A stretch of 64,000 bases of DNA from Oehlia diaphana (taxonomy: Eukaryota > Glomeromycota > Glomeromycetes > Glomerales > Glomeraceae), in the NCBI GenBank assembly GCA_003833135.1, contig QZLH01000187.1, forward strand, positions 1 through 64,000, in the 5' to 3' direction. Made by a program: the position numbers and the translations under genes. Every line of letters begins with the position of its first letter. Position 1 is the stretch's first letter. Below the pieces are notes generated by a model that saw nothing but the letters and a program-made list of their open reading frames with translations, was not told where the DNA came from and ran no database searches. Shown here piece after piece: positions 1-64,000 of this stretch.

Positions 1-1971
1 TAAAATTTTGTCTATGAAACTGTCTTAAGTACATTAAGTAAAAGTTTTCCAAATTAAATTTTGCATATAAAAATTTTATTTGTAAAACACATACTAAATT
101 TATTATTAAAAAAAAAAATAAAAAAAAAATGTTACAAGTAAGATATGTAACAGGCTGTTACAAATACATTTATTCTAAAGAAAAAAACTATTTTACAATA
201 ATTTTTAGTTAATTTAATAAAAAATCATATTGTGAAATATTTTTTATTTTTAATTTAAAAGAAAAAAACTATTTCACAAGTTTTTTTAATTATTTTAATA
301 AAAAATATTGTAAAATATTTTTATTTTTAATTTAAAAGAAAAAAAATATTTTACAACAATTTTTTTAACTATTTTAATAAAAAGAGTGTTGCCAACTTGC
401 ACCCAGGGTGAAATCACTCAAAGGTGATTTCATTCAGATGATTTCACTTCTAATTAATTTATTAAATTTGATTGGTTAAATATTTACTATAAATTTTAAT
501 ATTGCACACTTAAATTATTTATTTATATAAAAAATTTATTTAATCAATGATTAGCTAATTTTTTAACTGTATAATTTGAAATAATTGTTTCAAAAGTGAA
601 ATGAAAAGGAACAAAAAAATGCCATAAAAAATAGGAAGGATAGATAGTGAAAACGCCATTAAAATATAAATAATATTACAAATATGATAAAAAAAAATAC
701 TGTGAAAATGATAGGAAAATATATTACTAAATCATACAAAAATAATAAGAAAGATATCACAAAAATAATAATGAAAACACTATTAAGATAAGAAAAATAT
801 TGTGAAAATGATAGAAATAATATAACATCAAAATATACAAAAGTAATAAGAAATCACATAAATAATAGTGAAAACACCATTAAAATATAAATAATATCAC
901 AAAAATGATAAAAAAAATATCACAAAAATAATAGGAAAACATATCATCAAAATATACAAAAGTAATAAGAAAGACACCACAAAAGAAAATGATAGGAAAA
1001 ACATACCACCAAAATATACAAAATAATGGGAAATAGGGAAAGACACCACAAAAATGATAGTAAAATCACTACTAAAATATACAAAAATAATACAATGAAA
1101 AATGACATAAAAGTTAAAAAAAAAAAAGAAATCCAATATTATTACTAATATAAAAAAGCATAAAATATAGCAAAAATAATAAAATAAGAACAAACCTACT
1201 ATTTTAAATTCAATAGAATTATTTTAAGTAAAGTTATCTAACCTTCTGAAAGTAACATTATTAAAAGTAAAAAAGTAGTAAAAAGCAAGAAAATAATAAA
1301 AAGAATTTTATTTTTTAAGTTATTTAAAGAAAAAACAAATAAATATTAAGCATATTAATTAGCCAATAAAATTTAATAAATCATGTAGTGAAATTACCTA
1401 GGCGAAACTAACCTTTTAGTTATGAATTATATTAAAATTATATAAAATTATCAGGTTAAATTACCCTAGATGAAAAATTGTCAAATTACCCAGGATGCAA
1501 ATTAGTTATATTCTAATAAAAAACATAGCAAATTATTTTTTATTTTTAATTTATCAAAAAAAGACATTTTGCAATATTTTTTTAATGTTATTAAATAAAA
1601 AATATTGCAAATGTTTTTTATTTGCAATATAAAATATAAAAACTGTTTGCAATAGTTATTTAACTATTTTAATAAAAAATATTGTAAAATATTTTTTTTA
1701 ATTTATTAAAAAACATTTTGCAATATTTTTTAATAATTATAATAAAAATATTGTAAAATATTTTTTATTTTAATTAAAAACTATTTTACAATAGTTTTGA
1801 ACTGAATTTAATCTGGATCTGTTTAAATTAATCTGATCTGATCTGTTTTAATGAATTGTTGATCTGATCTAATTTGATCCAAAACAGATTAAATTTTTTT
1901 GATTTAGATCAGATTATGAATCATAAAATATATAATCTGATCTAATCCATCACAGATCAAATCTGCGAATA
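1..1971. repeat. AT-rich repeat field, no gene
   Basis: No coding region is supported here. Around 190-380 and 1500-1800 there are repeated units in which a stem such as CTATTTTACAATAG-like sequence alternates with its near reverse complement, the same family as the array at 2225-3005. Around 630-1120 there are imperfect copies of an A-rich unit (core like AAAATATACAAAAGTAATAAG, then CACCACAAAAATGATAGG-like sequence). From 1800 to 1970 the sequence is dominated by overlapping GATCTGATCT words. The only open frame is low complexity. Confidence 0.7.
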
Positions 1972-1979
1972 ATTGCAAT

Positions 1980-3176
1980 TAGTGTTCCAAAAAAAATCTG
2001 ATCTGATTTGTATTCGCAAATCTAATCTAAAACAGATCAGATCAGATCAGCTTTTTTATGATTTGTAATCTGATCCAAATCAAAAAAATTTGATCCATTT
2101 CAAATCAAATCAGATCGAATCAGTTATTCATTCAAATCAGATTGAATCGAATTAGATTTGAATGGATTCAGATCAGATTCAAATCAGATCTGATTCAGAT
2201 CAGATCTGAATCTTAGAAAATAAAAAACATTTTGCACAATATTTTTATTAAGACAATTATAAATCATTTCACAATGGTTTATATTAAAATAATTTAAAAA
2301 ACTGTTGCGAAATAGTTCTTTTTTAGTTAAATAAACTGTTTTGCAACTATTTTTATTAAAATTATTAAAAAAACTATTGCAAAACAGTTCTTTTTAATTG
2401 AATAAACTATTTTGCAACGGTTTTTATTAAACAATTTAAAAAACTGTTGTGAAATAGTTCTTTTTAATTAAATAAACCAGTTTATATTAAAATAATTTAA
2501 AAAACCGTTATAAAATAGTTCTTTTTAGTTAAATAAAAACCGTTTCACAACAATTTATACTATAACAATTTAAAAACTGTTGCAGAATGATTCTTTTTGG
2601 TTAAATAATCCATTTTGCAACAGTTTATATTAAAATAATCTAAAAAACCGTAGTGAAACGGTACTTTAAATTGTTATAGTATAAACTGTTACGAAATAGT
2701 TCTTTTTAGTTAAATAAACTATTTCGCAACAGTTTATATTAAAATGATTTAAAAAACTGTTGCGAAATGGTTCTTTTTAATTAAATAAAGTATTTCGCAA
2801 TATTTTTTATTAAAATAACTAAAAAATTGTTATGAAACAGTTTTTTCTTTTAAATTAAAATAAAAATATTTTACAATATTTATTTTTAATAAAATAGTTA
2901 AAAAACTGGTGCAAAACAGTTTTTCTCTTTTAAAATTAAAAATAAAAAACATTTTACGATATTTTTTATTAAAATTGTTAAAAAATGTTGCAAAATATTT
3001 TTTAAATTTCAGATTCAGATCGATTTAGATAAATCTGAATTGAATTCAGATCAAATTGAATCAAGTTTGTTTCAGATTCAGATCAGATCAGATCTAATTT
3101 TTTGATTTAAATTCAAATTAAATCAGATTCATCTTAAATCTAATCTGATTCAAGCTATTCAAAAGTCAGAACACTA
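1980..3176. mobile_element. hAT-type non-autonomous element (MITE-like)
   Basis: The ends are an inverted TAGTGTTC (1980-1987) and GAACACTA (3169-3176). They are bounded by a perfect 8-bp direct repeat ATTGCAAT at 1972-1979 and 3177-3184. An 8-bp duplication fitting nTnnnnAn is the established hallmark of hAT transposition. The 1.2-kb interior has no transposase: GATC-rich blocks lie inside each end, and a palindromic satellite array fills the middle. ATTGCAAT is itself palindromic, so duplication and inverted repeat partly coincide; the TAGTGTTC ends make the case independently. Mobilisation by an autonomous hAT elsewhere is inferred. Confidence 0.72.
2225..3005. repeat. Palindromic tandem array, period about 70 bp
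   Basis: About ten degenerate units read: AACTGTTGCGAAATAGTTC, then TTTTTAGTTAAATAAA, then the inverted ACTATTTCGCAACAGTTT, then TATTAAAATAATTTAAA. Starts of the CTGTTGCGAAATAG-type arm lie near 2300, 2363, 2433, 2500, 2576, 2647, 2756 and 2826. Each arm pairs with the next, so a single strand could fold into serial hairpins. It is confined to the interior of the element at 1980-3176, with relatives at 190-380 and 1500-1800. Confidence 0.75.
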
Positions 3177-3611
3177 ATTGCAATACAATAAGTAACTTGC
3201 AATATGGATCAAATATTTGATAATTTGATTTTAGTATATAGAGGAATTAATAATTTCAAATATTTTTCACATTGTAAAGTTAGCTCTTTTTTTATTTAAT
3301 AAAAATTGTGATTTGTCTATTATTGAATTCTACACACATGATTTTGCTTATATTTACAGATTCATTAGTTGCTTGTTTTGCTTTTTCAAGTTTGAAATTG
3401 GATTTTTTAATTAAATGAAGCACTTTTTGAATTCAAAAAATATTATATTGCAATTTTGAAGATTTTTGATTTTTAAATACTATAATTATAATTTTTAAAA
3501 AATTTTTATGCAATAGTTATCTAATAAGTTTACATAAGTTTGCAAAGATTATAAGAAAAAATTCAAATTATTAGTAAATACTTATATATATAAATATAGA
3601 AAATTTCTTAA

Positions 3612-3890
3612 TGTACACTAGTGTTTGAAACACATATCACGTGATTCTGTAAAAAAATTTTGTAAAAAAAATTCTAATTCTAATAAATAAATCTTTAAAA
3701 GAAATGTATATTAAGTGTATTTTGGTCTGTTTTGCAAGTTTACTTAGTATATCATAGATGGTTTTGAATGTTATTTTTGAGTTATTTTAACAATTTTTTT
3801 TTTTGCTTTTTTTTCGTTAAATTTTAACATTAAATGATCAGCATAAAAATTTACTTTTTTTGGAAATTGTGTTCAAACACATAGTGTACA
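3612..3890. mobile_element. Short inverted-repeat element (MITE-like), 279 bp
   Basis: The left end TGTACACTAGTGTTTGAA is mirrored at the right end, where the reverse complement reads TGTACACTATGTGTTTGAAC. The inside carries CACGTGAT near 3638 and AAGTTTACTTAG near 3736, words shared with the dispersed repeat at 19015, 24435 and 26715. I could not settle a target duplication, so the transposon class is open. Confidence 0.5.
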
Positions 3891-4418
3891 AATAGAAATC
3901 GTCATAAATATAATTATTTCAGATAATTTGATATTAAGATGGCATAATAGTAAAATATATTATATTAAATTTTGTTTAAAGATTCATATAAAAATAATAT
4001 TACTTTTTTAAAAATCTGACTGGTAATTTAATAGAGCATATCTTAAAGAATAAAGTTATCAGTTTATTATTTCTAAATTGTATTTTTTTAAAAAGTTGAA
4101 AGATTTTTAAATATTACATTTTTATTGTTAAGTATAGACTCCTAATATTATATAATTTATTAAATATATATATATTATTAAATTAATAACCAGTAATTGT
4201 AAAAAAAATGCAATATAGTTTGTTAGAACTTAGAATTATCTTACTGAAATAAATTGAGTAGTGGTAATTTCATTTTTCTATGATTACTAGCTGATAAACT
4301 ATTTAATGAAATGTTAAAAGTTGGTATTTAATATTTCTTGATTTATATTTACTGTGCTACTGAGTTGACTGTTAGTATAGTATTACAAAATACAAATTAT
4401 AATAGAGTTTTACAGTTA

Positions 4419-4879
4419 CAGTCAATTCTCTATATATAAGTAGGACTCTGAACATTATATATACAACTCAGAGAGTAACTTATTAGCAAATTGACCTAAA
4501 TTTCAAAAAAACAATTTCAGTTTTTTGCAATTATTTTGGTATCCAGTGGTCCAATTTATGTAAACTTTTTTGTTTTCGAGCTCTACAAAATAAAAAAAAT
4601 CTGCATGAATCAGATCACTAGATGCTGAGATAATTACAAAAACTGAAAATAAAAAAAGAATAAGCAAATTGGATCTTTTTTGGCAAAAAGTCAGTTGCAA
4701 ATTCTATAAAAGATATCCAGGATCCTTTATAAATGCATTTCCTTTCTAGATTTATAATTTGATTCAATCTCAAATAAATATAACCTTTAATTATTTACTC
4801 TCTATAAATGCACACCCTTTATAATTGCATGTTTTTTCCCAATTTCAAGAAGGTGGGTGCATTTATAAAGAGTTGACTG
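4419..4879. mobile_element. Pogo/Tigger-like non-autonomous element
   Basis: The left end after a TA reads CAGTCAATTCTCTATA. The right end, reverse complemented, reads CAGTCAACTCTTTATA and is also followed by TA (4417-4418 and 4880-4881). Ends of the form CAGTnnACTCTCTATA with a TA duplication are known from pogo/Tigger elements of the Tc1/mariner superfamily. The 65-codon minus-strand frame inside has no transposase features. Confidence 0.55.
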
Positions 4880-5132
4880 TATATAGAATTTTTTTTTATA
4901 CCTCCAATATTTCAGATATACATATCTATTTTACCAGGAAATTTACTCTTAATTAGTAACAAGTTTAATTTTGGTTAAATGGTGTGCCACAAAATAATAT
5001 GTAAGACCACAAAAATTACGAAATCAGTTTATGATTTTAGCCAATCAAAGTACTTATCGATCAACAAATTATGTTAATGCTCGAATCACATGACACGCAC
5101 TTAACGATAACACTTCTTTTAAAATAAAAAAA

Positions 5133-6344
5133 ATGGCTTCAAATTTGACTAAAGTTATTCAAAATGCTCGTAAAAAGCATACAGCTACCGTATTCTTTTT
5201 GCATGTAAGGTTTTTTATGCTATAAATATCTTCTTTTTCTTAAAAAAAAAAAATTTTCAAAATTTTTCCATATTTTTTCACGTAGGGTTTGGGTGATAGC
5301 GGAAATGGCTGGGCTCCTGTGACAGAAGAAATGGGCTACACATTGGAACATGTCAAATTCATTCTTCCAGACGCGTAATTCAGCATTTCATTTTTTATAT
5401 TTGATTCCCTTCTTCCTTTCTCTAACCGTTCTATGTTATTTAATTAGTCCTATTCGACCAGTAGCAGTTAATGGTGGTGCTAGAATGCGCGCATGGTATT
5501 TTAATTAGTATTTGTGTTTGATTATGGCTTTTGTATGGAGATAATATTTTATTCTTTTATTAAGGTATGACATTTATGCGTTGTCGAATGCTGAAGATAT
5601 CCTTAAACAAAGATTAGACGATGATGGAGTGTTACTTTCTGTTGCTTCAGGTAATGTATCATTCAACTTTACAATAATTCTAAAGAGAATCTAAAATTGG
5701 GTTTCAATTATATAGTAAATCGTCTTATTCGTGACGAAATTGACGCGGGTATTCCTTCAAATCGTATTGTTATTGGAGGATTCTCCCAAGGAGCGGCAGT
5801 TGGAATCACTGTTGGATTATTATCTGAATACCCCTTCGCCGGGATTATAGGGTAAATTGGAACCGTCATTTAATTTAAAATTTTTATTCTCAGGATTTTA
5901 CTTATACGCTAATTATTTATTATTACAGTCTGAGTGGATATGTTCCTCTGAAAGAAAAAACATTCACCGTATGATTCCTTATATATTATCGTATAAATTT
6001 AATTAACTTTCATTTAAGTTAATTAAATTACTCGTTATATTAATAGATGGCCACTGACGCAAATAAGAATACGCCTATTTTTTTGGGACATGGTGACTGT
6101 GATGAGGTATTTATTTTTCGATTTGGATTTACGATATAATAAATAATGACTGATTAAATTTCGTTGAAAGATTTTGCCTTATCAAATCGGGAAGTTATCA
6201 TATGAACTTATTAAATCAAGGGGACATCCCGTAACATTTAAAACTTACAATGGTATGGGACATCATACTTCTCAAAAAGAAATTAAAGACATGATTTCGT
6301 TCTTGCAAGAAGTAATTCCTGATCAGGATTCAGAAAAAATATGA
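5133..6344 (+). CDS. APT1: Acyl-protein thioesterase (APT1-like)
   Basis: An alpha/beta hydrolase of the acyl-protein thioesterase/lysophospholipase family, expected to remove palmitoyl groups from cysteines of membrane-associated proteins. Eight exons: 5133-5204, 5286-5374, 5448-5495, 5565-5650, 5716-5851, 5929-5968, 6047-6106 and 6171-6344, giving 234 aa, normal for the family. Seen: HGLGDSGNGW near the N terminus (oxyanion region), GGFSQGAAV with the nucleophile serine, GHGDCDE with the acid aspartate, and MGHHT with the histidine, so the full triad is present. There is no signal peptide, so it is probably cytosolic. The start is the first ATG, directly before ASNLTKVIQN. Confidence 0.93.
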
Positions 6345-6635
6345 AGTGATTTGCCTCATCTAATTTAGTCAATTTTTATCATTTAAATTTTTTCTTTTAA
6401 ATCTTTATCTTCGTGTAATATATAATACAATAATTATAATATGAAATGTTGGTATTATTCTGTTTTGGCTGAAATGCCATTTGAATATGATTTGTTAAAA
6501 TGATCATGCAAATCACAATTTTTTTGTGAAACAAAAACTAAGTAATATGCCAACTAAGCCACCAAAATTTAATAAATTCCTTCTTTCACATTCCCTAACA
6601 AATAAATCTTAATTTCATTTGTTAAAAGAAGGTTA

Positions 6636-7691
6636 ATGGAAGATTTACCTATAAGAACAAATTCAACGATTTCACAAAATGATTTTAAAGAAACAACGGC
6701 AATACTTCGATTTGAAGTACCCTTAAAAAAAGGCCAAGGAAATAACGTAATTTATTTTCCTGACTTAATTAACCCTCCAAAAGAAACAACAAATGATCAA
6801 AAAATCATTAATACGAATGATTTTTCATCAGATCAACAACATTTAGATGATGAAATGGCTTTAGAAAATTTTGTAGTATCAGAAACTGCAGATTTTTTAG
6901 AACATATGGCTATTGAAAAACGTCCTGAACCGAAGTTTTACGCGATTTCAAGAAAAAATACTATTCCCGGATTTTTTGGTGCTGGAACGAATACAAATCC
7001 ACCTGAAAATATTCTTCAATTTTTTAAAAATGAACAATCAAATAATAATATGACTACTTCTACTTCTATTATTACTGGAACAACTGAAAATAATGAAAAC
7101 AAAATTATAAATAAACAAATTAAAAGAACAAGAAAGAATGCTACAACAAAATCAAAGGGCAAAAAGACTAATAAGCAAGAAGAAAAATTAGCAGTAGCTA
7201 ATGAAACAGTTGTTAGCAGCGGTACATCGTCATCAAAAAAAACAAAGAGAGAACCACCTCAACAATCAGAAACAAAAACGAAAAAACAAAAGACTAAAGC
7301 TAATGAAGGGAATAAAACAATTATCAAGGAAGTTCAAAAATTGTTAGAAAAGCGTAAACGTCGTAAAGAAAAAAAAATGATTAAAGATGGTCCTACAAAT
7401 AATGTAGCAAATAGTTCTTCAAAGAATCCATCTCCCGTAACAAAACCACTAATATCTGTAAAGAATGTTGAAGATTCTCCATCATCGTCATCATCTCCCG
7501 ATTCGTCCCCCAAAAGAAAAGGCCTGTCTGAAGTTCGTTCGCGAAGTTCTTCTACTTCATCTACAGTAACTTCTACAAAAGCGAACAAAGTGAATGCCAA
7601 ATCAAATTCAAAAGTTAATAATCCAAATAACTATAATGCAGAGAGTTCTTCTTCAGCAACGACAATAAATTCCGATTCTACTACTCCATGA
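6636..7691 (+). CDS. Unrecognised lysine/serine-rich protein
   Basis: A single 351-codon exon, unusual next to the intron-rich neighbours. The first 130 residues look folded (RFEVPLKKGQGNNVIYFPDL, then EPKFYAISRKNTIPGFFGAG). The rest is disordered: a lysine-rich stretch with KRTRKN, KKTKR and KRKRRKEKKM, which would serve as nuclear localisation signals, then serine/proline runs. The N-terminal FEVPL...NVIYFPDL segment faintly recalls the N-terminal part of ubinuclein/Hpc2 proteins, but I see no clear Hpc2-related domain. A nuclear, chromatin or RNA role is only a guess. It converges with the kinesin gene. Confidence 0.75.
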   Translation: MEDLPIRTNSTISQNDFKETTAILRFEVPLKKGQGNNVIYFPDLINPPKETTNDQKIINTNDFSSDQQHLDDEMALENFVVSETADFLEHMAIEKRPEPKFYAISRKNTIPGFFGAGTNTNPPENILQFFKNEQSNNNMTTSTSIITGTTENNENKIINKQIKRTRKNATTKSKGKKTNKQEEKLAVANETVVSSGTSSSKKTKREPPQQSETKTKKQKTKANEGNKTIIKEVQKLLEKRKRRKEKKMIKDGPTNNVANSSSKNPSPVTKPLISVKNVEDSPSSSSSPDSSPKRKGLSEVRSRSSSTSSTVTSTKANKVNAKSNSKVNNPNNYNAESSSSATTINSDSTTP

Positions 7692-8305
7692 TATCATTGG
7701 ATTCTTATATTTATTAATTTCTTTCTAAGAATTTTTGTTTCGAATTTTCTTTTATGTATATAGTAAAATGCCTTGTAATATAAATATCTATAATTTAATT
7801 ATAGAAATCTAAATACAAGAAGATTACTTTAATCTCTCGTTAATTATTCATATCTCAATGTCATATATTTAATGTAATTTAATACGAAACAGCGAATTAA
7901 AAAAAAAAATTGACAAATAAAAATCTGATTTAATAAGTTTGTACCTTAATTTATTTATTTCGATCCAAATTTAGATAACCAAAAACCCGAAAAAAAATAC
8001 AATTTCTAGAATTTCAAAAAATAAAATACACGTACAAGATTTTTATAAGGAAGAGGATGGAGGTAAAATATTACTTTGTTGTAAACGGAATAATGGTCAA
8101 TTTAGAAGGTAAAAAGGTTTGTATATAAACTATATAATAATAAAAATAAAACTATTATAGCATATTATTACGATTACTGACAAAGCCCGTGATTGCACTT
8201 ATTATAATAAAAAAATATATATATTTTTAAGGAGATGAATTATTTCCTTCTATAAGAAAGAAAAAGTAGACATATTAATAAACTATCATAACGAAAGAAA
8301 TTCGC
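7692..8305. other. Convergent 3' intergenic spacer
   Basis: About 600 bp between two converging genes. It holds AT-rich 3' flanks with AATAAA-like words on both strands, and nothing else recognisable. Confidence 0.6.
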
Positions 8306-11300
8306 TTAATTAAAATAAGATAAAATAGATTCATACTCTGCTGTGATTTGTAAACCACCTCGAAGTGGTTTGGCAATGCGACCAAAACCGAGGCCGGAAG
8401 CAATACTTGATTTTTGAGCTATATAATTTTATAATCGCTAATTAGTTATGATCTAAGAAAAATTTATGCGAGATAAAACAATAAACGTACATCTTGCTTG
8501 TTCTAATCGTTCTCGCACTGCTTGTAATTGTGCTTCGAATCTTTTTAAAAGGAGATTTAAGTTAGCAACATTTCTATTGAAATTACAATACACAATATAC
8601 ATATATGTGGGCCTAGCTTACTTCTGATTTTGTGTAGTTAATTTTTCTTGTGCATCTTGCAATAAGGCTTCCAGAGCCTGGATACGTTCATTACGTGCAA
8701 GAAGTTTTCGCTCTGCGATGGCTACTTCTTTTTTAAGTGATGAATTTTGTTCAACAAGCTGAAAAGAAAAATAATTATCAACATAAAATTTTCATTACAA
8801 AACTCATAATAATGCGATTGAAATACATTAAAGCTTACTTGTTTTTGTACATTTGTAAGTTGTTCTAAGTTCCTCTCTAAGAATGCCATCTTTTTTTGTT
8901 GTGCCTTATTATTGCTATTACGTAGAACGTTGTTATATTGTTCTCTTGTCTCGTCTAATGAGATTTCAAGTTCCACAACTTTTTCACAACGATTTTGCAA
9001 ATCGCGCATAAGAGCTTTCTTCATGACATCAAAATCGGCCAATTGTTGTGCCATTGTCTTGCGGATACGTTCCATATCTTTTTCTTTATCTGCAACATTC
9101 TTTTGTCCTTCTGTTTTAGACTCTTTATCACTGATAGCAGTCTGCGTTTTTTACAAATGGACGATGTATAAGGGTAAGTAACTAAATTTAAAGGCTTGCC
9201 CGTTTCATTTAGAAATGTCTTTTACCTGTAAATCTTCATTAACTTTCTTCAATTCAGCAAGAGCGCTATAATTGTCAATTAAAATATTAGCAAACTCGCA
9301 CAATTGAATTTAATACGAATTCGCAACAAACCTATTAAGTTTATGTAATTCTTCATTCTTCTTTTCTAATTCTTGTTTTAGTTCATCAATTTCTTTTTGT
9401 TGAACTTCTTTCTTGGCAACGAATTGTGCTTCCAATTTACCCTAACAAAATTATAATTATTATTAATTATAAAATAATATATATCATATATCGTAATTAA
9501 ATAATCATAAAACGTTAACCTACTCTTAATTCTGCTATTGTCTCAGTTATATCGATATTATTATTTGCCTCTTCTTCAGCAATTGTCTTATCTAAATTAC
9601 ATATATGTATAAAAAAGATTAATAATTCGATATATAGTTCTAAATAAAATAGCAATTTATTTTATTATTTACCCAACAATTCCTCATATTCGAGTTCAAG
9701 TGTGGTTAAACGAATTTCGAGTTCATCTCTCTTCCTTGTCAAATGTTCATTTTCATAATGTAATTCATTAATTGTTTGTTCATGTTGTGTAACCAAAGTC
9801 TTTGATTCAGACAATTCACGTCGTAAAGTTGAAAGTTCTTCCATCGTAAGTGGGGAGCTGTTATCACCAATCGTTTCAAGTTTAAGCAACGTATCCCGAA
9901 TTTGCTGTTCTTTTTTCGAAATAACACCTGATGGGTCAAGCTCAGCTAGCATAGCAGCCATTTTCTCTTGTTTCTTTTGCTCTTTATCACCTTCTTTCTG
10001 AGAAAGTCTGTGTTCCGAAAGTTGTTTCTAAATAAGGATAAGTTATCGTATTTATTGTATGAATTAATACAACAAATAATCTAATTTTATAACGAACAAA
10101 TAATCTAATTTTACCTTAAGTGAATCTACTTCGGCGGATAACTCTAAATTAGATTCACGTAAACTATCCATTGTAATAGCACCTTCTTTATTTTCATAGG
10201 CGACTTTTTCTAATTGCACTTTGAGTTCATTGAGTTCAGACTCCATCTTTTTGTTTTCCTGTTAAAAGACAAAAGCTTTAGAACGTCTTTTAATTAAATC
10301 CAATAATTAATATTAATTTCTATATAATTACAATACCTCTTCTTGTGATTTATATGAGTCAAGCTCTTCTTTCAATTCATTTAACATTTTCTCTTGAGCT
10401 GCTAATACTGATTCCTTATCAGCAATTTGGTCCGTAAGCTCATTTTCTCGTTTTAAGAATTCTTCTCGTTCATCTTTTTCTAAAATTGGTGCAGGAGTTC
10501 CTGGTCGAGAATCTGCCTCTTTCTTTGCAGCTTCTATTGCGGGATTAGACGGTGTAGTTGGAGTTGGAGGTTGAGTTGAAGTCGAACTAGCTTTGTCCAT
10601 AGTAGCCCATTTTTCTTTTGGAACTGTGCCACCAGAACGCCAAACACCAACTTCACCCTCAAGGGCTGAGATATATTGTTGAAAGCTAACAGCTTCATTT
10701 TTAGCTTTTTTGAGAAGTGCTTTAAGTTCAGCCGGACTTAGTTCAGCATTGACTCTGGCTTTATTCTTAATACTCTTGGCTCTACAAAGATAGAATGAAT
10801 TTAGCATTTATTGTTATACATTGGGAAAAATATATGTATATAACATTATAAATGCTTTTACACACCTCATACCAAATCTTAGCGTACTTAGTGTTTCAGC
10901 TTCATTGAAGGACGATGGAGAACAATTTATAATTAAAGTTGTTCTGGAGTTACCACCAAGAGATTCTTGAAGAATTCTAGTAAGTTTACTGTCACGATAT
11001 GGAATATGCGTAGACTTTTTAACGGAAAAAGTAATTGATTAATATCAATCATATTTTAGTGTAGGATTAAATTATCCTTATTATTATCGATATTACCTTT
11101 CCGTCCGTTAGAGCGTTAATTACCATACCCAACGCAGATAAGGATTTGTTAATCTTTTTTGCTTCTTCTAGAGTCTGTCCAGACGCACCCGTTTTACCGA
11201 CCTATTTTTCCAAAATATACGTTTATATTATATAGTAAAATGTAAAGAATTTACATATTAGTTATGCATTTCTTTGGAAATAAATCATAATTTTTTTCAT

Positions 11301-11836
11301 AAGAAATCTTTTTCTGTGATTGTTTGTGTATTCTAGCTGATTCTCTTTTATTATTGATTGTATATCGTTGACAATATATGTATGTTATTGGGACATCACA
11401 ATTAAACTTACAAACCTTTTCGGAACCTGCCAAATCGACAAGTGATAATTTACCACTTTTTACACTACCGTCATTGAGATTCTTTTGGTTTACAGTGATA
11501 ACAAAGATCGAATGTGATCGTGAACTTTCAGCATTCATGTCTATATAATTAATGCTTTATTATTTAGATTGCCACAGTATAAATAATATGTAAGAAAATA
11601 ATAACATACTTGTATATGCTACAATACGAGCGTTACCACCCCGTTTCATTACTTCATACACTTCTTGTACAGAACTGACGTATACTTCCAAAAGACCTTT
11701 TACGTATACACCCCTATTCTTTTCTTCGTGGATAGGAAGATTGTCATTTTGGGCTAAAAAACACCAAGAACAAATATATAATATATTAAAATCAATAAAG
11801 TTCACTACCATTTACAAAAAAAAAAAAAAAAAAAAA

Positions 11837-11878
<42 letters not shown>

Positions 11879-11887
11879 AAAACCAAT

Positions 11888-11920
<33 letters not shown>

Positions 11921-12770
11921 GTAAATTAAATACAAACGATTAAGTAAGTCACGAATCTTCTCCATATAAATTTCCATATAAGAAACCTTTACGGTATATT
12001 CCATTGTAGATGGGGAGTCAATAATACTGTGAAATATCTGTTCCACGATACGAGGAATAAGACCTTTAAATTCTTCGTTATCCATATCTCCCTAATAAAT
12101 AAATTGTTACGTCAGTTAGGGCTAAATTATATTCATAAAGTGCATTTATCTATACGAACCATCATGGTATGTGTTTTACCGGAACCCGTTTGACCGTAGG
12201 CAAATACAGTTCCATTGTAACCCCCAATAACATCTATTTGAATTAAAGAAATTATGAGGAAAGTAGTCATTGAATGGAAACCAAATAATATCATTATTTT
12301 ATATACCATCAACAATGGGTTTTATGGATTCATCGAAAAAGAATTTCTGCTGTGTTTCTGGAGGAAATATCTTATCGAATGTAAAATTTCCTTGAAATTC
12401 TTTACCCTGTTATATAAGAGAACAACGAAAGTAATAATCAAAAGTCAATTATTTATAACTTCTTCGATGTTGAACGCGTCAAATTAGGTAACCCTCTGAT
12501 CATAAAAACTCGTTATGTAAATTGAATTAATTGAACGTTGTCAAAATTATAACGATATTTAAATTAAAATTCACTATTACGGTTTATCTTAATGCTCTAT
12601 AAGCAAAGTGTATTATCAAAAAAAAAAATTCTGGTACTGACCTCCATACGACATGAGTCTCCATTATCATCGTAGTTTATAATGGGAACACCACCTTCCC
12701 TTATCTCACGAGAATTCTGTGGTCGAAAACGGCACACTACTCTGATATTATTTCTATTAGAATCGCCCAT
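8306..12770 (-). CDS. KHC: Kinesin-1 heavy chain
   Basis: Conventional kinesin, the plus-end-directed microtubule motor for vesicle and organelle transport. Eighteen exons (first 12642-12770, last 8306-8418) give 904 aa, typical of fungal kinesin-1. In order: N-terminal motor domain with VVCRFRPQN near residue 11, P-loop GQTGSGKT at 90-97, switch [10 protein letters not shown], switch [11 protein letters not shown], and [21 protein letters not shown]. Then neck linker, heptad-rich coiled coils over some 450 residues, and the conserved [20 protein letters not shown] segment before a tail ending [11 protein letters not shown]. The start [15 protein letters not shown] fits the family. One intron (11754-11937) is almost all poly-A, so its length may be an assembly estimate. 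Confidence 0.96.
11815..11913. repeat. Poly-A tract in kinesin intron
   Basis: About 100 bp of A, broken by only a few T and C, lies within the intron at 11754-11937. Exons on both sides join in frame. Confidence 0.9.
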
Positions 12771-14099
12771 TATGGTTATCTTCTATAATTCGGATAAATA
12801 TAAGTGTCTATATAATGTATCTGCAACAAGATGAAACGGAATGAACTTTGGTCAATTACGAATTACAGCATGAAATTTAACTATATAAAAATAAAAGAAC
12901 TTTGAACCAACAATAACATTTAAAAATACAAAACTATGCGTGAGATGAAACTTACTGTTCAGGAGAGTTCCTGTTCGTAAAAAATTAATCTTAAATTTTC
13001 TTAAATTAATAAAAACGTATAATTTAAATAAGGGTCAATTTAAATTTATAATATATGTAAGATAAATAAATTATTTATTCAAAAATTTTTTGCGATAGAT
13101 ATTTATATTTATAAATATTTTTTTTTTTTTTTTTATTTTTCGAAAAATTGCCTTCGAACTCCCGCGAAGTGCAGGGAAAAATAGAAGTGAGGGAAACTTA
13201 AAAAAAAGGACTAGTTTCCTCTTGACCACAACTCGAATCGATAGGATTGACAATATACATAATTACTGATAAGCTTTAGATTAATTCAGCACTACAGTCC
13301 GTACAATCAAACGTTAAAAGACTTTATGCCAAATCTTGACGTCCAGCCATGAATGTTTCACACTCGTTTCACATATCAATTAATATGACCAAATAAAATA
13401 CAAAGAAGGCCAATAAAAGGTGGCGGTCATTAGCCAACAATAGTGAAAAATACAAATTTTTGTATGTTCCTGCGCCCCTTTATCATCATCATCACTGAGT
13501 ACAACCCCAATCAACAATATCTTTGGATTCCAGTCTTTGCTTAAGGAAAATTTATGTAACATAGTTGTTCTAGCTTTTTATTCTTATTAGGTACTTTTCC
13601 ATTGTTAGTGACTTTGCGCTTTGCAGCATACAGTAACAATAATCTATATTCTTATTTGATGTCAATATCTTATGATTCTTGATCTAATTTGGTATTGATC
13701 TTTATAATTACAATAAGTCTATATAAATAATATAAATAAAACTTCGGGTTCGGCTTTTTTTTGTGTTCCATTTACGCAGGTCCATTGTATTTACCATTTT
13801 TCTATTATGCACATGATAATACAACAAACGGGTTAAGAATTTCCTAGTTGTTATGAATTAATTAAGAAGAGAATTTTTTTTTTTCTGATCGTTATTATAA
13901 AAAAGAAAATAATATATTTCTTACTGTAAAATCTTTAAATTATATCTTAGAAATTATACACTAACCAAAACCAGAAAAGCAATTCTAATACAATATAATT
14001 ATACCTTGAAAGAAGTCTAGTTTCACAGAATTGAATTAAACTATAAACTACGACAAATATTAAATGCATTGACCGGTTATTTGTAATGCTGGAATTGCT
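12771..14099. other. Intergenic region, kinesin promoter side
   Basis: About 1.3 kb between the 5' end of the kinesin gene and the 3' end of RPT3, both on the minus strand. AT-rich with long T runs. No gene, RNA or transposon end that I can support; the 60-codon minus-strand frames at 13071-13253 and 13380-13562 have no recognisable features. Confidence 0.5.
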
Positions 14100-15575
<1,476 letters not shown>

Positions 15576-15725
15576 GAGAATTAAATATTTGGATTAATAG
15601 ATTTCAAACCGAAATTTTTTATGCCCTTGCGTAACTGCATTACTGTACGCGTCATCTAGCTTTGTGTTACACAATATTCATAAAATAATCCGTCGATCCC
15701 AGATTAGATCAAAAAAAAAAAAATC
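15576..15725. promoter_or_regulatory. Divergent RPT3/ESF1 promoter
   Basis: 150 bp separate two outward-facing start codons, so both promoters must lie here or overlap. It contains ACGCGT near 15647. The yeast proteasome box GGTGGCAAA is not visible on either strand. Confidence 0.6.
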
Positions 15726-18403
15726 ATGACGGATAGTTCTTCGAGACCTAATAGTAAAGCGAAATCAAAAAATAACAGAATACCTGATGATCCACGTTTC
15801 GCCCATGTGCGAAAGGACCCACGGTTTGTCCGTCCGAAAAAAAAGGACGTGAAGATTGCTTTAGACGATCGTTTCGCTCATATGCTAACCAGCGAAGAGT
15901 TTAGCGATGCTCGTTAGTCTTATTTTTTATAGTTAAGCATTATAGTCATAAAAGTTCGCACATATAACATTTTTTTTTTCTTCAAGTTAAGGTTGACAAA
16001 TACGGAAAGCCGATTTCATCAGATAAAGTGGCTAAAGGATTAAAAAGATATTATAATTTAAAAGAAGAGGATGAGTTTTTATTTAAAAGTGAATCTTCAA
16101 AAACAATCAATATAGAAGATCACGCAACTACAGAAGAAGAAACAGATGAAGAAAATTTTGATTTGTCAACCCTTGATTTTGCTAGAGGCGAAGGCGTTCT
16201 TGAATCATCTTCTGATGACGAAGAGGAATATGTTTATTCAAAAAATAATAATTTGGTTGAGCAACAGGGATCCAGTGAATCAGACGAGCAGGTTCCATTA
16301 GGAGATGAGACTCATCGACTTGCTGTAGTCAACCTTGATTGGGATAATGTAAAAGCATCTGACCTTATGAAAGTGTTCAGTGGTTTTATACCAGATGGAT
16401 CTATTATATTTTCTGTAAAAATCTATCCTTCAGAATTTGGAAAGGAACGCATGGAAAAGGTAGCTTTTTAACATTTGATTAAATGACTTTCAAAATTACA
16501 ATTATTTTTACATTATAGGAAACACGAGAAGGCCCACCAAAGGAAATTTTTAAATCAACATCAGCCTCGTCTGATCGTGATGATGATGAGGAGATTAACT
16601 TAAACGACCATATCATTAATGATAATGGAGAGGAATTTGACTCGGAAGCATTAAGAAAATATCAATTGGAGCGACTTAGGTTCATTATTAAATTAATTAA
16701 ACCTATTTTAAATTATTACTAATCAAATTTATTCGTATAGATATTATTATGCTGTTGTTGACTGCGATACTGTTGAAACCGCTCGTCATATTTACCAACA
16801 ATGTGACGGTGCAGAATTTGAAAGCACGTCTAATTCTTTTGATCTTCGCTTTATACCCGATGACTTGGAATTTAATGATGAATTAAAGTAATTAATTTAA
16901 TATGTTTGGAAATGTTAAATACAATTAGATATCAATAAAATTTATCGGTTATAGAGACGAATGTTTCCAAGCGCCTGATATGTATGAACCTGTTGACTTT
17001 GTCACTGATGTAAGATATTTTATTCTCTACAAGTTTTAATTTTCGTATAATTTAACACGGTACTTGTGTACTTATTATATAATAAAAGGCATTGCAATAT
17101 TCAAGTGTGAAATTGACTTGGGATGGTGACGATCCGGATCGTGTAAAGACTATACGTCAAACATTATCGAAGAAAAATATTGATGATATGGATTTTAAAA
17201 ATTATATTGCTTCGTCCAGCGAGGAATCAGGTGATGACGTAGAAGAAACAAGGCGAAAGTATAAAAATTTGTTATATGAAATTGAAAATGAAAATGCGGA
17301 AACAGATCAAGAAATGGAAATTACATTTACTCCTGGATTAAGTGAAGTGGCTGCCGTGAATTCAGAAAAGGTTTGATAATGAACATAATTATTTAATTAT
17401 TATAAAAATTCATTTTATTTACTTACAATATTTGCAACAGGCCATTGAAAATGAAACGAGCTTGGAGACATATTTGCGTAAACAACGTGAAAAACGCAAA
17501 GAAAAGAAGAACGCGAAAGAGAAACAAATAGAAAATACAAGCGATGGTAGATTTTTCTCTAATTTTTCATCTGTAATATTTCTTTGTATAAATATTCTTA
17601 CATTTTAAAAATAGATGACAATATTGGAAGAAATTTGAACAATCTTCATTTAATAAACTCGAATATTTCAAAACCAAAATCCAAAAAACCGCACAAATTT
17701 TCTAAAGAAGAGCACAAGGAGGCTGATCGACAAAAGGCCGAATTAGAACTTTTAGTTATGGATGATGAGAAAGAGGTTCATAAACATTTTGATTTAAAAG
17801 AGATTATTAAAAACGAGAAGAAAAAGAATAAAAAGAAAAAAATAAGAAAAGATTCTATTCAGGATGACGATGATTTTGAAATTAATGTTAATGACTCTAG
17901 ATTTGCGGCATTACACGAGTCACATCATTTTGCAATAGACCCTTCTAATCCACAGTATCCTTTGTTAAATTTTTTATATTCAAGTTTTTTTTCTTTTTAA
18001 AAAATAAATTATTTTTTAACTTGATTTGTCAATAGGTTTAAAAAGACTAAATCTATGGGTAAACTTTTGGAAGAACGACAACGACGCCAGTCTGAACCAA
18101 GTCAACAGAAGTCTAATAAAGCTTTTGAGGTAATAAGTTAAAATAGGAATAATTCATTTATGGCTGATTTTATTAATTGAACATATATTTTATAAATAGG
18201 AAATCTCAAATGATAAGGATCCAAATATCAAAGATTCAAATCTATCATTATTAGTAAATTCTGTAAGCTTTTTGACTATAAACAAATATTACTTTATTAC
18301 TAAACAATATTATTAATAAGATCTACTTTTATAGGTAAAGCGAAAGAATGCATTAGCTATTGAAAGTAATCAAAAAGGAAAACGCAGAAAAGCCAAATCT
18401 TGA
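15726..18403 (+). CDS. ESF1: Pre-rRNA processing protein Esf1
   Basis: Nucleolar factor for 18S rRNA maturation in the small-subunit processome. Eleven exons (15726-15912, 15987-16459, 16519-16679, 16741-16887, 16955-17009, 17089-17370, 17441-17546, 17615-17954, 18036-18129, 18200-18262, 18335-18403) give 658 aa. Seen: N-terminal [13 protein letters not shown] and DDRFAHM (family DPRF motifs), [10 protein letters not shown]...LKRYY, acidic patches, the RRM-like region [20 protein letters not shown] with [13 protein letters not shown], and the C-terminal NUC153-type segment [26 protein letters not shown]. It ends in a basic tail RKAKS. Confidence 0.95.
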
Positions 18404-19014
18404 CATTTAAAAATTGTTTCCGGGGAAATTTCTGATTCATAAGACTAAATTTGTGTTTTAAAAATTTTAAAAATATATTTTCGTTAAGTATGAAGGGTAA
18501 AATTGGTCCGATTATAGAGTTAAATTTTGGACCAATCATTTCTTATAAATGATAAGAATTTCGAAGATATATTTTTTTTTAGAATTAGTAGAAATATCTA
18601 TCTAAGTTCAATTTCTAAATAATTTATATTTGCATGTATTACGTCATCGAGAATTTATACAAATTTGTTTCACTTGAAATTGTTTTAATATATATCTTTA
18701 TGTAAAAACGACCCGATCCTGAAACGTGGATTAAAAAACAGAGAAACAAGACGGCCGTGATAGGATAGTCCCCTCATTTAGATAAAAATATAAGTAATCT
18801 AATCTTATTTATATTTACATTAAATAGTACGAGGAATTACCATACATTCATACAACTTAGCTAATCACATACTGTTATAACGAACCTGTTTGTACCAAAA
18901 TCTTGTTATACTGAACCAGAATTTCCAGAACCGATTTTTATAAATAATTTCACTGATTATATTTCTATAACGAACATTCATGTGACTATATTCTGATCTA
19001 GACCAAATCACCGG

Positions 19015-19220
19015 CACGTGACCGTTTTTGCCGATCATGTCAATATCTCTAGGAATAATTCTCTACAAGTTTGATTAGAGGGGTTGTATACCATTTTTGC
19101 TCTTTTATATTTAAATTTGCAAAAGTTAACCTTAGCAAAAAATTGGCATTCAAAGCCCATTTTTTCCTTAAGGTAAACTTGCAGAAAAAGCAAAAATGCA
19201 TATAGAATTCAATTTTGAAG
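19015..19220. repeat. CACGTG-headed dispersed repeat, copy 1
   Basis: Starts with GGCACGTGACCG, then TTTTTGCCGATCAT, CTCTACAAGTTTGATTAG, TTTGCAAAAGTTAACC, TTGGCATTCAAAGCCC and GTAAACTTGCAG followed by GCAAAAATGCA. The same order of words occurs at 24430-24670 and 26715-26890. Confidence 0.65.
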
Positions 19221-19535
19221 TTTGTATAGTGGGTTTGTAACTCATACGAAAACCCCTCCAAATTTCTCCGGGTTGTGACAAATAGACTACATGACGAATA
19301 AGTTTTGGACCAACCAAGTCACTGAGATAAATATAGTCAGCGCGTTTTCCGCAATCACGTGAAAGGTGACAGTAAAACAAACTCCCCAGCCTCAGCGTAA
19401 ATATCAAAAAAAGCTCGGGCACGTGATTCATGTGATTTGACTGCGGCTAAGTGTGGCTATAGAAATTGCACTACGCAGTTATTGCTAAATTAACTTCTTA
19501 AGGTCAACACTAACTCCAAAGGTAAAAGTCTAACC

Positions 19536-19700
19536 TTCCTTACCTAACCCTAAAATACTCCAATGTCTGCGTTATCTTCAAGGATAAGTATTTGTGCCTA
19601 AACCAACTTTCCTTACCTAACCCTAAGATACTCCAACGTCAATGTTATTTCAAAGATAAATATTTCAGCCTAAAGTAACTTTCCTTACCCTAAGATACTC
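19536..19700. repeat. Tandem repeat, period 72-73 bp
   Basis: Two full copies and one partial copy begin at 19536, 19609 and 19681, each with TTCCTTACC followed by CTAAGATACTCC-like sequence. The third lacks the middle CTAACC. Confidence 0.8.
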
Positions 19701-20229
19701 CACTCCAAAAATGATTGCTTGAGAATATAATGAAATTTTATAGATATTAATTCATAAGAGTAAAACAAATTCTTTAAATTAATAAATTAGTGTAATTATT
19801 TTATTAAAATAGAATGTACAGTATATTAATTTGACAATAAAATTTATTCAATTTCAAATTTCAATTTATTAAAATACATTAATTTAAAATAAATTATTGT
19901 AAATAATAAGTGCTATCAGTATGCCTTCCATGTTAATGGCATGGTTTACTTATTTTGCCTTACTAATACTTTATGATACAGACTAGTTTTGCTCTTCTAG
20001 AAGAAAAGGTAGCATTAATTAGGCTGTCAAATAGCAGTTGCAAATTAGTTTGTTGCACTGGTATTATTACTTACTTTGTGATTTCCAAGATATTAGGTTT
20101 ATTTCTACAGGTTTCATATTTCCTGCAAGTAGCTATTGTAAATAAAATAGGCCAACCTTTTTTTAAAAAAAAATTTTGTATTCTTGGTATTTGATAATGT
20201 AGACGTGAAAAGAAAGGATAGCTTAAATA

Positions 20230-23200
20230 CAGTAATGATTATTTGAACTATTGGACATTGTCTAATCTAAGTCCAAATGATCAATTGGACATATAGATTA
20301 TATCCAATTACAACAAAATTTTATTTTTTAATTTGACTTATAAAAAGAGAATAACTATTAAAACATTATATTTTTATTGAAGTATTTTATTGAATTCAAA
20401 TTTATCAGCAGAAAAATAACTACAAGTCAACTATTAATTATTTAAAATCAGACAAATAACTAGGTTCACCCAAATTTTTAGTAAAAATATTCTGAAGTCT
20501 CCATTTAGCATTTTTATCTCTTGCTAGATGTGGTAAATTTGAAATATTCATTATATTAATATCATATTCCATTTTGTTATCATTGCTATTATTACTATCA
20601 TTTTCAAATTTTTCTAAATCCTCTTCTTCATTATTTATTCATCATCCAACATACTAATTCATTTAAATATCATGCTATGCCATTCATCAACATTTTGTAT
20701 ATTTTTATTAATATTTAAAAAATTCATTATCAGATATATTATCAGTTTTTTGTTCCAATATATTGTTATCTTCTGTAGTTGATAAAGGTGTAGCGACATC
20801 AATATTTTTAAATTTTTGAGCTTCTTCATCAATTTGTTTAAGTTTTAACTTATGTAGCATAGATGTTCGAATTTGTGCAATACCTAGAACTTTTTCAGAC
20901 TAAACAATATAATTATTAAAGATAAAAATAAAAAAATAAATAAATAAAAATTTATAAAAATTCTTACACTTAAACGATTTCGTCTTTTAGAGTGTAACCA
21001 TCCTATTGTTAAAAAAAGCCACTCTAAAGATGCTGTTGTTATTGCAATAAAAAAAATTCTTTCTGCAACTTGATAAAGTTCTTTAGAATGAGTGAATGAC
21101 CACGAACATAATTCTAAAATCCAAGAATGTCATTGTGAAATTGACGTGTAGTTGCATTATTATAAGGATATTTTTCTTGATGATATGCTTTTAATTCAAC
21201 TAATAAAACTTCTGGATCTTTATTAAATCAAGCATAGTAGTAATATGTAATCCACCAACCAAGATGAGAAAATCCAAGACTTTCAATTGCTGGATTAAAT
21301 TTTTTCATATGATATCCAGGATGAAGCAAAAATGAAAGAAGTAAAAGTGGCTGCTCCCAATCTGCCCATCTTTTTTCTAATTTTTGCAAAAGTTGCTTGC
21401 TTAATGTATGATTGGAAAGTGATCGCAAAATATTTACTATATTTCCAAAACTATGGAGTACTTTATGAAGTTGAGAATTATATCGTTGTAATTGATTTAA
21501 TGCAGCACAGTAAGGAAGCATAATAGTTTCCAATTGCTTAAGATTGTTTCACCATGCATTATCTGAAATACAATTAAAATATTCATCAGAAAAATCGTAA
21601 AGATCATTAGATTCTTACTCTTCAATTTTAATAGCTAAATTCTAAAAAAAAAATACGAAAAAAAAAGTTAAAGCTCAAAATATTACTATATAGGATAATT
21701 ATTAATTAATAATACCTTATGACACCTGCCGCCCATAGGATAAAAATTTATCATATGTTGCTACCGACGTGGTAAAAATTCTTAAAATAACATCGCTTGG
21801 TTAGAACAAAAATTAGGACAAAATTTAAAATTTCTTACAAAAAAATTTCAATTTGCGATAGTTTCTCCATATTTTATTTATTAACCAATAAAATTATTGT
21901 GGCACATTTTACTTTTAAGAAAACGGCAAAAAGAATGTATTATATATTTTTGCTGATGAAATATATTTTATTAATTTTTAACTTTTTGGAATCCAGGACT
22001 TAAAACTAACTAACTAACTACTGAAATCTTGTTGGAAATTACAGTTATTTATAAAAATTAAGAAAATCATTTCTATTATTTACTATCTTTTTCCTACTAA
22101 AAATTTGTAGATCTAAAAGAAATTCATTATCATGTAACTATCCCGTGACTAAACTAAATTAAACTATAAATAAAATTATTCTAAAAATAAATAACTATAA
22201 ATAATATTATGTAACTATATTCTATCATTTCTTTTAACTATTCCGGTTAAATATTATTCCTTCGGTTAAATGTTTACCCATTGGTTAATTATTTATCCGT
22301 CAATTAATTTTCGGTTATTACAACCTTAAGGGTGGCCTTTGATTTTAACAAGCTTGAAAAACAGTAGTAATGTGAATTCTATCATATTTCATTTAGAACA
22401 ATCAACGCATAAAATTTGTTTTATAAGTAGCAGCCTATTCTTCATATAATTTTCCAATCCAAAATTTTGCCCTACTAAAAAATGAAGTAATTCCAACTGT
22501 TTGCCTAACTAGAGTAGACAAAGAACTTGATTCTTTAAAAATATCTCCTACGTAAAGATTAAGCTGATGTGCGTAATATGGTAAAAATAGTTTTTCTCTA
22601 TATAGAAGTTGTAAACGCTTATTACAATAAAATAAAAATATAAATATATATTATTAAATAAAATAAAATTTAACTAACTGTGCTGCAGTATTCTCAGAAG
22701 CTGAATCTGTTATTAGGCCATTTACTTTAATATTCTGTTGTTTAAGTTCAGTAAAAAATTTTTCTGTAATATGTACAATTTCATTTCCAGTAATCCGCTT
22801 TGCTCCACAATCTGTTGCTTTCCAAATCACAACATCACCAAGTGATGTTGTTGATGTGTAACATTTTTCCAACCATTAAAAGCAAGAGTCACACCAAATT
22901 GATCCCTTTTTTGCATTTTCAAGTAATATTTCTGATTCATTACTTGTTGCTTCTTTAAGAATTCGCCCACCTAATACTAGTTTTGATGGTAATGTAATCA
23001 TAAGATTAAGCCAGTGAAATAAACGCTTTACTGCATCATTTTCTACCCATTGAAATGCAAATCCACATGAAACTATAACTTCTAATAAAAGTTGTTCAAA
23101 TTTATGTTCTTATGCAGTTATTAAAGGACGAAAAATATAATTATTTAAAGTATTAATATCTTGAGAAATTTCATTATCTGAAAATTCATCAGCAATTGAA

Positions 23201-23904
23201 TTATAAGAAGTATCAGCAGATTCATTTTCACTTGAAGAATCATCTGAAATACTAGTTCTACGTGATCTCTTTTTTGGAGGTTTAATATTCTTTTTTTTAG
23301 ATGTAGATTTTGCTCCATCTCTTTCAGCTTTATTAAGTAAATCTTTAATTTCTTGAGCTGTATATTTTTTAGTAAAATTTGGACAACTTTGAAAATGACA
23401 TGCACATTCTCTTTTAGTATTGGTAAATTTATTTTTATATGCTTCATCTTTTTCAACAGCATTAATACAAGCTTGGTATATAGCATATTTATTGCATGAA
23501 TTTGCTTTTTTTACAGAATGAAGAACAACTATATAAGGTGTTAAAAAATGACTTTTTCGAACTATATTAAAAAAAAAGGTTAATGATTGGTGATTAATGA
23601 TTATCAATGCAAATGTAGTTTAGTATTTAAATCTAATCTAGATAGATCTACAAAAAATATAATTTATTAGTAAAATGAATATATAAGTTTACATTATTAA
23701 ATCTTGGCAAATTACGTCATATTATTACAATTTTGAAAATTGATTTAGGTTAATTCTGGTCAAAATTAATGCTTAATATGGGCCAAAATAAATTGTCCTA
23801 TTTTTGAACATTTGGACATTTGGACATGGAGTGGACTATGTCCAATTAGTTTAATGTTTAATAGTCCAATTGTGGAAATTGGACAATGTCTAATATCATC
23901 ACTG
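20230..23904 (-). mobile_element. Decayed hAT transposon with 8-bp target duplication
   Basis: The left end CAGTAATGATTATTTGAAC is matched by the right end, whose reverse complement reads CAGTGATGATATTAGACATT. ATTGGACATTGTC-type words lie just inside both ends. The element is bounded by a perfect 8-bp direct repeat CTTAAATA at 20222-20229 and 23905-23912, as expected for hAT. The 3.7-kb interior carries a broken transposase on the minus strand. Confidence 0.85.
20480..23617 (-). pseudogene. hAT transposase pseudogene
   Basis: Fragments in transposase order on the minus strand. Near 23600-23110: a cysteine/histidine BED-like finger (CACHFQSCPNF) followed by a basic linker. Near 23100-22650: a segment ending in KVNGLITDSASENTAAQ. 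Near 22570-22430: FLPYYAHQLNLYVGDIFKES. Near 21640-20960: the C-terminal dimerisation region with ASLEWLFLTIGWLHSKRRNR. It is interrupted by stops (for example TAA after RPLITA near 23110, TAG after GKLYEE near 22435, TGA near 21560) and by frameshifts around 22880-22910, so it cannot make a full protein. Confidence 0.85.
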
Positions 23905-23912
23905 CTTAAATA

Positions 23913-25245
23913 ATAGCTTAAATAATACATGATAATATTTAAATAGATCAGTTGCCATAAACTGCGCCATATGTAACAAAATCACATGCTCAAAAATCAC
24001 ATACCTGAGCTTTTTTTGATGGTTGTTACTGGGGAAGATTAGTTAAACATTACAATCAGAAAAAGTCATGTGATCTATATAAATCTGAAAGGGTCGCTGT
24101 ATGAATTGTGGGTTTGTTTTCTATTATCATCTATCTTTGAAAATAATCTGCAAATTTGATCACGTGCCAGTGATTTCTACCCAGCTTCCCTAGTATCACC
24201 ATCACTTTTTCCATCCCACGTGATTTTGTAAAATTCATTACTGCTGGCATTACACCCCACTACATTTTCACTGTTTATATTTATCTGAGAACCAGTTTTT
24301 TTTTGCTCCACAAAATTATTTTTTTCACATCCCTTTAAATGTCACCGGTTACGTGGAGTAGAATTTTTAATTATAAAAGTGTCAGTGATACTGGAGTAAC
24401 TTTCTACCCCAACAGCACCAGAAAATTCTTCAATCACGTGACAATTTTGACGATCATTTCCTAAAATATCACTAAAAATATCTTTTTTTTAAATTTAAAT
24501 AAATTATCCGTAATTTTACATGCTCTACAAGTTTACTTAGGGTAATATTTGGCTTTTTATATATATTTTTTCAAAATGATGAATTTGCAAAAATGGCATT
24601 TAAAACCCTCTTTAATAAACTTGCTCAGAAGGCAAAAATACATAAATTTTGTAAATTTTAGGGCCGTATAAAGTATGTGAAGTTTAAAAAAATATTTTTT
24701 TTTATCGCCAAAATTAATCTCACGTGATCGAAGAATTTTTGGGGTAGTTTTTCTTGCAGGGATGCAGGGAAAATGAGAATCCCGATCTATCAGTAATTTT
24801 TTCGAAAATTTAAATTATAATTCTGGCCAGCACCACAAATTTGGCCTAAATTATCCAGAAGTTCGGTATATTATATAACGAATTCACTATATACCGAACC
24901 AAACGGAAGTTCTTACTAAACTACGTCTTTAACCAGATAATTTATAGTCATTAGGAACTACACTTTAGAAATTATAGCTCCAGTCCATCAATTATATTTT
25001 GAATCCTTTACGTTGTTTCAAAATCATCAAAATCAAGTCTTGCCAGCATTCATATCACATAATTTTAGGATCGAAGGTGAAGTATTGGTAATAACTACAG
25101 GTTATTTAGGAGTGATGTTTTCTAATACCGTACAATTTAACATGTATTAAAAATTATAAATAATTATACAGTAATAAATTTACATATAGTAATAAAATGC
25201 ACAGTTAAAAAAGAAAAAAATTAAAATAAAAAAAATAAACATTAT
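23913..25245. other. Intergenic repeats between hAT and DAO gene
   Basis: AT-rich. CACGTG words occur near 24160, 24218, 24435 and 24720. It also holds the dispersed repeat copy at 24430-24670 and a short stretch near 24860-24915 with TTCGGTATATTATATAACG and TATACCGAACC that suggests a decayed inverted-repeat element. No gene seen. Confidence 0.5.
24430..24670. repeat. CACGTG-headed dispersed repeat, copy 2
   Basis: Order of words: ATCACGTGACAATTTTGACG, CTCTACAAGTTTACTTAGG, TTTGCAAAAATGGCATTT, AAAACCC, AAACTTGCTCAG, AGGCAAAAATACA. Confidence 0.65.
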
Positions 25246-26647
25246 TTATAACTTAGATATTTCAGCTTGACTAGCAGATTTAATAAGTTCTAATACTTCT
25301 ATTGCTGAGCCCCAACTTTTTGAATAACCACTGGAACCATGTCCATAATTATGACAAACTATTACATTATTACCAGCTGAATTTCGACTTATTTCCGCTT
25401 CAAGTCGAATTCCATCTTTTCTTGCTGGACGTAATCCAACAGTATGCCTTATTATTTGCAGGCTGGATAATCCTTTTCCCTGATGTAATTCTGGACAAAG
25501 TTTGGCGCAACGATTAAGAATTGATTCTGCTGTTTTTGGATCTGGTGTTCCATCACTATTATGAAGTAAAAAGTATAAATAAGTAACAAAATTATTTCAT
25601 AAAATTATTAAATTACCTACATTTCATTAACGTCCAAAGTTCCTCCTAGAATGACTTCACCATCTTCTCGAGGGATTATATAAGTGCGCGTGTTATCCTC
25701 TATAAAAGAGAAGTGCGAAACTTTAAATAAAATGCTTTAATAATTCTACGAACTAACTTTACTCACCGTGGCTAAGTGTCTTTGCGGTTTTTACATGTGG
25801 AGCCCAAACGGCTACGAGCTGTCCTCTGATAGGGAATACCTTATCATCATCCACACCACCAAAAGTTCGTGCATTGATGCCTGTACAATTTACAATGATA
25901 TCTACACCAGGTTCAAACGCGTCGTTGAGGTGATTAAGGTGAACTTTTTCGGTTTTTCCACCAGCATTTGTGAATTGATTCAAAAGCCATCTTAAATATT
26001 TCGGAACGTCCATTGAAACTAGATGAAAAGGTTGGTTCATTTAAACATGTAAAAGAAAAATATTTTTTTTTTTAAAAAAAAAATAACTACCAGTTACATA
26101 AGAAATGCCATATTTTACATCTTTTGGAAGTTTATCCTTGGGTATAACCTGGAACTGAAAGCGAAACAATCGATAAATGAATGTAAACGATAAAAATAAA
26201 GATCAATTCGAATTTACCTTATGGTATATACCCTTGAGCCATGGTTCACCATTAATTTGAAGATCGTATGTGTACATGTCAACATTTGGAATACGTATTA
26301 CACCGGTGTCGTTCATGTAAGAGAGCGACCATAACGTTTTATATGAAATCTCTTCGAATTCTAATAAAGATAGAAATTAATAATACATAAAAACAAACAA
26401 GCTGCAAACCCGCATCAAATCCATTACAAAAAAAAATTGACAACTAACTTTTCCCTCTTTCGTCAAGGTTAGGTTCTGGCCTAATGAAAGCGCCGGCCCA
26501 TGGACTTGTATAATAAATATTAAAATCACCAGGCCAATGTTCAGCGATTATTTTTACTTGATATCCATTTCTTTGAAGGAGCAGGCCCGTTGTTAACCCA
26601 ACAACGCCTGCGCCAATGACATTTACCCTCTCTCTTTTTGTTGACAT
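25246..26647 (-). CDS. DAO1: D-amino-acid oxidase
   Basis: FAD-dependent oxidase converting D-amino acids to imino acids with release of H2O2. Exons 26449-26647, 26218-26360, 26091-26154, 25767-26018, 25621-25699 and 25246-25555 give 348 aa, the family length. Seen: N-terminal Rossmann motif VIGAGVVGLTTG (about 10-21), SPWAGAFIRP, INCTG-type VNCTGINARTFGG, FPIRGQ, and near the C terminus VGLRPAR (substrate-carboxylate arginine) with NYGHGSSGYSKSWG. The last three residues are SKL, the canonical peroxisomal PTS1, which fits an H2O2 producer. The start ATG sits nine residues before the Rossmann motif. Confidence 0.95.
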
Positions 26648-27943
26648 TTGGAGACTCTACCGGAGATACGTGATACGTAGATATATCGACAAAATCTGAT
26701 TTTTGTAATTTTTATCATGATCACGTGCCACAATCTATCCATATATTTTTCCATTTATAGGAATCGTCTAAAAAGATTTTTGCCGATTATATCCAAAAAT
26801 GGATAGACAAAAAATGCAAAGTCAAAACGGCATTCAAAACCTCTAAGTAAACTTGCGGGAGCAGGCCAAAATACACTTAGCACATATGTTTAAAAGGTTG
26901 TGTGGCGAATTGGGCAAAATTTTTGTAAAAATAAATAAATAAATAAAATAGAACATTGTCGAGTTGGGTAATAAAACCAAATAAATGTAATACGTTATCA
27001 TTTTATCATTTCGAAATTTTGATAGGCGTAACAATTTCGCCAATATGGGTATTGGGCGAAATATTTAGCCTATGCCTTATGAAGGTTGAATTATGCTTGC
27101 ACCTCTAATGTGCACAGTAAAGCAATAGAATTTCCACTTTCCAATACAAAGAATATGAAATCTATTCACAATCCATTAGGGTGATTTATTGAATGACTTG
27201 AAGAAACTAGATAGTTACGTGATTGTAAGAAATATCATTTTTATCAATCTCAAAGACAACTGGTGACTCAATTATCGTTATCTGCCTTTCGAAGAATGTG
27301 ATCATATTACATGTTTATCAGTATGGAAAAGTCCAAATAGTGTTCTGTAGTATTTAAAAAACCCTTTTTATCGTAGGTTTCAATATTGATAAGCTAATTT
27401 TTTCGTTAATTATAAAAATATATTCGTTATATTATAGCGAAGAATGTTGAAAAATTTGATGAGTAGATTAAGGTGTATTGTCAATATTTTATGAGACGTA
27501 CTGTACTGTACTATATTAATTCCAATTGTTCAAATTTCGACAAGTATTATTACCAATTACGTCTCAGAATTGCTTAGTTATGTAAATTACACAAGAATGA
27601 AAGGATGTAATCTACACTATTTGTTATTTCATGTTAATAATCTGGATTTTAATGACTTAAGTTCTAATAATGGGATTTTTTCGATTTATGATTTATCGTA
27701 TAAATAATCGAAGGACTGAACAAGCAGGAATGGCTCTAAAAAGAAATTTTTTTAGATAAATCAATTATCTTTCGTATTCATTATATCCTCTTGTCCGAGT
27801 CGAGATTATAACGTCATAAAACATGTGATTATAGTACATGATAAAAATAGAATGCACTTTTATTGATCCGAAATATGGTTTTTAATTAAATTTTTAAATG
27901 ATACAACTTTGGTCAATACTAATTAAAATGAAAATAATATTAA
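26648..27943. other. DAO1 upstream intergenic region
   Basis: Holds dispersed repeat copy 3 (26715-26890). The rest is AT-rich without a recognisable gene. A 32-codon minus-strand frame near 27204-27302 looks faintly coding but cannot be assigned. Confidence 0.5.
26715..26890. repeat. CACGTG-headed dispersed repeat, copy 3
   Basis: GATCACGTGCC at the head, then TTTTTGCCGATTAT, ATGCAAAGTCAAAACGGCAT, CAAAACCTCTAAGTAAACTT, GCGGGAGCAGGCCAAAATAC. It lies immediately upstream of DAO1 and may contain part of its promoter. Confidence 0.65.
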
Positions 27944-28468
27944 CTAAAGATTTTTATTTTTGTCATCTTCAGCTTTTTGGTCTTGAGATTTGGCGGTTGA
28001 AGCAGACTGAATTCCTAACAATGTTTCCTACATTATATTTTATTTTATTTTATTTTTTTTGGAATAAAAATAATCAATTAATCTGAAATTGTAAGAGTTG
28101 TAAGGCTGGAAACACGCTAAATGAATTATATTATACCTTAGCAGTGGTATATACGTTACTTATAGCATCAGTAACATATTCGGTGGCATTTTTAGGTTGC
28201 GGTTGAGTTTGGGCAGGGTTTTCTAAATAAAAGAAAAAATTTAATAAACTTTTTTTACTCAAACAAAAAAAATATAAGTATACAAACTTTGTATATTTTC
28301 AGGAACAGTACCTACACTATCGAGTGCAGTACTCCCCTTATGTGGGTCAACATGAGCAGTATTCTCATCAAGTTTTTTTCCCGTGGGATTTGTACCTACA
28401 CCAGCTAGCGCACTTGAACCTTGTGTTGCAATATATGCGGTATTTTCGGTATTTTCGGTATTAGACAT
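27944..28468 (-). CDS. Small hydrophilic protein of unknown function
   Basis: Three exons (28288-28468, 28137-28222, 27944-28027) joined at GT-AG sites give 116 aa in one open frame. It is hydrophilic, without cysteines or membrane segments, and rich in T, N, Q, K and A. It contains an internal repeat: QGSSALAGVGTNP and KGSTALDSVGTVP. The C-terminal third (ATEYVTDAISNVYTTAKETL) could form an amphipathic helix. The composition resembles small stress or LEA-like proteins, but that is inference from composition; I do not recognise a named family. Confidence 0.65.
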
Positions 28469-28810
28469 TATTTTTTTATTTTTGTATTAAAATAATAATA
28501 ATTTAAAACTTCGAAGGCAGTTTATATAACTTTTGATATTTAAGATGATATCATAATGATGAAACATTCGAAATTACGTCATTACATGAATTTTTATTAA
28601 ATTATTTAATTATTTAACACTCGTGGGTATTTTTGCGATACATGCCAAAATTAGCCTAATTCTACCGGAATTAAGTGATTGCTGCGGTTAATTCGGTGAT
28701 CATCTCTATTTATTATTAAATGTATTTTTTACAATTGTCAAATAAAGAACAAACATCCTCTGTCCTATTCAAAGGTACATGAAAATGAAAAATATGTATA
28801 GAAAAAGAAG
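28469..28810. other. Short intergenic spacer
   Basis: 342 AT-rich bases between the small-protein gene start and the ARP4 stop. Nothing recognisable. Confidence 0.5.
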
Positions 28811-30802
28811 TCAGTTATCGCATTTTTTTTCTACTATTCCTCTCCCGTAATCGTCATATTCTTTTCGCGAAATCCATAATTGATGGAACGTTCCCAATGA
28901 TGAAAGGATGGATCCACCTAACCAACTACTACATTTGCGTTCAATGGTGTTACCCGCTGCATAAAGTTTGATTTTCGGCTAATTCAAATTAAAATGTTAA
29001 AAATGCTACTATGAAAGTACTACGAGAAAGAAAAAATTAATTTTTACCCCCGGATTCATACTGGATAATTCATGATTTACACGATCAGCGAAACCAGGTA
29101 ATAACGTTGTAGCTCCAGTTAAGATAATATTATTCAATAAATTCGGTCGAACATCAATATCACAGACGCCAATACTTTGATGAATCATTTGAGGTATTCC
29201 TAATAACGCAGAAGTATCAAAATTAGGTCCATCCTGAGGCTGAAATTATAATCATTTATTTGGTTAAAATATCCTCAACAATGTAGAAATAAAAAATAGC
29301 ATAATCTATAAAAATTTACCTGCGTTATGAATCTTGGATCAAATAAAATCTCTGGTACACTAAAACGTAGAGAACCGTTCGATGTATTAAATCCGTCAGG
29401 AAATTCAAAGTATTTCATTGGTCGTGTATTGATCGATCTATAATAAAAAGGATTTTGTTATGAACTTTTGTAATGTAGTTAAATAATAAAGGAACAATTT
29501 AAATTACAAATTACAACTTGCATTAAAAAAAAAAAAACTTACGAATGATTATATGTCACTTCAGATACTTGACACACCGATTCCTTGAATTCTTGCATTA
29601 TCCTCTACACCAATATATTCGCTGATGATCAGCGATCAATTCACATCAACTTTGAGTTTAAACTTACATTTTTCTAATAATTCTGCAATTTGCAGTTATC
29701 TTACCATTTGCATGAACTTGTGATAACTGGCTGTTGTATTTGGCCGTTCTTTAAATTCGACGTTTGCAGGTTGGTCAGGATCTACACTAGTTTTCTTTGC
29801 AATCATATAATGTGGTACGACGTTGATATCAAATTTCTGTTGTAATAGTTGTAAAAGTTGTTCAGATAAGAAGTCACCAGCAATTGGTTGTTTATAAATG
29901 CCTAGATTTTTACTTAAAATTAATAATTATGTTTATATCTTCAAATAATATATAAATGCAATAATATAAATAATCGCGCAAACCTTTTTTAAGAACATAA
30001 CCATCAACCACTGGTACACAGCTCGTACTACTTGCTCCACAATCCATAACAACAGCAGTTGGGCGACCAGCTGCAAATCTGAATACAAATAATGTAGTGT
30101 AAAGAATCATAATATATATATGAAAATCATAACATTTTCAAGTAGATTTTATAAAGGATACGCTGATAATACTGGGTTCTTTGCAACATAAAATGCTAAA
30201 GAATTGTATTTCTCAAATGCAAGTTCAGTAAGTCTCTCCCTAATATCTCTAGTATTCCAAGCACATTCAGTTACAAATATTGGATGCTCCTTTGGATCAA
30301 TTCTTAGGCTTTTATCAAATGCATAATCCCAAATCTTTTCTAACGCGTCCCAATCTTGAACTAGAGAATATAAATGTAAATCGAAGAATGACAATTGATT
30401 AAACTATTTAAGAAATATCTTATCAACATACTTAATCCATCAACAAGGGGATTTTTGATTTCCATATTCTCTCTCCATGCTGCTACACCTGTATCCCCTA
30501 TTATGTATCTTTTCTCAACGCTCTTAACGGGTTTATTTTCAGAAGTAGGAATCACATCTTCCATTTGAGTATCCGGATCAGGGGGAATTTCCTTTTCCTC
30601 TTCAATGTATCCATATGAAGTTGGAAAAACGGCCTTTGGAGTATCTTCACCAGCATAGCCGGCTCTGGTCCAACACGAACCAACATCTAAAACGATAGCC
30701 GAAACTTCGTCTGATATATAATGAAGTTATTAGTATATCACGAGAAATAAGTGTATTTTTCGAACCAATACCGATAAACTAACCTCCGCCATATGTAGAC
30801 AT
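28811..30802 (-). CDS. ARP4: Actin-related protein Arp4
   Basis: Nuclear actin-related protein of the NuA4, INO80 and SWR1 chromatin complexes. Nine exons (30784-30802, 30432-30710, 30162-30360, 29984-30078, 29705-29901, 29543-29604, 29320-29437, 29048-29239, 28811-28978) give 442 aa. Seen: N-terminal phosphate-1 loop variant [18 protein letters not shown], which is characteristic of Arp4 rather than actin, [19 protein letters not shown] (phosphate 2), [15 protein letters not shown] (adenosine region) and the C-terminal [20 protein letters not shown]. The first exon is only 19 nt. It diverges from FAP7. Confidence 0.94.
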
Positions 30803-31073
30803 CGTTCAACGTTATAGGAAAGAAATTTACGAAAAACGAATTTGTAAATCTTAGTCTTTTATCAAACAACCCGCAGTTAATTTCATTGGTTGATCGATCG
30901 ATGGAGGACTTGGAGGTTTCACGAAGCTGAATTAATCACGTGATGATTACTCTGAAAAAACTTATTTATATTGACTATAGAGGGTTTAGGAGAGGCCGAT
31001 GATCTCGTGGAATGAAAAATTTTAGATTAGACGCGCCAAAGCCCTCTCTTTCATAATACGTTTATAATAAATT
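30803..31073. promoter_or_regulatory. Divergent ARP4/FAP7 promoter
   Basis: 271 bp between outward-facing start codons. Contains the palindromic word AATCACGTGATG near 30935, a CACGTG E-box-type site. The factor using it is unknown. Confidence 0.55.
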
Positions 31074-31846
<773 letters not shown>

Positions 31847-31979
31847 TAGTGTTTGAATAACTTATTTATTTGTGATAAATAATAATGCAGCCTAAAATTT
31901 AAATTATGTTTATTGTTCTAAGTAATGAGCACTAAAGTGGTTCTATACCAAAAAAAACTTTGCAAATTTATCTATCATT

Positions 31980-34448
31980 TTATAATTGTGTTTGTGTTTC
32001 TCTTAACAATCCATACCATCCCCAAAATGCCCACCATAATGTTTGTACATTTGTCCATACAGCTAAATTTCCATATTGATTTGCCAATCTTATCAAAGAT
32101 GATCCCCTCCATAACCAAAGTGCAAACCCCAAAATCCAATATCTTCTCTTCCATTTTCTCTCTCCCGTAATTATCATAAACCAGATTATAACTGCTCCAA
32201 CTGACCAAACTAACTGATCTACTAATGCATATCGCCATGTGTCAAATATCGGGAGCCATCGAGAATTAAGTTGAATTCCGAACAACCAAAATAGTCCAAC
32301 TCCATCATCTCCTTCAGTTGATATCATATTTCCCATAAACCATGGAAGTGTAATTGATGATAGAAGATAGAAATAGAGCGTGTAAAAGAAAATAGGCTGT
32401 GATGCTAAAAGAAATGTCTTTCTAAAATAAGATTGAACAAAAGTTTTCGGTGAAATATGGAATGATACAAGAAGTAATGGATGACGCGGATGGAATGTAA
32501 CATAAAGTTTTGTAAAAAGCATGTTTAAAGTCGTAAATAAATGTCCAAAAATATACGTAGTTCGAATCTATAAAGTGAGAATCTTGAAATAAATAATCGC
32601 ATAAATCGAAAATATTTAATTAATTTAATTTAATTTAGAACTTACCACTAAAGCCCAATCTAGACCGATCAAAAATTCACTTATACCACCTCGCATATCA
32701 CTTCTTTCTCCATCAACGCGAAATATCACTTTACTTTTTCCTTTTTGCCCCATTATATCACGTGCTTCTACAACAATATAATGTTCTTTTCTATCATCAA
32801 ATTGCTTAGGATTCCATGATGCCACCCAAAGTGGAATATAGTCTTCTTTGTCTTCCTTTGAATTGCCTTTGTAGATAATCTGCTCACTATGCTTTATTCC
32901 ATCCAAAAATATTTCAACCTCCTCGATATCATGATCTGACCATATTAATAATCTTATATGCGAACTTTCTTTAATTCTATGCACGGGTTCATGGTATTTC
33001 ATTAAATATCTTGAGTCTTTTGGATTTGTTATTATGATTACTGGAGGAAAAGCTATTTTTTCCGGCAGTATCGAAAATCCTGGCGCAGGTGGTGGTGGTG
33101 TCTTCAAGGGAATTTCATGTAGTGGTAATTCCACATCCGTAAAACTTACAAGATCGTGATCAATTGCAAGAATACGATAAATAGCATTAACTTTCATGTC
33201 CGCTAATTCCAACTCTAAATAATGAGTTGGTTGATATGTTTGTAGTTGATCTCCCAAACCTGTATAAATAACAAGTACAATAAGAATTTTAATCGAATAA
33301 ATGTTAAACGACTCTACATTGCTTACCCCAAGCTAATTTATGTAAATGGCCGCACATATAGACACTAATATATCTTGAAATATCGCTAAATGTTTCACCT
33401 TTTGAAGTTTTTCCAAATAATGTTGTTGCCGTTGGATAATGTGCAAGCTAATGAAAAAAATTTTTTTTCCATAAATATAAAATACATTAAAGCAAATTAC
33501 CCTTATAATTACTTACAAGGAATGTGTGATTTGAAAATAATGACGAGTTAGATAACTTATTAGCCAATCGATCCATATCATCTGTCTCATAATAACCAAA
33601 AAAATTAAAGGGTCGAGCTACTCCCGCTTTAGGACTTTAATAGCAACTAATTAATTAAATGTTAAATGCAAATACAACAAACTCTTCATCAAGAAGTACT
33701 TACCAAGCATCAATTCCAACAAATCTATAACGACCAAAATCCTTTTCTACTATAAAATCGAATCCTTCTCGCTTTCCTACACCATATTTTTTATACATGT
33801 TTTGTTCACTTTCCCACGATCCTACGTTGAAACAATCATGATTTCCACGCAGATCGTGCCAAAATCTTGGCCGATTAAGAACACCTGATTCCTATATAAT
33901 TTTTGTTAGATAGATCAACAAAGCTAGTTAAATTAGGTTAATTACCTGTAATGCGGTCTGATATGTTACCCATTCGTCAACGAATTGTTGTGAAGTTACA
34001 AAATGTTCATCTTTGGCGTCAGTCAAATCGCCAGTGACCAAAACGAATGCTGGCGACTTAATCACAGGGAGAACTGTCGCAAGGAAATGTAAAAAGTGCG
34101 AAGTACCGCCAGTTTTATGAAATTTCGATATATGCAAGTCTGTAATCTAAATAAGGGTTAATTTGTAAAAATTTCAATAAAAAGCCATGTCATTAAAGAA
34201 ATGGAAAATTTAAATTTCACCTGCATAAAATAAAACAGATTATCTTTACTGTCGCTTATGGTGATATTATCAAACCTCTGTAAAACCGGATCAGTGCTTG
34301 TCAAAGGTGAAGTATGTAATACATCTTGTACTTGTTTTTCACCTTTCACGAAAAGTGATGATGTTGCTTTTTTATGTAAGTAATATGCGCGAAACCAACA
34401 GAATAATGTTAAAGGTATCAATAAAATCGGTAATATAATTCTGCGCAT
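31980..34448 (-). CDS. TMEM62-like membrane metallophosphoesterase
   Basis: Seven exons (34221-34448, 33946-34146, 33704-33891, 33517-33634, 33327-33447, 32646-33259, 31980-32567) give 685 aa. Seen: an N-terminal hydrophobic anchor (about 4-20), calcineurin-like metal-binding motifs ITDLHIS, VTGDLTD, LRGNHDCF and CGHLHKL, then a beta-rich middle region, and at least four hydrophobic segments in the last 220 residues. This order matches transmembrane protein 62 and related fungal proteins. The substrate is unknown. It diverges from the voltage-sensor gene. Confidence 0.88.
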
Positions 34449-34952
34449 TCTTTTTCGGTTGGGGACAAACTTATTCTTGCCCCCCCAATTTTTAGTTTAG
34501 CGAGCTTTTATATAATTCATTCAGTATTGTGATTAAAATTCAGAAAACAATTTTTTTTTACCTGGTCAAGTGATACAAATTAGTGGACAACACTTTTCCG
34601 CATAAAGAGTTAAATAATGGGAATATTTCTAGATTTGATAGAAGCTATACCTTAAAGGAGAACAAATTCGCGTGTCATGTGTAAGTTTTGTGACCAAATC
34701 TGAACATCCGTAGATTTCATTTTGGTGTTGCCATTTTAAACTTTAAATGAGTATAGAGAATATTCCAATCGAAATTCTTTGACCAGCAAAAAAAAAAAGA
34801 TTGGTCCCTCTTCATAATCAACAAAAGGTGAGATCGTCGCCAATCAAAATGCTTTCAAGACTCGCGATCACGTGATCGAATCAAGTTATTAAAAAGTGGC
34901 GGCGTTTTCCAAATTTCTTTTTTACGTTTTTTAGTATTTTCAATTTTTAAAG
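34449..34952. promoter_or_regulatory. Divergent TMEM62-like/voltage-sensor promoter
   Basis: 504 bp between outward-facing start codons. A palindrome GCGATCACGTGATCGAATC lies near 34864, another CACGTG site. No TATA box stands out. Confidence 0.5.
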
Positions 34953-35919
34953 ATGTCAGAGGCTGAGACCGACAATCTTGTTGCAACTTCAAACTCACCG
35001 TAAGTTCTACTATCCTAACTTCTTTTACCTTATTTATTTTTTTAATCAAATTTTATTTTGAAAAAGAAATACACCTCGTACACAGCATTCCCTATCAAGA
35101 AAAGAAATTGTTCATGGAATAGCAAATAGAATTATATATTCAAGGTTTTATACCTGGTTGTATTTAGGAATGGTTTTTTTGAGCGTGTTTTCTATCGTTC
35201 TGGTTGGTTTATTTTATTTTATTTGTGTTTGTTATATAATATCATATATTCATTCAAACTTTCCGATCCGATTTTTTAATAAAGTCATTAACGAATGAAT
35301 GGTATGTTTATACTCAATTAGATTTATAAAGAAATCGTTTTTTTCTATTAAATTTTTGTTTCTTTCATAATAGTCAAACAACAGGCTTTCTCATTCTTGA
35401 AGTTATAATTAACACAGTAATGATAGCTGAAGTTATAACACGATTCTTAGCATTAGGAAAGGTTTGTAAATTACATTTTTCTTTTAATATTATAGCGACA
35501 ATTTCTAAGTAATGGTCTTTTTTGTAGTTATTCTGGAAGTCTATATTTAATACAATCGATATAATTCTTGTAATTTTATGTATAACTACACTACTATTTA
35601 TTATTGATGGCGGATGTTCTCATAAAGGTGAAGAAGTATTTGATTTAGTTTTATTAGTTTTGAGAAATATTATACAAATTGGAAGATTATTAGTAGTGCT
35701 AAGAAAGTAAGCTAAGTTACTTTGTTTTATTTGTTTCTGGAAAATAGAAATTTTAATAATTCTTTCTTTATTTAAAATAGAAACAAGAGGAATATAAAGG
35801 CTCGTAATGCGACAGTAGATTTCAATAATATTAGAGATTCAAGTGCCTCAGTGGATATTGATTCGGCGGACCATGGAGTATATTTTTTGAATGTTGAAGA
35901 TGAAGATGACACGTTTTGA
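34953..35919 (+). CDS. Four-helix voltage-sensor-like membrane protein
   Basis: A small membrane protein with the layout of a voltage-sensor domain (Hv1/ion-transport S1-S4). Exons 34953-34999, 35067-about 35206, about 35385-35461, 35528-35706 and 35781-35919 give 193 aa. S1 is FYTWLYLGMVFLSVFSIVL. S2 is FLILEVIINTVMIAEVITRFLAL, with acidic residues. S3 includes IDIILVILCITTLLFI with its aspartate. S4 is VLRNIIQIGRLLVVLRKNKR, with spaced arginines. There is no pore domain. The second exon junction is uncertain: donors at 35207 and slightly downstream keep the frame. The S1 aspartate of proton-selective Hv1 is not seen, so ion selectivity cannot be inferred. Confidence 0.75.
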
Positions 35920-36066
35920 TTGCATAAAAAAGATTTTTACTGTCTACTTCATTTGTATTATTTGTTCTTTTTTCAATTGTTGACATTTCCTCATTTCATA
36001 ATATTTTCTTTTTTATAAAAACAAATAAACATTATAATATTTAATAGATTTAATAGATTTGATAGA

Positions 36067-37792
36067 TTAAGACCAACCCATATAATTCCATAAAGATTGT
36101 TTTAATTTTTGGTAATCTAAATTTTTACCAATGATAACTATCTTGTCATCAATTGTTTGATTACTAGACGATGAAGGAGCTTGTTGTAAATCATATAATT
36201 CTTGAACTCCCTGAATTACAATTCGTGAATCTGGATTTGAAATTGGAGTTAGGATACCTTTAAGTCTAAGAATCGTAATATTATCAGAGGAAGTAATTGG
36301 AATAGTTTTCTCCCATAATATCCATTGTATCCAACGTTCAAATTTTGGTATATCAATAGTTTTTACAGGAAACTCTGATAAACATATGGTTCTTACTTCC
36401 TTTAATTTATTTTAAAAAGATTCAATGTAAGAAATTACGGAAACATATTTAATTATTAAGCAAAAGTGACAAACCTTTTCTATATGATGATGAGATTGTG
36501 TTTCCGATCCCAAGACATTTGGTTCTGAATTATTTAGTGTTAGAACTTGTTTAAAATCATAAGCGTGAATGTCTAATATGAAATTTAATGGAACTCTACA
36601 TAAGTAACAAAACAATTAGTAATTGGAATAATATATGTGCACGACTTTATGACAAGCACCTTGATTTTTCTGTTCTTAATATATCTGCGGCTGAATTAAT
36701 TAATCTATTAAAGCAATGTGATACTTGTTAGCAAAATTCATCTTTAATATGTAAAGAGTTAACTGCCATATTTACCTTATTTGTGCTTGTACAGTGTTTA
36801 ATGTTAAAGGTGTGACTAGATCCATTTTGTTTATTATTATTCTATCTGCTATTGCTATCTGTCTTTTAAAAATATATTTCGGTGTTAAATTACATATAAA
36901 GCTACTATCATTTTATCACTTATCGCATTTATCACTTATGAATTTACCTTACTGCTTCATTAATTGGTTCATCTTCCTTTTCTTCTAATAAATACTGATA
37001 AAAAGAATAAAAAGAATATAAATATAAATATATATTCCTTACAAAATACATTCATAACTTACTTGTTGAATATACTTTGCATCCACTAATGTTACAATAC
37101 CATCCAAATATATATCGCCGCCTAAATCATCATCTAACCAAAACATTGAGGCTATTGGACCTGGATCTGCTAATCCTGTTGTTTCCAATAAAATATAATC
37201 AAATTTTCCTTTCTTTTGCATTAAATTTTCAATAGCCTTAACTCCATTATCTCTATTTATAGAATTAAAATTTTTTATAAAAGAACTATTATAGATTGTT
37301 AATATTATTTTTGATCAATCAACTTACTTAACAGAACAGCACAAACAACCATTTTTTAATTCTAACCATTCTTCAAATAAATCTCCATCTTGACTTATTG
37401 ATAATGATTTTTCTATTCCACTACCTTATAAAAAATATATAAGAATATATAATTACAAAATAAATAAAGACTAATACTAACTATAAAAAACATATACTTA
37501 CTTTCTCCGAATTCATTTAATATTACTGCGATCTTTTTACCATGTTGTTCCGTCAATATGTAATTGAGTAAAGTAGTTTTACCCGACCCAAGGAAACCAG
37601 TAATTATTGTTATTGGAACTTTAGAACCGACATTTCCTTCGATATTTAATTTTTCATTTTCTTGAACAGGATTGCCTCTTTAGATCAAAAGTTAGTTTTA
37701 ATAAAAAATAAAATAAATGAATAACTACAAACATACACGCTACTTGAATCTAGAATTACTTCTACTAGCTCTGGAATTTCAGAGTCAGCCAT
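36067..37792 (-). CDS. ZNG1: CobW/ZNG1-type metallochaperone GTPase
   Basis: G3E-family GTPase; eukaryotic members (CBWD/ZNG1) deliver zinc to methionine aminopeptidase. Nine exons (37737-37792, 37502-37677, 37328-37424, 37063-37252, 36948-36994, 36776-36862, 36660-36704, 36475-36595, 36067-36399) give 383 aa. Seen: an N-terminal acidic segment ending in EIPELVE, a motif of the type used to contact methionine aminopeptidase; Walker [10 protein letters not shown]; metal-site motif [19 protein letters not shown] guanine specificity; a histidine cluster SHHHIEK; and a C-terminal CobW domain. Start codons of this gene and CutC lie 110 bp apart in opposite directions. Confidence 0.93.
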
Positions 37793-37902
37793 TTAAAATA
37801 TTTTAGCCAGTTATCAAAAAAAAAAAGGCCAGATTCTCGGATTTATAGGATGGATCGTCACAAATTTCACATCAGAAAAATTAGTTTCCGTATTTTTTAT
37901 CA
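37793..37902. promoter_or_regulatory. Divergent ZNG1/CutC promoter
   Basis: Only 110 bp separate the start codons of two metal-related genes on opposite strands, so the promoters overlap and co-regulation is plausible. No metal-response element is recognised. Confidence 0.6.
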
Positions 37903-39286
37903 ATGTCAAAGAAAATTCCAAAATTTGAGGTATGTAAAACTTTCTCATGATAAAAATAAAATAAAATAATCTGTCATTATTATTATTATTATTTTTTTGA
38001 TAAAAGGTGTGTATCGACTCGGTTCAATCCGCAGCAAATGCAGGTACATAATTTTGTAATTTTTTATTTTGAAAAGTTACTTTGACATTTACAAGCTATC
38101 ATTCAAAGAAAACGGTAAAGCATCTCGTGTAGAATTATGCAGTAATCTTGTAGAAGGTGGAACTACACCAAGCTCAGGTATCATCCAAAATGTATTTTTC
38201 ATCCTTTATCATTTACGCTTATTTCATATTTTTATTTAACGTAGGAATGATCGCCGCAATTCTCGAACGAATAAAAATCCCAGTCATGGTAAAGAAAACA
38301 CGCATTTATTCCTTGTTTTTGTAAATTGAAACTCAAATATGGAAATTTATTTCTTGTAGGTTATGATAAGACCAAGGTTTGTTTCATCCAAAATTTCAAA
38401 ATTTAAAATTTCAGAAGAGACATTTAACTTCTAACCTATAATTTTAGAGGCGGCGATTTCTGTTATAGTGATGACGAATTTAAAGTAATGTGCCTAGACA
38501 TCCAACACGCAAAATTGCTTGGTGCACACGGCGTCGTTTTTGGTATCTTGAAACCCGATGGGAATGTGGATATTGACAGAGTTTCAAAGTAAAAAATAAT
38601 ACATATATTTGTTTAAAAATTATGGCATTGATTTGATTATATCCTTTTAGGTTAGTCGACTTTGCGAAACCCCTGAAAGGTCGGTTCATTGATATAAATC
38701 TGCTTACAATTTTCTCACGATCTTGTGATAACAGATATTCTTGTTTAAAGTAACATTCCATAGAGCATTTGACATGACCAATGACCCATTCAAGGCCCTT
38801 GAAGATATTATTTCAATTGGAGGCATTCAGAGGATTTTAACAAGGTAATGATGAAACTATTTCCAAATATTTATTTGTTAATAATTTCTAAAACAGCATG
38901 AAAACATTTACAAGTGGACATGATAGTAATGTTCTGGAAGGTTTAGATACGATTATTAAATTAGTCAAACAAGCTAACGATCGTATTGTGATAATGGCAG
39001 GTGGTGGTAAGTTCAATTTTCTGTATAAAAATCTTGGCGTTCAATAACAGATTTCTTGAAATTTTCAGGTATTCGAGAGTCGAATATAGAAAGGATTTTA
39101 TCTGCTATTGAGTTAAAAGAAATTCACGTATCAGCAAGTACTACTATCCCTTCTGTCATGGAATATAAAATTTCGACTATACATATGGGTAGAGCTTATT
39201 ATAATAGCGAATATATGATAAACGTTGTAAGTGAAGAGAGACTTAAAGAGATGATTTCTGCATATGACAGAGAATCCTCCAAGTAA
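37903..39286 (+). CDS. CUTC: CutC family protein
   Basis: TIM-barrel protein linked to copper homeostasis in bacteria and animals; its exact reaction is unsettled. Ten exons (37903-37929, 38007-38043, 38109-38177, 38245-38288, 38360-38376, 38448-38588, 38651-38679, 38751-38844, 38897-39006, 39069-39286) give 261 aa. Seen: FEVCIDSVQSA, RVELCSNLVEGGTTPSSG, PVMVMIRPRGGDFCYSD, GVVFGILKPDGNVD, VTFHRAFDM, and the closing GGIRESNI and IHVSAST. The 17-nt fifth exon is short but required for the frame. Confidence 0.95.
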
Positions 39287-39720
39287 ACTTTTGCGGGAAT
39301 CCTTTTTTTTTACAAATGATTGTATAACCCTTGTCACAATAAAAAATAATAAATCTTATTCGGATTGCTGGATAATCTTGTTCTAATTTGGATTTGGCAG
39401 CCGATCTATAATTAGTAGATTTGCTATGGCAAATATGGATGGTATTTTCAAGAATAGCAGACATAGTAGATTAGATAGTAAACAATCAGATGTCATTTTG
39501 CCAATTTAGCAGAATAATATAAGGTAATCCGTTTAAAAATTGAGAGATCCGGATATCGCTATTTAGATAATGAGTTATCCGAATAAATCACTCTAGGATA
39601 ATCCGAATTATAGCCTCATTGCTTAGGCTACATTAAAAGTGTATAAAGTGCTTGCAAATTGTGTGTTTTACGTCTTTATGTGTTTATATATCATTATAAC
39701 ACAGATATTAGTTAAAATTA
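39287..39720. other. Intergenic region upstream of IS607-like relic
   Basis: Several copies and inversions of a GGATAATCCGAAT-like word (near 39365, 39573 and 39594) suggest a decayed repeat. No gene seen. Confidence 0.45.
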
Positions 39721-40290
39721 TGTTGCTTTCTGCTTCTAAAGCATTTAAACTTTTAGGCGTTTCAGCTAGTACACTTCGGCGTTGGAACAGGGAGAATAAA
39801 AGTACAATCTTCTAGACTTCCCTCAGGACACAGAGTTTATAACGTTGAGTCCATACTTAGAAATCATGCTATCACCACCACTGCCACCACCTCCACCTCT
39901 TTGGAATCCCAACATGGATCTTTTGTTTATGCCAGGGTCTCAAGCTTAAAACTGAAAGAAGATCTTGAAAGACAGAAACAATACCTCCTCTTGCAGTATC
40001 CAAAGTTCCAAACCACTGCCTTATTTTAGATATCGGCTTCAGTATCAATTTCAAGAGATCCGGATTGCGTTCCCTACTGGAACAATCAAGTCGTGGACTG
40101 GTTAAAGAAGTTGTTGTTGCCCACAGAGACAGGCTGTGTCAGTTCACCTTTGACCTTTTGTCTTCAAGCTTAATGGCACAAAGATATGGTTCTCTCAGAA
40201 GATAACCCAACAGATGAAAGGGAACTATCTCAGAATATCCTCTATTAATACAGTCTTCATTTGCCGATTATAGGGAAAGCGTTCTGCCAG
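39721..40290 (+). pseudogene. tnpA: IS607-type serine recombinase TnpA (pseudogene)
   Basis: Begins MLLSASKAFKLLGVSAST followed by LRRW, the MerR-like helix-turn-helix typical of IS607 TnpA. After a frameshift near 39803-39815 comes SSRLPSGHRVYNVESI, then SFVYARVSSLKLKEDLERQK with the YARVSS catalytic-serine motif, and QKQYLLLQYPKFQ. After a stop and frameshift near 40028 it continues DIGFSINFKRSGLRSLLEQ and KEVVVAHRDRLCQF, the conserved resolvase core. Frameshifts and stops follow (TAA in the LQA segment near 40170). No intact frame remains. Family assignment is secure from the order of motifs. Confidence 0.87.
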
Positions 40291-40384
40291 GTAATTATTT
40301 TATTTTTTTCATATAAATATTTAACTTTAGCTTTATTTTTGTAATAAATGATCAAACAAATTCTAATCGACTTGATCTATTCAG

Positions 40385-41610
40385 ATACAGATAAGAATGG
40401 AAACAAAACAAAAAACAAAAAACACAAGAAGAAAGTGCAAACAACAGGATGAGCCAAAAGAATGAAGAAAGTAGACTTGACACAATTGCTAAAATACGAA
40501 TGTATCCCAATTCCTTTCAGAAGATCTTTCTTTAACAATGGATGGGTTGTGCGATTAGTTTACAATATGATAGTGGACAATTACTGCTTAGATCATAGAA
40601 TTACAAGGCAATTTTTCTTTAGGATGCTCCTCCGGCTAAAGATTAAACATAACAGACGCTATACAAGCAAGAGATGAGGTTATCACAAGGAATAAGGAGA
40701 ATCAAATCAACATTATGTATGTTCTTCATTTTAGATCTAAGAAAAATGATATGCTCAATACTTTCGTAAACCACCCCATTTTTATATCAGGCTTCTACAT
40801 AATAAGAAGCTTCTTGCTGTTGATTAAAACATTCATGTCACAAAATGGTTACCATTTTATTATAGATATTGAAGACGCAATCATGGTTGACTGAATGAGA
40901 TTGGCAAAATTAAAATGAACTCGAAGCTAATATATAAGAGAAAACTAGGATATTGGACATTTATATAAGTACACAGAAAATCTATCCACAAGAACCAAGC
41001 AAAAGAAATTCACGTTGCAGCCATCAATCCCAGAATTCGCACCTTTCTTACATGGTATTCTCCCATGAAAACATCAGAGACAATGATATCAATTATGTTT
41101 TTGCTTATGCTTGGCTCTTGATGCCTTCCTTTATCTCATGCACTACCAGAGCATTAGCAAAAAAGTGTAACTCTATTAAACGCGCTCAAGCGCGCATAAA
41201 AGACATATTCAAAATTTAATGGATAAAGTACATAAAAAAACTGCATTATGGTTGACTAAGATTTTTGATATAATTGTATTACCAAAATTTAATAGCATAC
41301 AGATGTCTTATAGACAAAAAAGAAAATTTATAGTAAAACAGTTTTAAAGATGATGAGCTGGGCGTATGCTGGGTTTAGGAATCGATTATTATCTAAAGCG
41401 GAAGAATTTGGTAAAATCATTAAAATCATAATAAAATTCATGTTTGAAACATATATAAGTAAAACATGCAGTCATTGCGGATATATTAAGAGAAATTTGG
41501 GCGGGAATAAAGTATTTAGGTGTGATGGGTGTGGACTCAGGTTAATAAAGATCTAAATGACATTGGAAGAATTTTTCTCTGGGCATTGTTTGATAATGCC
41601 TTAGTTATGT
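40385..41610 (+). pseudogene. TnpB/Fanzor2-like nuclease (pseudogene)
   Basis: Fragments in TnpB order: a lysine-rich start; KIRMYPNSFQKIF...QWMGCA and, one frame over, RLVYNMIVDNYCLDH (the N-terminal IRxYP...GCAR.xYN region). Then HVAAINPRIRTFLTWYSP (RuvC-I, normally ALDPGVRTF), VHKKTALWLTK, IIVLPKFNSIQMS, MMSWAYAGFRNRLLSKAEEF, and FETYISKTCSHCGYIKRNLG followed by FRCDGCG (RuvC-II glutamate and the four-cysteine zinc finger). Last comes NKDLNDIGRIFLWAL in a shifted frame (RuvC-III, normally DRDxNGARN). Stops occur throughout and the RuvC-I aspartate is asparagine, so it is dead twice over. Confidence 0.86.
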
Positions 41611-41620
41611 AACATAATTA

Positions 41621-43039
41621 TGCTAATTGATTAATTAAAGTTGATTATTTCTATAGTTGATCGATTTAATCCATCCGGAAAATATTCAATGCTACGTATA
41701 ATGCATATTTAATCTCTAATTTTCTCTATATACAACTGAACCAATTCACAGTTCGGTGATATTTAAACCCTCTATCCATATATATTGCTAATATAATTAA
41801 CTAGTAAATTAACAAATTTAACTTTCACATTCTTCAGACTTTTTTTTATTTAAAAGTAAATATTTTTTAAAAAAATTTTCCATCAGTAAAATTATTTTTT
41901 ATTCTTGATTTCTCTTTAGCTTTTTTATCATGTAAGACAATATCTTTTTTAAATCATTTTCATCTATATGAAAAAGGTTTTTTATCCATCAATTCTTAAT
42001 TCATATTATTCTATCCATGTAATTAGATAAGAATAATAATCAAATTACTATTCTTGAAATTTAATTTTAAATATTTTCTAATTGCAAATTTTTATTCTTA
42101 CTTTTAAATATGATAAATTTTACTTTTTTTTCCACTTATATAATATTGTTTTTGGTTATTTTTTAATTTAATTTTAAACTTTTTAATAATATAAATTATA
42201 TTATATATAAAAAGAACTTTTTTTAATCTCTTATATATAGAATTTAGTAAAGAAAGGGGGTTTTCTAAATAATTTCCTTAATAAAATAATATTTACTAAT
42301 ACTTTATTATTTTTAACTTTTTATTATATATTATATAAATATATATTTTTTTAGTATTTAATCTATTTAAATAGAAATTGTCTAGTATTTTTTTTATAAA
42401 TGGTACTAAATTTTTATAAATTAAAATAAGATATTATACCTATATTTTTTAGTATTATAAAAATTAAATTATTATTAATAATGTTTATATTAGCTAATTA
42501 AACCAATTTCCTGAAAAATAAATAGCTTCAATTTTAGTAATATAGAAATAAATAAAAAGTTTTCTTATTAATAAACATTTATATTCCTTTTTTTACTTAA
42601 AATTAATTTATTTTAAGTATATTTTACATTTCTTTTAGCTATTACTAAATATTTATTCAAATGTTACAATAATTCTCAAGAAAGACTTTAAATACATAGT
42701 AATTCTGAATCAAAAGAATAATTTTGAAAATTTGGATATTAAAAATAGAGTTTTGGATAGATAGATAGTTGCTATAATTTCATGATCGTCCCTGCAGATT
42801 GTCACTTATGCAATTAAAGTAACGAAAATAGATGCTATATATGACCACTATTTACATAATTTGGAGGATAAGAAATCAAAATTTGCCACGAGTTTTTTAT
42901 ATTTGCATAAAAGGTTACACAAAAAAAATTTGAAGAGAGTTATTGGTTAACGTTTTTTAAGCCGGGTAAATATAAATAGAAATAATACAAAAGAACCAGA
43001 GAAATATATCTTTTAATATTCTGAGAGCGATTCTACAAA
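41621..43039. other. Extremely AT-rich spacer, no gene
   Basis: About 1.4 kb of A/T runs before the TM9SF start. Nothing coding or structured that I can support. The last 80 bases (AAATATAAATAG near 42967) may hold the TM9SF promoter. Confidence 0.5.
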
Positions 43040-45813
43040 ATGGCGCCGCCACGCTCTTTCATTATTACTTGCATTCTAATACTTACCATATCAGCAAATA
43101 CTTTTGCATTTTATTTGCCAGGTGTTGCACCTCGCGATTATAGAGAAGGCGATGAAGTAGAAGTACATGTCAATTCCCTCACACCGATGATGGGACCCGC
43201 AACTCAACAACTTAAGTCTGTTATTCCCTACGATTATTATTATAAACCTTTCCATTTTTGTCAACCAAAGGAATTAAAGAGTCAACCCGAATCATTAGGA
43301 AGTATTTTATTTGGAGATCGTATTTTTAGCTCCGCTTATGTGGTATAAATTTAGATTTTTGCCTTCGTCTATTGATTATTCGTGCATCATTTTTTATTTA
43401 TATAAGTATTTATTTAGAAATTGATTTGAAAATGTATTCTTTTTAATAAAATTAATCAATAGCTCAAAATGAAAGTCGACGAAAAATGCAAACTTCTTTG
43501 CAATCAAACAGTTCCCCCTGAAGATGCTAAATTCATTAACCAGCGTATTCGAGAAAATTATGCTATCAATTGGCTCATTGATGGACTTCCAGCCGCTAGT
43601 AAAAAGTTAGACGCTAAAACTCACACTAATTTTAACAGTATCGGATTTGAATTAGGAGATCAAACTGCTGAACCATCTTTGAATAATCATTATGATATAA
43701 CAATTCAATATCATACTCAAGATAAAAACAAGTATCGGGTTGTCGGTGTAATTGTAAAACCATTCAGGTATAAAGAATTAATTGGATATTTCGATATCAT
43801 TTTGTTCAATTAACATTTACTACATTTACTAATATTTGATACTTTCTTTTTGCAAAAAAAGCCGAAAATATGATGCAACATTATTAAGGTATAAAGAGTT
43901 GGTTGTTTATTTTCGATATCATTTGCTCATTTTGCTCAAACAACATTTATTAATATTTAATACTTTTTTTGCAATAAAAAGTCAAAAAGATGAAAATAAA
44001 GATTGTGATTCTGTTATCAACAGATTAGTACTAAGCGAAACTAATTCTAATGAAGTATTTTACACTTACGACATATCATGGGTTGTGAGTATTTTTTATA
44101 ATAAGATTTAATTATTTTTTTTTTTAAAAAAATTAGTCAATATTTTAAAATTTTTTATTTAGTCTTCTTCAACTGCATGGGCAACACGCTGGGACAGTTA
44201 TTTACATACTTTTGACCCAAGAATTCATTGGTTCAGTTTGGTAAATTCTATTGTCATTGTGTTATTCTTGACAGGTATGGTTGCTATGATATTACTTCGT
44301 GCTTTGCACAAGGATATCTCCCGATACAATCAAATTGAGGATAAGGTATTTATTTATTTTATTAGAAAGAAATCCATTTCTTTTTTTTAATAAAATTTCT
44401 GTATATGAATTTATAGGAAGACGTTCAAGAAGATTTTGGATGGAAATTAGTTCATGGTGATGTCTTCCGTCCTCCGGTTAACGTCATGTTATTATCCGTT
44501 TTTTTGGGAAGTGGCGCACAGTTATTCTTTATGACTGCTGTTACACTTGGTTAGTATTATACTTTCGATTTACCAAATATGAATAATAACTTGTAAATTA
44601 ATGGTATATTATTATTACTTTTTCAGTTTTTGCCGTTCTTGGTTTCCTTTCACCTTCAAACCGCGGTTCTCTAGCTACAGTCATGATCATATTTTATATG
44701 CTCTTTGGTTCCGTAGCTGGATATGTTTCTGCTCGCGTATACAAAATGTTTAACGGTGATTCGTGGAAGAAAAATGTTTTTTTAACAGCTTTCTTATTCC
44801 CATCGTAAGTAGTCAATTAATTTGTTTATTTATATCATTTTTTAAAAGGGATAAGAAAGAAATTTCGGAAAAAACAAATTTGAGAAATTATTGATTCAAA
44901 ATTTTTTATCTGCATTATAGACTTATTTTCGCTATCTTTGTGGTCCTAAATTTTTTCCTTGTCTCGGCAAAGTCTTCTGGCGCTGTCCCTGCCACAACAT
45001 TATTAGCTATAATTGGATTATGGTTTTTAATATCCGTTCCCTTATGTTTCATCGGTTCATTTTTCGGATTCAGAAAACCTGTATGTTTGTTTTGTGATAG
45101 CGTGTTGATGAAAAAAAAAAGTTGGAAGTGAAAATTAACACTTATTTCTTTTATTTACTTTAGAAAATTGAACATCCAGTTCGTACAAACCAAATCCCAC
45201 GGCAAATTCCCGATCAAGTATTTTATTTACGGCCAATCCCTTCTATGCTCATGGGCGGTGTACTCCCATTCGGCGCTATTTTTATCGAATTATATTTCAT
45301 AATGAACAGCATTTGGGGAAATAAAGTATATTATTTGTTTGGATTTGCCGCTTTGGTGTTTGTAATCCTTACCATTACCTGTTCAGAAGTTACAATTTTA
45401 TTGTGTTACTTCCATCTTTGTGCAGAGGTTAGTTTGAATATATCAATTTTCAAATGTGATTTTCAGTTTATTTACCTATCAATTTTTTTAATCCAGGACT
45501 ACCATTGGTCGTGGAGAGCTTTCCTAACATCTGGAGCGTCCGGATTATATATATTCATCTATTCTATTATGTATTTCGCAACTAGATTACAAATTACATC
45601 ATTAACAAGCACAGTCATATATTTTGGATGGTCAGGAGTTATGAGTTTAATGTTCTTCGTTCTTACTGGTACGTTTATATTTATTTTAATCAGTTTTTGA
45701 TGAATAATTTGTGAAAAGCAATCTAATTATTTTTCATTTGCGTAGGAACAATTGGATATTTTGCATGTCTTGCTTTTATCCGTAGGATTTTTATGAGTAT
45801 TAAAGTGGATTAA
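43040..45813 (+). CDS. EMP70: TM9SF/Emp70 nine-transmembrane protein
   Basis: Endosome/Golgi nonaspanin. Eleven exons (43040-43342, 43463-43767, 43862-43888, 43982-44084, 44163-44345, 44417-44549, 44627-44804, 44921-45080, 45164-45427, 45497-45668, 45746-45813) give 631 aa. Seen: a signal peptide (about 1-23, [18 protein letters not shown]), [37 protein letters not shown], the luminal domain with [21 protein letters not shown], then nine hydrophobic segments. The end SIKVD carries the KxD Golgi-retention signal of the family. The third exon is a 27-nt microexon; skipping it gives 622 aa in the same frame. Confidence 0.95.
43766..43981 (+). repeat. Tandemly duplicated intron around a microexon
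   Basis: Two diverged copies of an intron of about 93 bp (43768-43861 and 43889-43981). Both begin GTATAAAGA, contain TTCGATATCATTT and TTAATATTT- or CTAATATTT-like sequence, and end in a T-rich tract, GCAA and AAAAAG. Between them lie 27 bases without a stop in the gene frame ([10 protein letters not shown] across the joins). Confidence 0.85.
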
Positions 45814-46670
45814 AGCATAAGATTATATTTTATTTTACGCCGATCGGTAGATTAAAGGAAGATAACGATAAGATCATTGATGTTTGCAACATAAACCAAA
45901 AAAGATTCTGTACATTGTGTATTACATTTGTTATACTCTTATTATATATTTATTATATTATATATTATGAGAAATTTAAGGTTAACCAAATAAAGTTTTA
46001 AAATCGATTTAGATTTTTTAAATTAGTTTAATTATAATTTTAGTTGGATAATCAGTTTTCCAGTTTAATTTGTATTTTTTTTAGATAGTTATTTTTACAA
46101 ATATACATAATAAAAAACTATTATTATTAGTAATTTTCTTATCATTTAAACTTTAATTAATTGTTGTTTATTTGAACAATTAAACGTTTTTTAATTTTTA
46201 CCAGAAATCTTACCGTAACAAGATAATCTTAAAACAACTATGGGAATTTTTTATGCGTACAAAGGGATCAAAAGCCATTACGCTTTGGACCGATCCATAC
46301 GAATAATTTGCATATATATACATGTAAGATTGATATTTTGTCAAACATTTATTAACGGCGTTAAGTTTGAGATTGGCAAAATCAGATTTGTGGCATTTGT
46401 GCATCCGCATTATGAATACTCATTTGTACAACCGCATTATGAATACTCATTTTATCATCATTTTAAAAGAATCATATCGTAATTATTTTATGTGGTGAGT
46501 AATTCATACGTTATCTATTAGATTAGATTTTTATGCATTTCTTTGATTGTAGATCTACTATCTCCACGCTATCTTTGATTAGATATATTGTATAACCTAG
46601 GCTTTTGTATTTTACTCATTTTCTTTAACAATTTCATTTTGGCGTCAAAAACTTGTGTCTAGTTCTTTTT
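45814..46670. other. Intergenic region upstream of CPA1
   Basis: AT-rich. Contains a short direct repeat (ATTATGAATACTCATTT near 46410 and 46438) and no convincing gene. The overlapping frames at 46210-46482 on both strands look spurious. Confidence 0.5.
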
Positions 46671-46679
46671 TATATAAAG
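46671..46679 (+). promoter_or_regulatory. TATA box of CPA1
   Basis: TATATAAAGG lies 57 bases upstream of the uORF start codon in an otherwise suitable leader; the best TATA candidate of the region. Confidence 0.55.
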
Positions 46680-46735
46680 GGGGAACCAACTCTTCATTTT
46701 CAGTCTTCAAACTCTTCTTTTTTTTCAACATATTG

Positions 46736-46878
46736 ATGAGTTATAATAAAAGCACATCGGCCGATTACATAGATATACAAGGTAATTATTTTGTTATAAT
46801 AATCTCTTACTCTTCATACGAAAATTAACCTTTTATTCTTCTATCATAGTTTGGAAGTCGTCATCAACAGAATTTTAA
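46736..46878 (+). CDS. Arginine attenuator-like leader peptide (uORF of CPA1)
   Basis: A 24-codon upstream ORF in two exons (46736-46781 and 46850-46878) with a GT-AG intron; it stops 134 bases before the CPA1 start codon. The core ADYIDIQVWKSSS matches the attenuator peptide of fungal CPA1/arg-2 leaders, in which a DY(I/L)-x-x-x-(V/I/L)-W-(K/R) core stalls the ribosome at the uORF stop when arginine is high. The length equals the 24-25 codons of the known peptides, and the key aspartate and tryptophan are kept. The ATG TCT TAT start is the first ATG after the TATA box. That it regulates CPA1 by arginine is inferred from position and motif. Confidence 0.8.
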
Positions 46879-47012
46879 ACCCTCGCCTAAAAATCTATAC
46901 ACTGCTTTTTTTTTTAAATAATATAATAATAAAATACATATATTACACTGTACCATATTTCCATTCCCATTGCAATATTACTACCCTTTTTCTTTAAATC
47001 AAATACCTTACA

Positions 47013-48498
47013 ATGTCTTTGTTGCTTAGACGTTCTTTCGTCAATCCCTCCTCAATTTCCATCACAAAAGCACTCTCTATCACTTCATTACAGAAGTGCG
47101 GGCTTGCGACGGTCTCAGACAAGCCTTTTACTATTTCAACCCCTCCGCCAGCTCCTTATGCTAACGTCAATACTAAACCGCCTAAGGCGGCTTTAAAACT
47201 CCGGTCCGGTGAAGTTTTTCACGGTACTTCCTTTGGAGCCAATATCCCCGTTTCCGGGGAAATCGTCTTCACAACTTCTGTTGTAGGATATCCTGAATCA
47301 ATGACTGATCCTTCTTATCGTGGTCAAATCTTGGTGTTCACCCAACCATTAATTGGTATGTTCTCGTTATTCTTGTTTCTATAGAACAATTCTCAAAAAG
47401 TTAATCCTTTTCATTTTTAGGGAATTATGGTGTGCCAGGGCTTTTTAAGGACCAGTACGGACTCCTAAAATATTTTGAGTCTGATCGCATACAGTGTGAA
47501 GCTATAGTTGTCAACGACTATGCAACACGCTATTCACATTGGACGGCAGTGGAATCTTTAGGTGAATGGTGCTCAAGACACGGCGTTCCTGCAATTACAG
47601 GTGTTGATACTCGGGCAATCGTCCATATTCTTAGGGATCAAGGATCAACCCTCTCAAAATTGATCGTCGGTGACGATGCGGCGAATGAGAATTTCGACAA
47701 AATTCCATACATTGATCCTAACACTAGAAATCTCGTTTCTGAAGTTAGTACGGCTGTTCCCGTCTCTTATAATCCCTATGGCGACATCAAGATCGCCGTC
47801 GTTGGTTAGTATTTAGTTATTTTTTCCTTGATTTTTTCCAGTTTTTCGAAATTTAAATTTAATGTAATGTTTGCTTTTTTTAAATAGACTGTGGTGTCAA
47901 ACACAACATTCTACGAAGTTTAGTTAAACGCGGTGCGGCCGTCACGGTTTTGCCATGGAATTTTGACTTTAATAAGATCTCAGATCAATTCGATGGAATC
48001 TTTATTTCAAATGGTCCCGGAAATCCGACGAAAGCAATGGAAACTGTTTCGAATCTTCGCAAGGCCATTAATACATACAAACGGCCAATGTTTGGTATTT
48101 GTATGGGAAATTTATTGATGGGAATGGCAGCTGGACTTGACGTCCGAAAGCTTCGATTCGGGAATCGTGCACATAATGTTCCAGCATTAAATTTGGTGAA
48201 TGGCAAGTGCCAAATTACTTCTCAAAATCATGGTTATGCGCTTGTTGATGACAAATTCCCTCCATCTTGGAAAAAATACTACGTTAATGTTAACGACGGG
48301 TCAAACGAAGGTATTATTCACAAAAGTTTGCCGTACAGAAGTGTTCAATTTCATCCAGAAGCTAAGGGAGGACCGGAGGACACAGAATTTCTTTTTGACG
48401 AGTTCATTGATCAGATTCGTTCTGATAAAGTTAAACGAGAAGGGACTAAATTCTTTGTTCCCGAAACGATTGATCACCGAACAGCACAAGTTGCTTAA
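47013..48498 (+). CDS. CPA1: Arginine-specific carbamoyl phosphate synthase, small subunit
   Basis: Glutaminase subunit that releases ammonia for carbamoyl phosphate in arginine synthesis. Exons 47013-47355, 47421-47804 and 47888-48498 give 445 aa. Seen: a basic, serine-rich N terminus (about 1-30, [10 protein letters not shown]) suited to mitochondrial import; the small-subunit domain [17 protein letters not shown]...[15 protein letters not shown]; and the class-I amidotransferase domain with [18 protein letters not shown] (nucleophile cysteine), TSQNHGYAL and [18 protein letters not shown] (His and Glu of the triad). The usual GHQ after the nucleophile is replaced here. The attenuator uORF sits in its leader. 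Confidence 0.96.
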
Positions 48499-49612
48499 TT
48501 CGTTCCAAAAATCTTGGGAATATTCATCTTGAAAGAACATTTTTCTTTTCTTTTTTCTTTTTTTCATTTATTTTAAATTTAGATTTGCAAAATTATATTT
48601 TTTTTTTCTCTAATCATGTGAACATTTTAGTTAATAAAGACATTATCATTGTTTGTAAATAATTGTTATTTTGTGCCATAAAATGTTTTTGAAATTTATT
48701 TTGTCTCTGTTACATGAAAATATTATTTTCTAATAGAATCATTTTCAAATAAACTATAAAAGTCGTCTAGAATATAAATAACTTCTACCTATACGACCTA
48801 AACGAAGGATTGTTATAATCGTCATGATGTCACTCGAATCACAATACAGTCCTCATCGGCTGCTCGCTCAAGAGAAATCGTTCAGTAATTCCAGGACCAC
48901 AATATATAAAACAATCAGAAATTTTGGTCAAAACCGACAAGAACTCCTGTTAACCAATAAAACCATAATTTGTTAAAAACGAACGATTCAATCAATGAAA
49001 GTTCAAGTATTAATTTATACTTGCCAACATAATCATTCGCTCTTAATTTATCGAGAAGCGCAACATAGTCGTTGAATCTTTTTTGGAACATATTCCGCAT
49101 TTATTATATCATCTATATCATCATGTACTACAGAAGAAATTGAGCTCATAAAAGCATCAGTACCTGAATAAAATCGAGAATTTACTAAATCTATTATAGC
49201 AAACTCAGAACTAAACAAAATTCGTCTGAAATCAATAGGAAGTATTCTATGATGACATTAAATTATCATATACGTAATTTAATGTATATAGTTGAGTTTA
49301 GTAAGTTTCCTTAGGGTTACTCCAAAAAAACCTAAACCTTGCAAAAGAATTTTGTTGTAACTTGTAACACACGAGGAATTATAAGATTGACTTTTTCGGA
49401 TGAAATGTTCATGCTGTATATTTTACAAAGTTATTTGGCTAAGATAGTAACATAAATGTATGACTTTCGCGTTTTTATAAATTTCTTCTTGGGAAGATAA
49501 TATTCAGATTGTAGGAAAAACTACTGGCAGAAATCATTTATCCAATAGAATCAAAATCTGCTAATTCGTTATCCAATTAAAATTAGACACGAAACAAGGT
49601 GTGACAAACTTG
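48499..49612. other. Intergenic region between CPA1 and LHS1
   Basis: CPA1 3' flank, then AT-rich sequence with one gene remnant on the minus strand (48990-49255). Confidence 0.5.
48990..49255 (-). pseudogene. Possible gene remnant, unknown family
   Basis: On the minus strand one frame (about 49255-49088) reads RILFSSEFAIIDLVNSRFYS, then TDAFMSS...DDIDDIINAEYVPKK. At a run of six A it shifts to a second frame reading RFNDYVALLDKLRANDYVGK. Both have protein-like composition, unlike the flanking sequence. I do not recognise the family. It could equally be an exon pair with a junction I cannot place. Confidence 0.35.
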
Positions 49613-49620
49613 TATATAAA
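49613..49620 (+). promoter_or_regulatory. TATA box of LHS1
   Basis: TATATAAA, 40 bases upstream of the LHS1 start codon. Confidence 0.5.
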
Positions 49621-49659
49621 TAACCAGTCAAAATTCTTCTGCATCTTTCAAAAAAAAAA

Positions 49660-52600
49660 ATGAAATACTATTTTTTAGTACTAATTACTTTGATAGCGCT
49701 ATTTGCGCTATCATTGATTGAGGCTGCCGTAATTGCGATTGATTACGGAACTGATTGGTTTAAGGTTGCACTCGTAAAGCCAGGAATACCTCTTGATATA
49801 GTGTTGAATAGGGATTCTAAGCGCAAAACTCAATCAGCTTTGACAATACGTGGTGAAGAAAGAATTTATGGTTCAGATGCCGTTAATCTTGTGAGTGAGA
49901 ATGAAATTGGGTATTTTAACAAAATAATATAATATTTAATCGTGATCATTTATTGTAAGATATTGCAATTTAATCATTGATCCATAGATAATTGAATTGT
50001 TGAATTGATGAATTTAGGGTGCACGGTTTCCACTTAATACTTATTTTAGTATCAAAAAAGTTCTTGGTCGGTTGGTTGATGATCAATCCATAAAAGATTA
50101 TCAGTCAGTTTTTTCAAATAAAATAATACCGGATCCAATTCGAGGAACAGTCGTTTTTCAACATAATGAAACTACTACTTTCACAGCAGAAGAAATTCTT
50201 GCAATGCAATTTTCTCATGCTAAAGAACTGGCCGAAGCAGCTGCACAAGAAGCAATTAAAGATGTTGTAATCACGGTATTTATATTTCAATGTATAATAT
50301 GTTTATAATGTACAGTCATGTATTGTAATCACCGATTTATGTGTATTAGGTGCCTTCATATTATAACCAATTTGAAAGGCAAGCAATTTTGGATGCAGCT
50401 GAACTTGCCGGCCTTCATGTTCTTTCTTTGATTAATGATGTTACGGCTGGTGCGTTTAAAAGTGTCCCTTTTTTATATTTTATAATTTTATGTTGATAAT
50501 TTTTTACTGAATTAAATGAATTAACTAGTTGGATTGAATTATGCGATCTCTCATCATAATTCGTTCACGGAGGAACCACAATATCACGTGTTTTATGATA
50601 TGGGTGCTGGAAGTACTAAGGCGTGCTTGATAAGTTTCAAAACATCCAATGTAAATGACGTAGGACGCTTCAACAAAACAATTATCAACCTTGATGTGTT
50701 ATCAGTCGGTTATGACCGATCTCTTGGTGGTCAAGAATTTGATATTCGCCTCCAAAGACATTTTGCGGAAGAATTTAACAAAAAATTTAGTGGGAAATTG
50801 AAATCATCTATTTTCACGTCGGAACGTGCTATGACAAGACTTTATAAGGAAGCAAATAGAATAAAACAAATCCTTAGTGCCAACACAGATGCTATAGCTT
50901 CGGTTAATATCTTAAAAAGTTTAAAATAATTTGTTTTAATTAATGCTTCAGCGTACGTGATATCTGAATCATATATTAATATTTCAGTTAGAGAATTTAC
51001 ACGAAGAGCATGACTTCCGTCTACCTATAACGAGACGTGATCTCGAAAATATGACAGCTGATCTTAGAAAACGCGTCGGTGGACCTATTAAAGCGGCCTT
51101 GGATAATGCTAAGTTGACCTTAGTAAGTCTTGCATTATAAATTACTTTATACTTTTATTGAAATTTATTTACGCAATTTTTCTACTTTTATAATAGGCTA
51201 GCATTAAGTCTTGCGTATTGGTCGGTGGTGGAATTCGTGTTCCATCAATTCAAGCTGAACTTAAGGAAATTGTTGGAGAGTAAGTTCTTTCGAGGTTCTG
51301 TTTTTATGATTTTTATGAAGTATTTTAATTTTGATCACATGACCGTTCATAGGGAAAAGATTGCTCAGAACGTGAATGGTGATGAAGCTGCTGTGCTTGG
51401 TGCGTGATGTCATTTATGCCATTTATGTCTTTGAATATATATCTGTAATAGTCAATTGTATTAACTGTTCTTTTTTATGTTAGGTGCCGCCTTTAGAGGA
51501 GCTGGATTAAGTCGTCAATTTAAAGTAAAGGAAATCAAAGTTAAAGATATTACTTCTTATCCCATCGAAGTTAATCATTCCTCAGAGCCAAAAGAGTCCG
51601 AAGATGGTAACAACCAAGTTACTTATGGGTTAAATTTTATTTGAAACACATTGGTTTTCTAATGATGCGTTTTTTAGGTATTTCGAAATCTAAAGAATAC
51701 CATACGGTATTGTTTAATCAATTTACTGCGGTTGGAACGCGTAAAATAATGAGTTTCCCACGTACTAGTGATTTCAATTTTTTGTTAAATTACGCTATTC
51801 CAGATGAGGTTACGAAAGATTTTGGGCCCACAAATATTGCAATTACAAAAATTACTGGATTAACTGCTGCCATTAAGCAATTTAATGATGTTGGTGTAGA
51901 ACGCCCTAAAGTTAAAGTTACTCTGCAATTATCTGAATCTGGTATAGTTTCTGCTACAGAAGCAATAGCGACTATAGAACATCAATCTTTCACAGGTGAG
52001 TTTGGGTTGCTTGCTTTAAATTAATAATTTATATGACATGTTAGCTGAAATTAATTTTTTTCCTTGTGGTACAATTTCATATAATAGATAAGTTCAAATC
52101 ATTTTTTGGTGTTAATGGAAACAAGTCAGAAGAGTCAATTAAAGAAGTCCCATTGCCAGATGTTAGTTAAATCAGATTACATCATAACTTCAATTTCTCC
52201 AAATACAAATAATTAATAAAGGAATAAATAATTATATATTAGGAAACAACAAGTTCTTCCGTGAACGTATCGGAACCTACACTGGAAACAAATAAAACTC
52301 AGGCCAATGATACCGAGCCTACACAAAAACAAACTAAAATAGAAACGATAAATCTGAATCTTGAAGTAGAATACGTTGGCATTAAGCCTTTGGGCAAAAA
52401 TGAAAAGGATGAATCAATTAAACGGTAAAGATATCTCCTTTTATAATACCTTTTTTTTTCTTTAATTTTTTTTATTAATTGCGATTTATTATTAGACTAC
52501 GTGCAATGGATAATTCTGATCTCCAACGACGAACTCGCGAAGAAGCGAGAAATAACTTAGAATCTTTTGTTTATCGCGTACGAGATTTCCTTCAAAATGA

Positions 52601-53323
52601 AGAAGTATTACAAGTTAGTACGGAAAGCCAACGCGCTGAGTTATCGTCAAAGTTATCTGAAACATCCGACTGGTTATATGGAGAAGGCGAAGAAGCTCAA
52701 ACTGTAGAATTTAAAACACGTCTCAATAACCTTAAGTTTGTAAAATTTATTTAGCGTATTTGTGGTTTAATAATATCGCAATACTTAAACCTTTATTTCC
52801 TTGATTTAGATTACTTGAGCAACCTATCGCATATAGACGGGAAGAACGCATAAAACTTCCGAATGCAATTTTTAAAATCAAAGCTGTTATCAACAGCACT
52901 CGTGATTTTGTTGATGAGATTAAAACCAACACTACAGCCGAAAATCGATATCATACAGATGAGGAACTTGACAAATTATTAAGTGTATGCGGAAAAGTCG
53001 AAGAATGGCTTAATGAAAAATTGGAGCTGCAAGGAAAAACACCACCTCATGTTAATCCCTCTTTGGTTACTATTGATATTGATAAAAAATTAAATGAAAT
53101 AGAACGCGAATTTTTAATTTTGGTTTCTAAGAAACCACCGAGGAAGCCTAAAATCAGTGCAAAAACAACAGATACCAAAACGACGAAGGTTGATGAGCAA
53201 AGTACTAGTAGTGAAGGCAGTAGTACTACCGAGTTCGTTAGTCAATCTACTGCCACACCAATGGCCGAATCTAAAAAACCAGAGCAATCGACAACAACAA
53301 AAACAAAACACGAAGAATTATAA
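49660..53323 (+). CDS. LHS1: ER Hsp110/GRP170-type chaperone Lhs1
   Basis: Large ER-lumenal Hsp70 relative that acts as nucleotide exchange factor for BiP. Thirteen exons (49660-49890, 50018-50275, 50350-50449, 50529-50902, 50988-51122, 51197-51279, 51353-51399, 51484-51606, 51678-51995, 52088-52161, 52243-52424, 52496-52735, 52810-53323) give 892 aa. Seen: signal peptide (about 1-22), [18 protein letters not shown] (GRP170-type phosphate loop), [73 protein letters not shown], a beta domain, and a long alpha-helical C-terminal part with a Ser/Thr-rich tail. The chain ends KHEEL, an HDEL-like retrieval signal. Confidence 0.95.
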
Positions 53324-53661
53324 AAAAGTTGGCAATTAACTTTTATTCTTGAGCATTATTTATAAACTATTCATATAGAAATTTTTTAACAATTAGAATC
53401 ATCTCATTTTTTTATAAATATTTTTATAATAAATCGTATTTGTCAATTATAAATTTTTTGTTTAATATTTCGTACTGTATAAATAAATTATCGACCTTGA
53501 TCTTGAATCTTAATAATGTGCAGCCACAAACTCTATAGTCTATACTAGTCAGATCGGCAGTTAATGGTGATTGGTTCTAATTTTCATCGCAAATTACATA
53601 ACCGAAAAAATTAAATCATAATAGTTTCTCTCTCTTACATCCATCCATTTGCTGTTTGACA
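53324..53661. other. LHS1-RPS26 spacer
   Basis: 338 bp with LHS1 3' flank and RPS26 promoter. A pyrimidine-rich stretch (TTTCTCTCTCTTACATCC near 53625) precedes the ATG, as is common for ribosomal protein genes. Confidence 0.5.
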
Positions 53662-54340
53662 ATGGTGAGTGCCAGAATGACTGCAAATAAATTAAGAATT
53701 ACGATTGAGTTGTTGCATCTAACTATTCCACATATTATATGAAAATTTACATTATTTCATTTTTTTTTTTTAAAAAAAAAAAAAAAATTTATTTGCCAAG
53801 ACCACAAAGAGAAGAAATCACGGACGTAACAAACATGGGCGTGGTCATGTCAAGCCAGTGCGGTGTTCTAACTGTGCTCGCTGCGTACCTAAGGTATTAT
53901 CATCAATTAACCTTTTATCCTGTCCATTTATATGGATTTTTAATATAATTATTTTAGTATAAGTAATAAATAATAAGAAAAAATTAATATAAAAATAGGA
54001 CAAAGCCATCAAACGTTTTACTGTTCGAAACATGGTAGAAAGTGCTGCAATTCGTGATATCACCGATGCATCAGTTTACCAAGGTATTTTTTAAATTAAT
54101 ATTGAATTCGTTAATAATATAAAGTATGAAAATAACATTGTAAAATTGATTATTTAAGAATATGCCCTCCCAAAATTATATATCAAGCTACATTACTGTG
54201 TATCTTGCGCGATTCACTCTCACGTAGTGAGAGTTAGATCACGTGAAGGTCGTCGTAATCGTGCTCCTCCGCCGAGAGTTCGATATAATAAGGATGGGAA
54301 GAAGATTAACCCTAACGTTCAACAAAAGGCTACTACATAA
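53662..54340 (+). CDS. RPS26: 40S ribosomal protein S26 (eS26)
   Basis: Small-subunit protein at the mRNA exit channel. Exons 53662-53664 (only the ATG), 53801-53893, 53999-54083 and 54159-54340 give 120 aa. Seen: [20 protein letters not shown], the zinc-binding cysteines in [10 protein letters not shown] and [10 protein letters not shown], and [17 protein letters not shown]. The first intron directly follows the ATG, so the second codon comes from exon 2. This is forced by the protein start MTTKRRNHG. Confidence 0.97.
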
Positions 54341-55844
54341 AAATGCAATCGTATCAGCAATTATTTTTTTCCGTAGTATATTATTATTATTACTAGACAT
54401 GTTATTCAAATAATAATAAATAAATCTTTTTAACAAATAAGATATTGATTACCGAGCAAAAATATTACAAAACAAAAAAAAAAATTACACTTTCTGAATG
54501 AAATCGCCTTCTTATCTTTTATCGTGTTAGATAATTTAAATAATCAGGAAATGCATATATATATATATACAGTATATATAATATATTATGTTTATATTTC
54601 TTGAAGACACTGAATAATCTTTAATTGTGTGTTTTTATACCGAAAGACAAATCTGGATTGCATAATGTATGTCCAACTGTTTAAATTTTCTTATCATAAA
54701 ATAATAACATGTTAATGTATGAAAGGTAAGTTAGCAACTTCATTCATTGTAATAGATTTTTTTTACGCGAAAGAGAGGTGGTTTAGTGGAAATTGTAACG
54801 AGTACTGACTATAGTAATAATTTGTTCATGTTCTAATAGCTACACACCCATCTTTATCCTAATAACATCACAATAGTAAAAAGTTAATATAACAAGGTAC
54901 TACAGATTCATGATTTTGTAATGTCTATTTACAACTTATTTTATTTATATTTAGAGGAATTGTGTCACTTTGCGTCATGAAATTGTGTTCAAAATCAATG
55001 TTGAATCTATTCCATTACTAAAATATCGAACAACAATATCAAACAACGAACAAAATACAGTCTAGAATCTTAATAATAATTTTTTGTTTGGATCACAGAA
55101 GATGCAGATGTAAAGAACAAGTTTAACGTTTCGATTTAATGATTTGAAAATAATGGAACAATTTATCTGCGTTGATACCAAATTAGTAATATTAGTAATT
55201 AAAATTGCGAAAGAACGTAAATTCTATTTGGAATTCATATTTGGAATAAGTTTCTTTTTTACAAGAGAATCAAAAAGACTTTGATTGCTCTTCTTTCACT
55301 TTAGTATCTTTCTGATCTGCAAAACAATGCACCGTCTTTTTTAGTGTTGCACAAATTGGATATATCAGATATATAATACCTACCTCGGAAAGTGAACGAT
55401 AAAAAAAGTAACGTGGAAAGTCATCAACTCATTATTCGATTTTTACAATATTTTATTCATTGCAAACGAAGTTTTTGCTATTTGACAACAAAACTTTTTC
55501 AATTAAACGTCAAGAAATTATTATCCCGTTCCTAATAACTAATTTGTTCTTGAATCGGAAATGCTCAGCTGTTGTTATTTCCATTCTCACTTTAAGAGCT
55601 ATCCATTAAAATTATAAAAACCATAATAACCATAATTTTTTGATTTTTTGTTTACCAATGATATCTTACGTATTACCAATACGGGATGATTAAGAATGTG
55701 TGTTTTTTGTCTTTATGGATAAAATTCCCGAAAAATGGGTATGACATATTGCATCATGTGATTTATGGCTCAGTTATAAATATACAAACTTTCAGAATAT
55801 TTTTCTCGAACACTTCGAACACTTCTGAACTGAACACTTCTATA
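54341..55844. other. RPS26-snurportin intergenic region
   Basis: About 1.5 kb, AT-rich, with a short AT run near 54557. One possible orphan exon on the minus strand (55269-55316: DQKDTKVKEEQSKSF and a stop after a GCAG acceptor) has an upstream GTAGGT donor near 55382, but no start codon can be tied to it. A TATAAATA near 55787 may serve snurportin. Confidence 0.45.
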
Positions 55845-57294
55845 ATGGCAAACGAGAAGTGTGAAGATAAACAAGTAAATAATGGAAGCATCACAGCTAA
55901 CAGTCAAAAATCAGCTCTTGAGGTCAAACTATTAACTGAGAAAGTCAAGAAGCCTGCAGCGACAGTTGACGAAGTTACCGAGTTACTTTCGGCTACTTCA
56001 GTTTCTCCTTCAACAGGAGTATTTCGCCAAAAGTCCTTTAAAACTTCACCATTACAATTAAAAGGTAAAGTTGAAACACAAGAAGAACGAAGGAAGCGAG
56101 CATTAGAAGAACAAAAAAAGGTAAACCGACATTTTTATTGTTAATGTGCCATTTAGAATATTTTAACGAATGGCGGTAAACCTTTTTTTTTCATTTTTTT
56201 CTAGAGAAGACGAGATCTTAATACCCACGCGAGAAATTTAGCGTTATTCAAGCCGGAAAATTTTTCATCGGAAGAGGAGCCAGCGTCCGATGATGAATCA
56301 GTAAATAATGATTCCCCAATTGAACTAACCAAACCTCTTAAGCGCAGCTTGGACATAGATCAAGATGAAAGTTTGCTACAAGAATCATCTGTAGTTAAAA
56401 AAGTAAGAATCAAAGGAAAGTTTAGAGAACCTCGTCGCAAGATTAAAGGATCTAATCCATACAGAAATCAAGTAATGCATGCTGAATGGATGCAAGAAAT
56501 ACCATCAGATTTAGAGAAGAATTGGTATGTTGTGTTATGTCCTAAAGGCAAGCGTTGTCTTGTAATATCAGCAAAAGGTAATTATATTGTTTGGAAAAAA
56601 ACATTTTTTTTTAAATCATTAATGTTCAATATTTTATGATTCAAGGTAAAACTGTAAGTCGATTACGTAATGGTAAGATATAAGCATTTCATGTTTTTAT
56701 ATAAATTATTTTATGTAATCAACTATTTTTTATACATATTGAATTCTTTAACAGGAAATGTCATGAATGTTTTCGAGTCTGTCTTACCTGCAGGAGCGAA
56801 TTCATACAAAGGAAACAAAACGACTGATTATTGTATCTTGGACTGCATTTATGATCAAACGACATTTACTTATTATGTATTGGATCTTATGTGCTGGAAA
56901 GGACATCCAATCTACGATTGTGATACTGAATTCAGGTTAGTGCATTTTATTTTTCTCTAATTGCATAATCTTTTTTTACGATCATTATTAATTGTCAACC
57001 TTTTGAAAAATTTTTAGATTTTATTGGCTCAACACAAAGTTTACAGAAATCGAACGTTCAACAGCAAACACTTCAACTTATAAATTCAATCCGCTCAAAG
57101 CTCATTATTGTGATCAAGATAAAATATCATTCTTGATTAAAAATCCTCATTCTTTCGGATATCGACCGGATGGACTGCTATTTTTTAATAAACGTACTCA
57201 ATATGTTCTTGGTGATACTCCATTATGTGGTTGGGTTGGAATCGAAAAAGTTGAAGAAATGTTTGAAGACTTCATCAAACAAAAAAAACAATGA
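55845..57294 (+). CDS. SNUPN: Snurportin-1
   Basis: Import adaptor that binds the trimethylguanosine cap of snRNPs and carries them to importin beta. Exons 55845-56120, 56205-56577, 56646-56672, 56755-56935 and 57018-57294 give 377 aa. Seen: a basic N-terminal importin-beta-binding helix (KVETQEERRKRALEEQKKRR, then RDLNTHARNLA), an acidic linker, and the cap-binding domain with EWMQEIPSDLEKNWYVVLCP, GKRCLVISAKGKT, LPAGANSYKG, TTDYCILDCIY, YYVLDLMCWKGHPIYDCDTE, FRFYWLNTKF and RPDGLLFFNK. The start is the ATG that begins MANEKCED; an upstream in-frame ATG at 55686 lies beyond the TATA-like box. Confidence 0.94.
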
Positions 57295-57832
57295 GAATTT
57301 ACAAGCACAAGAATTATTAAATTGGGCCTTTAGAATTGATATCGACTAGATTTTTTATAAATGTTGTCACGCCAACTTTTCGGTATTCGTTTATCAGCTT
57401 TTGGCGGTCATTGTGAAATATATGAAATGGACCTTTACTTTTCTTTTTTCTCCTTTTGCTCTTTCTTTAAAATTTCTTATTATACACAAAAAATTATTTA
57501 ATGATATTATATTGTATATAAATCTTTTTTTTTTCCTTTTTTTTTTTTTCTAAAAATATATATAGATATATATATATATATATATATATAACAATTATAA
57601 AAAAAGTATATATCAGTTCTATAATCGATTTAAAAAAAAAATTATGATAGTTCCACTATATTGAAAATGAAAGTTCCAAAGTAGTCTATAAAAATATATA
57701 TATACAAAATTATGAAATGATTTTAAATTAATTAATTTTTCAACAATAATAATAATGAAACATTACAATTTATTGATTGTTTTTTTTTTTTTTAAAAAAA
57801 AAAAAAATATATATTAAAAAAAATAGATAATT
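57295..57832. other. Convergent spacer with AT microsatellite
   Basis: 3' flanks of snurportin and the ZIP gene. A TA dinucleotide run lies at 57565-57590, with long T and A tracts around it. Confidence 0.6.
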
Positions 57833-59002
57833 TCAATGACCATGTCCATGTTCAAATTGTAAAAGTAATGGCATAAACATTCCCAAAAGCATGAATGCAA
57901 CATGCGATTTCTTCATCTTAATAATATTGTGACCATTAAAACCATTATCTTTACCATTACCACTTGTAACATCTTGCATTACATGCATAGCGACATATAA
58001 GAAGGTTCCCCCAGAAAAGAGTAATAATACGGCAGTCCACCATTTCATTCCAATTGGATCTATTTCACCACTTCTTTGTAATAAAGAATAAGTGATTATT
58101 GCAGATAAAGGAGCGGCTAAAGAGAAGGTGAGCAAATGTTTACGAATTTGACGACGAGTATATGCTTCACGTAGTAAAATTGTTGAAAGACCAAAGGCGG
58201 CAGGAGCTTTATGTAACATAATAGCTAAAAAAACTATTAATTCAAGAGCAGGTTGACTAGCGGAAGCACCCAACGCGATTCCATCAGCTGCAGCATGTAT
58301 TACAAGTCCAATCGTAGCGGATGCAGGTTTTTTATGTATTGAAGAGGAACCACCCAACATTTCATGATCTTCATCATCACGATCACCGGAATTGGCCAAA
58401 GAACGAAGTTCTGTTAAACTTACAACGTTACCACGTGTATGATTATGACCATGAGATGAATCAATTTGATCAATTACAAACATCATAGCGAAACCAGATA
58501 TTAAAGCGAAACCAATATAATGATGATTCGCACGATCATGATCATGATCATGATCTGAATCATTATCTGAAGGATTATCTGAAGGATTATCAGTTTTCGG
58601 AGAATCGATAGGAGGTTCAATTTCTTGACGTTTATCTTTTAAAATTTCTTCAACTTTGATGGACCTTTTTTGAAAAAAATTTTTAATATTATTATTATAA
58701 GAATATTCATTTCTTAATTTCATATTATTATTCCAAATATTACGTTTATCAAAATTATTATTATTAATTGTTAATAAAGAATTAGAATTGATCACTTTTG
58801 ATGATTCAACACTATATAAAGTTTCAATTCCTTCGGGTATAATTACAATTAAAGATGTTCCAACTAATAGACCAACTCCAAATGCTGATATTGTTCGCAA
58901 TCTGTCTTCAGAAAGGTGAAATGCTAATGGAATACTCCCCGCAAGGAAAGAACCAATAAACATAGTCATTGAAAGAAGAAACAACCATAAAAAGGTCTCC
59001 AT
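57833..59002 (-). CDS. ZIP-family zinc transporter (SLC39A9/Atx2-like)
   Basis: Predicted zinc importer of Golgi or secretory membranes. A single 389-codon exon. Seen: N-terminal membrane segment, AFGVGLLVGTSLIVIIPEGIE (segment 2), a long asparagine-rich loop with a histidine/aspartate run HDHDHDRANHHY, then VIHAAADGIALGASAS (segment 4, with His and Asp metal ligands), IMLHKAPAAFGLS (segment 5, HKxPAAFG), RKHLLTFSLAAPLSAIITY and GTFLYVAMHV. The end is EHGHGH. The HAAADG and HKAPAAFG motifs with RKHLL point to the ZIP9 branch. The lack of introns stands out against the neighbours. Confidence 0.93.
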   Translation of the reverse strand: METFLWLFLLSMTMFIGSFLAGSIPLAFHLSEDRLRTISAFGVGLLVGTSLIVIIPEGIETLYSVESSKVINSNSLLTINNNNFDKRNIWNNNMKLRNEYSYNNNIKNFFQKRSIKVEEILKDKRQEIEPPIDSPKTDNPSDNPSDNDSDHDHDHDRANHHYIGFALISGFAMMFVIDQIDSSHGHNHTRGNVVSLTELRSLANSGDRDDEDHEMLGGSSSIHKKPASATIGLVIHAAADGIALGASASQPALELIVFLAIMLHKAPAAFGLSTILLREAYTRRQIRKHLLTFSLAAPLSAIITYSLLQRSGEIDPIGMKWWTAVLLLFSGGTFLYVAMHVMQDVTSGNGKDNGFNGHNIIKMKKSHVAFMLLGMFMPLLLQFEHGHGH

Positions 59003-59079
59003 TTAATTATTTTTTTGGGGGGTTTTTTAAATTTTAATTATTCAAAAAGTTTTTTTTTTTTTTTCGTGTCTTGTTTTTT

Positions 59080-59120
<41 letters not shown>

Positions 59121-59925
59121 TATAATAAACCAATTTCTTTTTTTTTGAATTAAATAGAACTTTTTTTTTTTTAAAAAAAAAAAAATAAATATATTTATTT
59201 TTTATTAATAAATAAATAAATATATATTAATATATAATATAATTGTTTCATACAAAAAAGAAAAGAAAAACTTTTCTAAACCGAGATCTAACTTTTTTTT
59301 AAAAAAATAAAGGGAAGGTTTTTTTTTTTACAAAAAAAAAAAAAAATTAATAATGAATAATATATAATAATATATCAAATATGAACATTGTGCATAAACA
59401 AATCAAAATTGCAGGAAACTAAACAATGATTGATCATGTGATTACTACAATCTATCTGCTATGTGATTTATGATTTATGTGGTACCTTACCTAACAATCG
59501 TTTGCGCATAATAATCATAATAATATCAAATCTCCAAATATAGTAAAATAGTCGATAGAAAAATGAAAATTTATAATATTTATTAAAGTTGTGCGTATAA
59601 ACAAATGAATTGATTTATAAAAAAAAAAAAGGTAATTTTTTTTAAAAAGAAAAATTTACGAATAATTGAAGAATATACGAAACTAGTACCGCCAATAATA
59701 TAAACGAATATATAAAACAAGAAATATTTTTTTTTTTAATTTACGTTTTCCTGTAAATAATTGTCACTCAATTTGTTATACTATATAAATTAAGTTGACA
59801 ATGATTGTTATCGTATTTTGTCGTTTTTTATTTTACTTTCTTTTTTTTTTTAAAAAAAAATAAATTTAGGTTTTTTTAAGAAGGAGGGAAATGATACATA
59901 CAGTATATGATTGAGGCGTAAAATT
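59003..59925. repeat. Low-complexity spacer with AAT microsatellite
   Basis: Holds an AAT trinucleotide run at about 59081-59121 and several poly-T/poly-A tracts that face each other. No gene seen. Confidence 0.6.
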
Positions 59926-60123
59926 TTAAAAGGGATTAAACGAACCGCCATGAAATAATTGGTCGATAAAACGGTTCGTTTCGATGTCTTGAAGTGATTG
60001 CATCATTTGAATTTGAAGATGAATCCTTCTTTGACGGTTAATGTATCTTTGATGTCTACGGATTAAGACATATACATTATTGTTTGCACGTAAGGAATAA
60101 GGTCTTGGGTTTATTGATGACAT
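59926..60123 (-). CDS. Possible 65-aa protein, unknown
   Basis: An open frame of 65 codons beginning MSSINPRPYSLRANNN, with an arginine/glutamine-rich centre (RRHQRYINRQRRIHLQIQ) and ending FHGGSFNPF. The base composition is clearly less AT-rich than the flanks and codon use looks protein-like, which supports a real gene. No domain or family is recognised. A tandem duplication of about 40 bp (GGGGGAAATTTTTTTATT-like) lies just upstream, at 60136-60210. Confidence 0.5.
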   Translation of the reverse strand: MSSINPRPYSLRANNNVYVLIRRHQRYINRQRRIHLQIQMMQSLQDIETNRFIDQLFHGGSFNPF

Positions 60124-63100
60124 TATTTTTTTGGGAAATTTTTTTATTATTTTATTGAAATTTTTTTTTTGGGGGAAATTTTTTTATTATTTTATTGAAA
60201 TTTTTTTTATTATTTTTTTTTTTTTTTTATGAAATTAGGGAAATACTTAATTTTTTTTTTCCCTAAAAAATCTAAAGAGGAATGAATTCATGAATATTTA
60301 TACTTGATGGCAATACGGCGGGTAATACTAGTGAGTAATAAAATATTGAATTACTAAAGTTATTAAAATAATTTTGCCCCTTATTAATCTTATTAGCATC
60401 TAATTTAATTGGTTTCATCTTTTTTTAATTCGAATGTCTCTTGGCTATCTCTTCGTTTAATTTTATGATGTAAGAATTATTTTGTTTTCTATATGCAGTA
60501 TGTCAAACCAATTAGTTAATGCGGCGTTATGAAATCAAATGACTATTAAGTACTATTCTAAAATTTTTCGAGAATATTATGTACATATATATATTCATTG
60601 ATAACATTGATAAATTTACCAAATTTGCCAAATTTGCAAAAATTTGATTGGTTCTACATTTGACTTTCCTTTGCGAAATAAATAATACTTCGTTTTTTTT
60701 TTAAAGGGGGGATTTATATCAAGTAATAAGTATACAAAATGTTTCATATTGTAAAATTCAAAAAAAGGATTTTTTTTTTTTTGTATTAATTAAAACTAGC
60801 TTTTTTTGAAGTCTCATTAATTTATTTGTATCGTATATACAGTAATGTTGATAATGTGAAATCATTAAAAACACGTGGTCATCCACAATATTTACAATAC
60901 GATTTCACAACAATGCGCAACGGACGGAATTATAATATAACAATGAAAGGTAAAAAGCTCCTAAAATAGAATCTTACTAAAATTAACTAAAATTAACTAA
61001 AATTAATGAACAATTAAACATTTTTGTTCAAGATTTACAAGTTAAAGGTGCTACTTATATCTATGCATGAAATATTATTTCTTTTTTTTTTTTATAAGGC
61101 GTTTTTTGCCCTCCCTATTTTAATTATTATTGGTTTAATCGTTTAAAAATTAAATTAAAAATCTAAATTTTTTTTTTTTTTTAAAATGAATTGTTTTATT
61201 AATTTATCATCATTTTAAGGTAATTTGGTATTACGATTACTACGATATCCACGATTACTTTTTTTTTTTTTTTTTCAAAAAAATTCATTGGTTCTCATCT
61301 ATATTAACTATATGTAAGGGGTTTCTCCAAATATTCATTAAATCCCGCAAATATTTATCTTAAAGCTAATTCTATAATATATTCATTATTTAGTTTACAG
61401 GATTTACAATTATACGGTTATTATAATATTTTACATCTGGTATATATATACACACATCTCATACGTATATTTAATTTAAAAAAATAAACAAATAAATAAT
61501 TAAATATAAAATAAATTAATTTTAACGAAAAAAAAAATCAAAATATCTAAAATCAACTAAAAAAGGTAAGTTTCGGATACGTCAAATATGAAAAAGAAAA
61601 GAGATTTTAAATCATCCAAAGGCTATAAATCTTGGCACTAAAATTTATGAAGATTGCATTCACTAAATTTTACGTTTATTCATGCACAGACACTAATGAT
61701 ACATAATCACGAGACGACTTAAATATTTGGTTACGCAACATATTTTTTGTATAACATATTTTATTGTACAATCAAATTTTGAAACGAAAATAGACCCTGT
61801 CATTTGAAAGTTTTGGTTCTTTAATTCCATATATTAACAAAAACAAGGGATTTAAAAAATGATTTTTATTTGTCCGTGTATAAGATTTATGATATCATAA
61901 AATATCATGATTATTTTTTTTTTTTTTTTGTTTCATGTTTTTTTCCCCTTTTAATAATATTATACTATTAGATGAACGCACATGGTATATTTAAGAGAGG
62001 CTCATCTCACACTTGAAGGTCATCTTTAATTATACCCGAAAATCCCGAAATATACAGTATATTTATCTAGTTCTTTAAGATTTCAATAAGTTTAGCCCCG
62101 AAATTTTTTGACTTTTACCCCTTAATTAATTAAATTCTTTTGAATTTACATACATACACATGTATATATTTTCTAATTGGTTAGATTTATCCCCAAAATA
62201 TTTTATTCCCATAGTTAAATTAACTTGTACCAGAAAAATACAACATTCCGAATTTATCTTTTTAAAAACATTTTTAAACATAATTGGTTTAAATAATAAA
62301 AGTTTGAGTTATTTTAAGAAATTTTTTCGATTATTTAACAAATATTTATTTTAAATACTAATAATAATATTTTGTTTTCTCTATAAGTTTAATCAAGATC
62401 TACGAAGATATTCAAAAATTCATGCAATAAATATAAACATATGTATAAATAATATAGATACAAATGAATTAAAAATTCATTTAATGAAAAAAAAAAGAAA
62501 TCAATTCTTTATATCAAATCCAAAAAAAGAATAAGTTTCGGTTATATTAAATATGAAAAAAAAAAAATAAATAAATAAATAAATAATAAATAAATATAAA
62601 TAAATAAATAAATTTGAGTATTCCTGAAACTTTGTACAATAAAGATTTGAAATCTTTTTTGCATTATGTGTGTGTACACGTGTACAAAATAGCAAATGAA
62701 CGAATTTCCCTTGAAATTCATGCACACTTAAACTTAAAGAAATCGTACTACTTATGAATATTTTATTTTATGCAAATCAATTTACAAAACGTATTGAACT
62801 TTAACAAGGGATATTTTATATACAATGCTTTTTTTATGGATTTAAGTGGTGAAAAAAAAATAATGATTTTTATTTTATTTGTGCATTAAATTTATAATAG
62901 GTATTATAATTACAAGAAATTTCGTTTCAACCCCTTAATACTAATTATATATGATTTGTTCCAAATAAAACAAATCTCGATGGCAAAAAAAAAAAAAAAT
63001 CTTGTCATCTTTAAAATATCCGAAATTTAAATGATTAATTTGAATACTAACCCTTTTAAACTCGTAAATTTTTTAATTGGTAGTACTAAAATTATAATAA

Positions 63101-64000
63101 CCCTAAAGTTGAATTTGAGAAGTAATAATTTAATTGGTTCTCATTCTTTTTATTTTAAGTGGATAAAAGGTTTTAAATACTCTTTAAAAATAATAATGCT
63201 ATATTATATATTTTCACTATATATTAAAAGTTTACAGGGTTCACGATTATACTAGAGTTCATTATAATACGTTGAAATTTATGCACGTATGTATAACATG
63301 TATGTATAAATACGTATATTTAATTAGCAGGGATTAATTCATTTATAATAAAACAAAGCATTCTTGAAGGAAAAAAGAAAAAAATTTTCGTACCACACAC
63401 ATACATCGTAGGCTGATCATTTCAATAAACCCTCGTATATTAGTAATTTAGTATACGATGAAATTTTATTGTTAAAGTTTAATTAAATTTATTACACTTA
63501 TGTATAGCATGTATGTAAAAAAAATGTACATTTAATTGGCAATTCGGGACTTCATTGATTCGTTTATAACAAAAGCAAATCTTGAAAAAACAGAAAAATT
63601 TCGTACATAAATTGTATGCACGTGTTATTAATCATATTATAAACAGTTAATCATTTGAGATCACTGGCTAGTCATTTCCAAAATAATAAAAGTATTGGGT
63701 AATATGATACAAAATGTTTCATACTGTAAAAGTCCAAAAAAAGATTTTTTTTTGAAATCTCTTATTATATTATTATTGTCTAATTTATTTGTATCATATC
63801 ATTTAATTAAACGTATATAATGTTGATAATAAAAAACACGTGGTCATTTTTCAATGTATCTACAATACGATTTTACAACAATGCAAGGGAATATAATATA
63901 ACAATGAAAGACAAAAAGTTCCTAAAATAGAACTTCACTAAAATTAATAAAATTAAACTAACTAAAAATTAATAAATATTTAAGATTTACAAGCTAAAGG
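60124..64000. repeat. Diverged tandem/dispersed repeat field, no gene
   Basis: A block at about 60725-61055 returns at about 63690-64000, with the same order: ACAAAATGTTTCATA(T/C)TGTAAAA, TTTATTTGTATC, TAATGTTGATAAT, AAAACACGTGGTC, TACAATACGATTT, ACAACAATGC, TATAATATAACAATGAAAG and AGATTTACAAG. Between them, shorter matches recur about every kilobase: AAGTTTCGG near 61571 and 62533, GTTTACAGG near 61394 and 63230. A duplication of about 220 bp lies at 63278-63430 and 63500-63690. Small ORFs here are low complexity. The last copy runs off the window. Confidence 0.7.

Follow-up and report, generated by a model that had tools for sequence, protein, structure and literature searches.

A decayed IS607-type transposon with a TnpA recombinase and a Fanzor2-type nuclease in the mycorrhizal fungus Oehlia diaphana

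The window analysed here, a stretch of 64,000 nucleotides on contig QZLH01000187.1 (C187) of the Oehlia diaphana assembly GCA_003833135.1, contains at positions 39720-41677 a decayed IS607-type transposon in which a MerR-headed serine recombinase (TnpA) is followed by a TnpB/Fanzor2-type nuclease. The order is TnpA and then a nuclease that was probably RNA-guided, both on the plus strand. IS607/Fanzor2 elements are an already known kind, and the new features here are the right end, a covarying hairpin within the coding sequence and the reading frame shared by TnpA and Fanzor2. As a whole, the relic is likely best explained as an IS607-family transposon that adapted to the fungal nucleus with what looks like a spliced TnpA/Fanzor2 arrangement and is now dead.

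The element and its two decayed genes

The TnpA remains (39720..40290, plus strand) are frameshifted and contain stops, and were delimited by MerR and transpos_IS607 matches and by similarity to the protein P0131. A MerR-type helix-turn-helix begins at 39720 (Pfam MerR 21.7 bits, under the cut-off of 28.2), the catalytic core occupies about 39921-40181, and a C-terminal CRL.GKRSAR stands at the end of the exon, which extends to 40290. In a profile search the recombinase pieces matched NCBIfam transpos_IS607 with E-values of 4.9e-7 (29.5 bits) and 2.2e-12 (46.9 bits), both falling under the whole-protein cut-off of 110 bits, and Pfam Resolvase likewise matched the window pieces only under its cut-off. 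Four pieces of the window TnpA are 54-89% identical to P0131, an intact-length protein with MerR and then Resolvase, both over cut-off, as expected of an N-terminal DNA-binding domain joined to a serine recombinase. The nearest solved sequences are catalytic domains of IS607-type TnpA, and the intact-length TnpA frames P0122 and P0131 belong to database entries that cluster with proteins of named mycorrhizal fungi.

Directly 3' of TnpA and on the same strand, as in the IS607 layout, lie the Fanzor2/TnpB remains (40385..41612), comprising a basic linker, an N-terminal region with IRMYPNSFQK from about 40494 by frame reading, an eroded RuvC domain, a zinc finger and a stop codon at 41610-41612. 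The near full-length Fanzor frame P0242, which together with P0247 is found among database proteins grouping with named mycorrhizal ones, aligns to 40792-41529 with 34% identity and 14 stops (E 3.6e-19). The RuvC1 motif (41023..41040) reads INPRIR against DPGVR in relatives, so that the aspartate is gone. DPG at this position is invariant in all 13 aligned relatives, and in the part of PMC10711439 covered it is given as a signature of Fanzors and pro-Fanzors. In the RuvC2-region motif DIIVLPKFNSIQ (41267..41302), by our reading, a proline stands where the canonical glutamate would fall, and the same reading places proline there in at least 90% of the aligned relatives. The zinc finger CSHCG...CDGCG (41467..41535) is a C4 finger of TnpB type, lying within an 80-residue 3' frame that matches Pfam Cas12f1-like_TNB (PF07282) at 33 bits, over the cut-off of 26.3, and across 75 positions its region shares 49% identity with P0290 of Borealophlyctis nickersoniae. 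Three viral-contig TnpBs (L050, L053, L054) have no zinc-finger cysteines and keep DPG and the C-terminal hairpin codons described below.

These results bear out most of the first-pass annotation. It had proposed the two-gene plan of IS607, for which profile searches returned both a serine recombinase, matched by the TnpA pieces, and the TnpB zinc-finger domain, and the motifs that it cited are present in the sequence. Its assignment of the nuclease to Fanzor2 agrees with the DPG relatives, the IS607 setting and the TnpB-type finger, and its description of a relic with the lost RuvC1 aspartate and the stops and frameshifts that interrupt both genes. Against its bounds of 39721..41620, TnpA starts at 39720 and the right end lies at about 41677, some 57 bases further on.

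The annotation had also raised the possibility of intact copies elsewhere in the genome (108.8 Mb in 1672 contigs), and here the outcome was negative. Related fragments were identified on at least 30 contigs by family, protein and one right-end searches, some of them weak with E near 1e-4, and no intact copy was found among the fragments on these 30 contigs, 19 of which were read in part as sequence and 11 as match tables only. The longest stop-free match covered 65 of the 469 Fanzor residues of P0242 (49 matches) and 75 of the 193 TnpA residues of P0131 (19 matches), and a DNA search of the genome with the whole element returned the window copy only. Fourteen copies were sorted by nucleotide similarity into three loose groups: group I with C81, C28, C482, C7, C813, C178, C73 and C66; group II with the window copy and C576, whose similarity is 63% across 708 columns; and group III with C3, C545, C267 and C69. 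Pairwise differences within group I, in which a single change can enter several times, amount to 1386 transitions against 337 transversions, and 151 of the transitions are of CpG type.

The junction between TnpA and Fanzor2

A probable GT-AG intron of 94 nt in phase 2 (40291..40384, plus strand) lies exactly at the TnpA/Fanzor2 junction of the window copy. C576 carries a GT-AG stretch of 71 nt at the identical site and in the identical phase, and in both copies the stretch falls exactly between the TnpA ending ...GKRSAR and the linker. Its removal leaves one phase-2 frame leading from TnpA into the Fanzor N-terminus, which is stop-free in C576 and has three stops in the window copy (two near the join and one further on). 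A database protein, P0124, which is in another frame and was compared at the protein level, runs through the same point without the GT-AG stretch. At the sequence level, TnpA and Fanzor2 of the window's subfamily, represented in this genome by these two decayed group II copies, thus share a single reading frame interrupted by a brief GT-AG stretch that resembles an intron. C576 (L019) has in addition an apparent second intron within its Fanzor N-terminal region, a 67-nt GT-AG stretch that is absent from the window copy.

A second line of evidence comes from relatives in which the two parts adjoin directly. P0241, a protein with five member sequences, combines Resolvase (66.4 bits) and the TnpB N-terminal HTH (24.7 bits) in one chain, both over cut-off, and stops soon after the Fanzor N-terminus. 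A gene model from Cetraspora, P0249, contains part of the TnpA core, the linker and the nuclease, with Resolvase at 17 bits, under cut-off. In the O. diaphana genome, P0241 matches across the junction in one net frame in C81, C461 and C995, and in C28 to the end of the linker; C81 and C461 show a brief out-of-frame stretch after the linker, and the alignment of C995 is patchy. Together these sequences suggest that in another fungal subfamily TnpA and Fanzor2 are fused without an intron. Several further candidates were not counted, namely the open frame through the junction of C66, whose frame is unsafe given an 11-nt gap against C813 in the linker, and the junction matches of C813, C576, C187 and C69 to P0241, where the alignment is poor. 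A further junction match, in C1559, comes from a match table.

The arrangement in bacteria is different. Adjacent TnpA and TnpB were found in 85 of the 94 bacterial or phage/viral-contig loci scanned, some of which represent one record, and none of these 85 is fused: TnpB is in the +1 frame in 81, in the +2 frame in three and in the same frame but unfused in one. Within the fungi, the TnpA and Fanzor frames look offset, by our reading, in P0243, P0258, P0264 and P0274 and also in copies C66 and C813. As none of the 85 bacterial or phage/viral-contig loci is fused and some fungal relatives look offset, the fusion is a derived state that not all fungal relatives share.

In 50 distinct bacterial and phage tnpA genes of pro-Fanzor IS607 elements (L049:3785-5447 and 49 others), picked for having TnpB in the +1 frame, that frame was poor in stops, with 93 against 252.3 expected by synonymous codon shuffles, and the +2 frame of the same genes held 529 against 634 expected. 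The median overlap between the open frame of TnpB and tnpA is 515 nt, and it looks as though this shared stretch were being maintained free of stops.

On this evidence we lean, with some reserve, towards an IS607 lineage of mycorrhizal fungi in which the transposase and the guided nuclease would form one spliced polypeptide with a basic linker, descended from bacterial forms whose TnpB occupied the +1 frame, and in which the guide RNA would still overlap the end of the gene. The main alternative accepts the same relic and holds that its two genes never gave a joint protein: TnpA would end at a stop just inside the apparent intron, Fanzor2 would use a downstream start of its own, and the shared frame would result from chance or decay. 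P0131 ends in ...GKRSAR and P0122 in ...GKRSARFV, immediately beyond the junction, which is what unspliced frames meeting stops inside the supposed intron would do, and both the +1 frame in 81 of the 85 bacterial or phage/viral-contig loci and the offset fungal relatives point the same way. Against this, P0241 and the gene model P0249 join both parts in one chain, the four group I copies C81, C28, C461 and C995 keep one net frame across the junction, and the group II stretches differ in length (94 and 71 nt) and share base and phase, at a point where P0124 has no such stretch. We therefore regard this alternative as unlikely and keep the spliced arrangement as the preferred reading. Introns and nuclear localization signals in Fanzors were reportedly described in a 2023 survey in Science Advances, so introns alone are not new. 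No mention of a TnpA-Fanzor fusion was found in the parts of PMC3627910, PMC10711439 and PMC10432273 that were covered.

The right end and a candidate guide-RNA hairpin

A 3' non-coding tail (41613..41677, plus strand) follows the Fanzor stop codon and carries the right end, AATCCATCCG at 41668-41677, with an identical terminus in C576. The right end AATCCATCC is common to two subfamilies, groups I and II. It is exact and followed by G or A in seven of the nine aligned group I copies, beyond which the flanks diverge; in the other two, C73 has one base changed and C1196 is degenerate, and C7 and C28 were left out of this alignment because their similarity is lost before the right end. AATCCATCC occurs once in the window and is also present in 31 of 100 shuffles, so the window match is meaningful only through its position and its agreement with C576. 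A search with the right-end pattern allowing two mismatches returned six known copies together with C256 and C262, against one hit in the backward control. For C256 and C262 (L047, L048), Fanzor and TnpA matches were no better than E 0.57 and the C81 end was matched at just 17-30 bases, and both were taken as chance hits. No left end was located: the left end of C81, used as query, retrieved C28 alone apart from C81, and the left flanks of the window copy and C576 gave no alignment. The alignment of copies advised by the first-pass annotation to locate the element ends fixed the right end only. In the part of PMC10711439 covered (section 25), the guide scaffold of an IS607 TnpB includes a fixed base adjoining the right end, and the C and the usual G after AATCCATC would fit a scaffold that includes such a fixed end base. 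In group III elements (C545, C3, C267 and C69; L015, L017, L039 and L016) the 3' end is of another kind, reading ATTTCAAGGG in C545 and C267, and a further hairpin-like stretch is present.

Near the end of the nuclease gene, the codons for ARGIFLRA form a hairpin of ten pairs, after which comes a short second stem. The two helices were examined in an alignment of 13 chosen sequences, eight phage or viral-contig rows and five from the fungal genome itself; L049 (different codons) and the decayed C7, C28, C178, C1196, C644, C813, C187 and C576 were left out. These rows are related and the shuffles overstate their independence, and with that reservation the helices were paired in 97.0% of cells against a shuffled mean of 83.2, with 23 double-changed cells against a mean of 8.6. 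One of five measures, how many pairs carry a double change, was unexceptional, since 95 of 500 shuffles reached the observed value. The first stem had all ten pairs in 10 of 11 distinct rows, compared with 2.3% of 20,736 synonymous codings. A larger sample pointed in the same direction: in 27 distinct prokaryote or phage rows, taken from the 40 of 125 prokaryote or viral-contig loci that code GARGIFLRA, 75 of 81 silent-site pairs were formed against a shuffled mean of 50.9, and the stem had ten pairs in 21 rows and nine in six. Three forms of the stem occur among the less decayed fungal copies, each with complete pairing. Among the rows listed, TnpBs with other endings (L141, L153, L159 and L161) formed only three to five pairs, and L127 (ARNIMIRA) formed nine despite its other ending.

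With the protein unchanged, selection at the RNA level is the simplest reading of this silent covariation, and a covarying hairpin at the 3' end of the coding sequence from bacteria to fungi is consistent with a candidate guide-RNA scaffold. Folding energy gave an unclear signal, with z between -3.2 and +0.7 at the right ends of ten copies and values down to -9.2 among 44 control windows, and for this reason we rely on the covariation. The conserved 3' guide region that the first-pass annotation had foreseen finds support in the common right end and the hairpin of the relatives, but the window's own counterpart (41559..41584, plus strand), ARGIFLRA in relatives, is eroded and by eye forms no stem.

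By analogy with IS607 biology, TnpA would excise and insert the element without target duplication, and Fanzor2 with a guide RNA from the 3' end of the element would cleave the site left empty, allowing the element to be copied back. The spliced mRNA would give a single TnpA-Fanzor2 polypeptide, or two products might come off one transcript. The copies would then have decayed with transitions predominating.

Relatives, origin and comparison with known systems

Among named proteins, the closest relatives belong to arbuscular mycorrhizal fungi. With the C576 TnpA piece as query, the best named matches among many other proteins were from Rhizophagus diaphanus, Cetraspora pellucida and Diversispora eburnea, and C66 pieces added Rhizophagus irregularis, Gigaspora rosea, Diversispora epigaea and the chytrid Borealophlyctis nickersoniae. 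These named relatives from Rhizophagus, Cetraspora, Diversispora and Gigaspora support the fungal nuclear context claimed at first pass. Bacterial relatives are mostly cyanobacterial, 64 by title of the 80 loci kept from 199 confirmed; a single Poribacteria chromosome (OY282383.1) holds at least seven TnpB-related loci (L141, L159, L166, L173, L190, L197, L200). In a Fanzor tree, built with neither Fanzor1 nor giant-virus Fanzor2, 18 fungal-labelled rows (three named) and four unlabelled rows lie on one side of a branch with support 100/100, and 20 bacterial TnpBs lie across it with seven unlabelled rows. For TnpA, a branch with support 100/99 unites 12 mycorrhizal-labelled rows (two named) and one unlabelled row. 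As expected of Fanzor2, the family of the window's nuclease groups with the pro-Fanzor TnpBs and is part of an IS607 element.

The relic lies just downstream of intron-bearing genes (window 36000-39290), which we take to be those for a CobW-type GTPase (minus strand) and CutC (plus strand), and the start of what is presumably a TM9SF-like protein follows at window 43025-44000. The relic TnpA begins about 430 bases past the CutC-like stop.

An alternative origin, from an integrated large DNA virus that brought the element in or of which it is a part, in place of movement as a fungal transposon, appears quite improbable. Fanzor2/IS607 elements do occur in giant viruses according to the part of PMC3627910 covered, and among solved sequences P0242 best matches the mimivirus TnpB-like protein L79 (PDB 9b0l, E 4.7e-19), a viral protein of only distant sequence similarity. 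However, no close relative of P0242 was found in the viral or prokaryote contigs scanned, the best seven of 36 viral-contig loci in a looser alignment search were 32-46% identical, and the window copy sits between apparently ordinary genes. Bacterial contamination of the assembly, or genes in bacterial DNA, is hardly credible even though IS607 is a bacterial family whose nearest prokaryotic relatives here are mostly cyanobacterial, given the spread of fragments over 30 contigs, the fungal identity of the closest named proteins, the separate clades formed by fungal rows, the divergence and decay of the copies, the intron-bearing genes just upstream and a P0242 search that found no near-identical copy in sequenced bacteria. 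We thus retain a transposon of the fungal nucleus.

The relic places IS607/Fanzor2 in fungi that live in root symbiosis, where one genome contains many dead copies and databases hold relatives of intact length; no report of such an element in mycorrhizal fungi was found in the sources consulted, including the parts of PMC12451028 and PMC5982333 covered. The silent-site covariation offers a direct handle on the guide RNA. A TnpA-Fanzor2 fusion, if true, would indicate how a two-gene bacterial element copes with eukaryotes, which make one protein per mRNA, and would offer a naturally occurring linkage of a recombinase with a guided nuclease.

Among known systems, the eukaryotic IS607/Fanzor2 elements (ACa-1, ISvMimi and others) described in the covered part of PMC3627910 combine a TnpA_IS607-like serine recombinase with Fanzor2, as here; the fungi with Fanzor2 in the part of its table covered are four yeasts or yeast relatives, whereas the present hosts are mycorrhizal fungi. 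Cyanobacterial IS607 pro-Fanzors, in which DPG at RuvC1 is a signature according to the part of PMC10711439 covered and was seen in L049, L050, L053 and L054, resemble the fungal family in having an adjacent TnpA and a covarying 3' hairpin. They differ in frame, since pro-Fanzor-type loci (not all 85 of them cyanobacterial) have TnpB in +1 in 81 of 85 and fused in none, whereas some fungal subfamilies appear to have both genes in one frame. Finally, Fanzor1, compared by description, is a eukaryotic RuvC nuclease with a zinc finger and DPG like the fungal family, but it is absent from IS607 elements in the part of PMC10711439 covered, whereas the window nuclease adjoins TnpA.
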